A DNA stretch of 64,000 bases, taken from contig NZ_WJIF01000004.1 in the NCBI RefSeq assembly GCF_009647605.1, positions 134,435-198,434 of the forward strand, given 5' to 3'. This DNA is from Agromyces agglutinans. Lineage in GTDB: Bacteria > Actinomycetota > Actinomycetes > Actinomycetales > Microbacteriaceae. The translations under genes were made by a program, and so were the position numbers. The notes below the pieces were generated by a model, which was not told where the DNA came from, made no database searches, and worked only from the letters and a program-made list of their open reading frames with translations. Shown here piece by piece: positions 1 through 64,000 of the stretch (the first letter of the stretch is position 1; the number at the start of each line of letters is the position of its first letter).

Positions 1-20
1 TCCGCCAGGCGCTGCCGCTC

Positions 21-770
21 GTGACCGTCCGGGGCATCCGCGTCGCGTACGGCGACGCACCCGTGCTCGACGGCGTCGACCTCGACCTGTACCCGGGCGA
101 GATGGTGGCCCTGCTCGGCGCCTCGGGCTCGGGCAAGTCGACCCTGATGCGCGCACTCACGGGCTTCGCGCCCGTGAGCGGCGGCACGGTGCGGGTCGCC
201 GGGCACGACGTGCGCAACCTGCGACGCGGCGAACTGCGCGGCCTGCGCTCTGAGGTCGGCCAGGTCTTCCAGCAGTTCAACCTCATCCCGCGGCTCAGCG
301 TGCTGACCAACGTGCTGACCGGGGCGCTGCACCGGGCCGGCGCCATCAACCTGGTCGGCGGATTCGGCAGCGAGCACCGCAAGCTCGCGCTGCACTACCT
401 CGACCGGGTGGGCATCGCGCACAAGGCGATGGAGCCGGCCCGCTCCCTGAGCGGCGGCCAGCAGCAGCGGGTCGCGATCGCCCGAGCCCTGATGCAGCAA
501 CCGAGGCTGATCCTGGCCGACGAACCGGTCGCCTCGCTCGATCCGAGGCTCGCCGACTCCGTGCTCGGTCTCCTCCGCGAGATCGCGACCGAAGACGGCA
601 TCCCCGTGCTCGTGAGCCTGCACGTGCTGCCGCTCGCGCTCGCGCACAGCGACCGCATCGTCGGACTGCGTCACGGCGAGGCGGTCGTCTCGGCGCCGAC
701 CGCCGAACTCGACGCCGACCGGCTCTCGACGCTCTACGACGAGGAGGGAACCGGCGATGACGAGCACTGA
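21..770 (+). CDS. phnC: Phosphonate-type ABC importer, ATP-binding protein (PhnC family)
   Basis: This is the ATPase that would power uptake of a phosphonate or related phosphorus compound through the PhnE-type permease encoded next. Walker A is GASGSGKST at residues 33-41, followed by the ABC signature LSGGQQQRVAIARAL, Walker B LILADEP and an H-loop (SLHVL). About 249 residues is normal for PhnC. The reading frame stays open to the left edge of the window and the GTG at 21 has no clear ribosome site, so the true start may lie slightly outside. The binding-protein gene (phnD) is not in view and is presumably further left. The 3' end overlaps the permease start by 14 nt, so the two are co-transcribed. 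The exact substrate cannot be read from sequence. Confidence 0.85.
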   Translation: MTVRGIRVAYGDAPVLDGVDLDLYPGEMVALLGASGSGKSTLMRALTGFAPVSGGTVRVAGHDVRNLRRGELRGLRSEVGQVFQQFNLIPRLSVLTNVLTGALHRAGAINLVGGFGSEHRKLALHYLDRVGIAHKAMEPARSLSGGQQQRVAIARALMQQPRLILADEPVASLDPRLADSVLGLLREIATEDGIPVLVSLHVLPLALAHSDRIVGLRHGEAVVSAPTAELDADRLSTLYDEEGTGDDEH

Positions 771-1653
771 GGCCGCGCGCACGCGATCGAAGGCGGCGAC
801 CGGCCCGACCGGCCCGAACGGCACGACCGGCCCGAACGGCACGACCGTCGCGCCGCCCCTCGACCCCGCCGAACGCCACCGCCTCGAACGCGCCTTCTCG
901 GTGCCGCGCGCACGGTTCCTGCTCGGCATCCCGGTCGCGGTCATCGTGCTCGGCTGGTCGTTCGTCGGCGCCGAGTTCAACTTCACGAAGCTCGCCGACG
1001 GTGCGGTGAACATGGCCGACTTCCTGGGCCGGCTCTTCCCGCCCGACTTCTCCGACTTCGGCACGATCGTGGCGCTGCTCGTCGAGACCCTGCAGATGGC
1101 GATCGTCGGCACCGTGCTCGGCGCCGTGCTGTCGTTGCTCGTGGCGTTCGCCGCGGCATCCAACATCGCGCCGAAGTGGGTGTACTACCCGGCCCGCTGG
1201 ATCATGAACATCATCCGGTCGGTTCCCGACCTGGTCTTCGCGCTGATGTTCGTGTCGGCCGTCGGCCTCGGGCCATTCGCCGGCATCCTCGCGATGACGC
1301 TCGGCTCGCTCGGCTCGATCGGGAAGATCTTCGCCGAGGCGATGGAGTCGGTCGATCGCGGACCGCTCGTCGCCATGCAGGCCGTCGGCGCCTCGAAGCG
1401 ACAGGTCATCCAGTACGGCGTGCTGCCGCAGGCCGCACCCCTCCTCGTGTCGTACACGCTGCTGCTCTTCGAGGGCAACGTGCGCGGCGCCACCATCCTC
1501 GGCCTCGTCGGCGCGGGCGGCATCGGCCTCGAGCTGACCACCGCCATGCGCATGTACGACTACGGCCACCTGAGCGCGATCATCATCTGCATCATCGTCC
1601 TCGTCACCGCGATCGACCAGGGCAGCGCCCTGATCCGAAGGAGAATCACATGA
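757..1653 (+). CDS. phnE: Phosphonate-type ABC importer, permease (PhnE family)
   Basis: This is the membrane channel subunit of the importer whose ATPase is PhnC. After a hydrophilic N-terminal tail of about 50 residues there are roughly six hydrophobic segments. The cytoplasmic EAA loop that docks on the ATPase is visible (EAMESVDRGPLVAMQAVGAS). The start ATG has a GAGGAGG ribosome site at 742-748 inside the end of phnC. The N-terminal tail contains a GPNGTT repeat produced by an 18-bp DNA duplication, which is not typical of PhnE. The stop overlaps the next start as ATGA, so the phosphatase gene is translationally coupled. Confidence 0.85.
   Translation: MTSTEAARTRSKAATGPTGPNGTTGPNGTTVAPPLDPAERHRLERAFSVPRARFLLGIPVAVIVLGWSFVGAEFNFTKLADGAVNMADFLGRLFPPDFSDFGTIVALLVETLQMAIVGTVLGAVLSLLVAFAAASNIAPKWVYYPARWIMNIIRSVPDLVFALMFVSAVGLGPFAGILAMTLGSLGSIGKIFAEAMESVDRGPLVAMQAVGASKRQVIQYGVLPQAAPLLVSYTLLLFEGNVRGATILGLVGAGGIGLELTTAMRMYDYGHLSAIIICIIVLVTAIDQGSALIRRRIT
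810..845 (+). repeat. 18-bp tandem duplication inside phnE
   Basis: Two exact copies of CGGCCCGAACGGCACGAC lie head to tail and in frame. They encode GPNGTT twice in the soluble N-terminal tail, so the duplication lengthens the protein without disturbing membrane segments. It looks like a slippage product and could vary between strains. Confidence 0.85.
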
Positions 1654-2435
1654 CCATCGCCATCGACGACGCGACGCCGGCCGCGATCGAGCTGAGTGCG
1701 CCCGCCAACCTGCGCGACCTCGGCGGCATCCCGATCGACGGCGGCGTGCTGCGGTCTGGGCTCGCCATCCGCGCCGACGACCTCGCGCTCGTCACCGAGG
1801 CGGATGCCGCGGCCCTGGTCGCTGGCGGACTCACGGCCGTCATCGACCTGCGCACCGGCGACGAGGCCGCGATGACCGGGCGGGGCCCGCTCGCCGCGCT
1901 GCCGGTCGCGTACCACCACCTCCCGCTGATGGCGAGCATCGGCGCCGGGATGCCTCGCGGCGAGCTCCCCGCGTTCGACCACGTGTCGATGGGCGAGATG
2001 TACGCGGCCATGGTCGAGCGGGCCGCCCCGCACCTGGTCGGCGCGCTCGCCGTGATCGCGCTGTCGCCCGGTACGACCGCCTTCCACTGCTCGGCCGGGC
2101 GCGACCGCACCGGCGTGCTCGCCGCCGCGCTGCTGCTCGCGCTCGGCGCCGACGACGACGCGATCGTGGCCGACTACGCGAGGACCGGGCCGAACATGTC
2201 GGCGATCCACCAGCGCACGCGGGCGATCATGGGCGTGCTCATGTCGCGGCTCGGCTTCGACCTCGAGCAGCTGAGCGGGCTCACCGATTCGGATGACCCG
2301 ATGGACGTCTCGATGCGCACCATGCTCGCGCGCCTGCGCGAGCGTCACGACGGCGATGCCCTCGCGCCGCTGCGCGCAGCGGGTCTCGACGAGTCGCTGA
2401 TCGCGCGGCTGCGCGCCCGAGCGCTGGCCGCATGA
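1650..2435 (+). CDS. Tyrosine-phosphatase-like protein (Y_phosphatase3 / DSP-like)
   Basis: This is a 261-residue protein of the bacterial tyrosine/dual-specificity phosphatase superfamily. The N-terminal NLRDLGG motif is typical of the family, and the P-loop HCSAGRDRTG places the nucleophile at Cys147 with Arg in the last loop position. A general-acid Asp should lie in the preceding region. It has no signal peptide. The start was chosen at 1650 because the ATG overlaps the phnE stop (ATGA) and an AGGAGA ribosome site sits just upstream. Its place inside a phosphorus-importer operon suggests it removes phosphate from the imported or a derived compound rather than from a protein. That is inference. 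It is followed by a coupled TetR gene. Confidence 0.8.
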   Translation: MTIAIDDATPAAIELSAPANLRDLGGIPIDGGVLRSGLAIRADDLALVTEADAAALVAGGLTAVIDLRTGDEAAMTGRGPLAALPVAYHHLPLMASIGAGMPRGELPAFDHVSMGEMYAAMVERAAPHLVGALAVIALSPGTTAFHCSAGRDRTGVLAAALLLALGADDDAIVADYARTGPNMSAIHQRTRAIMGVLMSRLGFDLEQLSGLTDSDDPMDVSMRTMLARLRERHDGDALAPLRAAGLDESLIARLRARALAA

Positions 2436-3106
2436 GCGTGCCGACGAGGGTCGCGAGTCGGGCGCGGGCTGCGGATGCCTCCGCACCGGACGGTGCGCCT
2501 GACGAGGCCGGGGTCGCGGTCCGCCGCGGCCCCGGCCGGCCGCGCGACGACGAGCTCGACGGCGTCATCCTGACCGCGGCGCTCGAGCTGATCGATGCCG
2601 ACGAACCCGTGACGGTGGCACGGGTCGTCGCCCGCAGCGGGGTGAGCCGGGCGACGCTCTACCGGCGCTGGCCGTCGCTGACGACGCTGGTCGCGGCGGC
2701 CCTCGACGTCGGCCGCGAAGACCCGGCGCCGGTGGTGATCGGCGCGGACCTGCGCGACCGCGTCGTCGCGTCGCTCCTGGGCGCACCCGACGGCGCGCAG
2801 GCGTCGGGCTTCCCCGAGCAGCGGTTCCGGCAGCGGATCCGGCTGGCCATGGCCGACCGCGAGCTGCAGCAGGCGTACTGGCGCTCGCACGTCTCGCGGC
2901 GGCGCGCCTCGCTCGAGACGGCGCTCGCCGAGGGCATCCGGCTGGGGCTGCTGCGGACCGACCTCGATGTCGCGGCGTGCTTCGACCTGCTCGCGGGGGT
3001 CTTCTACTACCAAGTGGTCGTCCGCGGCGCGCGGTTCGACGATCCCGCGACCCGGGCGCGGTGCCAGTCCGCGATCGAGGTGGCCTGGCGGGGCATGGAG
3101 GTGTAG
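2432..3106 (+). CDS. TetR-family transcriptional regulator
   Basis: This is a 224-residue regulator. After a 35-residue basic, Ala-rich lead it has a TetR helix-turn-helix around residues 45-90 (TVARVVARSGVSRATLYRRW is a clear recognition segment). The C-terminal ligand-binding half is not assignable. The start overlaps the phosphatase stop as ATGA, so it is the last gene of the phn-type operon and probably controls it, or the esterase downstream. A pair of palindromes 30-60 bp after its stop are plausible targets. Confidence 0.85.
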   Translation: MSVPTRVASRARAADASAPDGAPDEAGVAVRRGPGRPRDDELDGVILTAALELIDADEPVTVARVVARSGVSRATLYRRWPSLTTLVAAALDVGREDPAPVVIGADLRDRVVASLLGAPDGAQASGFPEQRFRQRIRLAMADRELQQAYWRSHVSRRRASLETALAEGIRLGLLRTDLDVAACFDLLAGVFYYQVVVRGARFDDPATRARCQSAIEVAWRGMEV

Positions 3107-3135
3107 GCGGACGCCGCCGGTCGTTGCGCCACATT

Positions 3136-3196
3136 CTCCTCGAGGAGATGCGTCCTCCTCGAGAGGACGCGTCACAAACCGACCGCGCGGTATGCT
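3136..3196 (+). promoter_or_regulatory. Palindrome pair and -10 box ahead of the esterase gene
   Basis: CTCCTCGAGGAG at 3136-3147 is a perfect 12-bp palindrome. GCGTCCTC-CTCGA-GAGGACGC at 3150-3170 is an 8-bp inverted repeat sharing the CTCCTCGAG core. TATGCT at 3191-3196 is a good -10 box, 38 bp before the esterase ATG at 3235. The repeats cover the -35 zone, which suits a repressor site (the adjacent TetR is the obvious candidate). The second hairpin could instead be a weak terminator for the phn operon, although no T-run follows it. Confidence 0.45.
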
Positions 3197-3234
3197 GCTC
3201 GGGCAGCCTGCCGACGACGCCAGAGGAGCCCCCG

Positions 3235-4461
3235 ATGACCACGACCGACCCAGCGACCAGCACCGAACCGGTGGCTTCCGCCGACCCGACCACCGAACCC
3301 TCGTCCGCTTCCGAAACCGCCGGCCCCCCGCTCGGCGGCCACGCCGACCCGCGGTTCGCCGGGCTCCGCGACGAGTTCGCCGCTCGGCTCGCCTCGGGCG
3401 ACGAACTCGGCGCCTCGCTCGCGGTGATCCTCGACGGGGAGACCGTGGTGGACCTCTGGGGCGGCTGGGCCGACGCGGCGCGCACGTCGCCATGGCGGAG
3501 CGACACGATCACGAACGTCTGGTCGATCTCGAAGACGGTGACCGCGCTCGCCGCGCTCGTGCTCGTCGATCGCGGGCTCCTCGATCCCGAGGCGCCGGTC
3601 GCCCGGTACTGGCCCGAGTTCGCCGCCGCGGGCAAGGAGGGCGTGCTCGTCAAGCACGTGCTCATGCACACGTCGGGCGTCTCCGGCTGGGCCCAGCCCA
3701 TCGAGGCCGCCGACATCCTCGACGTCGACCGCGCCGCGGCCCGCCTGGCCGAGCAGGCGCCGTGGTGGCCGCCCGGCGCGGCATCCGGCTACCACCTGCT
3801 CGACTACGGCCACCTCGTGGGCGAACTCGTGCGCCGCATCGACGGGCGCTCGCTGGGCGCGTTCGTGCGCGAGGAACTCGCCGAACGGCTCGGCGCCGAC
3901 TTCCACCTCGGCCTCCCCGAGCAGGAGGACCACCGCGTGAGCAACGTGGTTCCGCCCGAGGGCCGGCTCGACCTCGGGGCGATCCCGCCCGACTCTCCCG
4001 CGTTCCGCACCTTCACCGGGCCGGTCCTCGGTGCCGAGACGACGTGGACCCGCGCCTGGCGCGAGGCCGGAGTGGGCGGCGCCGGCGGCCACGGCAACGC
4101 GCGCGCGGTCGCGCGCCTCAACGCCCTCATCGCAGGCGGCGGCGAGCTCGACGGCGTGCGCATCCTCGCGCCGAAGACCGTCGAGCGCGTGTTCGCCGAG
4201 CACACCGACAACATCGACCTGGTGCTCGGGATCCCGCTGCGGTTCGGCCTCGGCTGGGCGGTGTCGAACCCCGCGAGCACGCCGCACGTGCCCGAGGGTC
4301 GGGTGGGCTTCTGGGGCGGTTGGGGCGGCTCCATCGTGGTCGCCGACGCCGACCGCCGGATGACCGTCGCGTACGTGATGAACCGGATGTCGCCCGGCAT
4401 CATCGGCTCCGAACGGTCGACGGCCTATGTGACGGAGGCGTACCGGTCACTCAGCGCCTGA
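3235..4461 (+). CDS. Serine hydrolase, beta-lactamase/EstB-type esterase
   Basis: This is a cytosolic 408-residue enzyme of the class C beta-lactamase fold (family VIII carboxylesterase type). The nucleophile motif SxxK is S97-I-S-K100, followed by HVLMHTSGVSG, which is typical of the family. The tyrosine motif region is SGYHLLDYGHLVG and a C-terminal WGGWGGS stands where the KTG-like motif is found. The first 40 residues are a Thr/Ser/Pro-rich extension with no signal peptide. The ATG at 3235 was chosen over upstream in-frame starts because it follows the TATGCT -10 box and a GAGGAG ribosome site. Substrate is unknown; an ester or lactone is more likely than a beta-lactam. Confidence 0.8.
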   Translation: MTTTDPATSTEPVASADPTTEPSSASETAGPPLGGHADPRFAGLRDEFAARLASGDELGASLAVILDGETVVDLWGGWADAARTSPWRSDTITNVWSISKTVTALAALVLVDRGLLDPEAPVARYWPEFAAAGKEGVLVKHVLMHTSGVSGWAQPIEAADILDVDRAAARLAEQAPWWPPGAASGYHLLDYGHLVGELVRRIDGRSLGAFVREELAERLGADFHLGLPEQEDHRVSNVVPPEGRLDLGAIPPDSPAFRTFTGPVLGAETTWTRAWREAGVGGAGGHGNARAVARLNALIAGGGELDGVRILAPKTVERVFAEHTDNIDLVLGIPLRFGLGWAVSNPASTPHVPEGRVGFWGGWGGSIVVADADRRMTVAYVMNRMSPGIIGSERSTAYVTEAYRSLSA

Positions 4462-4516
4462 GCGGGCGTCTGAGTGGGGGCTGAGCGGGCGCCTGAGCGC
4501 GCTCGAGCCGCTGTGC

Positions 4517-6478
4517 TCAGTCCGAGACGCGGATCCGACGACGACGCGCGAATGCGGTTGCGACGGCTCCGGCCGCGAACGTGAACACCGCGGCAGCGAA
4601 CAGCGCTCCGACGCCGGACGCGCCCGTCTCGGCGATCTCGTCCGGTGCCGACGGCGACGGGGGCGTCGGAGGCGCGGGCGGTGTCGGAGACGGCGTCGGG
4701 GTCGGCGGTGCGACGCTCGCAGTGTTGGTGACGGTCACGGTGACGACCTGGTCGGCGGCCACGGTCAACGTCGCGGGGTCGATCGTCGGTTCACCCCAAA
4801 CGACGCCCGCGATGGGCGGAAGCGCGGCCTCGGTGAAGCTGACCACCGTGCCCGCGGGAAGGTCCTGAGGACCGGCGACGAGCGAGCCGTCGGCCGGCAC
4901 GTCGAGCGACCCGGTGACCGTCTCGCCGCCCTGCTCGTAGGAGAACCCGACGGAGAACGAGGTGTTCGTGGGGACGAGCGTGGCGGCCGCGCCGGTGACC
5001 TCCTTGCGTATCGCGAAGCCGCCGACCTCGCCGGCGGTCTCGGCGGTGTTCGTGACGGTGACCCGGGCGGTCGCGCCGTCGCCGATGACGATCGTGGACG
5101 GTTCGATGACCGGCACCCCCCACGTGACCCCGGGTACCTCGGGAAGATCGATCTCGGCGAACGTGACCTCGGTGCCGTCGGGAATGCCACGGGGGCCGTG
5201 AGCCACGGTGCCGTCGGCGAGCAGCGTCAACGTGCCCTCGACCGGCTGTCCTTCGGCGTCCGAATACGAGTAGTGCAGGGTGAACTCCGTGTCGGCCGGC
5301 ACGAGCGTCGCCCCGTCGCCGGTCACGACCTTCTGTGCCGAGAAGCCGCCGCAGCCGAGCCCGCCCCCGCCGTTCCACGGGTAGTTGTGGTGCTCTGCGC
5401 CGGCGCCCGCGCCGCCGAGCGTGAGGTCGCCGCCCACGTGCAGGCGCCCGTTCGTGCTCGCGGTGACGAAGGCGTCGGCACCCGGCGCGAGGATCGAGCC
5501 CATCACCTGGCTCGTGCCGAGCAGGTCGAGGTCGGTCGTGTCGGCGAAATTCCAGAGGATGCGCGCGGCCGCGTTGCCGAAACCGGGGCCCGACGGTCCA
5601 TCGACTCGAACGCCATCGATGGCGAAGTAGTTCGGCGCCCACGAGACCGCACCGGCGCCGAACACGTTGACGACGAGCGGGCCCTCGGGGGAGAGCCCGG
5701 CGAAGTCCACCGTCGTCGCCGCGGCCAGCTCGGCGGCCGAGATGCTGAAGACCTCGAGATCGGTCGTTCCCGTGCCGGTGAACGAGACGGTGTTGCCCGT
5801 GACTGCGGTGCTGCCCGTCGACGGCTCCGAGGCGAGTTCTGCAGATGCGGCATCGATCACCGACTGGAATCCCTGGTTCGGCGCCATCGCCGCGGTCTGG
5901 CCGAGGCCGCCAGTGGCCGGCGCCCCGTTCGTCGCGATCTCGCCGCCGATGGATCCACCCGCGAGCACCGCACCGCCGCCGTCGATGCCGGCGCCGACCT
6001 CGATGCGGTTGCCCGGCTGCACGACGAGGTCGCCGCCGACCTGGAACATCGGGTCGCCGGGTGGCGGGACGATGCCAGAGCCGGCCCCGACCGATCCGAC
6101 GTTCAGCAGGCCATCGGGATCCTTGTCGATGTCGGCATCGCCGGTCACGAGCACGAGCCCCTCGATCTCGGCGCGCTGCTCGACCACGAAGAGCCCGTCA
6201 CCCGCGAAGACCGCGACGTTCGCGTCGGTGTACGTCGGCAGCGGGCCGATGTCGGGCATGCCGCCGTCGGGAGGGCAGAAGGGTGCGGGCACCGCGGCCG
6301 AGGCGGGTGCCGCCGGAGCGACGATCGCGAGGGCGAATCCGCCCGACAGCGCGAGCGATGCGGCCGCGAGGGTGCCGATCAGCGAGCGAAGTCGGCGGGG
6401 ACGCGAACGAGATGTGGTCGTCGTGCCGATCGAGCGCGCGGTCGTCGTACCGGGCGTGAAGGAGAAGGCTGCCTGCAT
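4517..6478 (-). CDS. Sortase-anchored surface protein: choice-of-anchor A domain plus two DUF5979 repeats
   Basis: This is a 653-residue secreted, wall-attached protein. A long signal peptide (about residues 28-62, ending ASA) is followed by a choice-of-anchor A domain at about 66-370 (the phrase LVLVTGDADI and the many GG-delimited beta strands are typical). Next are two tandem DUF5979 beta-sandwich repeats at about 376-482 and 487-590, each ending in VTVTNTA-like strands. A Pro/Thr/Ser-rich stalk, an IAETG sorting motif at about 615-619, a hydrophobic stretch and an RRRR tail complete it. The ATG at 6478 has GGAG 10 nt upstream. It probably acts as an adhesin or surface-layer component. It runs convergent with the esterase, 55 bp away. 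Confidence 0.85.
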   Translation of the reverse strand: MQAAFSFTPGTTTARSIGTTTTSRSRPRRLRSLIGTLAAASLALSGGFALAIVAPAAPASAAVPAPFCPPDGGMPDIGPLPTYTDANVAVFAGDGLFVVEQRAEIEGLVLVTGDADIDKDPDGLLNVGSVGAGSGIVPPPGDPMFQVGGDLVVQPGNRIEVGAGIDGGGAVLAGGSIGGEIATNGAPATGGLGQTAAMAPNQGFQSVIDAASAELASEPSTGSTAVTGNTVSFTGTGTTDLEVFSISAAELAAATTVDFAGLSPEGPLVVNVFGAGAVSWAPNYFAIDGVRVDGPSGPGFGNAAARILWNFADTTDLDLLGTSQVMGSILAPGADAFVTASTNGRLHVGGDLTLGGAGAGAEHHNYPWNGGGGLGCGGFSAQKVVTGDGATLVPADTEFTLHYSYSDAEGQPVEGTLTLLADGTVAHGPRGIPDGTEVTFAEIDLPEVPGVTWGVPVIEPSTIVIGDGATARVTVTNTAETAGEVGGFAIRKEVTGAAATLVPTNTSFSVGFSYEQGGETVTGSLDVPADGSLVAGPQDLPAGTVVSFTEAALPPIAGVVWGEPTIDPATLTVAADQVVTVTVTNTASVAPPTPTPSPTPPAPPTPPSPSAPDEIAETGASGVGALFAAAVFTFAAGAVATAFARRRRIRVSD

Positions 6479-6690
6479 CGGGGGGTCTCCGATCGGATGC
6501 CGGCGGCCTGCGCCGACTCGGGTCGCGGAGGCGACGTGGACGTGTGCGTACCTTCGAGGGACGCGCGATCCAGCCGATCATGATGCGAGCCCCCCGACCG
6601 TCCGGTCAGTGTATCGCGAGCGGTATCGGGTACGTATGCCTTCCTCTGCGTCGGGTGAGCGCCTAGCGTCGAGGGGGAGAGGAGGCCGAT

Positions 6691-6858
6691 ATGACCGATT
6701 TCGTCGACCCGCTGGAGGAACCGCTGGATCTCGACCACGGCGTTCCCCCGGTGGAGGAACCCGAGTACGACCTGCACGAGGTGCCGGAGGATTCCCCCGA
6801 AGCGGACGAACGCGCCGCGACCGGCGAGGACGACGCCGGCGCTATCGACCGGGACTGA
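6691..6858 (+). CDS. Small acidic hypothetical protein (55 residues)
   Basis: This very acidic 55-residue protein begins MTDFVDPLEEPLDLDHG and ends DDAGAIDRD. It has about 20 Asp/Glu and only two Arg, with no Lys and no Cys. The start is well supported: GAGAGGAGG lies 8 nt before the ATG, and a TAGCGT -10 box at 6664-6669 gives a short leader. It is followed by an AT-poor repeat tract and a strong hairpin at 7027-7060. No family is recognised. Such proteins are common, unnamed single genes in high-GC actinobacteria, and an intrinsically disordered, nucleic-acid-mimic or metal-buffer role would be speculation. Confidence 0.65.
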   Translation: MTDFVDPLEEPLDLDHGVPPVEEPEYDLHEVPEDSPEADERAATGEDDAGAIDRD

Positions 6859-6864
6859 GGCCGC

Positions 6865-6892
6865 GCGCTGCGCGCTGCGCGCTGCGCGCTGC
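6865..6892. repeat. Four tandem copies of GCGCTGC
   Basis: A perfect 7-bp unit is repeated four times directly after the stop of the small acidic gene. It is not coding on either strand as far as I can see. A slippage-prone microsatellite of this sort may vary between strains. Confidence 0.85.
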
Positions 6893-6962
6893 GCCGCAGC
6901 GGTCTCGCGATTCCGGGTTCCGGGGTTCCCTGAGAGGAGATCCTCCTCCGAACGCGGTATCC

Positions 6963-6981
6963 GAGTATCCGCCGGATACTC
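6963..6981. repeat. 8-bp inverted repeat GAGTATCC / GGATACTC
   Basis: This perfect palindrome with a 3-nt GCC loop is preceded by a further GTATCC half-copy at 6957. It lies mid-way in the 230-bp spacer between the small acidic gene and the exporter genes. It may be a protein-binding site or part of a structured 3' end. No gene start is near enough to assign it. Confidence 0.5.
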
Positions 6982-7026
6982 TTCTCCCGAGTTCTGGAAG
7001 GGCACAGCGCCAACGGGGAACGCCGA

Positions 7027-7060
7027 ACGGGCGGGTACCGAGTTCTCGGTACCCGCCCGT
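7027..7060. terminator. Strong bidirectional hairpin between the acidic gene and the exporter operon
   Basis: ACGGGCGGGTACCGA and TCGGTACCCGCCCGT form a perfect 15-bp stem with a GTTC loop. It lies 30 bp after the stop of the leftward exporter operon and 170 bp after the rightward small gene, so it can end transcription from both sides. There is no long T-run, which is usual for high-GC actinobacterial terminators. Confidence 0.8.
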
Positions 7061-7089
7061 CCGTTCAGTTCGCGCGTCCTACGCGCGTT

Positions 7090-9360
7090 CTACGCGCGCT
7101 CGGCGCGCTCGCCGCGTTCGGCCTGCTCCGCCCCGGCCTCGTGCGAGGCGTCGGCGTCGGGCTCGACCGCCGCGTCGGCAGCGGCAGCGCCGGCGCCCAC
7201 GAGGTTCGCCCCGGGGACGCCCTCGGCTGCGCCGACGGCGGCCCCCGCAGCGGTGAGCTCGGCGGCGTCCGCCTCCGCCTCGCCCGTCACCACGGTGCCC
7301 TGTTCGGCCGCCAGCTCGGCGTCGAGGTCGGTCGCCGCCTGCTCGAACTGCGAGTTGTAGAGGCGGTAGTACGCGCTCTTCGCCGCGATCAGCTCGTCGT
7401 GCGTGCCCTGCTCGACGATGTCGCCGTGCTCCATCACGAGGATGAGGTCGGCGTCGCGGATCGTCGAGAGGCGGTGCGCGATCACGAAGGACGTGCGGCC
7501 CTCGCGGAGCGCCGCCATCGCGTGCTGCAGCAGCAGCTCGGTGCGGGTGTCGACCGAGCTCGTCGCCTCGTCGAGGATCAGCACGCTCGGCTGCGCCACG
7601 AACGCGCGGGCGATCGTGATGAGCTGCTTCTCGCCCGCCGAGACGTTCGAGGCCTCCTCGTCGAGCACCGTGTCATAGCCCTCGGGCAGCGAGTGCACGA
7701 ACCGGTCGACGTAGGTCGCCTTGGCGGCCTCGAGGATCTCGGCGTCCGTGGCATCCGCTCGACCGTACCGGATGTTCTCGCGGATGGAGCCGGCGAACAG
7801 CCACGGGTCTTGGAGCACCATGCCCGTCTTGGCCCGGATGTCGTGCCGCGTGAGGTCGGCGATGTCCTGGCCGTTGAGCAGGATGCGGCCGCCGTCGAGC
7901 TCGTAGAACCGCATGATGAGGTTCACGAGCGTCGTCTTGCCGGCACCCGTCGGCCCGACGATCGCGACCGTCTGCCCGGGCTCGACCCGGAACGACAGGT
8001 CGCGGATCAGCGGGTGCGCGGGGTCGTACGAGAACGACACGTGCTCGAACTCGATCGTGCCGTCGCCGTCGACCGGGGCGGGCGCGTCGACCGCGTCGGG
8101 CTCCTGCTCGTCTTCATCGAGCAGTTCGAACACGCGCTCGGCCGACGCGGTGCCCGACTGCACGACCGCGGCCATGCCGCCGAGCTCCGAGAGCGGCTGC
8201 GTGAACTGCTGCGAGTACTGGATGAAGGCCTGCACGTCGCCGAGGCGCAGCTGGCCGGTCGCCACCATGAGCCCGCCGAGCACGGCGATGCCGACGTACA
8301 TCAGGTTCCCGATGAACATCATCGCGGGCATCATGATGTTCGACAGGAACTGTGCCTTGAACGACGCCTCGTACAGCTCCTGGTTCTCAGCCTGGAATGC
8401 CTCGCGGCTGGCCTCCTCGCGGCCGAAGACCTTCACGAGCGCGTGGCCCGAGAACGACTCCTCGACGCGCGCGTTCAGCCGGCCGACCTTGCGCCACTGG
8501 ATGCCGAACGCCTTCTGCGACTTCGGGCCGATGACGCCGAAGATCACGCCCATGAGGGGCAGCGACACGAGTGCGACGAGCGAGAGCTGCCACGAGATCG
8601 TGAACATCATGACCAGCACGCCGACCACGGTCAGCACCGCGGTGAGCGCTCCCGACAGCGACTGCTGCATGGTCTGGGTGATGTTGTCGATGTCGTTCGT
8701 CACGCGCGAGATGAGCTCGCCGCGCTGCACCTTGTCGAAGTAGCGCAGCGGCAGGCGGTTGATCTTCGCCTCGACGGACTCGCGCAGGCGCCACATGGTG
8801 CGCACCATGATGACGTTGATCACGTAGCCCTGCAGCCAGGTGAGGATCGAGCCGGCGAAGTACAGCGCGAGCACGAGCATGAGCACCTGGCTCAGGCGCA
8901 CGAAGTCGACGCCCTCGCCGGCCGTGACCCCGGCCGCCTCGACGACGTTCGCGAGCTCGGCCTGGCCGGCCGCGCGCAGCCCCTCGACGGCCTGCTCGGT
9001 CGTGGTGCCGGCCGGCAACTGCTGGCCGATGACCCCCGCGAAGATGATGTTGGTCGCCTCGCCGAGCACCTTCGGCGCGAGCACCGTCAGCACGACGCCG
9101 ATGGCGCCCAGCAGCGACACGAACGCGAACGCGAGGGCGTGCGGCTTCAGGAGGCCGAGGAGCCGCCCGAAGCTCTGGCGGAAGTTCTTGGCCTTGCCCG
9201 GGGCGACGGCGCCGCTCCAGTCGTCGGCCGAGATGCGGGCCTGCTCGGCGAGTTCGAGTTCGAGCTGCTCTTCTTCGGACAGGGTGGGCTCCGTCTTCTG
9301 GGTCGAGGCGCTCTGCGTCGGGTTGCTCTGCGTGGGGGTGCTCTGCGTCGGGTTGCTCAT
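7090..9360 (-). CDS. ABC exporter half-transporter with the catalytically intact NBD (type IV exporter, TM288/LmrD-like)
   Basis: This is a 756-residue membrane ATPase with a long hydrophilic N-terminus (about 60 residues rich in TQS repeats), six transmembrane helices (about 80-380) and an ATP-binding domain. Its Walker A is GPTGAGKTT, its Walker B LILDEATSSVD keeps the catalytic Glu, and its H-loop VIAHRLST keeps His. Its own signature motif is degenerate (SAGEKQ instead of SGGQ). That is exactly complementary to the partner encoded upstream, so the two form an asymmetric heterodimer with one working ATP site. An unusual 80-residue Ala/Glu-rich C-terminal tail follows the NBD. The start overlaps the partner's stop (ATGA). 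Likely role: drug or lipid export. Confidence 0.85.
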   Translation of the reverse strand: MSNPTQSTPTQSNPTQSASTQKTEPTLSEEEQLELELAEQARISADDWSGAVAPGKAKNFRQSFGRLLGLLKPHALAFAFVSLLGAIGVVLTVLAPKVLGEATNIIFAGVIGQQLPAGTTTEQAVEGLRAAGQAELANVVEAAGVTAGEGVDFVRLSQVLMLVLALYFAGSILTWLQGYVINVIMVRTMWRLRESVEAKINRLPLRYFDKVQRGELISRVTNDIDNITQTMQQSLSGALTAVLTVVGVLVMMFTISWQLSLVALVSLPLMGVIFGVIGPKSQKAFGIQWRKVGRLNARVEESFSGHALVKVFGREEASREAFQAENQELYEASFKAQFLSNIMMPAMMFIGNLMYVGIAVLGGLMVATGQLRLGDVQAFIQYSQQFTQPLSELGGMAAVVQSGTASAERVFELLDEDEQEPDAVDAPAPVDGDGTIEFEHVSFSYDPAHPLIRDLSFRVEPGQTVAIVGPTGAGKTTLVNLIMRFYELDGGRILLNGQDIADLTRHDIRAKTGMVLQDPWLFAGSIRENIRYGRADATDAEILEAAKATYVDRFVHSLPEGYDTVLDEEASNVSAGEKQLITIARAFVAQPSVLILDEATSSVDTRTELLLQHAMAALREGRTSFVIAHRLSTIRDADLILVMEHGDIVEQGTHDELIAAKSAYYRLYNSQFEQAATDLDAELAAEQGTVVTGEAEADAAELTAAGAAVGAAEGVPGANLVGAGAAAADAAVEPDADASHEAGAEQAERGERAERA

Positions 9361-11090
9361 CGCTGCGCCTCCACTCCGAGCTGGGATTCGACGATCTCGC
9401 GGTAGGTCTCGCTCGTCTCGAGCAGCTGCTCGTGCGTGCCGATGCCGACCATGCGCCCGTCGTCGAGCACGACGATGCGGTCGGCATCGGTGATGGTCGA
9501 GACGCGCTGCGCGACGACGATCTTCGTGACCTCGGGCAGTTCGCGCCAGAGCGCCTGCCGGAGTCTCGCGTCGGTCGTCAGGTCGAGGGCCGAGAACGAG
9601 TCGTCGAAGACGAGGATGCCGGGCCGGTGCACGATCGCGCGGGCGATCGCCAGGCGCTGCCGCTGGCCGCCCGACACGTTGGTGCCGCCCTGCGAGATGC
9701 GCGCGTCGAGCCTGCCCTCCATGTTCTCCACGAAGTCGCGGCCCTGGGCGATCTCGAGCGCGTGCCAGAGCTCCTCGTCGGTGGCCTCCTCCCGTCCGAA
9801 CCGGAGGTTCGAGGCGACGGTGCCGCTGAAGAGGAACGGCCGCTGGGGCACGAGGCCGATGGTCGTCCACAGCGACTCGAGGTCGGCCTCGCGCACGTCG
9901 ACGCCGTTGACCAGCACCTCGCCGCCGGTGACGTCGAACAGCCGAGGGATCAGCGAGATCAGCGTCGTCTTGCCGGCACCGGTCGAGCCCACGACGGCGA
10001 CGGTCTCGCCCGGCGCGGCGTCGAACGTGATGTCGGTGAGCACGGGGTGCTCGGCGCCCGGATAGCTGAACGTCGCCCCGCGGAACGACACGGCGCCCGG
10101 CACCGGGAACGTCGAGACCGCCGAGTCGGAGCGGGCGAGCGACGTGTCGGCGTCGAGCACCTCGCTGATGCGGCCGGCCGACACCGCGGCGCGGGGGATC
10201 ATCATCGTCATGAAGCTCGCCATGAGCACGCCGCTGAGGATGGTCATGACGTACTGCATGAACGCGAACAGCGTGCCGATCTGCACCTCGCCCCGGTCGA
10301 CCTCGATCGCGCCGAACCAGAGCACGGCGATCACGGTGACGTTCAGCACGAGCATGACGAGCGGGAACAGCAGCACGAACAGCGAGCCGACCTTGCGGCC
10401 GACGATCATGATGTCGGTGTTGGCCTCGCGGAAGCGCTCCTCTTCGATGGGCTCGCGCACGAAGGCGCGCACGACGCGGATGCCCGTGAGCTGCTCGCGC
10501 ATGATGCGGTTGACGCCGTCGAGCTTGTGCTGGAACGCGCGGAACAGCGGCACCATGCGCCCGATGATGAGGCCGGCGATCACGAGGAGCGTCGGCACCG
10601 AGACGGCGATGATCCAGCTGAGGCCGACATCCTGCTGGAGGGCGAAGATGATGCCGCCGATCGCGAGCAGCGGCGCGGTCACGAGGAACGTCGCCGCCAT
10701 CATCGCGAGCATCTGCACCTGCTGCACGTCGTTCGTGTTGCGGGTGATCAGCGAGCCGGGGCCGAACGCGGAGACCTCGCGCTCGGAGAACGTCGACACC
10801 CGCTCGAACACGTCGTTGCGGATGTCCCGACCCGCCTGCATCGCGGCCTTCGCCGCGAAGTACGTCGCGATGATCGACGCCGTGATCTGCCCGAGGGAGA
10901 TCGTCAGCATGAACACGCCCGTGGACCAGATGTAGGCCGTGTCGCCCTTCGAGACGCCCTCGTCGATGATGCGGGCGTTCAGGCTGGGCAGGTAGAGGCT
11001 GGCCATCGCCGAGAGGAACTGGAACACCAGCACTCCGAGCAGCAACCATTTGTAGGGTTTGAGGTAACGGACGAGGAGGCGCGCGAGCAT
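9357..11090 (-). CDS. ABC exporter half-transporter with degenerate NBD (TM287/LmrC-like)
   Basis: This 577-residue partner of the exporter has six transmembrane helices in the first 320 residues, then an NBD. Walker A is GSTGAGKTT and the signature SGGQRQRLAIARAI is intact. Walker B reads LVFDDSFSALD, with Asp replacing the catalytic Glu, and the switch loop reads VVAQRVST, with Gln replacing His. These two substitutions are the hallmarks of the non-hydrolysing half of heterodimeric exporters. The ATG at 11090 was chosen because GGAG lies just upstream and the protein then begins MLARLLVRYLKPYKW, as homologues do. Upstream in-frame codons encode an implausible Arg-rich lead. It is the first gene of a two-gene operon. 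Confidence 0.88.
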   Translation of the reverse strand: MLARLLVRYLKPYKWLLLGVLVFQFLSAMASLYLPSLNARIIDEGVSKGDTAYIWSTGVFMLTISLGQITASIIATYFAAKAAMQAGRDIRNDVFERVSTFSEREVSAFGPGSLITRNTNDVQQVQMLAMMAATFLVTAPLLAIGGIIFALQQDVGLSWIIAVSVPTLLVIAGLIIGRMVPLFRAFQHKLDGVNRIMREQLTGIRVVRAFVREPIEEERFREANTDIMIVGRKVGSLFVLLFPLVMLVLNVTVIAVLWFGAIEVDRGEVQIGTLFAFMQYVMTILSGVLMASFMTMMIPRAAVSAGRISEVLDADTSLARSDSAVSTFPVPGAVSFRGATFSYPGAEHPVLTDITFDAAPGETVAVVGSTGAGKTTLISLIPRLFDVTGGEVLVNGVDVREADLESLWTTIGLVPQRPFLFSGTVASNLRFGREEATDEELWHALEIAQGRDFVENMEGRLDARISQGGTNVSGGQRQRLAIARAIVHRPGILVFDDSFSALDLTTDARLRQALWRELPEVTKIVVAQRVSTITDADRIVVLDDGRMVGIGTHEQLLETSETYREIVESQLGVEAQR

Positions 11091-11240
11091 CAGTTCTCCA
11101 TGTCGGGGGTGCGAGATTCGAAGGCAGGGATGCCTCGGCGGCGTGTTCGTACGCGCGACTCGGCGACCCGGGACCGCGCTGCGACGCACCCCCGTGCGCC
11201 AGCGCGGCGATCAAGCCTCACACTTCAGCGGTCGGGATTC

Positions 11241-11246
11241 AAGCTA
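11241..11246 (-). promoter_or_regulatory. Candidate -10 box for the ABC exporter operon
   Basis: TAGCTT on the minus strand lies 150 bp before the exporter ATG in the 225-bp spacer that separates it from the GH2 gene. No good -35 hexamer is seen at 17 bp. The rest of the spacer (11091-11315) contains no ORF or hairpin that I can defend. Confidence 0.3.
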
Positions 11247-11315
11247 GAACGGACCACCGACACGCACGTTCACCGAGGGCGAAACTCCGGGTCGGATCGG
11301 GAATCGACGGCTCGA

Positions 11316-13166
11316 CTACTCCCGGCCGTCGCCCGTGACGATCGCCCGGATCGTCTCGACCGGCAGCTTGGGGACCCGGTGCTCGTCGACGAGCCCGTTC
11401 GCCTCCTGGCGGGTGTCGGTCAGCTGCGTGTAGCAGAAGCCGGCGAGCGCCGGCGAGTCGCGCACGGCGGAGACGAGCTCGTCGAGATGCCGCTCGAACG
11501 CCTCGGCCGAGGTCGCGACGGAGTAGCCCCAGGTCTCGAGGTCGGAGCCGGGCGCATAGGTGATCCCGCCGAACTCCGTCACCATGACGGGCTTCCCGCG
11601 CAGCGCGGACGCATCCGACGAGCCGGCGGCGAGCCGGCGCCCGGCGGGGCCGACGCCGTCGAGCAGGCCGCCGATGGCGGCGGCATCCGCGTAGGTGTCC
11701 CGCAGCGCCGCACCGCTGGACGCGTAGTCGTGGATCGTGAGCAGGTCGGACTCGCCGTGCTCCCAGCCGTCGTTCGAGACGACGAGCCGCGACGGATCGA
11801 GCGCCTTGGTGAGGTGGAACAGCGCCTGGACGAAGTGCCGTTGGGCCGGGTCGTGCGACACGTGCTGCACGCCCCAGCTCTCGTTGACCGGCACCCACGT
11901 GACGATCGACGGGTGCGCCGCGTCGCGGGCGACGATCTCCGTCCATTCGCGCACCGTGCGCTCGATCGCCCGCGGCGAGAACTCGAAGGCGCTGCCGATC
12001 TCGCCCCAGACGAGCAGGCCGAGGCGGTCGGTCCAGAAGAGCAGCCGCGGATCCTCGGCCTTCTCGTGCAGCCGTACGGCGTTGAAGCCGAGGTCCTTGA
12101 TGAGCTGGGCCTCACGGCGCAGCGCCTCGGCGCTCGGCGCGGCGAGGTGCGATTCGGGCCAGTACCCCTGCTCGAGCACCGAGCGCAGCAGGTAGGGGCG
12201 ATCGTTGAGCAGGAAGCGTCCGCCGTGGTGGCCGACGCTGCGCAGCCCGAGGTACGACGCGACGTCGTCGACGACGGTGCCCTCGTCGTCGACGAGGCGC
12301 AGACGCGCATCGAGGAGCGTCGGATGCTCCGGAGACCAGAGGAGTCGCTCGTAGCCCTGGCCGTTCGACTGGAGGGGCAGCGACACGACGATGCGGTGCT
12401 CGGGCTCGGAGAGCCGCGTGCGCAGCGATGCCAGCTCGGTGCCGTCGTGGTCGATCTCGATCTCGAGCCACAGCGGCCGGGTGGGCCGAGCGCCGAGTCG
12501 CAGCTGCAGTGTCACGGCGGCGCCGGGCAGGTCGGGCGTCCAGTTCACCCGGGTCACGCGCTCGGGCGAGGGCGGCGCGGCCTCGAGCCAGACGGGCTGC
12601 CAGATGCCGGTCGTGCGGTGGTACCAGATGACGTGCGGCTCCTCGAGCCAGTCCTGCTTGCCGCGGGGCTGCGACACGTCGGCGGGGTCGTCCTCCGCGC
12701 GGACGACGAGCGTGAAGGCGCCGTCGAGCAGGTCGCCGTCGAGCTCGAATGAGAACGGCGTCTGGCCGCCCTCGTGCTCGCCGAGGAATCGGCCGTTCGC
12801 CCAGACCGAGGCGCGGTAGTCGACCGCGCCGAAGTGCAGCACGAGCACGGGCGCCGCGGCGCCGAGCCCCGCGGCGCGGACGTCGTCGGGTCCCACCACC
12901 CGCCGGTACCAGACCACCCGGTGGAAGGAGGTGTCGCCGATGCCGGAGGCCGGCGACTCGGCCGGGAACGGGACGACGATGCGGTCGGCGAAGCGGGTGG
13001 TCCCCAGATGCCAGCCGGATGCCACGCCGGCGTCATCGTCGTCGAACGCGAACTCCCACTCGCCGCCCAGGTCGGCCCAGGAGCGGCGCATGAGCTGGGG
13101 TCGGGGGTAGGTGCCGTCTTGTTCGGAGGCCCGCATCGTCGAGGAGTCGCGCATGCATCGAATCAT
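11316..13166 (-). CDS. Glycoside hydrolase family 2 enzyme (beta-galactosidase/beta-glucuronidase type)
   Basis: This 616-residue cytosolic glycosidase has the GH2 order: an N-terminal jelly-roll sugar-binding domain (about 25-190; DLGGEWEFAFDD opening), an immunoglobulin-like domain (about 195-300) and a TIM barrel. The acid/base is the Glu in WVPVNESWG and the nucleophile is the Glu in KPVMVTEFGG. It has no signal peptide, so it acts on imported oligosaccharide. The start at 13166 puts a TAGAGA -10 box exactly 6 nt upstream, consistent with a leaderless mRNA; 13154 is an alternative. A LacI-type operator overlaps that promoter. It is probably co-regulated with the importer 1.3 kb away. Sugar specificity is unclear. 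Confidence 0.88.
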   Translation of the reverse strand: MIRCMRDSSTMRASEQDGTYPRPQLMRRSWADLGGEWEFAFDDDDAGVASGWHLGTTRFADRIVVPFPAESPASGIGDTSFHRVVWYRRVVGPDDVRAAGLGAAAPVLVLHFGAVDYRASVWANGRFLGEHEGGQTPFSFELDGDLLDGAFTLVVRAEDDPADVSQPRGKQDWLEEPHVIWYHRTTGIWQPVWLEAAPPSPERVTRVNWTPDLPGAAVTLQLRLGARPTRPLWLEIEIDHDGTELASLRTRLSEPEHRIVVSLPLQSNGQGYERLLWSPEHPTLLDARLRLVDDEGTVVDDVASYLGLRSVGHHGGRFLLNDRPYLLRSVLEQGYWPESHLAAPSAEALRREAQLIKDLGFNAVRLHEKAEDPRLLFWTDRLGLLVWGEIGSAFEFSPRAIERTVREWTEIVARDAAHPSIVTWVPVNESWGVQHVSHDPAQRHFVQALFHLTKALDPSRLVVSNDGWEHGESDLLTIHDYASSGAALRDTYADAAAIGGLLDGVGPAGRRLAAGSSDASALRGKPVMVTEFGGITYAPGSDLETWGYSVATSAEAFERHLDELVSAVRDSPALAGFCYTQLTDTRQEANGLVDEHRVPKLPVETIRAIVTGDGRE

Positions 13167-13172
13167 GACGCA

Positions 13173-13190
13173 TCTCTACAGCGCTGTAAA
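13173..13190 (-). promoter_or_regulatory. LacI-type operator overlapping the GH2 promoter
   Basis: TACAGCGCTGTA at 13177-13188 is a perfect 12-bp palindrome with the central CG expected of LacI/GalR operators. Read on the minus strand, the extended match CTTTACAGCGCTGTA is identical to the site at 14364-14378 upstream of the importer operon. The -10 box (TAGAGA, 13173-13178 on the minus strand) overlaps its edge, so bound repressor would block the GH2 promoter. Confidence 0.8.
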
Positions 13191-13262
13191 GTTCATGCAC
13201 GTGTGACGGGGTGAGGTCGCGCATCCCGATGAGGTCGTCTACCCCGGGAGGCTCGCCGCGCG

Positions 13263-14273
13263 TCAGCCGGCCGGCGCGCTCGCGCGGACCGCGATGGCGT
13301 GCGGCACCACGACGTGCCGGCCCGCGCCGTGATGCCCGTGCATGCGCTCGTGCAGCAGGTCGAACGCCCGGGTCGCCAGCGCCCGCTTGTCGGGCGCGAC
13401 CGAGGTGAGCGTCGGGCTCGTGTACCCCGCGATGGCGCTGTCGTCCCAGCCCACGACCGCGACGGCGTCGGGGACGGAGCGGCCGCGGCGCCGGAGGGCC
13501 GTGAGGGCGCCGGCCGCGAAGCGGTCGTCGCGCGACAGGATCGCGTCGAACTCGAGCCCGCGCTCGACAGCGGCCTCGACGGCCGCCTCGGCATCGTGCG
13601 AGTCGAAGCCGTGCGCGTGCAGCACCAGCTCGGGATCGAGGCGCACGCCCGCCGCGACCAGCGCCTCCTGGTAGCCGAGCAGTCGGCGGCGGTTCGTCAT
13701 GGTGATGTCGCCGTCGACGAGCCCGAGGAAGGCGACGCGCTGCCGACCCGAGGCGAGCAGGTGGGCCACGGCGTCATGCGCCGCGGCGACGTTGTCGATC
13801 ATCACGTGGTCGGTGGTGACGGGCGCGTCGACCTCGCCCAGCAGCACGAGCGGCAGGTCGTCGTGCAGGCGGGCGATGTCGAGCGTCGCCATGCGGGTGG
13901 GCTGGAAGATCACCCCGTCGACGAGTCCGGCCTCGCGGTCCTGGAGCACGGCCTTCTCGGCCTCGGGGTCGCTCAGCGTCTGCTCGATGATCACCCGGTA
14001 GCCCCGTTCGAGGGCGATGTCGGCCAGGTGGCTCGCCATCTCGCCGAAGTACGGGTGGTCGATCTCGGGCATCGCGAGCGCGATCATGCCGGTGCGCCCC
14101 GTGGCCAGCCGGCGGGCGGTGAGGTTCGGCCGATAGCCGAGCTCGTCGATCGCCGCCTGCACCCGCGCGCGCATCGCGGGCTGCACATGGGCGTAGCCAT
14201 TGACGACGTTCGACACCGTCTTCATCGACACCTGCGCGCGCTCGGCGACGTCGATGAGCCTCACCCGTGCCAT
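13263..14273 (-). CDS. LacI/GalR-family repressor of the sugar locus
   Basis: This 336-residue repressor has a classic N-terminal DNA-binding domain (IDVAERAQVSMKTVSNVVNG, residues 7-26) and a hinge helix with the LxxRL-type pattern (LTARRLATGRTG). A periplasmic-binding-protein-like sugar domain follows (residues 60-336). The ribosome site GGAGG is 4 nt before the ATG. It sits between the GH2 gene and the divergent importer operon, both of which carry the same palindromic operator. The parsimonious reading is that it represses both and releases on binding an imported sugar. The inducer is unknown. Confidence 0.92.
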   Translation of the reverse strand: MARVRLIDVAERAQVSMKTVSNVVNGYAHVQPAMRARVQAAIDELGYRPNLTARRLATGRTGMIALAMPEIDHPYFGEMASHLADIALERGYRVIIEQTLSDPEAEKAVLQDREAGLVDGVIFQPTRMATLDIARLHDDLPLVLLGEVDAPVTTDHVMIDNVAAAHDAVAHLLASGRQRVAFLGLVDGDITMTNRRRLLGYQEALVAAGVRLDPELVLHAHGFDSHDAEAAVEAAVERGLEFDAILSRDDRFAAGALTALRRRGRSVPDAVAVVGWDDSAIAGYTSPTLTSVAPDKRALATRAFDLLHERMHGHHGAGRHVVVPHAIAVRASAPAG

Positions 14274-14351
14274 CGCACCTCCTCAGGTCGAGACGAGTCT
14301 AGGCGGGCGGCACCGCCCGTGCCCGGGAGCCGCCGGCCGAAATCAACCCAC

Positions 14352-14381
14352 TCGACAGATGACTTTACAGCGCTGTACATT
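14352..14381 (+). promoter_or_regulatory. Promoter of the sugar importer operon with embedded LacI operator
   Basis: TCGACA (14352-14357), an 18-bp spacer and TACATT (14376-14381) make a good sigma-70-like promoter. The operator TACAGCGCTGTA (14366-14377) fills the spacer and overlaps the -10 box, an ideal place for repression. The leader before the GTG start at 14454 is about 65 nt and ends with an AGGAGG ribosome site. Confidence 0.75.
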
Positions 14382-14453
14382 GTGGTGTGCCGTCGGTGTC
14401 GACGGCGGGTGCGCGCGACTGCGCGAGACCGTTTTCAACGAGGAGGACGACCG

Positions 14454-15761
14454 GTGGGCAAGAGGCTGAGGTTCACGAGGTTCATGCAGGGTGCGGCTAT
14501 CGCCGCCGTCGGTGCGCTGGCGCTGGCCGGCTGCAGCGGCCAGGGCGGCGCCGAGAGCGCCGGCGGCGAGTTCACGGGCGAGTACGACGGTCCCGAGGTC
14601 ACGCTGCAGTACTGGAACGGATTCACCGGTGGTGACGGCCCGTTCATGCAACAGATGGTCGACGACTTCATGGCCGAGCACGACAACATCAAGATCGAGT
14701 CGACGACCCAGGACTGGGCGGACTTCTACCAGAAGCTCCCCGCGGCCGTGACCGCGGGCGAAGGCCCCGACGTCGGCGTCATGCACCTCGACCAGCTCTC
14801 GACCATGGCGGCACGCAACGTCATCGTCCCGGTCGACGACCTTGCCGAGGAACTCGACCTCAGCGCCGACGACTTCACGGAGGAGGTCTGGGACGCGGGT
14901 GTCTACCAGGACGCCCGCTACGGCATCCCGCTCGACGTGCACTCGCTCGCGATGTACTACAACACCGACCACTTCGCGGCGGCGGGCATCACCGAGCCGC
15001 CGACCGACGAGGCATCGTTCCAGGAGGCGCTCGACAAGCTGACGGCAGCCGGATTCCAGACGCCGTTCTGGATGCCGGCGCTCTGGCCCGGGCACCTCAT
15101 GGAGCTCTCCCTCATCTGGCAGGGCGGCGGCGAGCCGTACTCGGAGGACGGCTCCGAGGCGACGTTCGACTCGGAGGAGGGCGTGGCGGGCCTGACCTGG
15201 ATGCGCTCGATGGTCGACGAGGGCTACAGCCCCTCCGACGTCGCGATCGACGCCCAGTACATCGCCTTCAAGAACGGCGAGACGTCGATCACCTGGGACG
15301 GCATCTGGCAGATCAACGACCTCACCGAGTCGGGGTTGCCGTTCGCGGCCGCGCCGGTTCCCGCGATCGGCGGTGAAGCGGCGGTGTGGGCGAACTCGCA
15401 CAACTTCTTCCTGCCGCGCCAGGCGCAGGCCGACGCGAACAAGGCCAACGCCGCGAAGGTCTTCATCGCCTGGATGAGCGAGAACTCGGCCGAGTGGGCC
15501 GGTGCCGGCATGATCCCGGCGCGCGAGTCGGTGCGCGACGCGGCGCTCGAAGGCACGGTGCAGCAGCCGATCGCCGACCAGATCGACACCATGCGGTTCC
15601 TGCCCGCGGTGCCGGGCCTGGGCCCGGTTCAGGCGGAGACGCTCGAGGTCGCGGTCGCCGACGGCGTGCTCGGCAAGGCGAGCCCTGAAGAGGCGCTCAC
15701 CCGCGAGGCCGACCGCGCCACGAAGCTCATGGAAGAGAACCTCGAGAAGTTCGGCGGCTGA
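14454..15761 (+). CDS. Sugar ABC importer, substrate-binding lipoprotein (family 1)
   Basis: This is a 435-residue extracytoplasmic sugar-binding protein. The signal peptide ends in the lipobox LAGC, so it is lipid-anchored. The mature part has the family-1 binding-protein pattern (VTLQYWNGFTGGDGPFMQQM near the start, aromatic residues for stacking on sugar). The GTG at 14454 follows AGGAGG at 14441-14446. It is the first gene of a four-gene operon with two permeases and a GH43 protein. No ATPase is encoded here, so the importer probably borrows a shared MsiK-like ATPase, as is common for actinobacterial CUT1 systems. The substrate is probably an oligosaccharide released by the GH43/GH2 enzymes. 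Confidence 0.9.
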   Translation: MGKRLRFTRFMQGAAIAAVGALALAGCSGQGGAESAGGEFTGEYDGPEVTLQYWNGFTGGDGPFMQQMVDDFMAEHDNIKIESTTQDWADFYQKLPAAVTAGEGPDVGVMHLDQLSTMAARNVIVPVDDLAEELDLSADDFTEEVWDAGVYQDARYGIPLDVHSLAMYYNTDHFAAAGITEPPTDEASFQEALDKLTAAGFQTPFWMPALWPGHLMELSLIWQGGGEPYSEDGSEATFDSEEGVAGLTWMRSMVDEGYSPSDVAIDAQYIAFKNGETSITWDGIWQINDLTESGLPFAAAPVPAIGGEAAVWANSHNFFLPRQAQADANKANAAKVFIAWMSENSAEWAGAGMIPARESVRDAALEGTVQQPIADQIDTMRFLPAVPGLGPVQAETLEVAVADGVLGKASPEEALTREADRATKLMEENLEKFGG

Positions 15762-15763
15762 GC

Positions 15764-16786
15764 ATGAGCACCCCGACGCGCGTGGGCGCCTCCGTCACGG
15801 AGGCGCCCACCGCGGCACCCGACGGCTCGGCACCCCGCCGCGCCGGGGTGTCGCCCACCCGCCCGAAGCCCTTCACACCCTGGCTGTTCCTGCTGCCCTA
15901 CCTCGCGCTGTTCACGGTCTTCGTGATCGTGCCCTCGGTGTTCGGCCTGTGGATCAGCCTGCACGAGTGGGACTACACGCTGCCGAACAAGCCGTTCGTC
16001 GGCGGCGAGAACTACGCCGAGCTGTTCGATCCGAACTCGGTCAACTCCGGCTCGTTCTGGACCTCGATGCGCGCGACCGGCATCTTCACGCTCTTCAGCG
16101 TGCCGCTGCTGCTCGTGCTGCCGCTGCTCGTCGCCCTGTTGATGAACAAGTCCTTCCCTGGGCGGAACTTCTTCCGCGCCGTGTACTTCGCGCCGTACGT
16201 GCTCGGTGTCGCGGTGGTCGGCCTGCTGTGGCGCTACCTGCTCGACAACAACATCGGCCTCGTCAACTACTACCTCGGCCTCTTCGGCCTGCCCGACGAC
16301 ACGGCATGGACCACGTCCGTGCCGGCCGCGTGGGTGGCGCTCGTCGGGGTCACCGTGTGGTGGACCCTCGGCTTCAACGCCGTGATCTACCTCGCCGCGC
16401 TGCAGGACATCCCGGGCGAGCTGTACGAGGCGGCATCCGTCGACGGTGCCAACGCCTGGCAGAAGTTCCGTAACGTCACCCTGCCGGGCCTGCGGCCGAT
16501 CCTCACCTTCGTGACGATCAACACGCTGATCGCCTCGGCGAACATGTTCGGGCAGTCGTACATCATCACGCAGGGCGCTCCCGGCCGCGAGACGAGGACG
16601 GCGATCTACCAGATCGCCGAGACAGGCCTCCGCAACTTCCAGATGGGGGATGCCGCGGCGATGAGCTACGTGCTCACCTTCTTCCTGATGATCATCAGCG
16701 TCGTCGTCTTCTGGCTGTTCCGCGAGAAGAAGGAGAAGCCGGTCGCCGACGAATCGGCGACGGCGCAGAGCGGAGGCATCCGATGA
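15764..16786 (+). CDS. Sugar ABC importer permease, MalF-like
   Basis: This 340-residue inner-membrane subunit has six predicted helices after a 45-residue cytoplasmic lead. The EAA loop that contacts the ATPase is ELYEAASVDGANAWQKFRNV. It begins 2 nt after the binding-protein stop and its own stop overlaps the next permease, so it is tightly coupled. The long LDNNIGLVNYYL loop after the third helix is typical of MalF-type CUT1 permeases. Confidence 0.9.
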   Translation: MSTPTRVGASVTEAPTAAPDGSAPRRAGVSPTRPKPFTPWLFLLPYLALFTVFVIVPSVFGLWISLHEWDYTLPNKPFVGGENYAELFDPNSVNSGSFWTSMRATGIFTLFSVPLLLVLPLLVALLMNKSFPGRNFFRAVYFAPYVLGVAVVGLLWRYLLDNNIGLVNYYLGLFGLPDDTAWTTSVPAAWVALVGVTVWWTLGFNAVIYLAALQDIPGELYEAASVDGANAWQKFRNVTLPGLRPILTFVTINTLIASANMFGQSYIITQGAPGRETRTAIYQIAETGLRNFQMGDAAAMSYVLTFFLMIISVVVFWLFREKKEKPVADESATAQSGGIR

Positions 16787-17685
16787 CCGCCCTCGAACAG
16801 GCCGCAGCGCCGGTGGCCGTCCCGACCTCGGAAACCCGGGCCGACGCTCCCCGCGGGCGCACTCGCGTGTGGGTCGTCGTCGTGCGCTACGTGCTGCTCG
16901 GCGTGCTCGCGCTCATCTACCTGAGCCCGATCATCTTCATGCTCGTGACCTCGTTCAAGACGCGTGCGGACGCCGCCGGCATCCCGCCGAACTGGATCCC
17001 CGACCCCTTCACCACCCAGGCGTACGAGGCGATCCTCACCGCGAGCGGCACCCCGGTGCTGCTCTGGTTCTCGAACAGCCTCATCGCGGCCGTGCTGCAC
17101 GCCGTGCTCGTGGTCGTCACCGCGTCGCTGGCGGCCTACCCGCTCGCGCGGATGACGTTCCGCGGCCGGGGGATCGTGTTCTCCGTCATCGTGGCCACGC
17201 TGCTGATCCCGCCGGTGATCCTGATCATCCCGAACTACCTCATCGTGGGGAACCTCGGGTGGCTGAACTCGCTGGTGGCGATCATCATCCCGACCGCCGC
17301 CGGCGCCTTCGGCGTGTTCTTCATGCGGCAGTTCTTCCTGAGCCTGCCCGCGGAGCTCGAGGAGGCGGCGATCATCGACGGGGCCAACCGGTGGGAGATC
17401 TTCCTGAAGATCATCCTGCCGCTGTCGAAGCCGGCCATGGCGACGCTCGCGCTGCTCGCGTTCCTGACCAACTGGAACGACTTCCTGTGGCCGGTCTACG
17501 TGCTCTTCAGCGCCGACGTGCAGACGCTGCCCGCCGGCCTCAGCACGCTGCAGTCGGCGAACGCCGTGCGGTACGACCTGTTGATGGCGGGCGCGGTGAT
17601 CGCGAGCGTGCCGGTGCTGCTGCTGTTCGTGTTCCTGCAGCGGTTCATCATCGCGGGCGTGTCGCGTTCGGGACTCAAGGGATGA
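16783..17685 (+). CDS. Sugar ABC importer permease, MalG-like
   Basis: This is a 300-residue second channel subunit with six hydrophobic segments and the EAA loop ELEEAAIIDGANRWEIF. The ATG overlaps the preceding stop (ATGA), and its own stop overlaps the GH43 start in the same way. It pairs with the MalF-like protein to form the pore. Confidence 0.9.
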   Translation: MTALEQAAAPVAVPTSETRADAPRGRTRVWVVVVRYVLLGVLALIYLSPIIFMLVTSFKTRADAAGIPPNWIPDPFTTQAYEAILTASGTPVLLWFSNSLIAAVLHAVLVVVTASLAAYPLARMTFRGRGIVFSVIVATLLIPPVILIIPNYLIVGNLGWLNSLVAIIIPTAAGAFGVFFMRQFFLSLPAELEEAAIIDGANRWEIFLKIILPLSKPAMATLALLAFLTNWNDFLWPVYVLFSADVQTLPAGLSTLQSANAVRYDLLMAGAVIASVPVLLLFVFLQRFIIAGVSRSGLKG

Positions 17686-18704
17686 TCCGTCGCCGTCGGG
17701 GCGTCGCGGCGGCCGGCTTCGCGCTGGCCGCCGCGATGGCCCTGGTCGCCTGCTCGGGCGGTGCGACGGATGACGCGACCGGCGCGGCGACGGATGCCTC
17801 GTCCGGCGCGGCATCCGCGTCCTCGTTCACGCCCGTGATCGACCGGGACTTCCCCGACCCCGACGTGCTCGCGACCGACGACGGGTACTTCCTCTACGCG
17901 ACGAACGACTCGACCCGGAACGTGCAGGTCGCGCGTTCGGCCGACCTCGTCGAGTGGGAGGTGCTCGACGACGATGCCCTGCCGGAGCTGCCCGACTGGG
18001 TGATCCCGGGCAAGACCTGGGCGCCCGAGGTCACGGAGGTCGCACCCGGCGAGTTCGTGATGTACGCGACGACCACGAACTTCTCGCCCACGCTGCAGTG
18101 CCTCGCGGTCGCGACGGCCGACTCGCCCGAGGGGCCGTTCACCGTGCAGGGCGACGGCATGCTCGTCTGCCCCGAGGAGGAGGGCGGCGCGATCGACGCC
18201 GCGACCTTCCGCGACGACGACGGCTCCCTGCACCTGCTCTGGAAGAACGACGGCAACTGCTGCGGGCTCGACACCTGGCTGCAGACGGCGCCGCTGAGCG
18301 CCGACGGGCTGAGTCTCACCGGCCCGCCGGTGCGGCTGCTGAAGCAGGACCTCGCGTGGGAGGGCGATCTCATCGAGGCGCCGACCGTTGTGAAGCGCGA
18401 CGGCGCGTACCACCTCTTCTACTCGGCGAACTCCTACGGCGACGAGACGTACGCCGTCGGCCACGCGACGGCCGCCGCGCTCATGGGGCCCTGGACGAAG
18501 GACCCCGAGCCCCTTCTCTCGACCGAAGCCACCGACGGCGCGCTCGTCGGCCCCGGCGGCCAAGACGTCGTGACGGATGCCTCGGGCGATGACGTGTTCG
18601 TGTTCCACGCGTGGGATCCGGACTTCCTCGCGCGGCAGGTCTACACGCTCCCGCTCACCTGGGTCGGCGGCGTGCCGCGCGTCGAGACCGACCGCGTGCC
18701 GTAG
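17682..18704 (+). CDS. GH43-family glycosidase lipoprotein (arabinosidase/xylosidase/galactosidase type)
   Basis: This 340-residue five-bladed beta-propeller glycosidase is anchored outside the membrane (lipobox VAC after a 20-residue signal). The three GH43 acidic residues are visible in order: Asp in FPDPDV (general base), Asp in GAIDAATF (pKa modulator) and Glu in LIEAPTVV (general acid). It has an Ala/Ser/Thr-rich linker at residues 25-48. It is coupled to the permease (ATGA) and so expressed with the importer. It probably trims a plant-type polysaccharide outside the cell and hands the product to the binding protein. The sugar cannot be fixed from sequence. Confidence 0.88.
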   Translation: MIRRRRGVAAAGFALAAAMALVACSGGATDDATGAATDASSGAASASSFTPVIDRDFPDPDVLATDDGYFLYATNDSTRNVQVARSADLVEWEVLDDDALPELPDWVIPGKTWAPEVTEVAPGEFVMYATTTNFSPTLQCLAVATADSPEGPFTVQGDGMLVCPEEEGGAIDAATFRDDDGSLHLLWKNDGNCCGLDTWLQTAPLSADGLSLTGPPVRLLKQDLAWEGDLIEAPTVVKRDGAYHLFYSANSYGDETYAVGHATAAALMGPWTKDPEPLLSTEATDGALVGPGGQDVVTDASGDDVFVFHAWDPDFLARQVYTLPLTWVGGVPRVETDRVP

Positions 18705-18722
18705 TCGCCCCGGCTGCCCGGT

Positions 18723-19646
18723 TCAGTACCACCCGACCGACTGGATGTGCGCCCACGCCCCGCACGGGTTGCCGTACCGGCCGGCGATGTAGTCGATGCC
18801 CCAGGAGATCTGCGTGGCCGCGTTCGTCTGCCAGTCGGCGCCGTGCGAGGACATCTTCGAGCCGGGCAGGGCCTGCGGGATGCCGTACGCCCCGCTCGGG
18901 TTGGACGCGTTCACGCGCCACCCCGACTCGTAGCTCCACACCGCGACGAGGCATCCGAACTGGTCCTCGCCCCAGCCGTAGCGAGCGGCGATCATGTCGC
19001 GCGCGATCGCCTGGGCTTCGCTGGGATTCCCGGGCGGCGCGGGCGTGCCCGCCGGCGCCCGCGGCGAGGAGGGCGCGTCGCGCTCGGCGGCGGCGCGCTC
19101 GGCCGTGGCCTGCTCGGCGGCGAGGCGTGCGGCGGCCTCGCGGGCGGCCTGCTCGGCGGCGAGGCGCTCGGCCTCCAGCCGGTCGAACTCGGCGACCGCC
19201 GCGGCGACCTCGGCCGACTGGTCCTTCGCGACCTTCATGAGGTCGTAGACGCGGGTCGGCTCGATCAGGGCGTGCGCCTCGAGTTGCGCGAGCGTGGCCT
19301 GCAGGTCGGCGGCGTCGGCCTTGCCGGCCGCTGAGACGGCGACCGCTCTCGCGTCGCCGAGCGCGTCGTCGGCGGCACCGGCCACGCGTGAGCGCAGGAT
19401 GTCGTCGCCGACGGTCAGCTGGTCGGGCTCGAGGTCAGCGGCTTCGGTGAGCGCAGTGGTCGTCTCGATCGCCCGCTGCTGCTCGAGGGCGGTCGTCTGC
19501 GCGAGGAAGCCGGTGCCGCCCGTGGCGGCGAGGGCGACGACCGCCGCCGCGGCGAACAGGGCGCGCACGCCGCCGCGCCATCCTCGACGGCCGAGCAGCT
19601 GTTCCGGGTCCCTGAGATCGGTCGTCGACGGATCAGTGCCACTCAT
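18723..19646 (-). CDS. Membrane-anchored lytic-transglycosylase-like (SLT/aggregation-promoting-factor-like) protein
   Basis: This 307-residue wall protein has an N-terminal membrane segment at about residues 24-48 and a mixed helical region (50-150). A strongly Ala/Glu/Arg-rich coiled-coil-like segment (150-195) and a Pro-rich hinge follow. The C-terminal domain contains an SYESGW motif with the likely catalytic Glu and ends SVGWY, as in actinobacterial resuscitation/aggregation-promoting-factor-like C-termini. The ATG at 19646 was chosen because a GGGGGGA ribosome site precedes it and the likely promoter (19744-19773) starts transcription downstream of the earlier in-frame ATGs. It probably cleaves or binds peptidoglycan. 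Its stop is 18 bp from the convergent GH43 gene. Confidence 0.75.
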   Translation of the reverse strand: MSGTDPSTTDLRDPEQLLGRRGWRGGVRALFAAAAVVALAATGGTGFLAQTTALEQQRAIETTTALTEAADLEPDQLTVGDDILRSRVAGAADDALGDARAVAVSAAGKADAADLQATLAQLEAHALIEPTRVYDLMKVAKDQSAEVAAAVAEFDRLEAERLAAEQAAREAAARLAAEQATAERAAAERDAPSSPRAPAGTPAPPGNPSEAQAIARDMIAARYGWGEDQFGCLVAVWSYESGWRVNASNPSGAYGIPQALPGSKMSSHGADWQTNAATQISWGIDYIAGRYGNPCGAWAHIQSVGWY

Positions 19647-19743
19647 GCGTTCCCCCCGGACCGCACACCCGCCGGCGCGTCGATCCGTCGTGCTCATCGG
19701 CCGCGGGAACCCCTCCCCGCGGGACTTCCTTCTGACCCGCGCC

Positions 19744-19773
19744 ACCATACGAGAGGTTCCCTCGATTCCGCAA
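19744..19773 (-). promoter_or_regulatory. Promoter of the lytic-transglycosylase-like gene
   Basis: On the minus strand, TTGCGG (19773-19768) and TATGGT (19749-19744) are separated by 18 bp. Transcription would start near 19737, leaving a leader of about 90 nt before the ATG at 19646. Confidence 0.5.
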
Positions 19774-19786
19774 CCGGTCTCGGGCG

Positions 19787-19845
19787 GTGATGTCGCGCAA
19801 TGTGCTGTGAATTCGCGGGGATGGAGACACTTTGCGCGACATCAC
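19787..19845. repeat. 14-bp perfect inverted repeat with 31-bp centre
   Basis: GTGATGTCGCGCAA (19787-19800) and TTGCGCGACATCAC (19832-19845) are exact reverse complements. They sit in the 333-bp non-coding region 19647-19979 between divergent genes. The rest of that region holds the two promoters annotated separately and nothing else I can support. The pair could be two opposed binding sites for one regulator, a looped hairpin, or the ends of a tiny non-autonomous element (no target duplication is seen). Confidence 0.7.
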
Positions 19846-19890
19846 GGGAGGTTCGCCGTCACGAAGCCGTCACGAAACCGCACACGCCGT

Positions 19891-19928
19891 ATTCACCGCA
19901 CGTTCAGACTCGGATGTTGGGCTAGCTT
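19891..19928 (+). promoter_or_regulatory. PHO-box-like direct repeat and -10 box ahead of the CpdA-like gene
   Basis: ATTCACCGCAC (19891-19901) and GTTCAGACTCG (19902-19912) are adjacent 11-bp units sharing TTCA at the same place, the known layout of actinobacterial PhoP boxes. TAGCTT at 19923-19928 is a -10 box 10 bp further on, so the repeat occupies the -35 zone, as in PhoP-activated promoters. Confidence 0.5.
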
Positions 19929-19979
19929 GACGCGCAGACGCCCGAAGCAGCGCGCACCAGTCGAACGAATGGGAACCCC

Positions 19980-20963
19980 GTGACGAGCCGAACGGCCGAG
20001 CACCCCCGACCGAGCCACTTCCTGCTCCACATCTCCGACACGCACCTCCTCGCCGGAGGCGGCCGCCTGTACGACCGCGTGCCGAGCGAAGACCACCTCC
20101 GCCGCCTCTTCGAGGAGTTCGAGGCCTCGAACGGCCGGCCCGACGCGCTCGTGTTCACGGGCGACCTGGCCGACAAGGGCGAGCCCGACGCGTACGCGCG
20201 GCTGCGCCGCATCGTCGAGCCCGCGGCCGAGCGGCTGGGCGCAGAGGTCATCTGGGTCATGGGCAACCACGACGACCGGGCGGCGTTCCGCCGCGAGCTG
20301 TTCGGCCAGTCGGCCGGCAGCACCCGACCCGTCGACCGGGTCACCGACGTGCACGGCCTGCGCGTGATCACGCTCGACACCACGGTGCCGGGTCACCACC
20401 ACGGCGAGGTCACGGGCGAGCAGCTCGACTGGCTGGCCGAGGAGCTCGCGACGGATGCCCCGTACGGCTCGATCCTCGCGCTGCACCACCCGCCCGTGCC
20501 GAGCGTGCTCGACCTCGCGGCATCGGTCGAACTGCGCGACCAGGCGAGCCTCGCCGAGGTGATCGCGGGCAGCGACATCCGCTCGATCCTCGGCGGCCAC
20601 CTGCACTACTCGACGACGGCCACGTTCGCCGGCATCCCCGTGTCGGTCGCGTCGGCGACCTGCTACACGCAGGACCTCAACGTGCCCGTCGGCGGCACGC
20701 GCGGCCGCGACGGCGCCCGCGCGTTCAACCTCGTGCACGTGTACCCCTCGACCGTGCTCCACTCGGTCGTGCCGCTCGGCGAACACGCGGCGCTCGACTG
20801 GATCGACGCCGACGAGAGCGCCCGCCGGCTCGCAGCCGGAGGCATCCGGTTCGCACCGGCCGCCGCGAGCGGCCTCGCGGCGTACCCGGGCTACTCGGTC
20901 GACGAGGAGCTCGAGCGCGCGCTCGCCGACGGCCCGTTCACCGAGCCGATCCTGCTGCCGTAG
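19980..20963 (+). CDS. Calcineurin-like metallophosphodiesterase (CpdA/GpdQ type)
   Basis: This 327-residue cytosolic phosphodiesterase has all the metal-ligand blocks of the family in order: SDTHL (residues about 20-24), GDLAD, GNHDD, LHHPP and GGHLHY. It would hydrolyse a phosphodiester such as cyclic AMP or a glycerophosphodiester. CpdA and GpdQ enzymes share this pattern, so substrate is uncertain. The GTG at 19980 gives the standard length. The upstream PHO-box-like repeats favour a phosphate-scavenging (GpdQ-like) role, which is inference. Its 3' end overlaps the convergent Stealth gene by 26 bp. Confidence 0.85.
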
Positions 20964-22665
20964 CGCCGGTGCCGGCACCGCCGCTCGCTGCGTGCGCGTT
21001 CGCGCCCGCGTTCGCCGAATCGGATGCCGCGACCTCGGCCGTCGGCTTCTCCCACGGCGCCGGGAATGGGAAGTACCGCTCGAGGAAGTCGATGACCGCC
21101 GTGGTGCGCACGTCGACCGGGATCTCGGGCTTGGAGCCGTCGTTGAGGCAGAACATGTCCTGATCGCGGCGCTTGAGCAGCCGGTCCATGGCCGGCAGCG
21201 CGCGGCGCAGCGTCGTCTCGATGTACTGCACCCGCGCCTGCGTCTGGGTGACGGCCTTGCCCGCCATCAGCGCGTAGTAGTGGTAGAGCGAGTTCGTGAC
21301 CGAGATGTCGGTCGCCGAGCGGAACCGGCTCGCGGCCGTGCGGCGGAACTCCTCGGGGAACGCCTGCTCGAGCTCGGCCATCACCGACTTGCGGAGCGGC
21401 GCCGCGCAGTGCTCGAGGTGGCGCGTCGTGACCTTGCCGAACCTGCCCGCCAGCAGCGCCCGGTTGACGCGCGCGGCGTTCTCGAAGCCGCTGCGCTGCG
21501 GGTTGGACTCGCCGAGCCCGATGCGCGTGCCCGCCTCGACGAACTTCGTGATGCCGCCCGGAGAGAAGAACAGGTCGGGGGAGACGGGACGCCCGAAGAA
21601 CATGTCGTCGTTCGAGTAGAGGAAGTGCTCGGCGAGGCCCTCGATGCGGTGCAGCTGGCTCTCGACCGCGTGCGAGTTGTGGGTCGGCAGCACCGAGAGG
21701 TCGGGGAAGAACTCCTCGCTGCGCACGATCTGCACCTTGGGGTGCTCGGCGAGCCACGCGGGCGCCGGCGAGTCGGTCGCGATGAAGATGCGCCGGATCC
21801 ACGGCGCGAACAGCTCGACGCTGCGCAGCGCGTACTTCAGCTCGTCGATCTGCCGGTAGCGCGCCTCGGAGTCGTCGCCGTCGCCGACGACGTAGCTCTG
21901 CATGCGCTTGGCGCGCTCGCGCAGGAACTCGTCGCTCGACCCGTCGACCCACGAGAACACGATGTCGATGTCGAAGTCCACGTCGCTCGCGAGCGGCTGC
22001 CACATGTGCTCGATCGTCGACCACGTGACGCCGTAGCGCTCGACCGTCGCCTCGACGGCCTCGCCGCGGGGCAGCGTCGTGCGCATGAGGGCGTTGGGCA
22101 GCGGCGCCTCGATGGTCTCGTCGCCGAAACGCCAGAGCTCGAGCTGCGGTGCCGTGTCGGCCCCGTAGCGGAGCCGGCCGAGGGGTTCGATGCGCGGCCG
22201 GTACAGCCGCAGCGCGCTCGCCTTGCGGTGCGCCGAGAGGTGCCCGTCGGCGAGCAGCACGGGCGTCGTGCCGGCCGCCTTCTTCGGCGCGACGGGCACC
22301 GAGTAGAAGGGCTCGTCGGCGAACGCCTCGGCGAACGCGCGCGCGAGCTCGCGCCGTTCGGCCCGGTCGACCGCGATGACCGGCCGGTCGCCGTCGCCGC
22401 GCACGAGCAGGTGCCGGATGCCGGCCTGCTCGAGCACGCGGCGGATCGCGAGGAGATCCTCGACCATGGACTGCCGCGGCGTCGTGTGGCCGTTGCGCAG
22501 CGCGTACTCGCCCTTGCGCACCACCACGTCGTCGCGGTCGAAGCGCCGGGTGCCGCGGACGAGCACGAGTTCGGGCGCATCGGTGATCTCGAAGCTCGGC
22601 GACGGCGCGGGCTCCGGGTGCGAGAAGGCGAGTGGGCGGCTGGCGTCGAGGTCGCGATCGGTCAC
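20938..22665 (-). CDS. Stealth-family sugar-phosphate transferase (capsule/exopolysaccharide phosphotransferase)
   Basis: This is a 575-residue cytosolic enzyme of the Stealth family, which moves hexose-1-phosphate onto a glycan to build phosphodiester-linked surface polymers. The conserved regions are clear: CR1 [18 protein letters not shown]2 [22 protein letters not shown]3 with [13 protein letters not shown], and CR4 near CLNDG close to the C-terminus. About 250 residues precede CR1, longer than in many homologues. The GTG at 22665 (AGGAG 11 nt upstream) is preferred. An ATG at 22710 without a ribosome site would add 15 residues. It stands alone here, 30 kb from the glycan block. Confidence 0.88.
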
Positions 22666-22834
22666 GTCGAGGGGTGCTCCTGTCGGTCGGTGCGGGGATG
22701 GGTCGATCATAAGCCGCCGCGGGCGGTTCGAACGGATGCGGGCGCCCGCCCAACGAGGGATCGCCGTCAACCCCGTGCGCGACCGGCGCGGCCGGGCCTA
22801 GGGTCGGAGACAGGTCGAGTGGAGGAGGGCCCAC

Positions 22835-22888
22835 GTGGCGCGGAACGCGCGAGCCTCGCGACCGGTTTCCGGGGCGCGTCGGCGATGA
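22835..22888 (+). CDS. Candidate 17-residue upstream ORF coupled to the FAD oxidoreductase
   Basis: GTG at 22835, preceded by a strong GGAGGAGG (22821-22828), opens a frame encoding MARNARASRPVSGARRR. Its TGA overlaps the ATG of the next gene (ATGA at 22885-22888). The ribosome site is far better than the one in front of the main gene, so the little ORF may load ribosomes that then restart. A competing reading is that the main protein begins at the in-frame GTG 22819. Confidence 0.4.
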   Translation: MARNARASRPVSGARRR

Positions 22889-24366
22889 GCGGGCGGATGC
22901 CTCCCGCCGAGCTCGATGCGGTCGTCGTCGGCGCCGGGCCGAACGGGCTGGCCGCGGCGGTGACACTCGCCCGCGCGGGCCTTTCGGTGCGGGTGTTCGA
23001 GCGGGCTCCGACCCCGGGCGGCGGCGCCCGCACGGCCGAGCTCACGCTGCCGGGCTTCCGCCACGACGTCTGCTCGGCGGTGCACCCGCTCGCCCTCGCA
23101 TCGCGCTTCTTCCGCGAGTTCGGGCTCTCGCGCCGCATCGGGCTCGTCGTGCCCGAGCTCTCGTACGGGCATCCGCTCGACGGCGGACGCGCCGCGCTGG
23201 CCTGGCGCGACCTCGACCGAACGGTCGATGGGCTGGGCGCCGACGGCGAGGCCTGGCGCCGGCTCATGGGGCCGATCGTCAGCCATGCCCGCTCGCTGGC
23301 CGACTTCACCGGCTCGCAGCTGCTGCGGGTGCCGGCCGACCCGATCACGGCCGTGCGCTTCGGCCTCCGCGCGCTCGAGCAGGGCTCGCCGTGGTGGAAC
23401 GCGCGGTTCGCCGAGGAGTCGGCGCCGGCGCTGCTCACGGGCGTGGCCGCGCACTCGATCCTGCCGCTGCCGAGCACGGCAGCCGCGGGCGCGGCGCTCA
23501 CGCTCGGCACGTATGCGCACGCGGTCGGCTGGCCGGTGCCGGTCGGCGGCAGCCAGGCGATCATCGACGCGCTCGTCGCCGACCTCGAGGCCCACGGCGG
23601 CGAGGTCATCACCGGGCACGAGGTGAGGAGCCTCGACGAGCTGCCGCCGTCGCGGGCGGTGCTCCTCGACGTGACGCCGCGGGCGCTCGAGTCGATCGCC
23701 GGCCACCGGCTGCCCCGGCGCTACCTCGACGACCTCGCTCGCTTCCGATACGGCAATGCGGTGGCGAAGGTCGACCTCGCGCTGTCGGAGCCCGTGCCGT
23801 GGTCGAACCCGGCCCTGCGCGAGGCGGGCACGCTGCACCTCGGCGGCACGCGCGCCGAGATCGCCGCCGCCGAGAACGCGGTCACGCGCGGGCGGCATCC
23901 GGATGCCCCGTACGTGCTGATCTCGCAGCCCTCGGTCTTCGACGCGACGCGCGCGCCGAAGGGCCGACACGTGCTGTGGGCGTACACACACGTGCCCAGG
24001 GGCTCGAACGTCGATCGCGCCGAGGCCGTCATCGCGCAGGTCGAGCGCTTCGCGCCCGGATTCCGCGACACGATCCTGCAGGTCGCGTCGAGCACGGCCG
24101 TCGACGTCGAGGCGCACAACCCGAACTACGTGCTCGGCGACATCGCCTCGGGCGAGCCGAACCTCTGGCAGCTGGTCAGCCGTCCGGTGCTCTCGACCGA
24201 TCCGTGGCGCACGCCCGCGAAGGGCGTCTACCTGTGCGGGGCGTCGACGCCGCCGGGGCCGGGCGTGCACGGGCTCGCCGGCTGGCACGCCGCGCGCAGC
24301 GCGCTGCGCCACGAGTTCGGCATCCGCCGCGCGCCCGACCTGTCGCCCGGCGGCGAGCACGGTTAG
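22885..24366 (+). CDS. FAD-dependent phytoene-desaturase-like oxidoreductase
   Basis: This 493-residue flavoprotein of the CrtI/amine-oxidase superfamily has a dinucleotide-binding fingerprint VVVGAGPNGLAAAVTLAR at residues 12-29 with a following Glu (VRVFERA). It also has the GGG(A)RT motif and the C-terminal LCGASTPPGPGVHGLAGWHA block that closes over FAD. No other carotenoid gene is nearby, so the name covers fold rather than substrate. This sub-branch is widespread in actinobacteria and mostly uncharacterised. A TAGGGT -10 box at 22799-22804 gives a leader of about 75 nt that contains the candidate upstream ORF. Confidence 0.85.
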   Translation: MSGRMPPAELDAVVVGAGPNGLAAAVTLARAGLSVRVFERAPTPGGGARTAELTLPGFRHDVCSAVHPLALASRFFREFGLSRRIGLVVPELSYGHPLDGGRAALAWRDLDRTVDGLGADGEAWRRLMGPIVSHARSLADFTGSQLLRVPADPITAVRFGLRALEQGSPWWNARFAEESAPALLTGVAAHSILPLPSTAAAGAALTLGTYAHAVGWPVPVGGSQAIIDALVADLEAHGGEVITGHEVRSLDELPPSRAVLLDVTPRALESIAGHRLPRRYLDDLARFRYGNAVAKVDLALSEPVPWSNPALREAGTLHLGGTRAEIAAAENAVTRGRHPDAPYVLISQPSVFDATRAPKGRHVLWAYTHVPRGSNVDRAEAVIAQVERFAPGFRDTILQVASSTAVDVEAHNPNYVLGDIASGEPNLWQLVSRPVLSTDPWRTPAKGVYLCGASTPPGPGVHGLAGWHAARSALRHEFGIRRAPDLSPGGEHG

Positions 24367-24376
24367 GCGAGAACGG

Positions 24377-24670
24377 CTAGAGGTCGAGCACCTCGAGCGC
24401 GACCTCGACCGGTTCGCCCTCGGCGAGCCCCTCGGCCACGCGCACGGCCTTCTTGACGGGGAGCACGTACGCCCCCTGCGCCGAGTCGGGGAAGATCGAC
24501 GTCGACCAGTCGGACCCGCCGACCTGCACGCGCACGCGCACCGAGCCGAACCCGCGCGGCATGCGCGGCACCTCGCGGATGTCCTCGGAGATCTCTTCAG
24601 GCACGGTCACGAAGTACCAGTTGGCCTGGGCCTGCCACTCCCACAGCGGCGCGGTGAACCGGAAGCGCAT
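24377..24670 (-). CDS. DUF1905-domain protein
   Basis: This 97-residue soluble protein matches DUF1905 over its length: FTAPLWEWQAQANWYFVTVP near the start, GFGSVRVRVQVGG in the middle and LPVKKAVR toward the end. AGGGAAGGGAA is a good ribosome site. Function is unknown; relatives are sometimes fused to YdeI/OmpD-associated domains. It is convergent with the oxidoreductase, 10 bp away, and lies 36 bp downstream of the dehydrogenase gene on the same strand, so they may share a transcript. Confidence 0.85.
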   Translation of the reverse strand: MRFRFTAPLWEWQAQANWYFVTVPEEISEDIREVPRMPRGFGSVRVRVQVGGSDWSTSIFPDSAQGAYVLPVKKAVRVAEGLAEGEPVEVALEVLDL

Positions 24671-24706
24671 GCGTTCCCTTCCCTTCGGCTGCCCTCGGAC
24701 GGGACG

Positions 24707-25558
24707 CTACCGGTCGCCGCCGACCTCGTCGCGCCACGAGTGCGCGGGCACGTAGCCGAGCTCGCGCCGTGCCTTGTCGATCGAGAGCAGGGTGTCGTTG
24801 ACGCCGAGGTCGCCGCGCAGCTCGACGCCCGGGAACACCTCGGCCACGAGCTCTTCGTTCGGGCGGGTCATCACGGTGTCGGCCGCGGCGACGATGTAGC
24901 GCTCGAAGCCGGGCCGCGCCTTCGCGAGCGCGAGGCTCACGGCCTGCGCGCCGTCGCGCGCGTCGACGTAGCCCCAGAGGTTCCACTTGCGCAGCGTCGC
25001 GTCGGCGTCGAACGACGGGAACATCGCGTAGTCCTCGGGGTCCATGACGTTCGAGAACCGCAGCGCCGTGATCGACAGCTCGGGGTCTCGGCGCACGAGC
25101 TGGATGGCGAGCTGCTCCTCGAGGTGCTTGACGAGCGAGTACGTCGACTCGGGGCTCGTCACGTCCTCGTCGACGGGGAGGTAGGGCGGCGGCGTCTCGA
25201 ACGGCAGGCCGAGCACGGTCTCGCTCGAGGCCGTCACGATGCGCGTGACGCCGGCCCGCCGAGCGGCCTGCAGCACGTTGAACGTCGAGAGCATGTTGTT
25301 GTGGAACGTCGCGACGTCGCTCATGAGGCCGGGGGCCGGCACCGCGGCGAGGTGCACGACGGCGTCGACGCCCGAGTGGTGCTCGTCGATGCCCGCGACC
25401 GCGTCGAGCACCTGACCGGCGTCGGTCAGGTCGACGACGACGACCTCACCGCGCTGGCCCGCCCGGTCGAGGTTGACGACGTGGTGCCCCTCGTCGCGAA
25501 GCGTGCGGACGACGGTGCGGCCGAGCTTGCCCGAGCCGCCGGTGACGATGATGCGCAT
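24707..25558 (-). CDS. NAD-dependent epimerase/dehydratase (extended SDR, uronate-dehydrogenase-like)
   Basis: This 283-residue short-chain dehydrogenase of the extended type has the nucleotide-binding motif TGGSGKLGRTVVRTL at residues 6-20, a DLTD motif, and an active-site YSLVKHLEEQLA region with the YxxxK pair. The ATG at 25558 is used because the only upstream start is a TTG lacking support. The substrate is probably a sugar or nucleotide-sugar. The cytosolic location and the lack of clustered sugar genes prevent a firmer call. Confidence 0.8.
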   Translation of the reverse strand: MRIIVTGGSGKLGRTVVRTLRDEGHHVVNLDRAGQRGEVVVVDLTDAGQVLDAVAGIDEHHSGVDAVVHLAAVPAPGLMSDVATFHNNMLSTFNVLQAARRAGVTRIVTASSETVLGLPFETPPPYLPVDEDVTSPESTYSLVKHLEEQLAIQLVRRDPELSITALRFSNVMDPEDYAMFPSFDADATLRKWNLWGYVDARDGAQAVSLALAKARPGFERYIVAAADTVMTRPNEELVAEVFPGVELRGDLGVNDTLLSIDKARRELGYVPAHSWRDEVGGDR

Positions 25559-25608
25559 GCGGCCAGTCAACCACCGGTCAACCCCTCGGCGAGCGGATGC
25601 CTCGCGCC

Positions 25609-25614
25609 TACGCT
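25609..25614 (+). promoter_or_regulatory. -10 box of a probably leaderless udgX
   Basis: TACGCT ends 6 nt before the ATG at 25621, the spacing at which actinobacterial transcripts start on the A of the start codon. No ribosome site is present. Confidence 0.5.
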
Positions 25615-25620
25615 GGCCGC

Positions 25621-26280
25621 ATGGCCGAGGTCGAGCGACCGGGTGCGGAACGGTGGGTGCCGCCCGACGCGGATGTCGCGGCGCTGCGCGCCGCCGTGCC
25701 CGACTGCCGCGGGTGCGAGCTCTGGCGGGATGCCACGCAGGCGGTGTTCTCCTCGGGATCGCCGGACGCGGCCGTGATGCTCGTGGGCGAGCAGCCGGGC
25801 GACCGCGAAGACCGCGAGGGCGAGCCGTTCGTCGGCCCGGCCGGGCGCGTGCTCGACGAGGCGCTCGCGGCGGCGGGCATCCCGCGTGCCGATGCGTACC
25901 TGACCAACGCGGTCAAGCACTTCCGGTTCGAACTGCGCGGCAAGCGGCGCATCCACGAGAAGCCCGCCGTCGGCCACCTGGTCGCGTGCCGACCGTGGCT
26001 GAGCGCCGAACTCGGAGCGGTGCATCCGTCGGTCGTCGTCGGGCTCGGCGCGACCGCCGCCCGGTCGCTGCTCGGGTCACCGGCTCGCATCGGCGACCTG
26101 CGCGGCCGCGTGCTGCCGCCGCCCGACGGAGTGCCGGCGCCGATCGTGCTGACACAGCATCCGTCGGCGATCCTGCGCGTGCGCGACGACGCCGACCGCG
26201 CGGCGGCGTTCGACGCGCTCGTCGCCGACCTCGCCGTCGCGGCCGAGGTCGCGGAGCATCCCCCCAGTTTCGATGCCTAG
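25621..26280 (+). CDS. udgX: UdgX-type uracil-DNA glycosylase (forms a covalent bond with uracil sites)
   Basis: This is a 219-residue base-excision enzyme of the UDG superfamily. GEQPGD (residues 56-61) is motif A, followed by FVGPAGRVLDEAL. The KRRIH loop at 108-112 is the diagnostic UdgX insert whose His (here His112; His109 in the Mycobacterium smegmatis protein) attacks the sugar and stays covalently attached to DNA. TQHPSAILR is the C-terminal motif. A CRGCELW segment near residue 30 looks like part of the Cys ligands for the iron-sulfur cluster of related family 4 enzymes. It is monocistronic and probably leaderless. Confidence 0.85.
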   Translation: MAEVERPGAERWVPPDADVAALRAAVPDCRGCELWRDATQAVFSSGSPDAAVMLVGEQPGDREDREGEPFVGPAGRVLDEALAAAGIPRADAYLTNAVKHFRFELRGKRRIHEKPAVGHLVACRPWLSAELGAVHPSVVVGLGATAARSLLGSPARIGDLRGRVLPPPDGVPAPIVLTQHPSAILRVRDDADRAAAFDALVADLAVAAEVAEHPPSFDA

Positions 26281-26319
26281 GCTCGGAGGTCCCGGCAGAC
26301 CCCGACGAAGGAGCCTCCC

Positions 26320-26739
26320 ATGCAGTGCCCGAATGACGGAGCCGTGCTCGTGATGAGCGAGCGCAGCGGTATCGAGATCGACTACTGCCCGCAGTGCCGA
26401 GGCGTCTGGCTCGATCGCGGCGAACTCGACAAGATCATCGAGCGCGCCGGCAACGAGTTCACGCCGCAGGCCGGGCCGGCCGCCGCGCCCCAGCCGCCGG
26501 CCCCGCAGCAGCCGGCCGCGCCGTACCCGTCGCAGGCCCAGCCGCCCTACCCTCCGCAGGGCCAGCCGCAGGGATACCCGCAGCAGCAGTCGCAGAACCC
26601 GCTCGACCTGCTGCGGCAGATGACCGGTGACCGCCGCCCCGACGACCGCCGCTACGACGACGGGTACGGCAACGGGTACAACCAGGGCCACTACCGAAAG
26701 AAGAAGAAGGACAACTGGCTCAGCGAGCTGTTCGACTGA
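26320..26739 (+). CDS. TFIIB-type zinc-ribbon protein with Pro/Gln-rich tail
   Basis: This 139-residue protein begins with MQCPNDGAVLVMSE, then YCPQCRGVWLDRGEL, the zinc-ribbon pattern CPxDG...CPxCxGVWLD of the zf-TFIIB family. The middle (residues 47-95) is Pro/Gln/Ala-rich and probably disordered. The C-terminus is basic then aromatic (YRKKKKDNWLSELFD). An AGGAG ribosome site lies 7 nt before the ATG and a TAGGCT -10 box at 26278-26283. Function is unknown. Its last 20 bp overlap the convergent VanZ gene. Confidence 0.85.
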   Translation: MQCPNDGAVLVMSERSGIEIDYCPQCRGVWLDRGELDKIIERAGNEFTPQAGPAAAPQPPAPQQPAAPYPSQAQPPYPPQGQPQGYPQQQSQNPLDLLRQMTGDRRPDDRRYDDGYGNGYNQGHYRKKKKDNWLSELFD

Positions 26740-27271
26740 GCTCGGCCTGAGGCCGCGTCGTCGTCTGCGGCGCGGCCCGCTGGACGGCAGCCGGCTCGAC
26801 GTCCACCGGCTCGACCGGGGCAGCAGCCGCCGCTGCGGCCGGCTGCCGCGTGAGCGCGCGCCAGGCGAGCGAGCAGACCCAGCCGATCGCCGCGAGCAGC
26901 ACGCCGACGAGGGCGCCCGTCGCGTTCGCGAGCAGGTCGCGCGGATCCGAGATGCGGTCGCCGATCGGGATCTGCGCGAGCTCGATGACGAGGCTGAGCG
27001 CGCCGGCTCCGACGAGCGCCCACACCCAGCGGCGCGGCCCCGCGAGCATCGCGAAGAGCACGCCGACGGGCAGGAACATCGCGACGTTGGCGACGAACTC
27101 GAACATCGAACCGGTCGTCCACGTCGAGCGGTCGAGCCAGATCGACGGCGTGAGCACGCCGTAGGTCGCCTCGTAGCCGATGGCATGCCACGACACCGGT
27201 CCGAGCGTCGCCCACGCCACGAGCGCGAGGTACGCCGCGGTCAGCAGGGGCAACGCGACGCGGCGGGGCAT
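26720..27271 (-). CDS. VanZ-family membrane protein
   Basis: This 183-residue protein has four hydrophobic segments in the first 140 residues and the VanZ signature region (FVANVAMFLPVGVLFA, then SLVIELAQ). A hydrophilic Ala/Pro/Thr-rich tail follows. VanZ relatives alter resistance to teicoplanin-like or lipid-targeting compounds in some bacteria, but most are uncharacterised. The tail overlaps the end of the zinc-ribbon gene, tail to tail. Confidence 0.8.
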   Translation of the reverse strand: MPRRVALPLLTAAYLALVAWATLGPVSWHAIGYEATYGVLTPSIWLDRSTWTTGSMFEFVANVAMFLPVGVLFAMLAGPRRWVWALVGAGALSLVIELAQIPIGDRISDPRDLLANATGALVGVLLAAIGWVCSLAWRALTRQPAAAAAAAPVEPVDVEPAAVQRAAPQTTTRPQAELSRTAR

Positions 27272-27374
27272 GCCTCCAGCTTCCTCGCCTCGCCTATGAA
27301 TTCCCGGAGACTCACGGGTGAACCACAGGTCGGGACCGTGGCGGGGATGGGTGGGACAGGCCGACGCGAGCGGG

Positions 27375-27794
27375 TCAGGCCGGCTGTGCGCCCGTGATGT
27401 TGACCATCCAGCTCACGCCGAAGCGGTCGACGAGCATGCCGAACGCGTCGCCCCAGGGCGCGACCTCGAGCGGCAGCACCGGCGTGCCGCCCTCGCTGAG
27501 CGCCTCCCAGTAGCCGCGAAGCGTCGATTCCTCGTCGCCCGAGAGCGAGATCGAGATGCCGGCCGGGTCCTCGTGGTCCATGCCGGGCGGGGTGTCCGAC
27601 GCCATGAGCGTGAAGCCGTTCTCGGTCGTGAGCTGGCCGTGCATCACCTTGTTCGCGTCGGCCGGGTCGTCGCCCTGACCGGATTCGCCGAACGTGCTGA
27701 TGTCGAGCCGGCCGCCGAAGACGGAGTGGTAGAACTCGAGCGCTTCGCGCGCGTTGTCGGTGAAGCTGAGGTACGGGTTGAGCAGGACAGACAT
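27375..27794 (-). CDS. VOC-superfamily protein (PhnB/3-demethylubiquinone-like glyoxalase fold)
   Basis: This 139-residue protein opens with LNPYLSFTDNAREALEFYHS and ends with DRFGVSWMVNI, the usual PhnB-type VOC layout with paired beta-alpha-beta-beta-beta modules. The ATG at 27794 follows GGAGGA by 6 nt. Members bind a metal and small molecules; the actual activity is unknown. It is divergent from the ArsR operon, whose downstream gene is another VOC protein. Confidence 0.82.
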   Translation of the reverse strand: MSVLLNPYLSFTDNAREALEFYHSVFGGRLDISTFGESGQGDDPADANKVMHGQLTTENGFTLMASDTPPGMDHEDPAGISISLSGDEESTLRGYWEALSEGGTPVLPLEVAPWGDAFGMLVDRFGVSWMVNITGAQPA

Positions 27795-27915
27795 GACGAT
27801 TCCTCCAGTCGTGGCGTACCCGCCGATTCTCCTCGTTCGGATGCCTCGCCGCGAGCCCTGCGCGGTGGAATCCAGCACCCGGCGTCGCCGCCCCCGGTAT
27901 CAGTTCGACGGGCTC

Positions 27916-27966
27916 TTGACAGTGAGGCAGCCCCGGCGTAGCTTCTAATCAATCAAACGGTTGATC
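27916..27966 (+). promoter_or_regulatory. Strong promoter and inverted-repeat operator of the ArsR operon
   Basis: TTGACA (27916-27921), 17 bp, then TAGCTT (27939-27944) is the best promoter match in the window. Immediately downstream, ATCAA-ACGG-TTGAT (27952-27965) forms an inverted repeat, with an extra ATCAA at 27948. It covers the predicted transcription start, so an ArsR-family repressor bound there would shut its own operon. Confidence 0.7.
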
Positions 27967-27979
27967 AAAGGAGAGGTTG

Positions 27980-28369
27980 ATGATCGTGGACCCGAGTGCC
28001 GACGACCGGCTCGACCGGGCCTTCATGGCCCTGGCCGACCCCGTGCGCCGGCGCATCGTGGCTCGGCTGAGCCGCGGCCCGGCCACGGTCAACGAACTCG
28101 CCGAACCGTTCGCCATCACCAAGCAGGCGGTGTCCAAGCACATCCAGGTGCTCGAGCAGGCCCGGCTCGTCACGCGAACGCGTGACGCGCAGCGCCGGCC
28201 CGTGCACCTGAACGCCGCGACCCTCGAGTCGCTCACCGCCTGGATCGACCGATACCGGCTGATCCACGAGCAGCGCTTCCGCGCGCTGGACGAGCTGCTC
28301 GCCACCACCACCACCGCAGACGCCGACGCGGGCAGCGCCGACGCCACCGAGAAGGAGCAGGAGCAATGA
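27980..28369 (+). CDS. ArsR-family winged-helix repressor
   Basis: This is a 129-residue regulator. LADPVRRRIVARLSRGPATV leads into a winged helix with recognition segment ITKQAVSKHIQVLEQARLV (residues about 45-65). It has no cysteine metal-site motif, so it is probably of the non-metal type that sits next to SRPBCC genes. An AAAGGAGAGG ribosome site supports ATG 27980. It is coupled to the SRPBCC gene by ATGA and probably represses the operon through the inverted repeat overlapping the start of transcription. Confidence 0.9.
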   Translation: MIVDPSADDRLDRAFMALADPVRRRIVARLSRGPATVNELAEPFAITKQAVSKHIQVLEQARLVTRTRDAQRRPVHLNAATLESLTAWIDRYRLIHEQRFRALDELLATTTTADADAGSADATEKEQEQ

Positions 28370-28854
28370 CGAACCCCGTCACCATCGAGGCCCCCGAGGG
28401 CCTGCCGTTCATCGAGATCGTCCGCGAGTTCGACGCACCCGTGGAGGCGGTCTTCCGCGCCCACCGCGAGCCCGAGCTCGTCAAGCGCTGGCTCGGCCCG
28501 AACGGCTACGACATGCAGATCGAGCGCTGGGACTTCACGACCCAGGGCGGCTACCGCTACATCCACCGCGACCCCGACGGCGGCGAGTGGGGGTTCAACG
28601 GCACCTTCCACTCCGTGCGCGAGAACGAGTTCGCCGTGCAGACCTTCGAGTTCGAGGGCATGCCCGACGTGGTCGCCATCGAGACGATGACCTTCGAGGA
28701 CCTCGGCGGCGGTCGCACCCGCCTCACCGGCCACTCGACCTACCCGAGCGTCGAGGCGCGCGACGGCATGGTCGAGTCCGGCATGGAGACCGGGCTCACC
28801 GAGGGCTTCGAGCGGCTCGACGCGCTGCTCGCCGACGACGGAGGAGACGCCTGA
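28366..28854 (+). CDS. SRPBCC/AHSA1-like domain protein
   Basis: This 162-residue protein has a helix-grip fold. IEIVREFDAPVEAVFRAHRE at residues 13-32 and LVKRWLGPNGYDM are standard for the AHSA1-like (activator of Hsp90 ATPase homologue) branch. The ArsR-SRPBCC pairing is very common in actinobacteria. The domain binds hydrophobic ligands and the true substrate is unknown. The start overlaps the ArsR stop and its own stop overlaps the next start (TGATG). Confidence 0.9.
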   Translation: MTNPVTIEAPEGLPFIEIVREFDAPVEAVFRAHREPELVKRWLGPNGYDMQIERWDFTTQGGYRYIHRDPDGGEWGFNGTFHSVRENEFAVQTFEFEGMPDVVAIETMTFEDLGGGRTRLTGHSTYPSVEARDGMVESGMETGLTEGFERLDALLADDGGDA

Positions 28855-29330
28855 TGGACTGGACCCTCGAGGTCGTCATCGTGCCCGTCGCCGACTTCGA
28901 CCGCGCGATCGAGTTCTACCGCGACCGGCTCGGGTTCGTGCTCGACCATGACACGCACGCGGGCGACCAGCGGTTCGCACAGCTGACCCCGGTGGGCTCG
29001 GGGTGCTCGATCGTCATCGGCACCCTGCCGTCGCAGAACGAGATGGCGCCGGGTTCGCTGAAGGGCGTGCAGTTGGTCGTCGCCGACGCCGAGGCGGCTC
29101 GCGCCGAACTCGTCGGCCGCGGCGTGGAGTGCGGCGAGATCCAGGTCATCGACCCGCGCGACGGCGGCACGTTCTTCGGGTTCGCCGATCCCGACGGCAA
29201 CACGTGGGCCGTGCAGCAGATCCGCGACCGTGCGGTGCACCCGCTCATCCCGCACGACGCCCGGCGCCGCTTCGGTGCCGAGCAGGAGAGCGCCGAGCCG
29301 GAGAGCGCCGAGCCGGCGGCCGCCGGGTAG
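28854..29330 (+). CDS. VOC-family protein (glyoxalase/dioxygenase fold)
   Basis: This 158-residue protein has two beta-alpha-beta-beta-beta modules: LEVVIVPVADFDRAIEFYRD opens it and FFGFADPDGNTWAVQQI ends the domain, with the Glu/His metal-ligand positions plausible. The C-terminus repeats AEPES, from a short DNA duplication. As the third gene of the ArsR operon it probably works with the SRPBCC protein in stress or xenobiotic handling, which is inferred from context only. Confidence 0.85.
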   Translation: MDWTLEVVIVPVADFDRAIEFYRDRLGFVLDHDTHAGDQRFAQLTPVGSGCSIVIGTLPSQNEMAPGSLKGVQLVVADAEAARAELVGRGVECGEIQVIDPRDGGTFFGFADPDGNTWAVQQIRDRAVHPLIPHDARRRFGAEQESAEPESAEPAAAG

Positions 29331-29402
29331 CCGCCGCGCCGGCCCTGCACGACGGGCCCGATCCCGAACCAGGGTCGGGCCCCCTCGTGCGAGGATCGCC
29401 GC

Positions 29403-30323
29403 ATGGCCGAACCCGAGATCCTGCACTACGCCGCGTTCACGCGAGACCCCGACGGCGGCAACCCGGCGGGCGTCGTGCTCGACGCCTCGGGGCTCGACGA
29501 TGCGGCCATGCAGCGCATCGCGGCCGAGGTCGACTACGCCGAGACGGCGTTCCTCACCGGCGGGGGTGCGGGCGGCGCACGGGGCATCCGCTACTTCTCG
29601 CCGATCGCCGAGGTGCCCTTCTGCGGGCACGCGACGATCGCGACCGCCGTCGTGCTCGCCGAGCGCGAGGGTGCGGGCCGGTTCCGCTTCGCGACCGGCG
29701 TCGGCGAGGTCGTCATCGACACCGTCGCGATGACGGATGCCTCGACGTCCGGCATCCTCGCATCATTCACGAGCGTCGAACCGCGCGTCGAGCCGATCGC
29801 CGACGACGTGCTCGCACGCCTGCTCGACCTGCTCGGCCTGGGGGCGGCCGACCTCGACCACCGGTATCCGCCGCGCATCGCGTACGCCGGCAATCGGCAC
29901 CCCGTGCTCGTGGTCGCCGAGGCATCCGTCTTCGATGCGTTCACGTTCGATCCGGTGGCCGTACGCGAGCTCATGGATGCCGAGGGCTGGGCGGGCACGG
30001 TCAGCGTGCTGCACCCGCTGGGCGACGGCGCCGGCGACGGCGCGGCCCGCGACGGCGCGGGCGACGGCGACGGCGCGGCCCGCGACGGCGAGTGGGAGGC
30101 GCGCAACCTCTTCCCGGTCGGGCGCATCGTCGAGGATCCGGCGACCGGTTCGGCGGCGGCATCCTTCGGCGGGTACCTGCGCGAGCTCGCACTGGTGCAG
30201 CCGCCCGCGCACGTGCGCATCCGCCAGGGCCGTCACGTGGGCCGTCCGAGTGTGCTCGACGTGCGCATTCCCGAGGTCGGCGGCATCGTCGTGAGCGGTA
30301 CCGCGGTGCCGATCCCCGCCTGA
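29403..30323 (+). CDS. PhzF-family isomerase/epimerase-like protein
   Basis: This 306-residue two-domain enzyme of the diaminopimelate-epimerase fold has the N-terminal DPDGGNPAGVVLDASGL with the NPAG motif, the catalytic Glu in DYAETAFL (about residue 46), FCGHATIATA, and the C-terminal EDPATGSAAASFGGYL motif. No phenazine genes are present, so the reaction is unknown. A low-complexity GDGAARDGAG insert near residues 207-230 interrupts domain 2 and comes from a 33-bp duplication. A GAGGAT -10-like box ends 6 nt before the ATG, consistent with a leaderless mRNA. Confidence 0.85.
   Translation: MAEPEILHYAAFTRDPDGGNPAGVVLDASGLDDAAMQRIAAEVDYAETAFLTGGGAGGARGIRYFSPIAEVPFCGHATIATAVVLAEREGAGRFRFATGVGEVVIDTVAMTDASTSGILASFTSVEPRVEPIADDVLARLLDLLGLGAADLDHRYPPRIAYAGNRHPVLVVAEASVFDAFTFDPVAVRELMDAEGWAGTVSVLHPLGDGAGDGAARDGAGDGDGAARDGEWEARNLFPVGRIVEDPATGSAAASFGGYLRELALVQPPAHVRIRQGRHVGRPSVLDVRIPEVGGIVVSGTAVPIPA
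30033..30090 (+). repeat. 33-bp period duplication inside the PhzF gene
   Basis: A 25-bp segment starting GGCGACGGCGCGGCCCGC occurs at 30033-30057 and again at 30066-30090. The 33-bp period is 11 codons, so the reading frame is kept and a GDGAARDG-type loop is inserted in a surface region. It is probably variable between strains. Confidence 0.8.
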
Positions 30324-30434
30324 CCGGCGGTTCTTCCGGCAGGCCTCCGTCGCATGCCGTCACGCCCGTCGCCGTTCGCCGATCGACCATTGCGAGCGGG
30401 AGGAAGTGCGTGGAAGATGACTCGGGGGGATCTG

Positions 30435-30842
30435 ATGGGGGAATCGAAGGCGTACAGCCGTGCCGGGGTCGCGTCGCGCGAGCCGCTCCTCGCCGAGCGC
30501 CTCGGGCTCACCGCCGACTCCGCGGTGGCCGTCCGCGGTGAGGTGCCGGTACCCGAGCTCGCCGAGGCGCTGGCCGATGTCGGCCGCGTGCTGCCGTGGG
30601 ACGCCGAGGTCGTCGTCACCGTCGTCGGCACGCCCGACCAGCTCGACGGCCTGCCCGTGTGGCTCGTCGAGTGCGGCGTGGTCGCCCCGACCTGGGTGGT
30701 GCACGGGGCCGCCCTCGCCGGTGAGGCCGGAGAGGCGTCGGTGCGCGACGCCCTGCGCGACGCGGGCTTCACCACGATCGGCTCCTGCGCCGTGGCCGAC
30801 GGCTGGCAGGCCGTGCGAGCGGTGCCGCCCCGGCTGGCCTGA
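30435..30842 (+). CDS. Small soluble hypothetical protein (DUF3052-like pattern, weak)
   Basis: This 135-residue protein has alternating hydrophobic strands (VVVTVVGTPDQLDGLPVWLV) and the phrase RLGLTADSAVAVRGEVPVPEL near the start. That faintly resembles the LGIKPG-type opening of DUF3052 proteins, but I would not assign the family. GGGGGGA lies 4 nt before ATG 30435; an ATG at 30417 is the alternative and would add six residues. It lies between PhzF and the aldo/keto reductase with no overlap, so it is probably independent. Confidence 0.6.
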   Translation: MGESKAYSRAGVASREPLLAERLGLTADSAVAVRGEVPVPELAEALADVGRVLPWDAEVVVTVVGTPDQLDGLPVWLVECGVVAPTWVVHGAALAGEAGEASVRDALRDAGFTTIGSCAVADGWQAVRAVPPRLA

Positions 30843-30917
30843 ACCGCCGATCGACGGCACGTGCCGCGGTCGTCCCCTCGCCTCGAACCTTCGCCTGCGC
30901 GAGGTAGTGTCGGCAGC

Positions 30918-31907
30918 ATGCAGACCCGCGTTCTCGGCCGTACGGGCCGCACCGTCTCCGTCATCGGCCTCGGCACCTGGCAGCTCGGCGCCGACTGGGG
31001 CCAGGTCGACGAAGCCGACGCGCTCGCCGTGCTCGACGCGGCGCACGACGCCGGCGTCACCGTGTTCGACACCGCCGACGTGTACGGCGACGGCCGCAGC
31101 GAATCGCTGATCGGCCGCTGGCTGCGCGAGCATCCCGGCGCCGGCGTGACGGTCGCCACGAAGATGGGCCGGCGCGTGCCGCAGCTGGTCGAGCACTACA
31201 CGCTCGAGAACTTCCGCGCGTGGACCGACCGGTCGCGCGCGAACCTCGGCGTCGACACGCTCGACCTCGTGCAGCTGCACTGCCCGCCGACCGCGCTGTA
31301 CGCCGACGACCGGGTCTTCGACGCGCTCGACACGCTGGTCGACGAGGGCGCCATCGCCGCCTACGGGGTCAGCGTCGAGCAGGTCGACGAGGCACTCGCG
31401 GCGATCGCGCGCCCGAACGTCGCGAGCGTGCAGATCATCCTGAACGCGTTCCGGCTGAAGCCGCTCGACGAGGTGCTGCCGGCCGCGCAGGCCGCCGGCG
31501 TCGGCATCATCGCGCGCGTGCCGCTCGCGAGCGGGCTCCTCTCGGGTCGCTATACCCTCGAGACCTCGTTCGCCGAGAACGACCACCGCACGTTCAACCG
31601 CCACGGCGAGGCGTTCGACGTGGGCGAGACGTTCTCCGGCGTCGACTACGCGACCGGCGTGCGTGCGGCGGGCGAGTTCGCGCAGCTCGCGAAGCAGGTG
31701 CTGCCCGATGCCACGCCGGCGCAGGTCGCGCTCGCGTGGGTGGCCGCTCAGCCCGGCGTGAGCACGGTGATCCCGGGGGCGCGCAACCCGGAGCAGGCGC
31801 GAGCCAACGCGGCGGCGGGCTCGTTCGACCTGCCCGAGTCGTTCTTCGCGGGCGTCCGCGAGCTGTACGACCGTGAGCTGCGGGCCGCGATCCACCCCCG
31901 CTGGTAG
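30918..31907 (+). CDS. Aldo/keto reductase
   Basis: This is a 329-residue NADPH-dependent oxidoreductase with a TIM barrel. MQTRVLGRTGRTVSVIGLGTWQLG opens the protein in AKR style (first 20 residues recognisable). The catalytic tetrad is visible as Asp in FDTADVYGDGRSE, Tyr in the same segment, Lys in VATKMGRR and His in LVQLHCPP. The NADPH-binding end is STVIPGARNPEQARAN. TAGTGT ends 7 nt before the ATG, so the mRNA is probably leaderless. Physiological substrate unknown. Confidence 0.9.
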   Translation: MQTRVLGRTGRTVSVIGLGTWQLGADWGQVDEADALAVLDAAHDAGVTVFDTADVYGDGRSESLIGRWLREHPGAGVTVATKMGRRVPQLVEHYTLENFRAWTDRSRANLGVDTLDLVQLHCPPTALYADDRVFDALDTLVDEGAIAAYGVSVEQVDEALAAIARPNVASVQIILNAFRLKPLDEVLPAAQAAGVGIIARVPLASGLLSGRYTLETSFAENDHRTFNRHGEAFDVGETFSGVDYATGVRAAGEFAQLAKQVLPDATPAQVALAWVAAQPGVSTVIPGARNPEQARANAAAGSFDLPESFFAGVRELYDRELRAAIHPRW

Positions 31908-32042
31908 CACGTCGCCGACGCGGGATCCGCGCGGTTCCGCCCTTCCGGGCCGATCGTCCCGCTAGATTGACACCGTGCGAGTTCGGCCGGGGGGCCGACG
32001 GCGCATGCGATGCGATCGCACGTTCGATTCGGGGGAGAACGT

Positions 32043-32822
32043 ATGGACATCGAAACACGTGGCACCGCGGTGCCGTCGGCACGTGGCGGTCGGGCCGGTT
32101 TCGCCGGGCGCCTCGCCGGGGCCGGCGTCGTCGGCCTGATCGCGCTCGCCGGGGGCCTCGCCGCGGGCCTGGCCGCACCGGCGAATGCGGTCGAGCCGGC
32201 AACCGCGCGCAGTGCGGCGCCCGCCGTCGCAACGGCCGGCATCGGCACGGGGGCGGCCGGCCTCGACCTCGCGGCGACGCGGCTGAGCGCCGCGACCGGA
32301 CTCGCGGGCGGGGCATCCGCTGCCGCGTCGGCGCTCATCGACGAGGCGTCGGCCGCGCTCGGCGGCGACCGGGTCGCCGCGCTCCTCGCCGCACGCGCCG
32401 ACCTGGTCGGTGCCGCGGCGACATCGGCCGTGCCGGCGCCGATCCTCACCGCGCGCGGCGCGGTGCTCGCCGAGCACGCGCGTGTCGCCGACGCACTCGC
32501 GCAGTTCCGTGCGGCTGAGCAGGCGCGCCTCGCGGCCGAGGCGGCAGCCCAGGCCGCTGCTGCCGAGGCCGCGCGCATCGCCGCCGAGGAGGCCGCCGGT
32601 GACTCCGTCGATGCGTCGGTCGACGATTCGACGGCGGATGCCGCGACGGGCGCCGCACCGGATGCCGCCCCAGCCGAGCCGGCCGCAGCTGCGACCTTCG
32701 ACGCCTCGGCGTATCCCGGCCTGCCCGCGAGCCCGCGCGACGAGGACTGCGGTCCGTGCGTCGGGCAGGAGATGATCCCGGTGTTCCACGAAGGCACCTG
32801 GCGCTGGGGCTGCCGCCCCTGA
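32043..32822 (+). CDS. Exported Ala-rich protein with small Cys-containing C-terminal module
   Basis: This 259-residue protein has a signal peptide (about residues 20-50, ending ANA), then long Ala-rich helices including a coiled-coil-like stretch (EQARLAAEAAAQAAAAEAAR). A disordered Asp/Ala segment and a compact end with three cysteines (EDCGPCVGQEMIPVFHEGTW, final WGCRP) follow. GGGGGAG 5 nt upstream supports ATG 32043. No family is recognised. The layout (helical stalk plus Cys-knotted tip) resembles wall-associated proteins such as the coiled-coil part of the lytic protein at 18.7 kb, but the catalytic domain is absent. Confidence 0.65.
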   Translation: MDIETRGTAVPSARGGRAGFAGRLAGAGVVGLIALAGGLAAGLAAPANAVEPATARSAAPAVATAGIGTGAAGLDLAATRLSAATGLAGGASAAASALIDEASAALGGDRVAALLAARADLVGAAATSAVPAPILTARGAVLAEHARVADALAQFRAAEQARLAAEAAAQAAAAEAARIAAEEAAGDSVDASVDDSTADAATGAAPDAAPAEPAAAATFDASAYPGLPASPRDEDCGPCVGQEMIPVFHEGTWRWGCRP

Positions 32823-32857
32823 CGGCCGGCCCGTCGGGCGCGGCTAGGCTGGCGACG

Positions 32858-32902
32858 ATGCATCCGTCGCCCACCGCCCGCCCGACGGGGTCGCGCCGGT
32901 GA
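32858..32902 (+). CDS. Candidate 14-residue leaderless upstream ORF coupled to the AEC transporter
   Basis: ATG at 32858 opens MHPSPTARPTGSRR and its TGA overlaps the GTG of the transporter (GTGA at 32899-32902). A TAGGCT -10 box (32845-32850) ends 7 nt before this ATG, the same spacing seen at the other leaderless genes here, whereas the transporter's own GTG has no ribosome site. Ribosomes therefore probably start on the short ORF and re-initiate on the GTG. Confidence 0.5.
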   Translation: MHPSPTARPTGSRR

Positions 32903-33822
32903 CCGACATCCTGACCGGATTCGCGGTCATCGGCCTCGCCGTGCTGGTCGGCTGGATCGTCGCGCGCGCCGGCGTGCTGCCGCCCGAGGCGCGTCAGGTG
33001 CTGGCACGGCTGAACTTCAGCGTGCTCGGGCCGTTCCTGCTCTTCTCGGTGCTCTCGACGGCCGACGTCGGCTCGCTGTTCTCGGCACTGCTGCCGGTGT
33101 CGGCCGCCGCCGCGGTCGCGATGATGCTGCTGTTCTCGCTCGTGTCGTTGCTCGTCTGGCGGCGCAGCGTCGCCCACACGACCGTGGGGGCGCTCGCCTC
33201 GGGGTACGTGAACGGCAACAACTTCGGCATCCCGATCGCGGTGTACATGCTCGGCGACGCCGCGTACGCGGCACCCATCGTGCTGCTGCAGCTGCTGTTG
33301 TTCGCGCCGGTCGGGCTGGCGATCCTCGGCGCGACGGTCGAGGGTCGCACGTCGGTGCGGCAGATCGTCCGCGGCACGCTGCTGAACCCCATCATCCTGG
33401 GGTCGCTGCTCGGCGTCGCGGTCGCCGTGTCGGGCGTGGAGCTGCCGCCGTACGTGCAGGAGCCGGTCGACCTCATCGGCCACGCGGCCGTGCCGCTCAT
33501 GCTCATCGCGTTCGGCATGTCGCTGCACGGCAAGCGGCTGCTCGAGCCGGGCACCGATCGCCGCGACGTGCTGCTCGCGACCTGCCTGCAGTTGATCGCC
33601 ATGCCGCTGGTCGCGTGGGCCGTGGGGTCGTTCGCCTTCGGCCTCGACGGACACGACCTCTACGCCGTCACGGTGCTCGCGGCGCTGCCGGCCGCGCAGA
33701 ACGTATTCGTGTTCGCGCAGCGCTACGAGACCGCCGAGACGCTGGCTCGCGATACGGTCTTCCTCACGACCGCGGGGTCGCTGCCCGTGCTCGTCGTCGT
33801 GGCCCTGCTGCTGGGCGGCTGA
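32899..33822 (+). CDS. AEC-family transporter (auxin efflux carrier superfamily)
   Basis: This 307-residue membrane protein has ten hydrophobic helices in two five-helix bundles. The family pattern LARLNFSVLGPFLLFSVLS in helix 2 and the crossover region YVNGNNFGIPIAVYMLG are clear. Bacterial AEC proteins move organic acids or other small anions; the substrate here is unknown. The start is a GTG inside the overlap with a 14-codon upstream ORF, and no Shine-Dalgarno sequence precedes it. Confidence 0.85.
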   Translation: MTDILTGFAVIGLAVLVGWIVARAGVLPPEARQVLARLNFSVLGPFLLFSVLSTADVGSLFSALLPVSAAAAVAMMLLFSLVSLLVWRRSVAHTTVGALASGYVNGNNFGIPIAVYMLGDAAYAAPIVLLQLLLFAPVGLAILGATVEGRTSVRQIVRGTLLNPIILGSLLGVAVAVSGVELPPYVQEPVDLIGHAAVPLMLIAFGMSLHGKRLLEPGTDRRDVLLATCLQLIAMPLVAWAVGSFAFGLDGHDLYAVTVLAALPAAQNVFVFAQRYETAETLARDTVFLTTAGSLPVLVVVALLLGG

Positions 33823-33890
33823 GGCGCGACGGACGCCGGGCGCCGGGCGCCCGCCCCCGCCGCCCGCCCCCGAGACGACCAGGAGGACCG

Positions 33891-34688
33891 ATGCCGTTCC
33901 GACGAGACGACGGTGCGCCGCTCGACGAACTGCGGCTCGCTCAGCGCCCGGCCGACGGCGACCGGTTCGACCTGCTCGCCTCGTTCCGGTACGTCGACCC
34001 GGTGTCGGGCGCGACGTACCGGGTGCCCGCGGCGGGCGAGCCGGGCGGGCCGGGCGAGCCGGATGCGCGTTCGACCGACCTCGCCTCGGTGCCGCACCCG
34101 CTCTGGAGCTTCGTCGCGAGCTACGGCCGGCAGTCCGCACCGGCAGTGCTCCACGATCATCGGTCCGCCGTCGCCGAGCAGGTCGCCGAACGCGACGGGG
34201 CGGATGCCGCGCTGGCGCAACGGGTCGAAGACGACCGCGTGTTCCGCACGGCGTTGCGGGAGCAGCGCGTGCCGCTCGTGCGGGCGTGGGTGATGTGGGC
34301 GTGGGTGTCGGCCGATCGCGAGCGCACCTACGGAGGGGCGCGCGGGGCCGTTTTCGTGGCGCAGGCGGTGCTCGGCGCGATCGCCCTGCTCGCCGGCCTC
34401 GTGCTCGCGTGGTGGCATCCGGCCTGGCTCGCCCTCGCCGCCGTCGCCGTGCTCGCGGCGCTCCCGTGGGGGCGGCTCGCCGGGCTCCAGCTGCTGCTCA
34501 CGGTGTCCGGGGCGTTGATCGCACCGCTCGTGGTCGTGCATCTCGCGCCGCTCGTGGTGTTCCGCGTGGTCGAGGCCATCGCCGAGGTCCTGACCGGCGG
34601 CGATCCGGCGGCGGTCGTGCGGCCGACCGTCGCGGCACGCGAACCCGGCGACCCGGCACCCGGCCAACGCTCGCCCGGCGACGGGTAA
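33891..34688 (+). CDS. DUF1353-domain membrane protein
   Basis: This 265-residue protein begins with a soluble DUF1353 domain (STDLASVPHPLWSFVASYG, then APAVLHDHRS) at about residues 25-140. Two or three transmembrane helices follow (about 150-240) and then a Pro/Gly-rich tail. AGGAGG is 3-8 nt before the ATG at 33891. DUF1353 has a papain-like or hydrolase-like HD motif in some phage proteins, but no function is established. Linking it to a membrane section is unusual but recurrent in Microbacteriaceae (recollection, not checked). Confidence 0.78.
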   Translation: MPFRRDDGAPLDELRLAQRPADGDRFDLLASFRYVDPVSGATYRVPAAGEPGGPGEPDARSTDLASVPHPLWSFVASYGRQSAPAVLHDHRSAVAEQVAERDGADAALAQRVEDDRVFRTALREQRVPLVRAWVMWAWVSADRERTYGGARGAVFVAQAVLGAIALLAGLVLAWWHPAWLALAAVAVLAALPWGRLAGLQLLLTVSGALIAPLVVVHLAPLVVFRVVEAIAEVLTGGDPAAVVRPTVAAREPGDPAPGQRSPGDG

Positions 34689-34717
34689 CCGCGCCGGCGA
34701 CCGGTCCGAGTCGAAGC

Positions 34718-34762
34718 TCAGGGTTATCCCTGATGTGCCGCGCAGCGCGCCCCGCGTAGATT
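34718..34762 (+). promoter_or_regulatory. Palindromic operator and -10 box upstream of the DUF3516 helicase
   Basis: TCAGGG-TTAT-CCCTGA (34718-34733) is a perfect 6-bp-arm dyad, a common shape for response-regulator or repressor sites in actinobacteria. TAGATT (34757-34762) is a -10 box 23 bp further on. A second dyad, GATCACG (34764-34770) with CGTGATC (34811-34817), flanks the predicted start of transcription. Confidence 0.5.
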
Positions 34763-34768
34763 CGATCA

Positions 34769-34866
34769 CGATCCGGTCGCCGCGCTGCAGGGGGAACTGT
34801 CTGCGGAAGCCGTGATCATCGAGAGCCGGCCCCGCCATGACCCCGAACGATTGGCGGAGGCCGGCT
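34769..34866 (+). ncRNA. Candidate structured leader or small RNA ending in a terminator-like hairpin
   Basis: Transcription from the TAGATT box would begin near 34769 and run into a hairpin with arms AGCCGGCCCCGCCA (34824-34837) and TGGCGGAGGCCGGCT (34852-34866), one bulged base, then CCCCCTTTCCCC. The transcript would be about 100 nt. It could be a stand-alone small RNA, an attenuator for the helicase, or simply a leader containing a GTG-started 39-codon ORF (34812-34931) that overlaps the helicase start. I cannot match it to a known RNA family. Confidence 0.25.
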
Positions 34867-34927
34867 CCCCCTTTCCCCGGCGTCGCCCGTCGCCGGCGCC
34901 CTCACGCGCATGGTGCAGACTCGACGG

Positions 34928-37504
34928 GTGACCGAACCCCTCCTCAGCCGCCTGCCGCAGGGCCGCGACGCCGATGCCGACGCGCTGTACGAGGGATTCG
35001 TCGGCTGGGCCGAGGAGCGGGGCCTCGCGCTCTATCCCGCGCAGGACGAGGCGGTCATCGAACTCGTCTCGGGCGCGAACGTGATCCTGTCGACGCCGAC
35101 CGGCACCGGTAAGTCGCTCGTCGCCGTGGCCGCGCACGCCGTCGCCGTCGCGCGCGGCGGCCGCACCTATTACACGGCTCCGATCAAGGCACTCGTGAGC
35201 GAGAAGTTCTTCCAGCTCGTCGAGATCTTCGGCGCGGCGAACGTCGGCATGGTGACGGGTGACAGCTCGGTGAACGCCGACGCGCCGATCATCTGCTGCA
35301 CGGCCGAGATCCTCGCCAACCTCGCGCTGCGGCAGGGGCCGGATGCCCGCATCGACCAGGTCGTCATGGACGAGTTCCACTACTACGGCGACCCCGACCG
35401 CGGCTGGGCCTGGCAGGTGCCACTGCTCGTGCTGCACCGCGCGCAGTTCGTGCTGATGTCGGCGACCCTCGGCGACGTCGAGGCGATCGCCGAAGACCTC
35501 GAACGCCGCACGGGCCGTGAGACGGCGCAGGTGACCGGGGTCGAGCGCCCGGTGCCGCTCAGCTTCTCGTACGCGAAGACGCCCGTGCAGGAGACCGTCG
35601 AGGAACTGCTCGAGACCCGCCAGGCGCCCGTGTACATCGTGCACTTCTCGCAGGCCGCGGCGATGGAGCGCGCGCAGGCGCTCTCGTCGATCCGCGTCGT
35701 CACGCGCGAGCAGCGCGACGAGATCGCCGAGGCGATCGGAGGCTTCCGTTTCACGACGGCGTTCGGCAAGACCCTCTCGCGGCTCGTGCGCGCGGGCATC
35801 GGCGTGCACCACGCGGGCATGCTGCCCCGCTACCGCCGGCTGGTCGAGACCCTCGCCCAGCGCGGCCTGCTGCGGGTCATCTGCGGCACCGACACGCTCG
35901 GCGTCGGCATCAACGTGCCGATCCGCTCGGTGCTCATCACCGCGCTCGCCAAGTACGACGGGCAGCGGATGCGCCAGATCTCGGCGCGCGAGTTCCACCA
36001 GATCGCCGGACGCGCGGGTCGCGCGGGGTACGACACCGCCGGCACGGTCGTCGTGCTCGCACCCGAGCACGAGATCGAGAACGAGCAGGCCGTGCGCAAG
36101 GCGGGCGATGACCCGAAGAAGCTGAAGAAGGTCGTGCGCAAGAAGCCTCCGGCCGGATTCGTCACGTGGGGCGAGGGCTCGTTCGAGCGGCTGGTCGCGG
36201 CCGAACCCGAACCGCTCGTGCCGCAGTTGAAGCTCAGCGCGGCGATGCTGATCAACGTCATCGCGCGGGGCGGCGACGTCGTCGGAGACATCCGCTCGCT
36301 CGTGTTCGACAACCACGAGCCGCGCGCCCGGCGCTTCGCGCTCGCGCGACGCGCGCTCGAGATCCTGCGCACGCTCCGCGACGCCGGCGTCGTCGTGCTC
36401 GAGCCGGATGCCGCCGCTGGTCGAGTAGCGCCCGACGAAGGAGGACGCGTATCGAGACCGGGGCTCGGCGTGCGGCTCTCGCTCACCGTCGACCTGCAGC
36501 CGAACTTCGCCCTCAACCAGCCGCTGTCGCCGTTCGCGCTCGCGGCCATCGAACTGCTCGATCCCGAGACGAGCGAGCAGGGCACCGGTCACTACGCGCT
36601 CGACGTCGTGTCCATCATCGAGTCGACGCTCGACGACCCGCGGCCGATCCTGTCCCAGCAGGAGTTCCGCGCGCGCGGCGAGGCGGTCAACGCGATGAAG
36701 CAGGACGGCATCGAGTACGACGAGCGGATGGCCCGGCTCGAGGAGGTCACCTATCCCAAGCCGCTCGATGAGCTGCTCGCGCACGCGTTCGAGACCTTCG
36801 CGTCGAGCCAGCCGTGGGTGCGCGACTTCGAGCTGCGCCCCAAGTCGGTCGTGCGCGACATGTTCGAGCGGGCGATGTCGTTCGGCGAGTACGTGTCGCA
36901 GTACCAGCTCGCCCGAAGCGAGGGGCTCGTGCTGCGCTACCTCTCCGATGCGTTCCGCGCGATCCGGCAGACCGTGCCCGACGAGGCGAAGGATGAGGAG
37001 CTGCACGACCTCGTCGAGTGGCTCGGCGAACTCGTGCGCCAGGTCGACTCGAGCCTCGTCGACGAGTGGGCCGAGCTCGTCGACCCCACGCTGCACGACG
37101 AGGCCGCCGAGGACGCGGTCGTGCCGCCACCGCCGCCGTCGGTCGTGACCAATCGGCGCGCATTCACGGTGCTCGTGCGCAACGAGCTGTTCCGCCGGGT
37201 GCAGCTGGCCGCGCTCGAGCGCGACGACGAGCTCGCCGAGCTCGATCCCGACGTCGGCTGGCCCGACGCGCTCGACCGCTACTACGCCGAGCACGATTCG
37301 ATCGGCGTCGACGCGGCGGCGCGCTCGCCGCGGCTGGTCGAGATCGACGAGACGGATGCCCCGTCCGGGCGTTGGCGGGTCGAGCAGGTGCTCGACGACC
37401 CGGCCGGCGACCACGATTGGCGCCTCCGCGCCGAGGTCGACCTCGAGGCGTCGGCCGAGGAGGGTGCCGCCGTGCTGCACGTCACCGAGCTCGTCCGCCT
37501 CTGA
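34928..37504 (+). CDS. DEAD/DEAH-box RNA helicase with C-terminal DUF3516
   Basis: This is an 858-residue superfamily 2 helicase of the Ski2-like actinobacterial type. Motif I is STPTGTGKS, motif II DEFH, motif III MSATLG and motif VI QIAGRAGRAGYDT. The second half (about 420-858) is the DUF3516 region. GTG 34928 is preferred: CAGACT, a -10-like box, ends exactly 6 nt before it, matching other leaderless genes here. The ATG at 34910 has no ribosome site. A REP-like 44-bp insert adds about 15 residues (near AAGRVAPDEGGRVSRPG) after VVVLEPD without breaking the frame. Probable role: RNA processing or decay. Confidence 0.88.
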   Translation: MTEPLLSRLPQGRDADADALYEGFVGWAEERGLALYPAQDEAVIELVSGANVILSTPTGTGKSLVAVAAHAVAVARGGRTYYTAPIKALVSEKFFQLVEIFGAANVGMVTGDSSVNADAPIICCTAEILANLALRQGPDARIDQVVMDEFHYYGDPDRGWAWQVPLLVLHRAQFVLMSATLGDVEAIAEDLERRTGRETAQVTGVERPVPLSFSYAKTPVQETVEELLETRQAPVYIVHFSQAAAMERAQALSSIRVVTREQRDEIAEAIGGFRFTTAFGKTLSRLVRAGIGVHHAGMLPRYRRLVETLAQRGLLRVICGTDTLGVGINVPIRSVLITALAKYDGQRMRQISAREFHQIAGRAGRAGYDTAGTVVVLAPEHEIENEQAVRKAGDDPKKLKKVVRKKPPAGFVTWGEGSFERLVAAEPEPLVPQLKLSAAMLINVIARGGDVVGDIRSLVFDNHEPRARRFALARRALEILRTLRDAGVVVLEPDAAAGRVAPDEGGRVSRPGLGVRLSLTVDLQPNFALNQPLSPFALAAIELLDPETSEQGTGHYALDVVSIIESTLDDPRPILSQQEFRARGEAVNAMKQDGIEYDERMARLEEVTYPKPLDELLAHAFETFASSQPWVRDFELRPKSVVRDMFERAMSFGEYVSQYQLARSEGLVLRYLSDAFRAIRQTVPDEAKDEELHDLVEWLGELVRQVDSSLVDEWAELVDPTLHDEAAEDAVVPPPPPSVVTNRRAFTVLVRNELFRRVQLAALERDDELAELDPDVGWPDALDRYYAEHDSIGVDAAARSPRLVEIDETDAPSGRWRVEQVLDDPAGDHDWRLRAEVDLEASAEEGAAVLHVTELVRL
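36417..36460. repeat. REP-like palindromic element inserted in frame in the helicase gene
   Basis: CTGGTCGAGTAGCG at the left and CGCGTATCGAGACCGG at the right are imperfect inverted arms around CCCGACGAAGGAGGA. I recall this GGTCGAGTAG...GTATCGAGACC pattern as a dispersed intergenic repeat of Microbacterium and relatives. Finding it inside a coding region, with a length that keeps the frame, is unusual. No second copy was seen in this window. Confidence 0.6.
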
Positions 37505-37514
37505 CTCCGGCCGC

Positions 37515-38435
37515 TCAGGCGAGCGCGAGCATGCCCGCGGCCGCGAGGGCGAGCACGAGCCCGGCCCACTGCACGGGCGCGATGCGCTCCCGAAGCACGA
37601 TGGCCGCCAACAGGATCGTGCCCGCCGGGTACATCGCGCCCAGCACGGCCGCGACCGTGAGGTCGCCGGAGCGCAGGCCGCCGAGCAGCAGCAGGTTCGC
37701 GGTCACGTCGACGAGGCCGCAGGCGACGGCGAGCCGGAGCCCGACCGAGCGGGCCCGGCGCGAGGCATCCACCCGCGAAGGCGATGACGGCGCTCTCGCC
37801 GGCGCCGCCGCCGACCGACCCGCACCCGCGCGCCGCCGCCGGCCGACGAGCGCGACGGCGCCGGCGATGGCGAACATGACCGCCGCGTCGGCGGACCGGT
37901 TCATGACGAGCGGCACGGCGCCCGAGGCATCCGAGGTCTGGTCCATGATGACGAAGAACGCGCCGACCGCGACGCCCGAGCCGAGCGCGAGCGCGAGCCC
38001 CTTCGCCGAGGGCCGCACCGCGCCGCGCTCGGGCACGAAGCCCACGAGCACGACCGCGACGAGGGCGACCGCGAGCCCCCAGCCGCCGAGCGGGCCGAGC
38101 GTCTCGCCGCTCGCGAGTCCCCAGGCCATCGGCACGATCGCCGAGACGACGGCGGTGAGCGGCGAGAGGATGCTCATCGGCCCGATCGCGAGTGCGGCGT
38201 AGAGCAGACCGATCGCCGCGGCGTTCACGACGCCCGAGAGCGCGCCCCAGGCGACGTCGTCGGGCCGCCATTCGCCGCCGATGAGCGGCAGGGCGGCGAG
38301 CAGCGCGAGGCATCCGGTGAGCGCGGCGACGGCGGTCGCGAGGATCGCTCCGATGCGCTTCGCGGCGAGCCCGCCGAGGAAGTCGGCGGCGCCGAAGACG
38401 AGCGCGCCGGAGAGCGAGAGGACGGCCGTGAGCAT
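37515..38435 (-). CDS. EamA/DMT-superfamily transporter
   Basis: This 306-residue membrane protein has ten hydrophobic helices formed by two EamA repeats. A hydrophilic Arg/Ala/Ser-rich loop of about 30 residues separates helices 6 and 7. The first helix (LSLSGALVFGAADFLGGLAAKR) and the last (WAGLVLALAAAGMLAL) are typical; only short parts are quoted. It probably exports a metabolite. A minus-strand TAGGCT box ends 8 nt before the ATG. It is convergent with the helicase, 10 bp away. Confidence 0.85.
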   Translation of the reverse strand: MLTAVLSLSGALVFGAADFLGGLAAKRIGAILATAVAALTGCLALLAALPLIGGEWRPDDVAWGALSGVVNAAAIGLLYAALAIGPMSILSPLTAVVSAIVPMAWGLASGETLGPLGGWGLAVALVAVVLVGFVPERGAVRPSAKGLALALGSGVAVGAFFVIMDQTSDASGAVPLVMNRSADAAVMFAIAGAVALVGRRRRAGAGRSAAAPARAPSSPSRVDASRRARSVGLRLAVACGLVDVTANLLLLGGLRSGDLTVAAVLGAMYPAGTILLAAIVLRERIAPVQWAGLVLALAAAGMLALA

Positions 38436-38512
38436 CGACGGCCAGCCTAGCCAGCACCGGATGCCTCGCTGCAGCGCCGAACGAACCGCCCGGCACTGCT
38501 CAGATGAGCAGA

Positions 38513-38566
38513 TTTCAGCGGGCGTTCACCGAGGCTCTTCCCGGGTTCAACGCCGCCGCCTATGCT
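38513..38566 (+). promoter_or_regulatory. PHO-box-like repeats and promoter of the secreted 5'-nucleotidase
   Basis: TTTCAGCGGGC (38513-38523) and GTTCACCGAGG (38524-38534) are adjacent 11-bp units with TTCA in register. A further GTTCAACGCCG starts at 38545 (21 bp later, one base short of perfect phasing). TATGCT (38561-38566) is the -10 box. This matches the PhoP-box layout (GTTCACC-type 11-bp direct repeats over the -35 zone) and the gene is a classic phosphate-scavenging enzyme. Confidence 0.6.
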
Positions 38567-38641
38567 GACCGCACTGCCCCCCGTTCGCGGCTCGCCCCTC
38601 GCGCCGCCATCCGACGGTTGCGGGGCGTACGGAGGAGAGTC

Positions 38642-40888
38642 ATGCATCGTCGCACCGCTGGGCGCCTGACCGGAGTGGCCGCGGCCACGGCCGGTGCGCT
38701 CGCCATCGGGCTGTTCGCGCCCACGCCGGCCTTCGCGGCCGACGAGGTCACCATCAACCTCGTCACCGTCAACGACTTCCACGGCCGCATCAAGCAGGAC
38801 GGCACCGCGGCCGGGGCCGCACGCCTGTCGACCGCGGTCGAGGACATCCGCACGGCGAACCCGAACACGATCTTCGCGGCCGCGGGCGACCTCATCGGCG
38901 CGTCGACGTTCGAGTCGTTCATCCTCGACGACGAGCCCACGATCGAGGCGCTGAACGAGGCGGGCCTCGAGGTGAGCGCCGCGGGCAACCACGAGTTCGA
39001 CCAGGGCTGGGCCGACCTCGAGGGCCGGGTGCAGGGCCTCGCCGACTGGGAGTACATCGCGGCGAACGTGTTCCACCGCGGCACCGACGACACCGCGCTC
39101 GCCGAGTCGTGGACGAAGGACGTCGACGGCGTCACCGTCGGCTTCGTCGGTGCGGTGACCGAGGAGCTCCCCTCGCTCGTGAGCCCCAGCGGCATCGCCG
39201 AGCTCGAGGTGCGCGGCATCGTCGACTCCGTGAACGCCGCGGCCGACCGGCTGACGGCGAACGGCGCCGACGTCGTCGTGCTGCTCGTGCACGAGGGGGC
39301 GGCGACCACCTCGATCGCTTCCGCGACCGACCCGAACACCGCGTTCGGCCGTATCGTCGGCGGCGTCGACGCCGACGTCGACGCCATCGTGTCGGGCCAC
39401 ACGCACCTCGCGTACAACCACGTGATCGACGGACGACCCGTCATCTCGAGCGGCCAGTACGGCGAGAAGTTCTCGAACATGACGATCGTGTTCGACAAGG
39501 ACACCGACGCCATCGTGTCGATGCAGAACGTCACGGTGAACACGTCGACGCCGGTCCCGAACACCAACCCGACGCAGTACACGTACTACGCCGCTCCCGA
39601 CCCCGTGGTGACCGACCTGCTCGCGCCGTACCTGGCCGAGGCGGACGTGCTCGGCGCGCAGCCGCTCGGCACGGCGACCACGCCGCTCACGCGCGGCGTG
39701 CAGCTCGCGGTCGACGCCAACGGCAACCCGCTGCCCGGCACGACGGCCGAACTGCGCGGCGCCGAGTCGACGCTCGGCAACTTCGTCGCCGACGTGCAGT
39801 ACTGGAAGGCCAACCAGGACGGCCAGGTCGACATCGCGTTCATGAACCCCGGCGGACTGCGCGCGAACATCGACGCGGGCGAGGTGACCTACCGCGAGGC
39901 CGCGAACGTGCAGCCCTTCGCGAACTCGCTGTTCACCCAGACCCTCACGGGCGCCCAGGTGAAGCAGGTGCTGGAAGAGCAGTGGCAGCCCGCGGGTTCG
40001 AGCCGTCCGTTCCTCAAGCTCGGCGTCAACCAGGGGCTCGAGTACACGTTCGACGCGTCGCTGCCGGTCGGCTCGCGCATCACGAGCGTCACGCTGCACG
40101 GCGTGCCCCTCGACCCGGCGGCCGAGTACCGCGTCGTGGCGAACTCGTTCCTCGCCGCGGGTGGCGACAACTTCTTCACGCTCGGCAAGGGCACCGGCCG
40201 CGCCGACAGCGGCATCATCGACCTGTCGTCGATGGTGGAGTGGTTCGAGGAGTTCGGCACGGCTGCCGCCGACCCGGTGCAGCGCTCGGTGGGCGTGCAC
40301 CTCTCGGCGCCAGACGCCGACGGCTACGACGCGGGCGACGCGCTCACGATCGACCTGTCTTCGCTCGACTTCTCGAGCGGCGGCACGGGCGGCGAGGTCG
40401 TCGTCACGCTCGGCGGCGTCGAGCTGGGCCGCAGCGCGATCGACACGTCGCTCGTGCAGCTGACCGACGAGTTCGGCCGCGCGAGCATCGCGACCGAGAT
40501 CCCCGAGGGCCTCTACGGCCCGCAGGAGCTCGTCGTCTCGGTGCCGTCGACCGGCACCGAGGTCGCCCTCACCGTCGAGCTGAACGCCGAGCCGGTCGAC
40601 ACGTCGGCCATCGGCATCGCGAGCGCGCTGCTCACGACCTCGAAGAAGCCCGTGTCGTACTCGGGCATCGTCTGGTCGGCGAACGGCACGGCGCCGGTCG
40701 GCACGGTCGAGATCACCGACCGCGGCCGCGTGCTCGCGACGGTCGAGCTCACGGCGGCGTCGAACGGCCGCTTCTCGGCCGACCTCGGCACGCTGAGCCG
40801 CGGGCTGCACCTGCTGCGCGCCGAGTTCACCGGTGCGTCGGGCTATGACGACACCCGGAGCCTCCCCTTCCCGGTGCTCGTGTTCTGA
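38642..40888 (+). CDS. Secreted 5'-nucleotidase/2',3'-cyclic phosphodiesterase (UshA/YfkN type) with Ig-like tail
   Basis: This 748-residue exported enzyme releases phosphate and nucleoside from nucleotides outside the cell. The signal peptide ends AFA at residue 31. The metallophosphatase domain has VNDFHGR (about 40), AAGDLIG, GNHEFDQG and GHTHLAY. The 5'-nucleotidase C-terminal domain spans about 350-560 (substrate-binding LGNFVADV and NPGGLRANIDAG). Two Ig-like beta domains follow to residue 748. There is no LPxTG or GPI-like anchor, so it is probably released or wall-bound through the Ig-like tail. GGAGGAGAG precedes ATG 38642. A PHO-box-like site sits over the promoter. Confidence 0.9.
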   Translation: MHRRTAGRLTGVAAATAGALAIGLFAPTPAFAADEVTINLVTVNDFHGRIKQDGTAAGAARLSTAVEDIRTANPNTIFAAAGDLIGASTFESFILDDEPTIEALNEAGLEVSAAGNHEFDQGWADLEGRVQGLADWEYIAANVFHRGTDDTALAESWTKDVDGVTVGFVGAVTEELPSLVSPSGIAELEVRGIVDSVNAAADRLTANGADVVVLLVHEGAATTSIASATDPNTAFGRIVGGVDADVDAIVSGHTHLAYNHVIDGRPVISSGQYGEKFSNMTIVFDKDTDAIVSMQNVTVNTSTPVPNTNPTQYTYYAAPDPVVTDLLAPYLAEADVLGAQPLGTATTPLTRGVQLAVDANGNPLPGTTAELRGAESTLGNFVADVQYWKANQDGQVDIAFMNPGGLRANIDAGEVTYREAANVQPFANSLFTQTLTGAQVKQVLEEQWQPAGSSRPFLKLGVNQGLEYTFDASLPVGSRITSVTLHGVPLDPAAEYRVVANSFLAAGGDNFFTLGKGTGRADSGIIDLSSMVEWFEEFGTAAADPVQRSVGVHLSAPDADGYDAGDALTIDLSSLDFSSGGTGGEVVVTLGGVELGRSAIDTSLVQLTDEFGRASIATEIPEGLYGPQELVVSVPSTGTEVALTVELNAEPVDTSAIGIASALLTTSKKPVSYSGIVWSANGTAPVGTVEITDRGRVLATVELTAASNGRFSADLGTLSRGLHLLRAEFTGASGYDDTRSLPFPVLVF

Positions 40889-40925
40889 TCGGCGCCGTCT
40901 GATCCTCCACAGGAGCGACCCATGA

Positions 40926-40956
40926 CGGGGCCGGTGCCGTAACGGCACCGGCCCCG
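40926..40956 (+). terminator. Terminator hairpin after the 5'-nucleotidase gene
   Basis: CGGGGCCGGTGCC and GGCACCGGCCCCG form a 13-bp perfect stem around GTAAC, 37 bp after the stop. There is no T-run, as is usual in this genome style. It isolates the nucleotidase from recQ. Confidence 0.85.
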
Positions 40957-40989
40957 CCTGCGTCGGCGGACGTCGTTACACTCGAACGG

Positions 40990-43044
40990 ATGACTCCCGG
41001 CCCCGACTTCGACCGGGTCGACGAGATCCCCTGGGACCCCGACGACCTCGTCCCGCCCGACGACGCCGACGCGTGGGCGCCGCCGCCCGAGTCGGAGGGG
41101 TACGGTGCGCCCGCGGCGCGCGCCGTGGGCCGCGATGCGCTCGCCGCCGGCGGCGCCGCCGGCTCGCGATCCGGGTCACCCGCGGGCGTGGCATCCGTCA
41201 CCGCCGTCGCGCCCGCGCGCTTCGACTCCGCACTCGAGGCGCTGCGCACCGTCTTCGGCTACGACGCGTTCCGCGGCGAGCAGGCCGAGATCATCGACCA
41301 CGTGGCGGGCGGCGGCGACGCCGTCGTGCTGATGCCGACCGGTGGCGGCAAGAGCCTCTGCTACCAGATCCCCGCGCTGCTGCGCGAGGGCACGGGCATC
41401 GTCGTGTCGCCGCTCATCGCGCTCATGCACGACCAGGTCGACGCGCTCGTGCGCAACGGCGTGCGCGCGGCGTACCTGAACTCGAGCCAGGCCCCCGCCG
41501 AGCGGGCCGACGTCGAGCGTCGCTACCTCGCGGGCGAGCTCGACCTGCTCTACGTCGCCCCCGAGCGGCTCAACACCGAGAGCACCCTGCAGCTCATCGG
41601 CCGCGGCCGCATCGCCCTCTTCGCCATCGACGAGGCGCACTGCGTGTCGCAGTGGGGTCACGACTTCCGCCCCGACTACCTCGCGCTCTCGGGCCTCGCT
41701 GAGCGCTGGCCCGACGTGCCGCGCATCGCGCTGACGGCGACGGCCACCGACGCGACGCACCGCGAGTTGACCGAGCGGCTCTCGCTGGGCGGCGCGCGGC
41801 ACTTCGTCGCGAGCTTCGACCGGCCGAACATCCAGTACCGCATCGCGCCGAAGTCCGAGGTGCGCAAGCAGCTGCTCGACTTCATCCGCACCGAGGGCCG
41901 CGACGCCGACGGCCGGCCGGTCTCGGGCATCGTGTACGCGCTGTCGCGCGCGAGCACCGAGCGCTTCGCCGACTTCCTCCGCCAGAACGGCGTCGACGCG
42001 GTGGCGTACCACGCCGGCCTCGACGCCGACGTGCGCCGGCGTGCGCAGGAGCGGTTCCTCCGCGAAGACGGCGTGGTCGTGGTCGCGACGATCGCGTTCG
42101 GCATGGGCATCGACAAGCCCGACGTGCGCTTCGTCGCGCACATCGACCTGCCGAAGTCGGTCGAGGGCTACTACCAGGAGACCGGCCGCGCCGGCCGCGA
42201 CGGCCTGCCCGCGACCACCTGGCTCGCATACGGCCTCCAAGACGTCGTGCAGCAGCGGCGCATGATCGACGAGAGCCCCGGCGACCTGGCCTTCCGCCGG
42301 CGCCTGTCGGCCCACCTCGACGCGATGCTCGCGCTCTGCGAGACGGTCTCGTGCCGCCGGCAGAATCTCCTCGGCTACTTCGGCCAGCCGAGCGAGCCGT
42401 GCGGCAACTGCGACACGTGCCTCGTGCCGCCCGCGTCGTGGGACGGAACGGTCGCGAGCCAGAAGCTCATGTCGACGATCGTGCGCCTCCAGCGCGAGCG
42501 CAACCAGCGATTCGGTGCGGGCCAGCTCGTCGACATCCTCCGCGGCAAGCAGACGCCGCGGGTCGAGCAGCACGGCCACGACCGGCTCGCGACCTTCGGC
42601 ATCGGCCAAGACCTGAGCGATGCCGAGTGGCGCGGCGTGGTGCGCCAACTCCTCGCCCAGGGACTGCTCCAGTCGGTCGGCGAGTACGGCGTGCTGACGC
42701 TGACGGATGCCTCGGCCGAGGTGCTCTCGGGCGAGCGCACGGTCGCCCTCCGCAAGGAGCCCGACCGCCCCGTCCGATCCTCCAGCCGTCGTTCGGCGAC
42801 GCCCGCCGTCGACCTGGAGCCCGCGCAGGCCGAGCGGTTCGAGGCGCTTCGCGCCTGGCGCGCCGCCGAGGCCAAGCAGCAGGGCGTGCCGGCGTACATC
42901 GTGTTCGGTGACGCGACCCTGCGCGCGGTCGCCGTGGCGAAGCCGTCGAGCCTGCACGAGCTCGACGGCATCACGGGCATCGGTGCCAAGAAGCGCGACG
43001 CGTACGGCGAGGCGCTGATCCGGGTGGTCGGCGCGAAGGCGTAG
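40990..43044 (+). CDS. recQ: ATP-dependent DNA helicase RecQ
   Basis: This is a 684-residue 3'-5' DNA helicase. A disordered N-terminal 75 residues precede the helicase core (motif [18 protein letters not shown], motif II DEAHC, motif III LTATAT, motif [12 protein letters not shown]). The zinc subdomain has four Cys in CETVSCRR...CGNCDTC, followed by a winged helix and a C-terminal HRDC domain with [13 protein letters not shown]. It acts in recombination repair and fork restart. TACACT ends 7 nt before the ATG, consistent with a leaderless mRNA. Confidence 0.95.
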
Positions 43045-43185
43045 GCGCCACGGCGTGACCGGCGGGCCCTCCCGACGTACCCGCCGGGACCCCACTCGAC
43101 CCGCCTGCCGCGCGCGGGGCATCCATGCTTCCCGCTAGCATCGGCCCAGGGGGCGTCGCACGGCGCGACGCGGGGGAGGAAACCC

Positions 43186-43593
43186 ATGGCTGATCGCACG
43201 CTGCGCCCGGTCGGGGTGACGGTCGTCGCCGTCATCGCGTGGATCTCGGGCGCGCTCGACATGGTGGCCGGCATCATCATGCTGTTCATGCTTCCGGTCA
43301 CCGAGGTGGTGAACGAGTACGGCGGCACCGGGCAGCTGATCGGGGCGGCCATCGGCTCGATCATCGTCGGCCTGATCACGGTGGTCGTGGCGGGCGGCCT
43401 GCTCGCCGGCAATCCGGTGGCCCGCCTCATCGTCACGGTGCTGCAGGTGCTGTCGCTGCTCGGGTCGCTCTTCCTCGCGATCGCGTATCGCGAGTCGCCG
43501 ACGGCGTGGACCGAGTGGCTCGGCATCCTCGTGTCGATCGTCGTGCTGCTGCTGCTCTGGTCGAAGCGGGCGAGCGCCTTCTTCAGCAGCTGA
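43186..43593 (+). CDS. Small four-helix membrane protein, function unknown
   Basis: This 135-residue protein consists of four hydrophobic helices with short loops: VGVTVVAVIAWISGALDMV, then a helix with the glycine-zipper-like IGAAIGSIIVGLI. It has a basic end (SKRAS). GGGGGAGGA is 5 nt before the ATG and a TAGCAT -10 box lies at 43135-43140. Similar short unannotated proteins are common in Microbacteriaceae. No motif allows a function. Confidence 0.75.
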   Translation: MADRTLRPVGVTVVAVIAWISGALDMVAGIIMLFMLPVTEVVNEYGGTGQLIGAAIGSIIVGLITVVVAGGLLAGNPVARLIVTVLQVLSLLGSLFLAIAYRESPTAWTEWLGILVSIVVLLLLWSKRASAFFSS

Positions 43594-43633
43594 CGCAGTC
43601 GCCGCAGCTGAGGCGGCGTGCGCACGGGCGCCA

Positions 43634-43665
43634 CGGATGCCACGGGCGTGAGCCCGTGGCATCCG
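43634..43665 (+). terminator. Perfect hairpin after the small membrane protein gene
   Basis: CGGATGCCACGGGC and GCCCGTGGCATCCG form a 14-bp stem with a GTGA tetraloop, 41 bp after the stop. It contains a GGATGCC/GGCATCC pair, the over-represented word of this genome, as its outer stem. Confidence 0.85.
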
Positions 43666-43795
43666 CTTGTGGAATCTCCATCGACCCGCGAGAGTGCATT
43701 TGTAGACCCTCCACAGCGCGCTCCGTCGACCCTCGCGCGCCGTTTGTAGGGCCCTGACCGAGGTTTGCCGACTCCCGCGCCGACCGGCATACGTT
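43666..43795 (+). promoter_or_regulatory. Three phased TTGTRGA dyads and promoter of the acyl-CoA oxidase gene
   Basis: TTGTGGAATCTCCATC (43667), TTGTAGACCCTCCACA (43700) and TTGTAGGGCCCTGACC (43744) are related imperfect dyads starting 33 and 44 bp apart, i.e. multiples of one helical turn. TTGCCG (43765-43770) and TACGTT (43790-43795) give a weak promoter with a 19-bp spacer. CTCCATCGACCC and CTCCGTCGACCC recur between the sites. This resembles a cooperative binding array for one regulator, possibly a fatty-acid-responsive one. The regulator is not encoded nearby. Confidence 0.5.
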
Positions 43796-43830
43796 GGAAG
43801 ACGGCCACGAACGCTCATGGAGGACATCCG

Positions 43831-45975
43831 ATGGTTGACACGGCATCCCGTACCGAGACTCCCGCGACGCAGGGAAACCCCGCATCGGAGGCGCGCGTCG
43901 CCCCGGTTCCCGGCAAGGCCGCGAGCGCGCCGATCCCGGTCCCCGCGGCACCGGCTCGCCCCGACGCGCCGAAGGTCGACGTCGAGGCCCTGGGTCGGCA
44001 GCTGCTCGGCACCTGGGCCGACATCCGGCTCGAGGCGCGCGAGCGCGCGGCGCATCCCGACCTGCAGCGCATCGAGGGCCAGTCGATGCCCGAGCACCGC
44101 CAGCGCGTGTTCGAGCAGCTGAAGATCCTCGTCGAGCACGGCGCCGTGCAGAAGGCGTTCCCGAAGTCGCTCGGCGGCCAGGACGACCACGGCGGCAACA
44201 TCGCCGCGTTCGAGGAACTCGTGATCGCCGACCCGAGCCTGCAGATCAAGTCGGGCGTGCAGTGGGGCCTGTTCGGCGCCGCGGTGCTGCACCTCGGCAC
44301 GCAGAGCCACCACGAGCGCTTCCTGCCCGCGATCATGTCGCTCGAGGTGCCCGGTGCGTTCGCGATGACCGAGACCGGTCACGGTTCGGACGTCGCGGCG
44401 ATCGGCACGACCGCGACGTACGACGAGGCGACCGAGGAATTCGTGATCCACACGCCGTTCCGCGGGGCGTGGAAGGACTACCTCGGCAACGCGGCGGTGC
44501 ACGGCCAGGACGCGGTCGTGTTCGCGCAGCTGATCACCAAGGGCGTGAACCACGGCGTGCACGCGTTCTACGTGCACCTGCGCGACGAGAACGGCGACTT
44601 CCTGCCGGGTATCGGCGGCGAGGACGACGGCCTGAAGGGCGGACTCAACGGCATCGACAACGGTCGCCTGCACTTCACCGAGGTGCGCGTGCCGCGCGAC
44701 TACCTGCTGAACCGGTACGGCGACGTCGCCGCCGACGGCACCTACTCGAGCCCGACCCAGAGCCCGGGTCGTCGCTTCTTCACGATGCTCGGCACGCTCG
44801 TGCAGGGCCGCGTGTCGCTCGACGGCGCCGCGACGGCCGCCGCGGCGATGGCGCTCACCATCGCGATCACCTACGGCACGCAGCGTCGCCAGTTCAACGG
44901 CGCGAGCGAGACCGACGAGGAGGTGCTGCTCGACTACCAGCGCCACCAGCGGCGCCTGCTGCCCAAGCTCGCGACCGCGTACGCGCAGACCTTCGCGCAC
45001 GACGAGTTCCTCGTGAAGTTCGACGCGGTGTTCTCGGGCAAGGCCGCGAGCGACGAGGACCGCGAGGACCTCGAGACGGTCGCCGCGGCACTGAAGCCCC
45101 TGTCGACGTGGCACGCGCTCGAGACGCTGCAGGAGGCGCGTGAGGCGTGCGGCGGCGCGGGGTTCCTCGCCGAGAACCGCCTCGTCGGGCTCCGGCAGGA
45201 CCTCGACATCTACGTCACCTTCGAGGGCGACAACAACGTGCTGCTGCAGCTGGTCGCCAAGCGCCTGCTCACCGACTACTCGAAGCAGTTCAAGGGCGCC
45301 GGCTTCGGCGTGCTCGCCCGCTACGCCGTGGGCCAGGCGGCCGATCGTGCGCTGCACGGGTCGGGCCTGCGCCGCCTCGGCCAGAACCTCACCGACCTCG
45401 GCTCGACCGCGCGTTCGGTCACCGAGCTGCGCGACGAGGAGACCCAGCACGAGCTGCTCGCCGGCCGCGTCGAGGCCATGATCGGCGAGATCGCCGGCCG
45501 GCTCCGCGAGGCGCGGAAGCTGCCGAAGGCCGAGGCGGCCGCGGTGTTCAACCGCAACCAGAACGAGCTGATCGAGGCCGCCCGCGCGCACGCGGAGCTG
45601 CTGCAGTGGGAGGCGTTCACGCGCGGCCTCGCGAAGACCACCGACCCGGCCACGAAGCAGGTGCTCACGTGGGTGCGCGACCTCTTCGGCCTCGGGCTCA
45701 TCGAGCAGCACCTCGCGTGGTACCTCGTGAACGGGCGGCTCTCGCCGAAGCGCGCGCAGGCCGTGACGGCGTACATCGACCGGCTGCTCGGGCGGCTGCG
45801 CCCGCACGCGCTCGACCTCGTGAACGCGTTCGGCTACACCGACGCCCACCTGCGCGCGAAGATCGCGTCGGGTGCCGAGCAGGAACGTCAGGACGAGGCT
45901 CGTGCGTACTACGCCGAGCAGCGCCGCGCCGGCACCCTGCCCGTCCCCGAGAAGTCGAAGTCCAAGAAGCGGTAA
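43831..45975 (+). CDS. Acyl-CoA oxidase (acyl-CoA dehydrogenase superfamily, peroxisomal-type)
   Basis: This 714-residue flavoenzyme introduces the 2,3-double bond in acyl-CoA during beta-oxidation, passing electrons to O2. After a 50-residue Ala/Pro-rich lead come the N-terminal helical domain and the FAD/substrate domain (MTETGHGSDVAAIGTTATYD; about 165-185). Then follow helical domain 1 (GRVSLDGAATAAAAMAL) and the C-terminal ACOX domain. The catalytic base is probably the Glu in TFEGDNNVLLQL. GGAGGA is 6 nt before ATG 43831. A length over 700 separates it from ordinary 380-residue dehydrogenases. Confidence 0.88.
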   Translation: MVDTASRTETPATQGNPASEARVAPVPGKAASAPIPVPAAPARPDAPKVDVEALGRQLLGTWADIRLEARERAAHPDLQRIEGQSMPEHRQRVFEQLKILVEHGAVQKAFPKSLGGQDDHGGNIAAFEELVIADPSLQIKSGVQWGLFGAAVLHLGTQSHHERFLPAIMSLEVPGAFAMTETGHGSDVAAIGTTATYDEATEEFVIHTPFRGAWKDYLGNAAVHGQDAVVFAQLITKGVNHGVHAFYVHLRDENGDFLPGIGGEDDGLKGGLNGIDNGRLHFTEVRVPRDYLLNRYGDVAADGTYSSPTQSPGRRFFTMLGTLVQGRVSLDGAATAAAAMALTIAITYGTQRRQFNGASETDEEVLLDYQRHQRRLLPKLATAYAQTFAHDEFLVKFDAVFSGKAASDEDREDLETVAAALKPLSTWHALETLQEAREACGGAGFLAENRLVGLRQDLDIYVTFEGDNNVLLQLVAKRLLTDYSKQFKGAGFGVLARYAVGQAADRALHGSGLRRLGQNLTDLGSTARSVTELRDEETQHELLAGRVEAMIGEIAGRLREARKLPKAEAAAVFNRNQNELIEAARAHAELLQWEAFTRGLAKTTDPATKQVLTWVRDLFGLGLIEQHLAWYLVNGRLSPKRAQAVTAYIDRLLGRLRPHALDLVNAFGYTDAHLRAKIASGAEQERQDEARAYYAEQRRAGTLPVPEKSKSKKR

Positions 45976-46020
45976 CGGCAACCGACGGGCGAGCGAGGCG
46001 CGGTACGGCAGACTGATGCG

Positions 46021-46761
46021 GTGCCGCGCCTCATCCGCATCCTCGTCGCCGTCGTCGGCGTGCTCGCCCTCGCCGTGGTCGTCTTCCTCGTCTACGCGCA
46101 CACCGTGATGCAGGGCGACCGGCCGGCCGCGATCCGCGCGTGGACCGATGACGCCGTGACCATCGCGTCCGACGAGGCGGGGATCGTGATCACGCCGATC
46201 GGGGCCGACGGTGGGAGCACTGCCCGCGAGGGCCTCGTGTTCATCCCGGGCGCCAAGGTCGACCCGTACGCCTACCTCTACAAGCTCTCGGGCGTGGCCG
46301 AGGCATCCGGTCTCACCGTCGTCATCACGAAGCCGACGTTGAACCTGGCCTTCTTCGACACCCGGCCGCTCGAGGCGTTCACCTCGCTCGCGCCCGACGT
46401 CGAGCGCTGGTACGTGGGCGGGCACTCGCTGGGCGGGGTGCGCGCGTGCCAGCTCGCGGGGTCCGACCCGATCGAGCCGGTCGGCCTCATGCTGTTCGGG
46501 TCGTACTGCGCGAACGACCTCGTCGACTCGGGCCTCGAGGTGCTCAGCATCTCGGGTGAGCACGACGGGCTCTCGACGCCCGCGAAGATCGAGGGCGCGC
46601 GCCACCTGCTGCCGGCGGATGCCTCGTTCGTCGAGCTCCAGGGAGCCAACCACGCCGACTTCGGCGACTACGGCGTGCAGCCGGGCGACGGCGAGTCGAC
46701 GCGCGACGACGCCGACGTGCGGCGCGAGATCGCCGAAGCGGTCGCCGCGTTCACGGGCTGA
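46021..46761 (+). CDS. Membrane-anchored alpha/beta hydrolase
   Basis: This 246-residue protein has an N-terminal membrane segment (residues 5-27). The rest is an alpha/beta-hydrolase_5-type domain with the nucleophile elbow GGHSLGGVRA, Asp in SGEHDGLST and His in GANHADFGDYG. CAGACT ends 6 nt before the GTG at 46021, supporting a leaderless start. Its catalytic part lies outside or at the membrane face; substrate unknown. Located 45 bp after the acyl-CoA oxidase gene, it could be co-expressed in lipid turnover (inference). Confidence 0.8.
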   Translation: MPRLIRILVAVVGVLALAVVVFLVYAHTVMQGDRPAAIRAWTDDAVTIASDEAGIVITPIGADGGSTAREGLVFIPGAKVDPYAYLYKLSGVAEASGLTVVITKPTLNLAFFDTRPLEAFTSLAPDVERWYVGGHSLGGVRACQLAGSDPIEPVGLMLFGSYCANDLVDSGLEVLSISGEHDGLSTPAKIEGARHLLPADASFVELQGANHADFGDYGVQPGDGESTRDDADVRREIAEAVAAFTG

Positions 46762-46795
46762 TCGCCCGCGAACGCGGCGCACGCACCGTGCCGGG

Positions 46796-47641
46796 TCAGC
46801 GCCGCAGGCGCCGGTACGCCCCGGCGGCGAGCGGCAGGAAGATCGCCGTGATCACGAGCGGCCACAGGGATGCCCCGAGCACGGCGTTCTCGGCGAGCCA
46901 TCCGGTCGTCGTGCCCGTCGGGTTGCCGAACAGTTCGCGCGTCGCGGCCGCGGTCGCGGAGACCGGGTTCCAGGCTGCCACCGTGCCGAGCCATCCCGGC
47001 ATCGTCTCTGCGGAGACGAACACGGTCGAGACGAACCCGATCGGCCAGACGAGCACCTGCACCGCGGTCGTGGCGCCCGCGCCGCGGAATCGAAGGCCGA
47101 GGTAGACGCCGAGCCAAAGCAGCGCGAAGCGGAGCCACAGCAGCAGCACGACGCCCAGCGCGATCTCGGCGGGCCCGGTCGTCGGTCGCCACCCGATCAG
47201 GAGGCCGCCGAGCATCAACACGGCGAGGCTCAGCGCCGACGAGAGCAGGTCGGCGATCGCCCGGCCGAGCGCCACCGAGGCGCTCGAGATCGGCAGCGAG
47301 CGGAACCGGTCGGTGATGCCGCGCTTGGCGTCTTCCGCCATCGCGGTCATGGTCGACTCCAGCCCGAAGAGCATCGTCAGGGCGAACATTCCGGGCAGCA
47401 GGAACGAGATGTAGTCGCCGCCGCCGGGCAGGTCGATCGCGCCGCCGAACAGGAACGCGAACATCAGGATGAGCATGATGTTGAACGCCAGCCCGAAGAC
47501 GAGGCCCCACGGCTCGCGGACCCAGTGCAGGATGTCGCGGCCGGCGATCAGCCAGCCCTCCCTGGCGGCGTTCGAGCGTCGGTCGGCATCCATCGCCGAT
47601 CCGACGATGCCGTTGGGCGGGGGAGCGGGAAGGGTGGTCAT
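46796..47641 (-). CDS. ABC-2 exporter permease (DrrB-like)
   Basis: This 281-residue membrane subunit has six helices and the ABC-2 domain order (helix 1 FGLAFNIMLILMFAFLFGGA, then the GITDRFRSLPIS coupling region). It partners the ATPase encoded immediately upstream. The ATG overlaps the ATPase stop (ATGA). DrrAB-type systems export anthracyclines and other hydrophobic drugs. The cargo is not known here; adjacency to a divergent TetR repressor suggests drug-inducible efflux. Confidence 0.88.
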   Translation of the reverse strand: MTTLPAPPPNGIVGSAMDADRRSNAAREGWLIAGRDILHWVREPWGLVFGLAFNIMLILMFAFLFGGAIDLPGGGDYISFLLPGMFALTMLFGLESTMTAMAEDAKRGITDRFRSLPISSASVALGRAIADLLSSALSLAVLMLGGLLIGWRPTTGPAEIALGVVLLLWLRFALLWLGVYLGLRFRGAGATTAVQVLVWPIGFVSTVFVSAETMPGWLGTVAAWNPVSATAAATRELFGNPTGTTTGWLAENAVLGASLWPLVITAIFLPLAAGAYRRLRR

Positions 47642-48699
47642 CGTGCCTCCTCGGCGTCGTGCGGTGCGGCGGATGCCGGGGGCATAGCGGCGTCGTCCGG
47701 TGCTGCCTCGTGCGATGCGGCGTCGTGCCCGGCCGCATCCGGCCCGGTGAGGTGCAGGAACACCTCGTCGAGCGTCGGGCGGCGCAGGGCCAGGTCGTCG
47801 ACCTCGAGCCCTGCGGCATCGAGCGCGCGCACGATCGGCGCGAGCGCCCGCTGGCCGTCGGCGACCTCGATGGTGACGGTTCGCGTGTCGGCGTCGACGG
47901 ATGCCTCGGCGCCGACGGCTCGACCTGCGAGCTCGGCCGCCTCGGCGAGCCGGCCGGCGTCGCCCACCACGACGGCGACGCGATCGCCGCCCAGCCGGCG
48001 TTTGAGCTCCGACGGCGTGCCCTCGGCGACGACCCGGCCGTGGTCCATGACCGAGATGCGGTCGGCGAGCTGGTCGGCCTCGTCGAGGTACTGCGTGGTC
48101 AGCAGCACCGTCGTGCCGGCTGCCGCGATCTCGCGTACGGCCTGCCAGACCGTCGCGCGGCCGCGCGGGTCGAGGCCCGTGGTCGGCTCGTCGAGGAAGA
48201 GGATGGCGGGCGTGAGCACGAGGCTCGCGGCGATGTCGAGCCGGCGCCGCATGCCGCCCGAGAATCCCGAGACGGCGCGGTTCGAGGCATCCGCCAGTTC
48301 GAAGGCGGTGAGCAGCTGATCGGCGCGGTCGCTCGCTCGCGTCTTCGACAGCCCGCTGAGGCGCGCGAAGAGCATGAGGTTCTGCCGCGCGGTGAGGGCC
48401 TCGTCGACGGCGTGGAACTGGCCGACGAGGCCGATGCGACGGCGAACGTCGGCGGGGCGCTGCCCGACGTCGATGCCGTCGATGTGCGCGGTGCCCTCGT
48501 CGTACTCGGTGAGGGTGGTCAGGCAGCGCACCGCGGTGGTCTTGCCGGCGCCGTTCGGGCCGAGGAGGCCGTGCACGGCACCCCGCTCGATCTCGAGGTC
48601 GAAGCCGTCGAGGGCGTACGCGGCGCCGTAGCGCTTGCGCAGGCCGCTCGCTCGGAGGGCGGTGGATCCGGTTGAGCCGGGTGGGTTCGCGAGGGTCAT
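47638..48699 (-). CDS. ABC exporter ATPase (DrrA-like)
   Basis: This 353-residue ATP-binding subunit has Walker A GPNGAGKTT (residues about 45-53), signature FSGGMRRRLDIAASLV, Walker B ILFLDEPTTGLDP and the DrrA C-terminal domain (LRRPTLDEVFLHLTG). An unusual His/Asp/Ala-rich tail follows (PDAAGHDAASHEAAPDDAAM). GAAGGA is 7 nt before ATG 48699. It is divergent from the TetR gene and shares its regulatory region. Confidence 0.92.
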   Translation of the reverse strand: MTLANPPGSTGSTALRASGLRKRYGAAYALDGFDLEIERGAVHGLLGPNGAGKTTAVRCLTTLTEYDEGTAHIDGIDVGQRPADVRRRIGLVGQFHAVDEALTARQNLMLFARLSGLSKTRASDRADQLLTAFELADASNRAVSGFSGGMRRRLDIAASLVLTPAILFLDEPTTGLDPRGRATVWQAVREIAAAGTTVLLTTQYLDEADQLADRISVMDHGRVVAEGTPSELKRRLGGDRVAVVVGDAGRLAEAAELAGRAVGAEASVDADTRTVTIEVADGQRALAPIVRALDAAGLEVDDLALRRPTLDEVFLHLTGPDAAGHDAASHEAAPDDAAMPPASAAPHDAEEAR

Positions 48700-48709
48700 G
48701 GCATCCTTC

Positions 48710-48768
48710 AACGTACGCTGTACGGATTTGTTTTCTTCAAACCGTACACCATACGGAGAATGTAGGCT
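48710..48768. promoter_or_regulatory. Divergent promoters and TetR operators between drrA-like and tetR genes
   Basis: CGTAC-GCT-GTACG (48712-48724) and CCGTA-CACCA-TACGG (48742-48756) are two inverted repeats. TGTACGG (48719-48725) and CCGTACA (48742-48748) also pair in a larger dyad around TTTG...CAAA. The tetR -10 TAGGCT (48763-48768) is 6 nt from its ATG. The exporter -10 is TACGTT on the minus strand (48715-48710). The repeats overlap both promoters, so the repressor would control itself and the exporter. Confidence 0.7.
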
Positions 48769-48774
48769 AGCGCC

Positions 48775-49575
48775 ATGTCGACCGAATCCACCGGGCGGGG
48801 CGAACCCGATCGCACCCTGCGCCTGCTGTGGCGCGAGCGGCTCGGCGACCCGCTCGGCTCGCGTGGCCCGAAGCAGCGCTCGAGCGTCGACGAGGTCGTC
48901 GACGCGGCGATCCAGATCGCGGATGAAGAGGGCATCGAGGCGCTCTCGATGCGGCGCGTCGCCGATCGCCTGGGCCTCAAGCCCATGTCGGTCTACACGT
49001 ACGTGCCGGGCAAGGCCGAGCTCATCGACCTGATGGTCGATCGGGCGGCGGGCGAGGCCCCGCGGCCAGCGCTCGAGGGCAGCCTGCGGGAGCGGCTGAC
49101 CACGATCGCCCGGCTGCAGTGGGAGAGCTACCTGCGCCACCCGTGGCTGCTCGCGATCGACACCAGCCGCCCGCCGCTCGGCCCGAACGTCTCCGACCAC
49201 TGGGAGTGGTGCCTGCGCGCCGTCGACGGAATCGGCCTCACCGACCTCGACATGGACCGCATCATCACCCTGCTGCTCGGGTTCGTCGGCGGTCCCGCGC
49301 GCGCTCACCTCGACGCCGAGCGGCTGCGTCGGTCCACCGCCGAGTCCGACGTCGAGTGGTGGGAGCGCAATGCGCCGGTGCTCGAGCAGATCATGGACCC
49401 GACGCGCTACCCCGTCTCGGGCCGTGTCGGTCAGGCGGCCGGCGAGGCCTACCAGGCCCCGGCCGACCCGCTCGGCGCGTTCGCGTTCGGCCTCGACCTC
49501 GTGATCGACGGCATCGAGGGCTACGTCGCGGCCAACGCCGCAGGGTCGCCGACTACGACGACGGCGGCCTCATGA
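48775..49575 (+). CDS. TetR-family repressor of the DrrAB-like exporter
   Basis: This 266-residue regulator has an N-terminal 40-residue lead, a helix-turn-helix (IEALSMRRVADRLGLKPMSV and YTYVPGKAELIDLM, about residues 53-86) and a TetR class C-terminal ligand domain as in tetracycline or drug repressors (length over 220). It is probably leaderless (TAGGCT, 6 nt before the ATG). A drug exported by the adjacent ABC system is the likely inducer. Its end overlaps the small membrane gene tail to tail by 23 bp. Confidence 0.9.
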   Translation: MSTESTGRGEPDRTLRLLWRERLGDPLGSRGPKQRSSVDEVVDAAIQIADEEGIEALSMRRVADRLGLKPMSVYTYVPGKAELIDLMVDRAAGEAPRPALEGSLRERLTTIARLQWESYLRHPWLLAIDTSRPPLGPNVSDHWEWCLRAVDGIGLTDLDMDRIITLLLGFVGGPARAHLDAERLRRSTAESDVEWWERNAPVLEQIMDPTRYPVSGRVGQAAGEAYQAPADPLGAFAFGLDLVIDGIEGYVAANAAGSPTTTTAAS

Positions 49576-49723
49576 TCGCGCCGGTCGCCAGGCCGACGGC
49601 CGCGCCCGCGGCGAGCCAGAGCCAGAAGCCGGTCCAGAGGCTGACGACCACGCCGATGATCAGCCCGACCACGATGCCCACGATGATCTGCTTGCGGCGT
49701 TCGGGAGTCATCGGTTCGGCCAT
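49553..49723 (-). CDS. Small two-helix membrane protein (56 residues)
   Basis: This 56-residue protein begins MAEPMTPERRKQIIVGIVVG and carries two hydrophobic helices (about 13-29 and 33-50) separated by SLWTGFW, ending MRPPSS. The positive-inside charge pattern (ERRK before helix 1, MR after helix 2) is that of a real membrane hairpin. There is no strong ribosome site, and the reading overlaps the convergent tetR stop by 23 bp. Function unknown. Confidence 0.65.
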   Translation of the reverse strand: MAEPMTPERRKQIIVGIVVGLIIGVVVSLWTGFWLWLAAGAAVGLATGAIMRPPSS

Positions 49724-49737
49724 GCCGATCAGCCTAC

Positions 49738-49790
49738 GCGCGCCCGGCGCCGCCCGAGCGCGCGGCGCCGCCTGAGCGCGCGGCGCCGCC
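49738..49790. repeat. 18-bp GC-only tandem repeat, about three copies
   Basis: GAGCGCGCGGCGCCGCC occurs at 49756-49772 and 49774-49790, preceded by a diverged unit (GCGCGCCCGGCGCCGCC) at 49738. It fills the spacer between the small membrane gene and the end of mdh. Each unit holds the GGCGCC palindrome. It could fold into GC-rich hairpins and act as a terminator for the leftward mdh gene. Confidence 0.6.
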
Positions 49791-49815
49791 CGGCGGAGCC
49801 TTCGCCCCGCGGCGC

Positions 49816-50874
<1,059 letters not shown>

Positions 50875-50880
50875 TGCCGC

Positions 50881-52035
50881 ATGAGGGACCTGTATCCGGA
50901 GATCGAGCCGCTGGAGACCGGCATGCTCGACGTGGGGGACGGACAGCACATCTACTGGGAGGTGTCGGGCAATCGGGAGGGCAAGCCCGTCGTCTTCCTG
51001 CACGGCGGCCCGGGGGGTGCCACGTCGCCGGCGCACCGGCGCCTGTTCGATCCCGCGCGCTACCGCATCGTGCTCTTCGACCAGCGCGGATGCGGGCTGT
51101 CGATCCCGCACGCGTCGGAGCCGGACGCCGACCTCTCGACGAACACGACCTGGCACCTCGTGGCCGATCTCGAGCGCCTGCGCGCGCACCTCGGCATCGA
51201 CCGCTGGCAGGTGTTCGGCGGATCGTGGGGCAGCGGACTCGCCCTCGCCTACGCCGAGACCCATCCCGAGCGCGTGACCGAACTGGTGCTGCGCGGCATC
51301 TTCACGCTGCGCCGCTCGGAGCTCGACTGGTTCTACGAGGGCGGTGCCGCCGCGATCTTCCCGGACCTGTGGGAGGACTTCCTCGCCCCCGTGCCCGTGC
51401 TCGAACGCGGGCACCTGATCGAGGCCTATGCGCGCCTGCTGTCCGACCCGAACCCCGACGTGCACCAGTCCGCCGCGATCGCGTGGGCCCGATGGGAGGC
51501 GGCGACCATCACGCTGCTGCCCGAGGTCGAGAACATCGCCAAGTTCACCGCGCCCGAGTACGCGACCGCGTTCGCGCGCATCGAGAACCACTACTTCCGG
51601 CACGGCGGCTGGTTCGACGACGGACAGCTGATCCGGGATGCCTCGCGCCTGCGCGACATCCCGGCCGTCATCGTTCAAGGCCGCTACGACGTGTGCACGC
51701 CCGTGATGACGGCGTGGGATCTCCACCTCGCCTGGCCCGAGGCCGACCTGCAGATCATCGGCGACGCCGGTCACGCATACGACGAGCCGGGCATCCTCGA
51801 CGCGCTGATCGAGGCGACCGACCGGTTCGCCGAGGCGGGTGGGGCGACCGAGGCGGCGACGAGCGGGGCGGATGCCTCGTCGGAGGGGTCGCCGGACGAC
51901 GCGGATGACCGCGACGAAGCGGACGTCGGTGAAGCGGGCGAGGGCGATGTGGAGGACGCCGATACCGCCGACGATCCCGAGGCGACGGACGGTTCCGACG
52001 AGCCTGCGCAAGGGGTCGTCCGCGACGACGACTGA
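50881..52035 (+). CDS. pip: Prolyl aminopeptidase (proline iminopeptidase) with acidic C-terminal tail
   Basis: This is a 384-residue alpha/beta hydrolase of family S33. HGGPGGA forms the oxyanion region, GGSWGSGLAL carries the nucleophile Ser, VQGRYDVCTP the Asp and GDAGHAYDEP the His. LFDQRGCGLS is characteristic. The enzyme removes N-terminal proline from peptides in the cytosol. About 63 residues at the end are almost only Asp, Glu, Ala, Gly and Ser (EADVGEAGEGDVEDADTADD), which is absent from ordinary homologues and probably disordered. The mRNA is probably leaderless. Confidence 0.9.
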   Translation: MRDLYPEIEPLETGMLDVGDGQHIYWEVSGNREGKPVVFLHGGPGGATSPAHRRLFDPARYRIVLFDQRGCGLSIPHASEPDADLSTNTTWHLVADLERLRAHLGIDRWQVFGGSWGSGLALAYAETHPERVTELVLRGIFTLRRSELDWFYEGGAAAIFPDLWEDFLAPVPVLERGHLIEAYARLLSDPNPDVHQSAAIAWARWEAATITLLPEVENIAKFTAPEYATAFARIENHYFRHGGWFDDGQLIRDASRLRDIPAVIVQGRYDVCTPVMTAWDLHLAWPEADLQIIGDAGHAYDEPGILDALIEATDRFAEAGGATEAATSGADASSEGSPDDADDRDEADVGEAGEGDVEDADTADDPEATDGSDEPAQGVVRDDD

Positions 52036-52051
52036 TGGGTAGCTTCGGGAC

Positions 52052-52933
52052 ATGACGTTCAACCCGAACTCCGACATCAGTGGTGGCAAGGCGAGCAGAC
52101 GCGGTCGCACCACCGGCATCGCCGTGGGCGGCGGGCTCGGCGCGGTCGCCCTGGTCGTCATCTCGCAGCTGCTCGGCGTCGACCTCACCGGATTCCTCGG
52201 TGGCGGCGCCGGAGGCGAAGCCGCGCCCGACAGCGCGCTCGAGCAGTGCCTGACCGGCCAAGACGCGAACGAGCGCATCGACTGCCGCATGCAGGGTGCG
52301 TCGGCGTCGCTCGAGGACTACTGGGTGGATGCCGCGCCGAATGAGCTCGGCCTCCAGTACCGCACCCCGCAGGACCTGATCCTGTTCGACCAGTCGGTGA
52401 GCACCGCCTGCGGCGGCGCGACGAGCGCGACCGGCCCGTTCTACTGCCCGCCCGACGAGGCGATCTACCTCGACGTCACGTTCTTCGACCAGCTCGAGAG
52501 CCGCTTCGGCGCGGAAGGCGGCCCGCTCGCCGAGATGTACGTCGTCGCGCACGAGTGGGGCCACCACGTGCAGCAGGTCGCCGGCACCCTCGAGGCCTCG
52601 CGAGACGGCCAGACGGGCCCGACCTCGAACGCCGTGCGCGTCGAGCTGCAGGCCGACTGCTTCGCGGGCGCGTGGGTGGCCAACGCCTCCGAGACGCGCG
52701 ACGACCAGGGCGTGCCCTTCCTGGTCACGCCGACCGCCGAGGAGGTCGGCCAGGCCCTGAGCGCCGCGGCCGCGGTCGGCGACGACCGCATCCAGGAGTC
52801 GACCCAGGGTCAGGTCACGCCGCACACGTTCACGCACGGCACCAGCGAGCAGCGCCAGAAGTGGTTCACGGTCGGGTACGAGCAGGGCGCGGCGGCCTGC
52901 GACACGTTCGGGGCGAGTGGAGGGGAGCTGTAG
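52052..52933 (+). CDS. YpfJ/KPN_02809-type zinc metallopeptidase
   Basis: This 293-residue protein has a soluble N-terminal stretch (MTFNPNSDISGG, a family hallmark), one membrane helix (about 24-48) and a zinc metallopeptidase-like domain with HEWGHHVQQVAG (zinc His residues and catalytic Glu). Four or more cysteines are positioned for disulfides (ECLTGQDANERIDCR region, TACGG, FYCPP). TAGCTT ends 6 nt before the ATG, in the gap after pip. Its function in actinobacteria is not known; a periplasm-facing protease is the common assumption. Confidence 0.9.
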   Translation: MTFNPNSDISGGKASRRGRTTGIAVGGGLGAVALVVISQLLGVDLTGFLGGGAGGEAAPDSALEQCLTGQDANERIDCRMQGASASLEDYWVDAAPNELGLQYRTPQDLILFDQSVSTACGGATSATGPFYCPPDEAIYLDVTFFDQLESRFGAEGGPLAEMYVVAHEWGHHVQQVAGTLEASRDGQTGPTSNAVRVELQADCFAGAWVANASETRDDQGVPFLVTPTAEEVGQALSAAAAVGDDRIQESTQGQVTPHTFTHGTSEQRQKWFTVGYEQGAAACDTFGASGGEL

Positions 52934-53026
52934 GGGCGGCCGCGACCCCGCCCGTACGGACGGCGAACGCCCGCGTCCCCCGGAGGAGGGGAGGTGCGAA
53001 GGCCGGCGGGCAGGGAAGATGTCACT

Positions 53027-53107
53027 ATGAGCCACACCCCCTCGCGAGCGAGTGCGCCCGGCGAGTCGACCGCCAGGCGAGTGGCCACTGTGGAGGGTGC
53101 CGGGTGA
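53027..53107 (+). CDS. Candidate 26-residue upstream ORF coupled to the CDP-glycerol transferase
   Basis: ATG at 53027 opens a 26-codon frame (starting MSHTPSRASAPGESTARR) whose TGA overlaps the GTG of the next gene (GTGA, 53104-53107). GAAGAT, an acceptable -10-like box, ends 6 nt before the ATG, the spacing shared by the leaderless genes here. The main gene's GTG has only a weak GGAGGGTGCCGG sequence before it. It is rich in Arg, Ala and Ser. Confidence 0.4.
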   Translation: MSHTPSRASAPGESTARRVATVEGAG

Positions 53108-54339
53108 ACGCACGCCTGTCGAAACTCGCTCGCCGCATCCAGCGCGCCGCGGTCCGAGTGGTCATGGCGGCGACGCCGACGCGTCGGCACCTCGTCATCA
53201 ACGGCTTCCCCGTCGACGAGGGCAATGCGGTTGAGATGGTGCGTGCGAGCGCCGAACGCTACCCCGGCACCGTTTGCTGGCTCGTGCCCGAGATCGGCGA
53301 GGCACGCCGCGTGCTCGATTCGTGCGGTGCCGATCCCGACGGCCGCGTGGTCATCGTGCCCCACCGATCCATCGTGGGCCTCCGCTGGTTCGTGACCGCG
53401 GAGGTGTCGATGTTCACGCACGGCCTGTTCGGCAACCCCGGCAGGGTGCCGCGCAAGACGATGGTCAACCTGTGGCATGGCGGCGGGTTCAAGGGCCACA
53501 TCATGAGCGATGAACGCGGGCGGCCGACGATCTCGTCCGACTTCCTCGTTGCCGCGACCCGGAAGTTCGGCGAGGCGCGGGCGCGCGAATGCCGACTTCC
53601 GGCCGGCGGTCTCCTCGTGACCGGCAACCCCCGGATCGACCAGTTCGCCAGGTCCAGCACCGCCGGACTCGAGCGACTCGGCATCGATCGCGAACGTCCG
53701 TTCGTTCTGTGGATGCCGACGTTCCGCAAGAACAAGGGGCGTGGCCTCACCGCTGGGTGGTCGGACGTCGCCGGCGACGCGCCGGCGGATGTCAACGCGG
53801 CCATGGCAGCGTGCGTCGAACTGCTCGCCCGCGAGTACGGCCTCGCCGTCGTGGTCAAGCCGCACCCGCAGGATGCCGAGAGCCGGTCGATACCCGGAGC
53901 CCTGATCGTGACCAACGAACGGCTGCGGGAGTCCGGCATCCAACTCTATGAACTCGTCGGCGCGGCGGCAGGTCTTCTGACCGACTACTCGAGCGTTTGG
54001 ATCGATTACCTCGCCCTCGACCGTCCGATCGCGTTCGTGGTCCCCGACGAGGCGGGCTACGCCTCCGGCCGAGGCTTCGACCCGTCGGACGCCCTCGACT
54101 GGCTTCCGGGGCCGAAGATCGTCGACGAGGCAGACGCGCGCGCCTTCGCTGAGGACGTGCTCGCCGGCGGAGTTGCGTCGGGCGCACGGCGCCGCGAAGT
54201 CGCCGAGGAGATCGGGCAGGTCGCCGAACCGGGCGTCGCCCACCGCATCCTCGACGAGTTGTCGGCTCGCGGAGTCTTCGCGCTACCGCTGAGGCCGCGG
54301 GCTCCCGCCCCGTCCGCCCGATCTGCTCCCGGCGCCTGA
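53104..54339 (+). CDS. CDP-glycerol glycerophosphotransferase-family protein (TagB/TagF-like)
   Basis: This 411-residue GT-B-type transferase builds or starts polyol-phosphate polymers (teichoic-acid-like) using CDP-glycerol or CDP-ribitol. The family landmarks are NLWHGGGFKG (about 125), LVTGNPRID, VLWMPTFRKN, VVVKPHPQD and the C-terminal LLTDYSSVWIDYLALDRPI block. A basic N-terminus suits membrane-surface attachment. It opens the glycan block. Codon use here is a little less extreme (more GTT, CGA, AAC/ATT) than in the neighbouring housekeeping genes, which may mean recent exchange. Confidence 0.85.
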   Translation: MNARLSKLARRIQRAAVRVVMAATPTRRHLVINGFPVDEGNAVEMVRASAERYPGTVCWLVPEIGEARRVLDSCGADPDGRVVIVPHRSIVGLRWFVTAEVSMFTHGLFGNPGRVPRKTMVNLWHGGGFKGHIMSDERGRPTISSDFLVAATRKFGEARARECRLPAGGLLVTGNPRIDQFARSSTAGLERLGIDRERPFVLWMPTFRKNKGRGLTAGWSDVAGDAPADVNAAMAACVELLAREYGLAVVVKPHPQDAESRSIPGALIVTNERLRESGIQLYELVGAAAGLLTDYSSVWIDYLALDRPIAFVVPDEAGYASGRGFDPSDALDWLPGPKIVDEADARAFAEDVLAGGVASGARRREVAEEIGQVAEPGVAHRILDELSARGVFALPLRPRAPAPSARSAPGA

Positions 54340-54406
54340 TCTGTGCCCTCGGCAGCCGCCCGTGGGCCGGACGACGGCGGTTCGGAGTCCGGCCTCGGTC
54401 GCCTCG

Positions 54407-55375
54407 TCAGGACGGATGCGACCTCGCGTGCAGGCCGTGCGCCGCGCGCTCGGCCCGCGCGTACTCCTCATGCTGGTGACCGAGCGAGCCACGGACCATG
54501 CCCCAGCCCTTCACCGCCGTACGGGCGCCGCGCGCGTCGACCGCGACGTCGGACGTGACGCGGCCCACGAGATGACGCACCCCGCCGCCGAGCATGCGGG
54601 CGACTCCGCCGATCAGCCCGGAAGTGCGCACCAGCACGCGTTCGGCCGCGCCGCGGGCCAGGCGCAGGTTCACGTGCACCGTCGCATTGCCGCCGTTGAA
54701 CGCCCGCCGCATGGCCCATTGCCTGGTGACGCGTTCGCTCGGAACGAAATCCTCGGTCTCGGACTCATTGCACCAGAGGATGCGGCCGCCGGCAGCGCGT
54801 AGTCGTCGCGAGAACAACGTGTCCTCGCCGCCACCGAGGCCGAGGGACTCGTCGAAGGAGAGGCCGGCCTCGCGCACCTGATCGAGATCCAGCAGCAGGT
54901 TCCCGGTCGCGGCCACCTCGATCTCGATTCCGGTGGGCCGCGGCCGCCGACGGAACACCCCGGTCGCGAGCACCCACTCCTCGGCTCCGTCTTCGAACAC
55001 GGAAATCACGCGACCCATCACGGCCGCCGGGCGGGTCGGTTCCCAGACCCGGACGAGCTCGCGAAGCCATCCGGGGCGGGGCCGCTCGTCATCGTCGATG
55101 AAGGCGAGCAGCCGCGCATCCCCGGCCTCGGCAAGGATGCGGTTCCGCACTGCTGCGATGCCTGGGACGGGCTCGACCACATAGCGATCGACCAAGTCGC
55201 CGTGGGTGGCAACGGTGCCCGCAGCCGACGAGCCCGGGTCGTTGTCGACCACGACGACCCGCACGTCGACCAGATCCGCGACCTCGGAGATGCACGATGG
55301 GAGCGCGGCGAGCAACGCATCGAGCCTCTCGGGTCGACGATAGGTCGGGATCCCGATGACCAGCGCGGTCTTCAC
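54407..55375 (-). CDS. Glycosyltransferase family 2
   Basis: This is a 322-residue GT-A enzyme. The protein begins GIPTYRRPERLDALLAALPS, with the nucleotide-binding VVVVDNDPG, the metal-binding Asp cluster AFIDDDERP (residues about 113-121) and a later GGGEDTLFSRRLRAAG acceptor loop (the ED-x-L-F motif). A hydrophobic C-terminal region may touch the membrane. It is last in a three-gene leftward operon, coupled by GTGA to the AMP-ligase gene. The donor sugar is unknown. Confidence 0.85.
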   Translation of the reverse strand: MKTALVIGIPTYRRPERLDALLAALPSCISEVADLVDVRVVVVDNDPGSSAAGTVATHGDLVDRYVVEPVPGIAAVRNRILAEAGDARLLAFIDDDERPRPGWLRELVRVWEPTRPAAVMGRVISVFEDGAEEWVLATGVFRRRPRPTGIEIEVAATGNLLLDLDQVREAGLSFDESLGLGGGEDTLFSRRLRAAGGRILWCNESETEDFVPSERVTRQWAMRRAFNGGNATVHVNLRLARGAAERVLVRTSGLIGGVARMLGGGVRHLVGRVTSDVAVDARGARTAVKGWGMVRGSLGHQHEEYARAERAAHGLHARSHPS

Positions 55376-56736
55376 ACCGCACCACCGTCCGGAACCGAAC
55401 TGGCGGGCACGGGCACCGCGCTGCGGATGAAGCGCATCTTGCCGCCGACCTGCGGGATCTCGTCGACCCGCTCGACGGTCACCGGGACGAGCCCGCGCGT
55501 CGCGTGTCGGAGCAGCGTCTCCCCCGCGCGGATGCCATCGGCGACGCTCGCCTCGGACAGGTCACCCGGGATGCACCGGAGCGTCACCGAGTAATCGGCG
55601 TCCTGGACGATTTCGAACTGGCGCACCGAGAGCGGAGCGCTGTCGAAAATGTGCCCGAGGGCGCCCGCGATGGTCGTGCCGTCGGGAAGGCGGACGGCGT
55701 CGCTCGCGCGACCCGAGATCGCGCCGAGCCTCGGGTGGGGTCGCCCGCACTCGCATGCGCCCGACCGCAGGGCGCTCACGTCACCGAGCCGGTACCGGAT
55801 GATCGGGAACACGCGGTTGGTGAGATCGCTGACGACGACCTCGCCCTCGACGTCGGCGGGAACCGGGCGGTCGTCGGCATCGACGATCTCGACGCGGCGC
55901 ACATCGGAGAAGACGTGCATGCCGGCATGGGCCGTGCATTCGCCGGCGATCCAGGGGACCTCGGCGGACCGGTAGTGATCGTGACACGGGGCCCCGAGCC
56001 GGGATTCGATCTCAGCCCGTACCCCCGGAGTCAGCGGAGCTGCGGTCACCGCGATCGCGTCGGGCGCTGCGAAATCGAGCCCGAGACGCTCGAGTCGACG
56101 AGCCAGATCGAGGACGCCGCCGCCGTAGCCGAGGAGGAAACGGGGCCGCAACCTGTTCCACCGACGGACGAACTCGGTGACCGCGTCGTCGGTGATCCGG
56201 AAGGCGTCGAGCTCGACCCGACGAGAGGGAAGCCACTGGAGGTCGTGGCGGAGCTTCGCAGCGCCGCCGAGCATGTGGCGGGTGATGACGCCGCGATCGT
56301 CCCACGGGTCGACCCTCCACCAATCGAAGAGCCGCCACTCCAGAGCGCGAGCCGGGAACCGCTCGTCGCGCAGGATGTGCAGCGGGAGGCCAGTGCTGCC
56401 GCCGGTCTTCGACACGGCGCTGGTGCGCTCGTCGGCTTCGTCGGTCCGGATGTCGTCGAAGTGCTCGCGGAGCGCCGACTTCTCGATGATCGGCAGGCTG
56501 CCGAAGGCCGCCGGATCCTCGAGATCCGTCGCCGAGAATCCGGCGGACGAGTAGAGGTCGCGGTAGAAGGCACTGTGCGTCATCGCGAACCTGGCATGGT
56601 CGACTGCGCGTCGAGCGGTCGCGAGAGCGAGAGCGTCGGGGTCCATGCGGTCGTTCTCGCGGAAGCGATCGAGCATCGCCCTGCTCGACCGGCCGACGGT
56701 CGCGAGCTTCGCCTGGAACGCCAGACGCCGGATCAC
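55372..56736 (-). CDS. AMP-forming ligase/adenylyltransferase, CapK/PaaK-like
   Basis: This 454-residue protein is related to phenylacetate-CoA ligase and the CapK proteins of capsule loci. The phosphate-binding loop is VSKTGGSTGLPLH (about residues 113-125), RSAEVPWIAGEC is the adenylate-region motif, and FPIIRYRLGDVSALR plus CECGRPHPR are conserved. The start is a GTG overlapping the upstream glycosyltransferase stop (GTGA), so they are coupled. Its place between two glycosyltransferases suggests it activates an acid that is later attached to the surface glycan. That assignment is inference, since CapK-type activities are unproven. Confidence 0.8.
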   Translation of the reverse strand: MIRRLAFQAKLATVGRSSRAMLDRFRENDRMDPDALALATARRAVDHARFAMTHSAFYRDLYSSAGFSATDLEDPAAFGSLPIIEKSALREHFDDIRTDEADERTSAVSKTGGSTGLPLHILRDERFPARALEWRLFDWWRVDPWDDRGVITRHMLGGAAKLRHDLQWLPSRRVELDAFRITDDAVTEFVRRWNRLRPRFLLGYGGGVLDLARRLERLGLDFAAPDAIAVTAAPLTPGVRAEIESRLGAPCHDHYRSAEVPWIAGECTAHAGMHVFSDVRRVEIVDADDRPVPADVEGEVVVSDLTNRVFPIIRYRLGDVSALRSGACECGRPHPRLGAISGRASDAVRLPDGTTIAGALGHIFDSAPLSVRQFEIVQDADYSVTLRCIPGDLSEASVADGIRAGETLLRHATRGLVPVTVERVDEIPQVGGKMRFIRSAVPVPASSVPDGGAV

Positions 56737-57842
56737 GCGACCGTCTCCGGCTCAGCGACGCGCACGAGAGCGTTCGCTCGGCGACGGCTCGATGCGAGCG
56801 CGCGGCGGTACGCCTCGAGGTGCTCCTCGCCTGCCCGGGCCCATCCGCGCAGTCCCAGGTCGGGCTGCGCGGACGCCGGGATGGAAGCCGTCGCGGCGAT
56901 CGCGGCGTGGAGAGCGGGGGCGCCGAGTTCGCCGTCGTACATGCAGACCCACTCCGCACCGACCTCGCGCGCCAGCGCTTCGTTCGCCTCATTGCGGGGC
57001 ACGAGCACCGGCCGGTCGAGCGAGAGCGCGGCGAGCACGCTGCCCGAGTTGTGCATGAACCGATACGCGAGGACGACGAGTTGCGATGATGTTGCGAGGT
57101 CGACGAGCTCGGGATCCTCCACGAATCCGAGGTCGAGCACGGCACTCGGCAGCGCGTCGACGCGTTCGGCCAACACCCGTGCCAGCTCCGTGTTCGACGG
57201 GCGGCCCGCGATCCGGAGGCTCAGGGTCGGGTCCTCGCGGATGGCGTCGGCGTACGCCTCGACCAGGGCGCCAACGCTCTTGTACCGTCGGATGCCGCCG
57301 AAGTAGCCGAGGCGACCGGGGATGCGCTGCGCCCGCGGATACGGCGCATACCAATCGCGGTAGTGCCCGTGCCGGATGAGCGACGACGGGGCGCCGGCGG
57401 GCACCGGCGTCGTGACGTTCAGCGTGATCCGGTAGTCGGTGGTGGTCTCCACGATCTCGAGCAGCCGCCGCGTGATCGGATGGACCTCCGGCAGCTCCAG
57501 ATTGTGCACCGTGCGCACGACGACCACGCGGGTGAAGCGGTGCCGCGCCAACAGCGCGAGCATCAGGGCGTGCTTGCCGACGGTCTTCCACCAGGTCGTC
57601 CCGTGCAGCTTGCCCTCGGGCCAATGCCAGTGGAAGACGTCGTAGCGACCGAGGATCGCCCGCTTCCAGTCGAAGCGCGCGTGGACCAGTCCCGGCGTCT
57701 CCGACAGGGCCGCGTCGAGCATCGTGATGTACGGGTTGGTGGTGCGCCGGGGCGCCCGGAACGACTGCATCACGACGAGCCCACGGGTCGGTGGGTCGGT
57801 GTCGGAACGGACTGTCGAGTCGCGTCGGGGCGGTAGGGTCAT
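56733..57842 (-). CDS. Glycosyltransferase, GT-B fold (mannosyltransferase/GT4-like)
   Basis: This 369-residue enzyme first shows VHARFDWKRAILGRYDVFHW, an aromatic WHWPEGK segment, and the inter-domain RLGYFGGIRRYKSVGALVEA donor-side loop. The C-terminal part has MHNSGSVLAALSLDRPVLVP, which binds the nucleotide sugar. It resembles GDP-mannose-dependent transferases. The ATG at 57842 follows GAGGTGAG by 4 nt; upstream in-frame starts would put 24 unlikely residues in front. A minus-strand -10 box TAGGAT lies at 57874-57869. First gene of the three-gene operon. Confidence 0.8.
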   Translation of the reverse strand: MTLPPRRDSTVRSDTDPPTRGLVVMQSFRAPRRTTNPYITMLDAALSETPGLVHARFDWKRAILGRYDVFHWHWPEGKLHGTTWWKTVGKHALMLALLARHRFTRVVVVRTVHNLELPEVHPITRRLLEIVETTTDYRITLNVTTPVPAGAPSSLIRHGHYRDWYAPYPRAQRIPGRLGYFGGIRRYKSVGALVEAYADAIREDPTLSLRIAGRPSNTELARVLAERVDALPSAVLDLGFVEDPELVDLATSSQLVVLAYRFMHNSGSVLAALSLDRPVLVPRNEANEALAREVGAEWVCMYDGELGAPALHAAIAATASIPASAQPDLGLRGWARAGEEHLEAYRRALASSRRRANALVRVAEPETVA

Positions 57843-57868
57843 GGGCTCACCTCGCGAAGTTGTGAGCC

Positions 57869-57960
57869 ATCCTAATGATCGCGATCGCTGCTTCGAAGGG
57901 CGTGCGTACCCCACGTTCGCGGGGGTTTCGGTTCCCAGCGTCGATGCGAGCGGCTAGCCT
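57869..57960. promoter_or_regulatory. Divergent promoters of the two glycosyltransferase units
   Basis: On the minus strand TAGGAT (57874-57869) with TTCGAA 17 bp upstream serves the leftward operon. On the plus strand TTCCCA (57932-57937), 17 bp, then TAGCCT (57955-57960) serves the rightward gene at 57977. GATCGCGATC at 57878-57887 is a perfect 10-bp palindrome between the leftward -10 and -35 and may be an operator. Confidence 0.5.
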
Positions 57961-57976
57961 CGCGTCGGAGGCAGGG

Positions 57977-58942
57977 ATGCAGCGCTCGGAATCTATGGCG
58001 ACCGTCGTGGTCAATTACGGGTCGTCGCGTTTGCTCGAGGCGAACCTCGCGGACATGGCCGGATCGGGCCCGGTGATCGTCGTCGACAACCCGACGACGC
58101 GGGCCGAACGTGAGCGCGTGCACGCCCTCGCGGCCCGGCACGGCTGGGACATCGTGGACGCGCCGTCGAACCTCGGTTTCGGAGGCGGGGTCAATCTCGG
58201 TGCGGCCCGCGCGTTCGACAGCGGGGCAGCCGAGATTCTCGTGCTGAACCCCGACGCTCGGATCGACGCGGAGGCGGTTCGCGCCCTGCGCCGCGCGGTC
58301 ACCGACGATCGCATGTCGCTCGTGTCGCCGCGGGTCGTCGATCCGGATGGAAAGACCTGGTTCGCCGGGCTCGACCTCGTGGTCGCCGACGGCACGATCC
58401 GATCTCCGCGGCGTCGCGCCGAGTTTCCTGACGACCACGTAGTGGAGTGGCTGAGCGGTGCGTGCCTGCTGGTGACGGCCGAGGTCTGGAAGGCCAGTGG
58501 CGGCTTCGATGATGAGTACTTCCTGTACTGGGAAGACGTCGATTTCTCGCGGCGCGTGACCGATGCCGGTGGACGCCTCCGCGTCGTCCATGACGCCGTC
58601 GCGATCCACGATGAGGGCGGAACGCAGCGCGACGGTGAGCACCGGTCTCAGGCGAAGTCCGAGCTCTACTACTACTTCAATATCCGGAATCGGATGCTCT
58701 ACGCGGCCCGGCACCTCGATGCCGCCGCCGTCCGGTCGTGGCAGCGCTCTTCGGTGCGGGCCGCTCGGGCCGTGCTCCTGCGCGGCGGGCGCCGGCAGTT
58801 CCTGCGTCCGGTCGCGCCGATTCGTGCGGCCTGGCGGGGCCTGCGGGACGGTCGACGGATCGCCGATGCGGCCCTCGCGGGGTCACCGTTGCGCGCAGGG
58901 CAGTACACTCCGTCCACGACACATCGAAAGGCGACGACGTGA
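57977..58942 (+). CDS. Glycosyltransferase family 2 (rhamnosyltransferase/WbbL-like)
   Basis: This 321-residue GT-A enzyme reads ATVVVNYGSSRLLEANLADM at the start, APSNLGFGGGVNLGAA at about 56-71, the metal-binding NPDARID (about 90), LSGACLLV and the acceptor-side EYFLYWEDVDFSRRV. These are the standard blocks of WbbL/GlfT1-like enzymes that add rhamnose or galactofuranose. GGAGG ends 5 nt before the ATG at 57977, so a start at 57995 is less likely. The next gene is coupled by GTGA. Confidence 0.87.
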   Translation: MQRSESMATVVVNYGSSRLLEANLADMAGSGPVIVVDNPTTRAERERVHALAARHGWDIVDAPSNLGFGGGVNLGAARAFDSGAAEILVLNPDARIDAEAVRALRRAVTDDRMSLVSPRVVDPDGKTWFAGLDLVVADGTIRSPRRRAEFPDDHVVEWLSGACLLVTAEVWKASGGFDDEYFLYWEDVDFSRRVTDAGGRLRVVHDAVAIHDEGGTQRDGEHRSQAKSELYYYFNIRNRMLYAARHLDAAAVRSWQRSSVRAARAVLLRGGRRQFLRPVAPIRAAWRGLRDGRRIADAALAGSPLRAGQYTPSTTHRKATT

Positions 58943-59586
58943 GCGACGAGGAAGACACCACACGGCCGCGGCCACGCACCTGGCCGATCGTCGCTGCGGT
59001 GGCCGGCGTCGTCGTCCTGCTCGTCGCCGGCGGCATCATCTGGGCCGCAATCGCGGGCGGCGGCGGCGAGGCGGCGGGCCCGAGCGCGAGTGCCACGGTC
59101 GCCATTCCCTCACCATCACCGGGTACCGCGGGGGGTGCGACTCCCGGCGCGACGGAGGAGCCGCCGCCAGCGGACGTCCCGGTGCCCGAGGAGCTCGACC
59201 CGATCCCGCCCGACGAGGAGGCCGTCGGGGAGGACGGCGTCCGTGTGAAGCTGGAACGCATCGAATCGGTCGAGGGTGAAGCGGTCAGTGCCGGCGAGCT
59301 CTCGGGTCCGGCGATCCGTGTGACCATCGCAGTGACCAATGGCTCCGACCAGCCACTGGATCTCGGCTTCACGGTGGCGAATGCCTACGCGGGTCCGGAC
59401 CGGATTCCTGCCGGCACGGTCACCCTCCCGGGGTCGGTGCCGTTCGAGGGGGTCCTGCAGCCGGGTGAGACGGGCACCGGCGTCCGGATCTTCACCATCC
59501 CGATCGACGAACGCGGCGACGTGACGATCACCGTCGACTACGGGGCATCCGTACCGACCGTGGTCTTCAGCGGCGCGGTCGGATGA
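58939..59586 (+). CDS. Membrane-anchored protein with DUF4352-like beta-sandwich
   Basis: This 215-residue protein starts with an acidic, basic-patched cytosolic segment (MSDEEDTTRPRPRTW) and one membrane helix (about 15-40). A Pro/Thr/Ser/Gly linker (50-90) and a beta-rich exported domain (95-215) follow, with VTIAVTNGSDQPLDLGFTVA, the TxxNxxxxPL pattern of DUF4352-type immunoglobulin-like modules. It is translationally coupled to the glycosyltransferase (GTGA overlap), so it may help hold or present the glycan product. No enzyme motif is visible. Confidence 0.65.
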   Translation: MSDEEDTTRPRPRTWPIVAAVAGVVVLLVAGGIIWAAIAGGGGEAAGPSASATVAIPSPSPGTAGGATPGATEEPPPADVPVPEELDPIPPDEEAVGEDGVRVKLERIESVEGEAVSAGELSGPAIRVTIAVTNGSDQPLDLGFTVANAYAGPDRIPAGTVTLPGSVPFEGVLQPGETGTGVRIFTIPIDERGDVTITVDYGASVPTVVFSGAVG

Positions 59587-59673
59587 CCACCTGACCCGCT
59601 CGGTGCCTTCGGATGCCCCTTGATGTGGGGGGTGCCGCCGGGAGCAGCGAGTCCTACCCTGTGACGCAGTGAG

Positions 59674-59679
59674 TACAAT
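59674..59679 (+). promoter_or_regulatory. Candidate -10 box of the giant surface protein gene
   Basis: TACAAT, one of the most AT-rich hexamers in the region, would start transcription near 59686, leaving a leader of about 48 nt before the GTG at 59734. No -35 hexamer at 16-18 bp is convincing; TACCCT at 59655-59660 is an alternative box. Confidence 0.35.
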
Positions 59680-59733
59680 CCCGAGGCACTCACGCCCATG
59701 TGCGATGCCTCGGCCGACGACGCGGGGGCAACC

Positions 59734-62700
59734 GTGGCAACGCAGCAGGAACCCATCGAACCGGCATCCGGCTCCCGTCGAGGCCGGCGCGTCTTCGTCG
59801 CCGCCGTAGCGGTCGTGCTCGCGGGCCTCTTCAGCACGGCAGTCGCGGCTGCGCCGGCGCAGGCCGACACCGCGCCGCCTGTGGGCCAGGGGCCCGAGAC
59901 CGTGAGCGCCGATCCGCTGCCCACGGCGCAGATCGACGGCGTCGTCTGGACCCAGACGGCCAGCGCGACCACCGTCTACGCCGGCGGCCAGTTCACGAAG
60001 GCCCGGCCCGCCGGTGCTGCGGCCGGAACGAACGAGACTGCGCGGAACAATCTCCTCGCGTACAACGCGGAAACCGGCGCCCTCACCGGCTGGAATCCGA
60101 GCCCCAACGGGCGCGTGCTCGGCACGGCCCTGTCGCCCGACGGCAGCCGGCTCTACGTCGCCGGTACGTTCACCTCGATCGCGGGCGAGACCCGCTACCG
60201 TCTCGCGGCGTTCGATACGGCGACGGGCACCCTCGTCGCCAACTGGCGCCCGGGAACCAATGCCCTGGTGAACGACATCGTGGCGACCGCTTCGACCGTG
60301 TACCTCGTCGGCGAGTTCACGAACGTCAACAACGTCGCCCGCACGCGAGTGGCCGCGGTCAGCGCCTCGACCGGCGCGCTGCTGCCGTTCAACCCGGTGC
60401 TCGCGGGCGGCTACGGCGCACGCGCGGTGGTCGTCTCGCCTGATCAGGCGAAAGTCGTCATCGGCGGCTCCTTCACGTCGACGAACGGCTCCACGAACCC
60501 AGGACGCGGCCTCGCCGCACTCGACGCGGCCACGGGCGCATCGCTTCCCTGGGCGATCAACAGCGTCATCCGCAACGGCGGCAACAACGCGGCCATCTAC
60601 TCGCTCGCTTCCGACGGCGACAGCGTGTACGGCAGCGGTTACGACTTCGGCGGTAGCAAGACGGAAGACGACTTCGAAGGCTCGTTCCGTGCGAGCTGGT
60701 CCGATGGCTCGATGGTCTGGATGGAGGACTGCCACGGCGACACGTACTCGGTCTTCCCGCAGGGCGACGTGGTGTACAAGGCCGGGCACAGCCACTATTG
60801 CGGCAACATCGGCGAGTTCCCGCAGCTCGACCCGTGGTACCTGAACCACGCGCTGGCCTTCGCCAAGGAGCCCTCGACCCGCGCGATCACCCCCGACATC
60901 TGGGGCTATCGCAGCTTCACCGGCAACACCGCGGGCAAGCTGCTGCACTGGTACCCGACGTGGTTCACCGGTTCGGCGACCGGCATCGGGCAGGCCGGCT
61001 GGGATGTCACCGCGAACTCGCGGTACGTCTTCTACGGAGGCGAGTTCACCGGCATCAACGGCATCCGTCAACAGGGTCTCGTGCGATTCGCGAAGAAGGA
61101 CGTCGCGACCAACAAGACCGGACCCACGATCCAAGGTGGGCAGTGGGAGGTCACGACCACCTCGTTCCGAGCCGGTGCGGCGCGCATCTCCTGGCGCGCG
61201 AACCACGACGCGGACAACGCCGTCCTGAAATACGAGCTGTTCAAGCGGAACGTCTCCGCGCCGCTCGTGACGAAGGAGGTCTCGTCGACCTACTGGGTCC
61301 GCGAGCTCATGAGTCACACCGATACCGATGTCACGCCCGGCCAAACCTACGAGTACCGGGTACGCGCGACCGATCCATCCGGGAATTCGACCGTGAGCGA
61401 CTGGACCGCCGTGACGGTGGCGAACGAGGGCAGCAGCACGCCGCTCGACGACGCCATCCTCGGCGACGAACCGACCTACTACTGGCCGCTCAACGAGGCG
61501 AGCGGAACCGCAGGCTACGACTGGGCGACCGGCAATGACGTCGTCACCACCGCCAACGCGACCAGGGGGCAGGCGGGTCCGATCACGGGTGGCAATGCGA
61601 CCCGGTTCACCGGCTCCGACAGCTTCGCGGCGACGCGGGTGAGCGAGGTCGGACCGAACACGTTCTCGGTTGAGGCGTGGTTCCGGACGACGAGCAGCTC
61701 GGGCGGCAAGATCGTCGGCTTCGGCGACCGCAACAGCGGGACGTCCGGCAATTACGACCGGCACATCTACATCGATGGAAGCGGCCGCATCTCGTTCGGT
61801 GTCCATCCGGGAGCGGTGCGCGTCGTGCAGAGCGACACCGGTTACAACGACGGCGACTGGCATCAGGTCGTGGGCACCCTGAGCCCCGGCGGCCAGGAGC
61901 TCTACGTCGATGGCCGCCGTGTCGGCGCCCGCGCGGACACCACCTCCGGGCAGGCCTATTCGGGATACTGGCGCATCGGCGGCGACAACCTCGGCGGGTG
62001 GCCGAACGTCGGCAACCAGTACCTGAACGGCACGATCGGCAACGTGGCCGTCTACCAGGTTCCACTCAAGCGGGCAGAGGTCGACGCCCATTGGGTCGCG
62101 TCCGGCCGCACCTCGACGCTTCCGGCCGCGCCCGCCGATGCCTACGGCAAAGCGGTGTTCGACCTCGGACCCTCGCTGTACTGGCGACTCGGCGAGACGT
62201 CGGGCTCCACCGCCGCCGACACGGGGCCTGACGGGTCGTCCGCGACGTACGCGGGTCAGGTCGTCAAGAACCAGGCTGGTGCGCTCGCCGGCGTGTCCAA
62301 CGCTGCGGCACGGTTCAACCCGTCGAAGAACATCTTCGGCACCTGGACCACCGCCCTGGTCGCGAGCTCCCGCTCGTATGCGAACCCGACGACGTTCGCG
62401 ATCGAGACCTGGGTCAAGACGAGCACGACCACGGGCGGCAAGATCGTCGGATTCGGGTCGTCGCGTACCGGGCTCAGCGAGAGCTACGACCGGCACGTCT
62501 ACATGAACCCCGATGGGCGCTTGAACTTCGGTGTCTGGACGGGTGCGGCTCAGGTGATCCAGACTCCGCAGTCGTACAACGACAACCAATGGCACCACAT
62601 CGTCGCGCAGATGTCCCCGAACGGGATGGAGCTCTACGTCGACGGCGTGTTGGCCGGGACCCATCCGAACACCGTGGCGCAGGACTACACGGGCTTCTGG

Positions 62701-63978
62701 CGGGTCGGCGGCGACAACGGCTGGGACGGCGATCCCTGGTTCAAGGGGACGGTCGACGAGGTCGCCGTGTACCCGGCACCGCTCAGCGCGGTGCAGGTCG
62801 CGCAGCACCGGGACCTCGGCATCGGCGTGACCCCGAACCAGCCGCCGACCGCCGACTTCACGGTCACCACCGAACACCTCGACGCGGCCTTCACGTCGGT
62901 TGCGAGCGACGGGGACGGGAGCGTGGTCGACCACGCTTGGACCTTCGGCGACGGCGCGACCGCGTCGGGCGCCTCGGCTTCGCACACCTATGGCGCGGCG
63001 GGCACGTACGCCGTCACGCTGACGGTGACCGACGATGACGGCGCGACCGCGGCCAAGTCCGTCGATGTGACGGTGACCGCGCCGCCGCCGCCCAACGAGG
63101 CCCCGACCGCGGCCTTCACGCAGCTCGCGTCGGGTCGCATGGTCGCGTTCGACGGCGCCACCTCGAGCGACCCCGACGGCTCGGTCGTCGGCTACGCCTG
63201 GGACTTCGGCGACGGTTCGACCGGCGCCGGCGCTGCGCCGACTCACGAGTACGCCGCCGCTGGAACCTACGACGTCGAGCTCACCGTCACGGATGACGAC
63301 GGGGCGACCGACTCCGTCGCGATCGACGTGACCGTGACCGACGTGCCGCCCCCGACCGTGCTCGCACAGGATGCGTTCGGCAGGACCGTCTCCGGAGGAT
63401 GGGGTTCGGCCGACACGGGCGGCGCGTGGACGGCGCTCGGGGGGGCTGCGGCGTTCTCCGTCGCGAACGGCTCCGGGATCGTGTCGCTCATACCCTCCCA
63501 TACGCGGGAGGGACGGCTCTCGGGCGTCTCGCAGGCAGCCGCCACCATCGATGTGCAGTTCTCCTCGGACGTCGCGTCCGTGGGCGGCACGGCGAGTGCG
63601 ACCGTCATCGGCCGGCAGGTCGGCACGGCCACCTATTCGGGACGTGTGCGGCTGGAGCCCAACGGCATCATCCGCCTGTACATCTTGCGTGACGAGGTTG
63701 CGCTCGGCGGCGGCAGTTACGTGCTTCCCGGTGCGTACGTTCCCGGCGAAATCCTCAACGTCCGTGTCGAGGTCTCCGGGACCAATCCGACGACCGTCAA
63801 GGGAAAGGTGTGGCGCAACGGCTCACCCGAACCGGCCTGGCAGCTTCAGGGCAGCGACTCGACAGCGGGCCTGCAGGCCGCTGGAACGATCGGGATCAAG
63901 TCGGCACTGAGTTCGGTGTCGACGGTGCCGACCACGCGCCTGTCGTACGACAACCTGCGGGTGGTCATCCCGCAGTGA
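59734..63978 (+). CDS. Giant secreted surface protein: beta-propeller, FN3, two LamG-like, two PKD and a C-terminal lectin-like domain
   Basis: This is a 1,414-residue exported protein. The signal peptide ends AQA (about residue 45). Next is a beta-propeller of repeats such as VYLVGEFTNVNNVART and LYVAGTFTSIAGETR (about 55-455), then a fibronectin-III-like domain (about 461-565). Two LamG/concanavalin domains follow (about 569-793 and 807-1034; each holds KIVGFG, YDRH, ELYVDG). Two PKD domains (about 1034-1112 and 1120-1202; AFTQLASGR, YAWDFGDGS) and a 200-residue beta-rich end complete it. No LPxTG is seen, so it may bind glycans through its lectin-like parts. GTG 59734 has GGGGG 7 nt upstream; ATG 59698 would add 12 residues but lacks a ribosome site. 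It lies next to the glycan genes. Confidence 0.85.
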   Translation: MATQQEPIEPASGSRRGRRVFVAAVAVVLAGLFSTAVAAAPAQADTAPPVGQGPETVSADPLPTAQIDGVVWTQTASATTVYAGGQFTKARPAGAAAGTNETARNNLLAYNAETGALTGWNPSPNGRVLGTALSPDGSRLYVAGTFTSIAGETRYRLAAFDTATGTLVANWRPGTNALVNDIVATASTVYLVGEFTNVNNVARTRVAAVSASTGALLPFNPVLAGGYGARAVVVSPDQAKVVIGGSFTSTNGSTNPGRGLAALDAATGASLPWAINSVIRNGGNNAAIYSLASDGDSVYGSGYDFGGSKTEDDFEGSFRASWSDGSMVWMEDCHGDTYSVFPQGDVVYKAGHSHYCGNIGEFPQLDPWYLNHALAFAKEPSTRAITPDIWGYRSFTGNTAGKLLHWYPTWFTGSATGIGQAGWDVTANSRYVFYGGEFTGINGIRQQGLVRFAKKDVATNKTGPTIQGGQWEVTTTSFRAGAARISWRANHDADNAVLKYELFKRNVSAPLVTKEVSSTYWVRELMSHTDTDVTPGQTYEYRVRATDPSGNSTVSDWTAVTVANEGSSTPLDDAILGDEPTYYWPLNEASGTAGYDWATGNDVVTTANATRGQAGPITGGNATRFTGSDSFAATRVSEVGPNTFSVEAWFRTTSSSGGKIVGFGDRNSGTSGNYDRHIYIDGSGRISFGVHPGAVRVVQSDTGYNDGDWHQVVGTLSPGGQELYVDGRRVGARADTTSGQAYSGYWRIGGDNLGGWPNVGNQYLNGTIGNVAVYQVPLKRAEVDAHWVASGRTSTLPAAPADAYGKAVFDLGPSLYWRLGETSGSTAADTGPDGSSATYAGQVVKNQAGALAGVSNAAARFNPSKNIFGTWTTALVASSRSYANPTTFAIETWVKTSTTTGGKIVGFGSSRTGLSESYDRHVYMNPDGRLNFGVWTGAAQVIQTPQSYNDNQWHHIVAQMSPNGMELYVDGVLAGTHPNTVAQDYTGFWRVGGDNGWDGDPWFKGTVDEVAVYPAPLSAVQVAQHRDLGIGVTPNQPPTADFTVTTEHLDAAFTSVASDGDGSVVDHAWTFGDGATASGASASHTYGAAGTYAVTLTVTDDDGATAAKSVDVTVTAPPPPNEAPTAAFTQLASGRMVAFDGATSSDPDGSVVGYAWDFGDGSTGAGAAPTHEYAAAGTYDVELTVTDDDGATDSVAIDVTVTDVPPPTVLAQDAFGRTVSGGWGSADTGGAWTALGGAAAFSVANGSGIVSLIPSHTREGRLSGVSQAAATIDVQFSSDVASVGGTASATVIGRQVGTATYSGRVRLEPNGIIRLYILRDEVALGGGSYVLPGAYVPGEILNVRVEVSGTNPTTVKGKVWRNGSPEPAWQLQGSDSTAGLQAAGTIGIKSALSSVSTVPTTRLSYDNLRVVIPQ

Positions 63979-64000
63979 CGTCGGAGCCGACCGGGCGACC

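Follow-up and report, generated by a model that had tools for sequence, protein, structure and literature searches.

Introduction

In mycobacteria, a class of 'coupled' leaderless small ORFs has been defined (Shell et al., 2015; PMC4633059), reported to deliver ribosomes to the next gene whatever peptide they encode, with some modulation by the peptide considered conceivable. In the uPPE2-PPE2 pair of M. tuberculosis, reporters showed strict dependence of the downstream gene on the upstream ORF through an AUGA overlap, mainly by termination-reinitiation (PMC11260477). Huber et al. (2019; PMC6728339) likewise found strict coupling for 13 of the 14 gene pairs with ATGA or TGATG overlaps that they tested. 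In E. coli, a 5'-terminal upstream AUG, as in ptrB, recruits ribosomes and raises downstream expression in some genes (PMC4965119), and according to a 2025 review short ORFs that deliver ribosomes may be widespread.

Here I analyse a 14-codon ORF (hereafter the mini-ORF) that precedes an AEC-type transporter gene in a 64,000-nucleotide stretch of DNA from Agromyces, a genus of soil bacteria (hereafter the window), and compare it with the start regions of the orthologous transporter across the genus.

The mini-ORF and its surroundings

The features on which the analysis rests are the following:

30861–31907, forward strand: aldo/keto reductase (PF00248), not adjoining the transporter in the window
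32010–32822, forward strand: Ala-rich ORF with C-terminus ..TWRWGCRP, ending 22 nt 5' of the -10 box
32845–32850, forward strand: -10-like box TAGGCT, read from the sequence, 7 nt before the ATG at 32858
32858–32902, forward strand: mini-ORF MHPSPTARPTGSRR, 14 codons, ATG to TGA, predicted 5' end of the transcript
32899–32902, forward strand: GTGA stop/start overlap (TGA 32900–32902 on GTG 32899–32901), predicted termination-reinitiation site
32899–33822, forward strand: AEC-type transporter, 307 amino acids (Pfam Mem_trans, PF03547, E 8.9e-34)

An earlier note on this DNA had described the box, its 7-nt spacing, the 14-codon ATG ORF and the GTGA overlap, and a reading of the sequence confirms its coordinates and letters. 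TAGGCT is the sole TANNNT within 200 nt upstream of the transporter GTG, and a sigma-70-type scan of 32500–33300 found no promoter-like pair with a -35. The named transporter relatives that were found (n = 21) come from Agromyces (17), Streptomyces (2), Specibacter (1) and Galbitalea (1). The Ala-rich ORF at 32010–32822 matches no Pfam family at E 0.001; its C-terminus, ..CGPCVGQEMIPVFHEGTWRWGCRP, recurs 5' of the transporter, at varying distances, in L023, L027, L030, L034 and L040.

I favour the reading that the mini-ORF starts without a leader, loads ribosomes and passes them to the transporter by termination-reinitiation, which would place it in the 'coupled' class that Shell et al. (2015) defined, and give this reading a probability of roughly three in four. 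TAGGCT would set the transcription start at or beside the A of the ATG at 32858; a ribosome would initiate leaderless on the 5'-terminal AUG, translate the 14 codons and terminate at the TGA. That ribosome, or one close by, would then reinitiate at the GTG in the overlap and so produce the transporter, before whose start no convincing ribosome site is seen. On this reading the peptide would be a by-product, and the features kept would be the start near the -10 box, the open frame and the overlap. While the anatomy can be read directly, I infer the transcript start, mini-ORF translation and reinitiation from this anatomy and from its conservation.

The likeness to the class of Shell et al. (PMC4633059) is close: an ORF of fewer than 50 amino acids at the 5' end runs through RTGA into the next gene, the leaderless start here being a predicted one. 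The mini-ORFs have fewer than 50 codons (14 in the window, 9–25 in the orthologs) in another frame than the transporter, overlap it by RTGA, and are conserved in placement more than in peptide, and as in some of the mycobacterial cases it is the placement and the coupling that are kept and not the peptide. Unlike that study, the present one concerns Microbacteriaceae, works from sequence alone, and covers 53 species in which the mini-ORF is exchanged for other ribosome sources. As in uPPE2-PPE2 (PMC11260477), an out-of-frame upstream ORF, there with an AUGA overlap, would feed a gene without an SD; however, the uPPE2 ORF comes with its own SD and is subject to a B12 riboswitch, whereas the start here is of leaderless type and the surrounding segment has no Rfam riboswitch match. 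For the 5'-terminal AUG ORFs of E. coli (PMC4965119) the gene that follows carries an SD, and the ptrB effect was judged independent of uORF translation, an early stop keeping 40%, whereas the Agromyces mini-ORF keeps its stop/start overlap conserved. The coupled pairs of Huber et al. (PMC6728339) consist of two genes, whereas in Agromyces a mini-ORF takes the place of the first.

Transporter start regions across the genus

I examined 60 genomes of the genus; the transporter ortholog was present in 53, and all 53 start regions were read. In 28 of them a mini-ORF preceded by TANNNT-N6..8-RTG ends on the transporter start, and a mechanical rule, which tried one start position per locus, also gives 28; the box lies 6–8 nt before the mini-ORF start in 28/28, the same criterion having picked the 28. 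The overlap is RTGA in 27 of these and TGATG in one.

The 14-codon form, TANNNT-N6..8-ATG with an RTGA overlap, is found in 21/53 orthologs and begins with ATG in 21/21, the first codon having been chosen by the analyst in five of them (L025, L028, L029, L033 and L060), where an alternative in-frame start lies 1–4 codons upstream and the start 6–8 nt from the box was taken; in L033 and L060 the earlier start is also near the box, at 5 and 4 nt, respectively. Mini-ORFs of 20 codons occur in L057 and L059, and of 9 codons in L062, L063, L065 and L066. The closest relative, L023 (90% identity), has a 25-codon mini-ORF: there the second codon of the transporter gives no RTGA, and the stop is placed one codon earlier, as TGATG.

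The remaining orthologs show other arrangements. In nine of the 53 a -10 box TANNNT stands immediately 5' of the ATG of the transporter itself, and four have a strong SD, AGGAGGAG, before its GTG. In 11 relatives with neither, a reductase homologous to 30861–31907 adjoins the transporter, and this aldo/keto reductase is the predicted ribosome donor. The two genes overlap directly in GTGA in L048; in the other 10 a relay mini-ORF bridges the two genes, stop to start, with lengths of 5, 5, 7, 7, 26, 26, 28, 28, 32 and 35 codons. These relays start on a GTG overlapping the reductase stop and end in GTGA on the transporter. Since the reductase ends in Trp-stop (TGGTGA), the first GTG of the relay comes free; the closing frame does not. 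The relays of 26–35 codons that overlap both genes by GTGA are those of L039, L041, L045, L047, L051 and L053. Finally, in L073 a long upstream ORF, a putative gene, overlaps the transporter start directly.

The relays of 5–35 codons resemble the MIRUs of mycobacteria (PMC12548453), in which a short ORF before a gene is coupled to it at a -4 nt spacing. MIRUs are mobile repeats, whereas the relay of L045, the sole relay searched as a repeat, occurs in full just once in its genome (G011), with one 29-nt partial match besides, and so is probably not a MIRU-like repeat there.

An upstream stop thus overlaps the transporter start in 40/40 species without an own box or strong SD. RTGA is present at 39/40 start regions with an overlapping upstream ORF (the other one being TGATG) versus 4/13 of the rest (L035, L038, L069 and L072, which have RTGA without a mini-ORF), giving a Fisher value of 1.5e-6 that overstates the case, because relatedness leaves one well supported independent pair. 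By phylogenetic pairs, the association has one pair on well supported branches and five in all, and reaches no significance.

The comparison that the earlier note had proposed, for ORF length and overlap kept despite changing nucleotides, was positive within the genus Agromyces, and the layout kept across the genus supports its description of the mini-ORF as leaderless in type and coupled to the transporter.

Ribosome sites before the transporter

The earlier note had stated that the transporter GTG has no ribosome site. This holds only approximately: a weak GACGGGG lies upstream, pairing with the anti-SD at -5.2 kcal/mol versus -3.4 for shuffled sequence (z -0.9). Among 239 genes of a genome of the genus (G053), with mechanically chosen starts, the median is -4.7 kcal/mol, with 40% of the genes at -6 or stronger; by this measure the site before the transporter, though weak, is ordinary for the genus.

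The ordinary strength of this site favours an alternative in which the mini-ORF is incidental: the transcript would start near 32858, and ribosomes would enter at the GTG directly, through the weak GACGGGG in a 41-nt leader. Better sites in some relatives point the same way, with moderate pairing in L024 (-9.7 kcal/mol, GGAGG), L040 (-8.3), L032 (-7.9) and L029 (-6.8), so that full dependence on the mini-ORF need not hold everywhere; in these relatives, coupling may supplement expression that does not require it. Against direct entry, the mean pairing is not above that of shuffled sequence. The 28 mini-ORF loci average -4.35 kcal/mol (shuffled -3.84; mean z -0.24) and the 11 reductase loci -4.35 (shuffled -4.05; mean z -0.17), while the four strong-SD species stand at -11.5 kcal/mol.

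Frame constancy and phylogeny

The start-to-start distances in the 38 mini-ORFs (28 leaderless, 10 relays) are 14, 20, 26, 41, 59, 77, 83, 95 and 104 nt, and all nine equal 2 mod 3. The tree requires at least 11 changes of distance. Were the frame irrelevant, one change in three would keep it, which over 11 changes gives (1/3)^11, or ~6e-6, a rough estimate given parsimony counts on a quick tree with less than 80% support at 16 of 58 forks and species groups assigned by inspecting these very regions. At least nine changes of whole architecture are also needed, and the 14-codon form is scattered over several clades of the genus. For this tree, 253 residues of the L074 transporter, which is cut short, were used, and 8 of 24 loci from other genera served as outgroup.

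This constancy of frame speaks against the incidental-ORF explanation, as do the ATG in all 21 of the 14-codon ORFs, the TGATG that replaces RTGA in L023, and the relay ORFs in 10 relatives; I consider that explanation unlikely. Because the frame is constant and the donors are exchanged, I infer that the transporter depends on translation of the ORF before it, in keeping with a leaderless mini-ORF coupled by reinitiation.

In the 24 loci from other genera, [TC]ANNNT lies 4–9 nt before the transporter start in 11, and is TANNNT in four of those, the start differing from the aligned position in 5 of the 24. These boxes suggest that a leaderless transporter may be the ancestral state. They also bear on the idea that the mini-ORF is the true N-terminus of the transporter, joined to it by frameshifting at the overlap, for which there is a precedent in the minor frameshifted fusion that accompanies reinitiation in uPPE2-PPE2 of M. 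tuberculosis (PMC11260477). A -10 box directly before the transporter ATG in nine Agromyces orthologs leaves no room for an extension, boxes stand directly before the transporter start in some of the loci from other genera too, and mini-ORFs vary in both length and sequence, making a fused N-terminus extremely improbable.

Chance level and control genes

The incidental-ORF explanation does draw support from a single genome, where the match to the leaderless mini-ORF pattern is not beyond chance. TANNNTN7RTG occurs five times on both strands of the window, versus 3.59 expected. Among 691 coding-like ORFs of G053 (1.2 Mb), seven match the leaderless-plus-RTGA pattern, one being the transporter ortholog; five altered boxes give 3, 3, 1, 5 and 4 matches, and CA...T gives 7, although this last box could in turn be a genuine -10 variant. 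The pattern is significant because it is conserved, in 28/53 orthologs under one mechanical rule, and not from any one genome.

Three control genes were examined, each in its 30 best loci out of the genomes with a match (59 for fabD, 60 for aceE, 40 for a hydrolase that I take to be YdjM-like). For fabD one start position was tried per locus, as for the transporter; the rule for aceE and the hydrolase was laxer, with five positions tried. It picked 15 of the best 30 aceE loci, with lengths of 25–31 codons, where an SD-like AGAGAGG was seen by eye. That a coupled-looking mini-ORF turns up so often despite an SD-like stretch shows single cases to be weak.

The G053 scan had suggested fabD as a second 14-codon case. 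This was rejected: the rule picked 6 of its best 30 loci (all six with 14 codons), whereas in 28 of the best 30 fabD has its own CAGACT or CAGGAT box, 6–7 nt 5' of the GTG, and so looks leaderless itself in the genus. Most fabD loci (L159–L188, including L160, G000 C1:82171-83085) also share, as judged by eye, an upstream CTTGT...CACAC stretch.

For the hydrolase the rule picked 3 of the best 30 loci, namely the window genome and its two nearest relatives; the mini-ORFs, leaderless in type and coupled, have 22, 20 and 9 codons (L190, G000 C1:210792-211574; L189; L195). At the same start, mini-ORFs beginning Met-His were seen by eye in L193 and L197 (17 codons) and in L214 (11 codons), perhaps led by an SD. 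The controls aceE and fabD, each with its own start signal, keep mini-ORFs poorly, and none of the controls shows the transporter pattern.

The peptide is not conserved

The earlier note had also proposed that the Pro-rich, Arg-ending peptide could stall ribosomes and sense charged tRNA or a small molecule, and the peptide of the window does have three Pro in its 14 codons and an Arg-Arg end. The mini-ORF would then encode a regulatory leader peptide, and ribosomes halted at its Pro or Arg codons, or binding of a small molecule, would tune transporter expression. Across the 21 orthologous 14-codon peptides this proposal finds no support: Met1 is the only fixed residue, Pro is rarer than expected from base composition (13.2% versus 20.7%), Arg is slightly commoner (21% versus 17.5%), the peptides end in Ala in 16 cases and in Arg in two, Arg-Arg ends 2/21, and Pro-Pro occurs in 1/21. 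Fourteen residues is, moreover, short for nascent chain sensing from the tunnel.

The nucleotides agree. The 29 nt after the ATG have a mean identity of 43% over the 21 loci, versus 34% for shuffled letters, while in the same loci the ATG is at 100%, transporter codons 3–100 at 79%, and the 29 nt 5' of the box at 35%. The GC content at the three codon positions is 0.75/0.76/0.85 in the mini-ORFs, a weak coding-like signal, versus 0.70/0.46/0.97 in the transporter. Low peptide conservation together with this weak signal suggests that any open frame is translated and that no particular peptide is selected.

A riboswitch or other RNA structure was likewise rejected as a candidate: at 32300–33500 no Rfam family reaches threshold (one match, far below its gathering score, lies inside the transporter), and RNAalifold on the 21 rows gives no common fold and no pairs. 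A scan of 32500–33300 found no terminator-like site. Neither the conserved peptide or codon motif, nor the RNA structure or terminator, that mark a leader peptide or attenuator was thus found here. Since the peptides are not conserved, the sensor or stalling idea is unsupported, and I regard a regulatory leader peptide as highly unlikely.

Implications

A coupled, leaderless mini-ORF as the ribosome source of the transporter would belong to a class already known from mycobacteria; in Agromyces it is unusually clear that the arrangement is kept while the peptide is not. In the open-licence literature, titles and abstract openings of work on leaderless expression in Agromyces and Microbacteriaceae gave nothing on this arrangement, and titles in the broader literature gave nothing on this transporter.

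A more speculative and rather doubtful proposal is that the transporter start is a pure reinitiation site whose donor can be swapped, between its own promoter, a leaderless mini-ORF and a relay. The length of 14 codons, which is mostly held, might then suit the hand-over of a 70S ribosome that has initiated without a leader, or might link the transporter to conditions in which leaderless initiation is at an advantage.

Such mini-ORFs may be missed by gene finders. The 53 start regions, from one genus and one gene, form a natural series with seemingly four kinds of ribosome source, and they would therefore make the rule 'no SD, therefore coupled' testable with ready-made variants.
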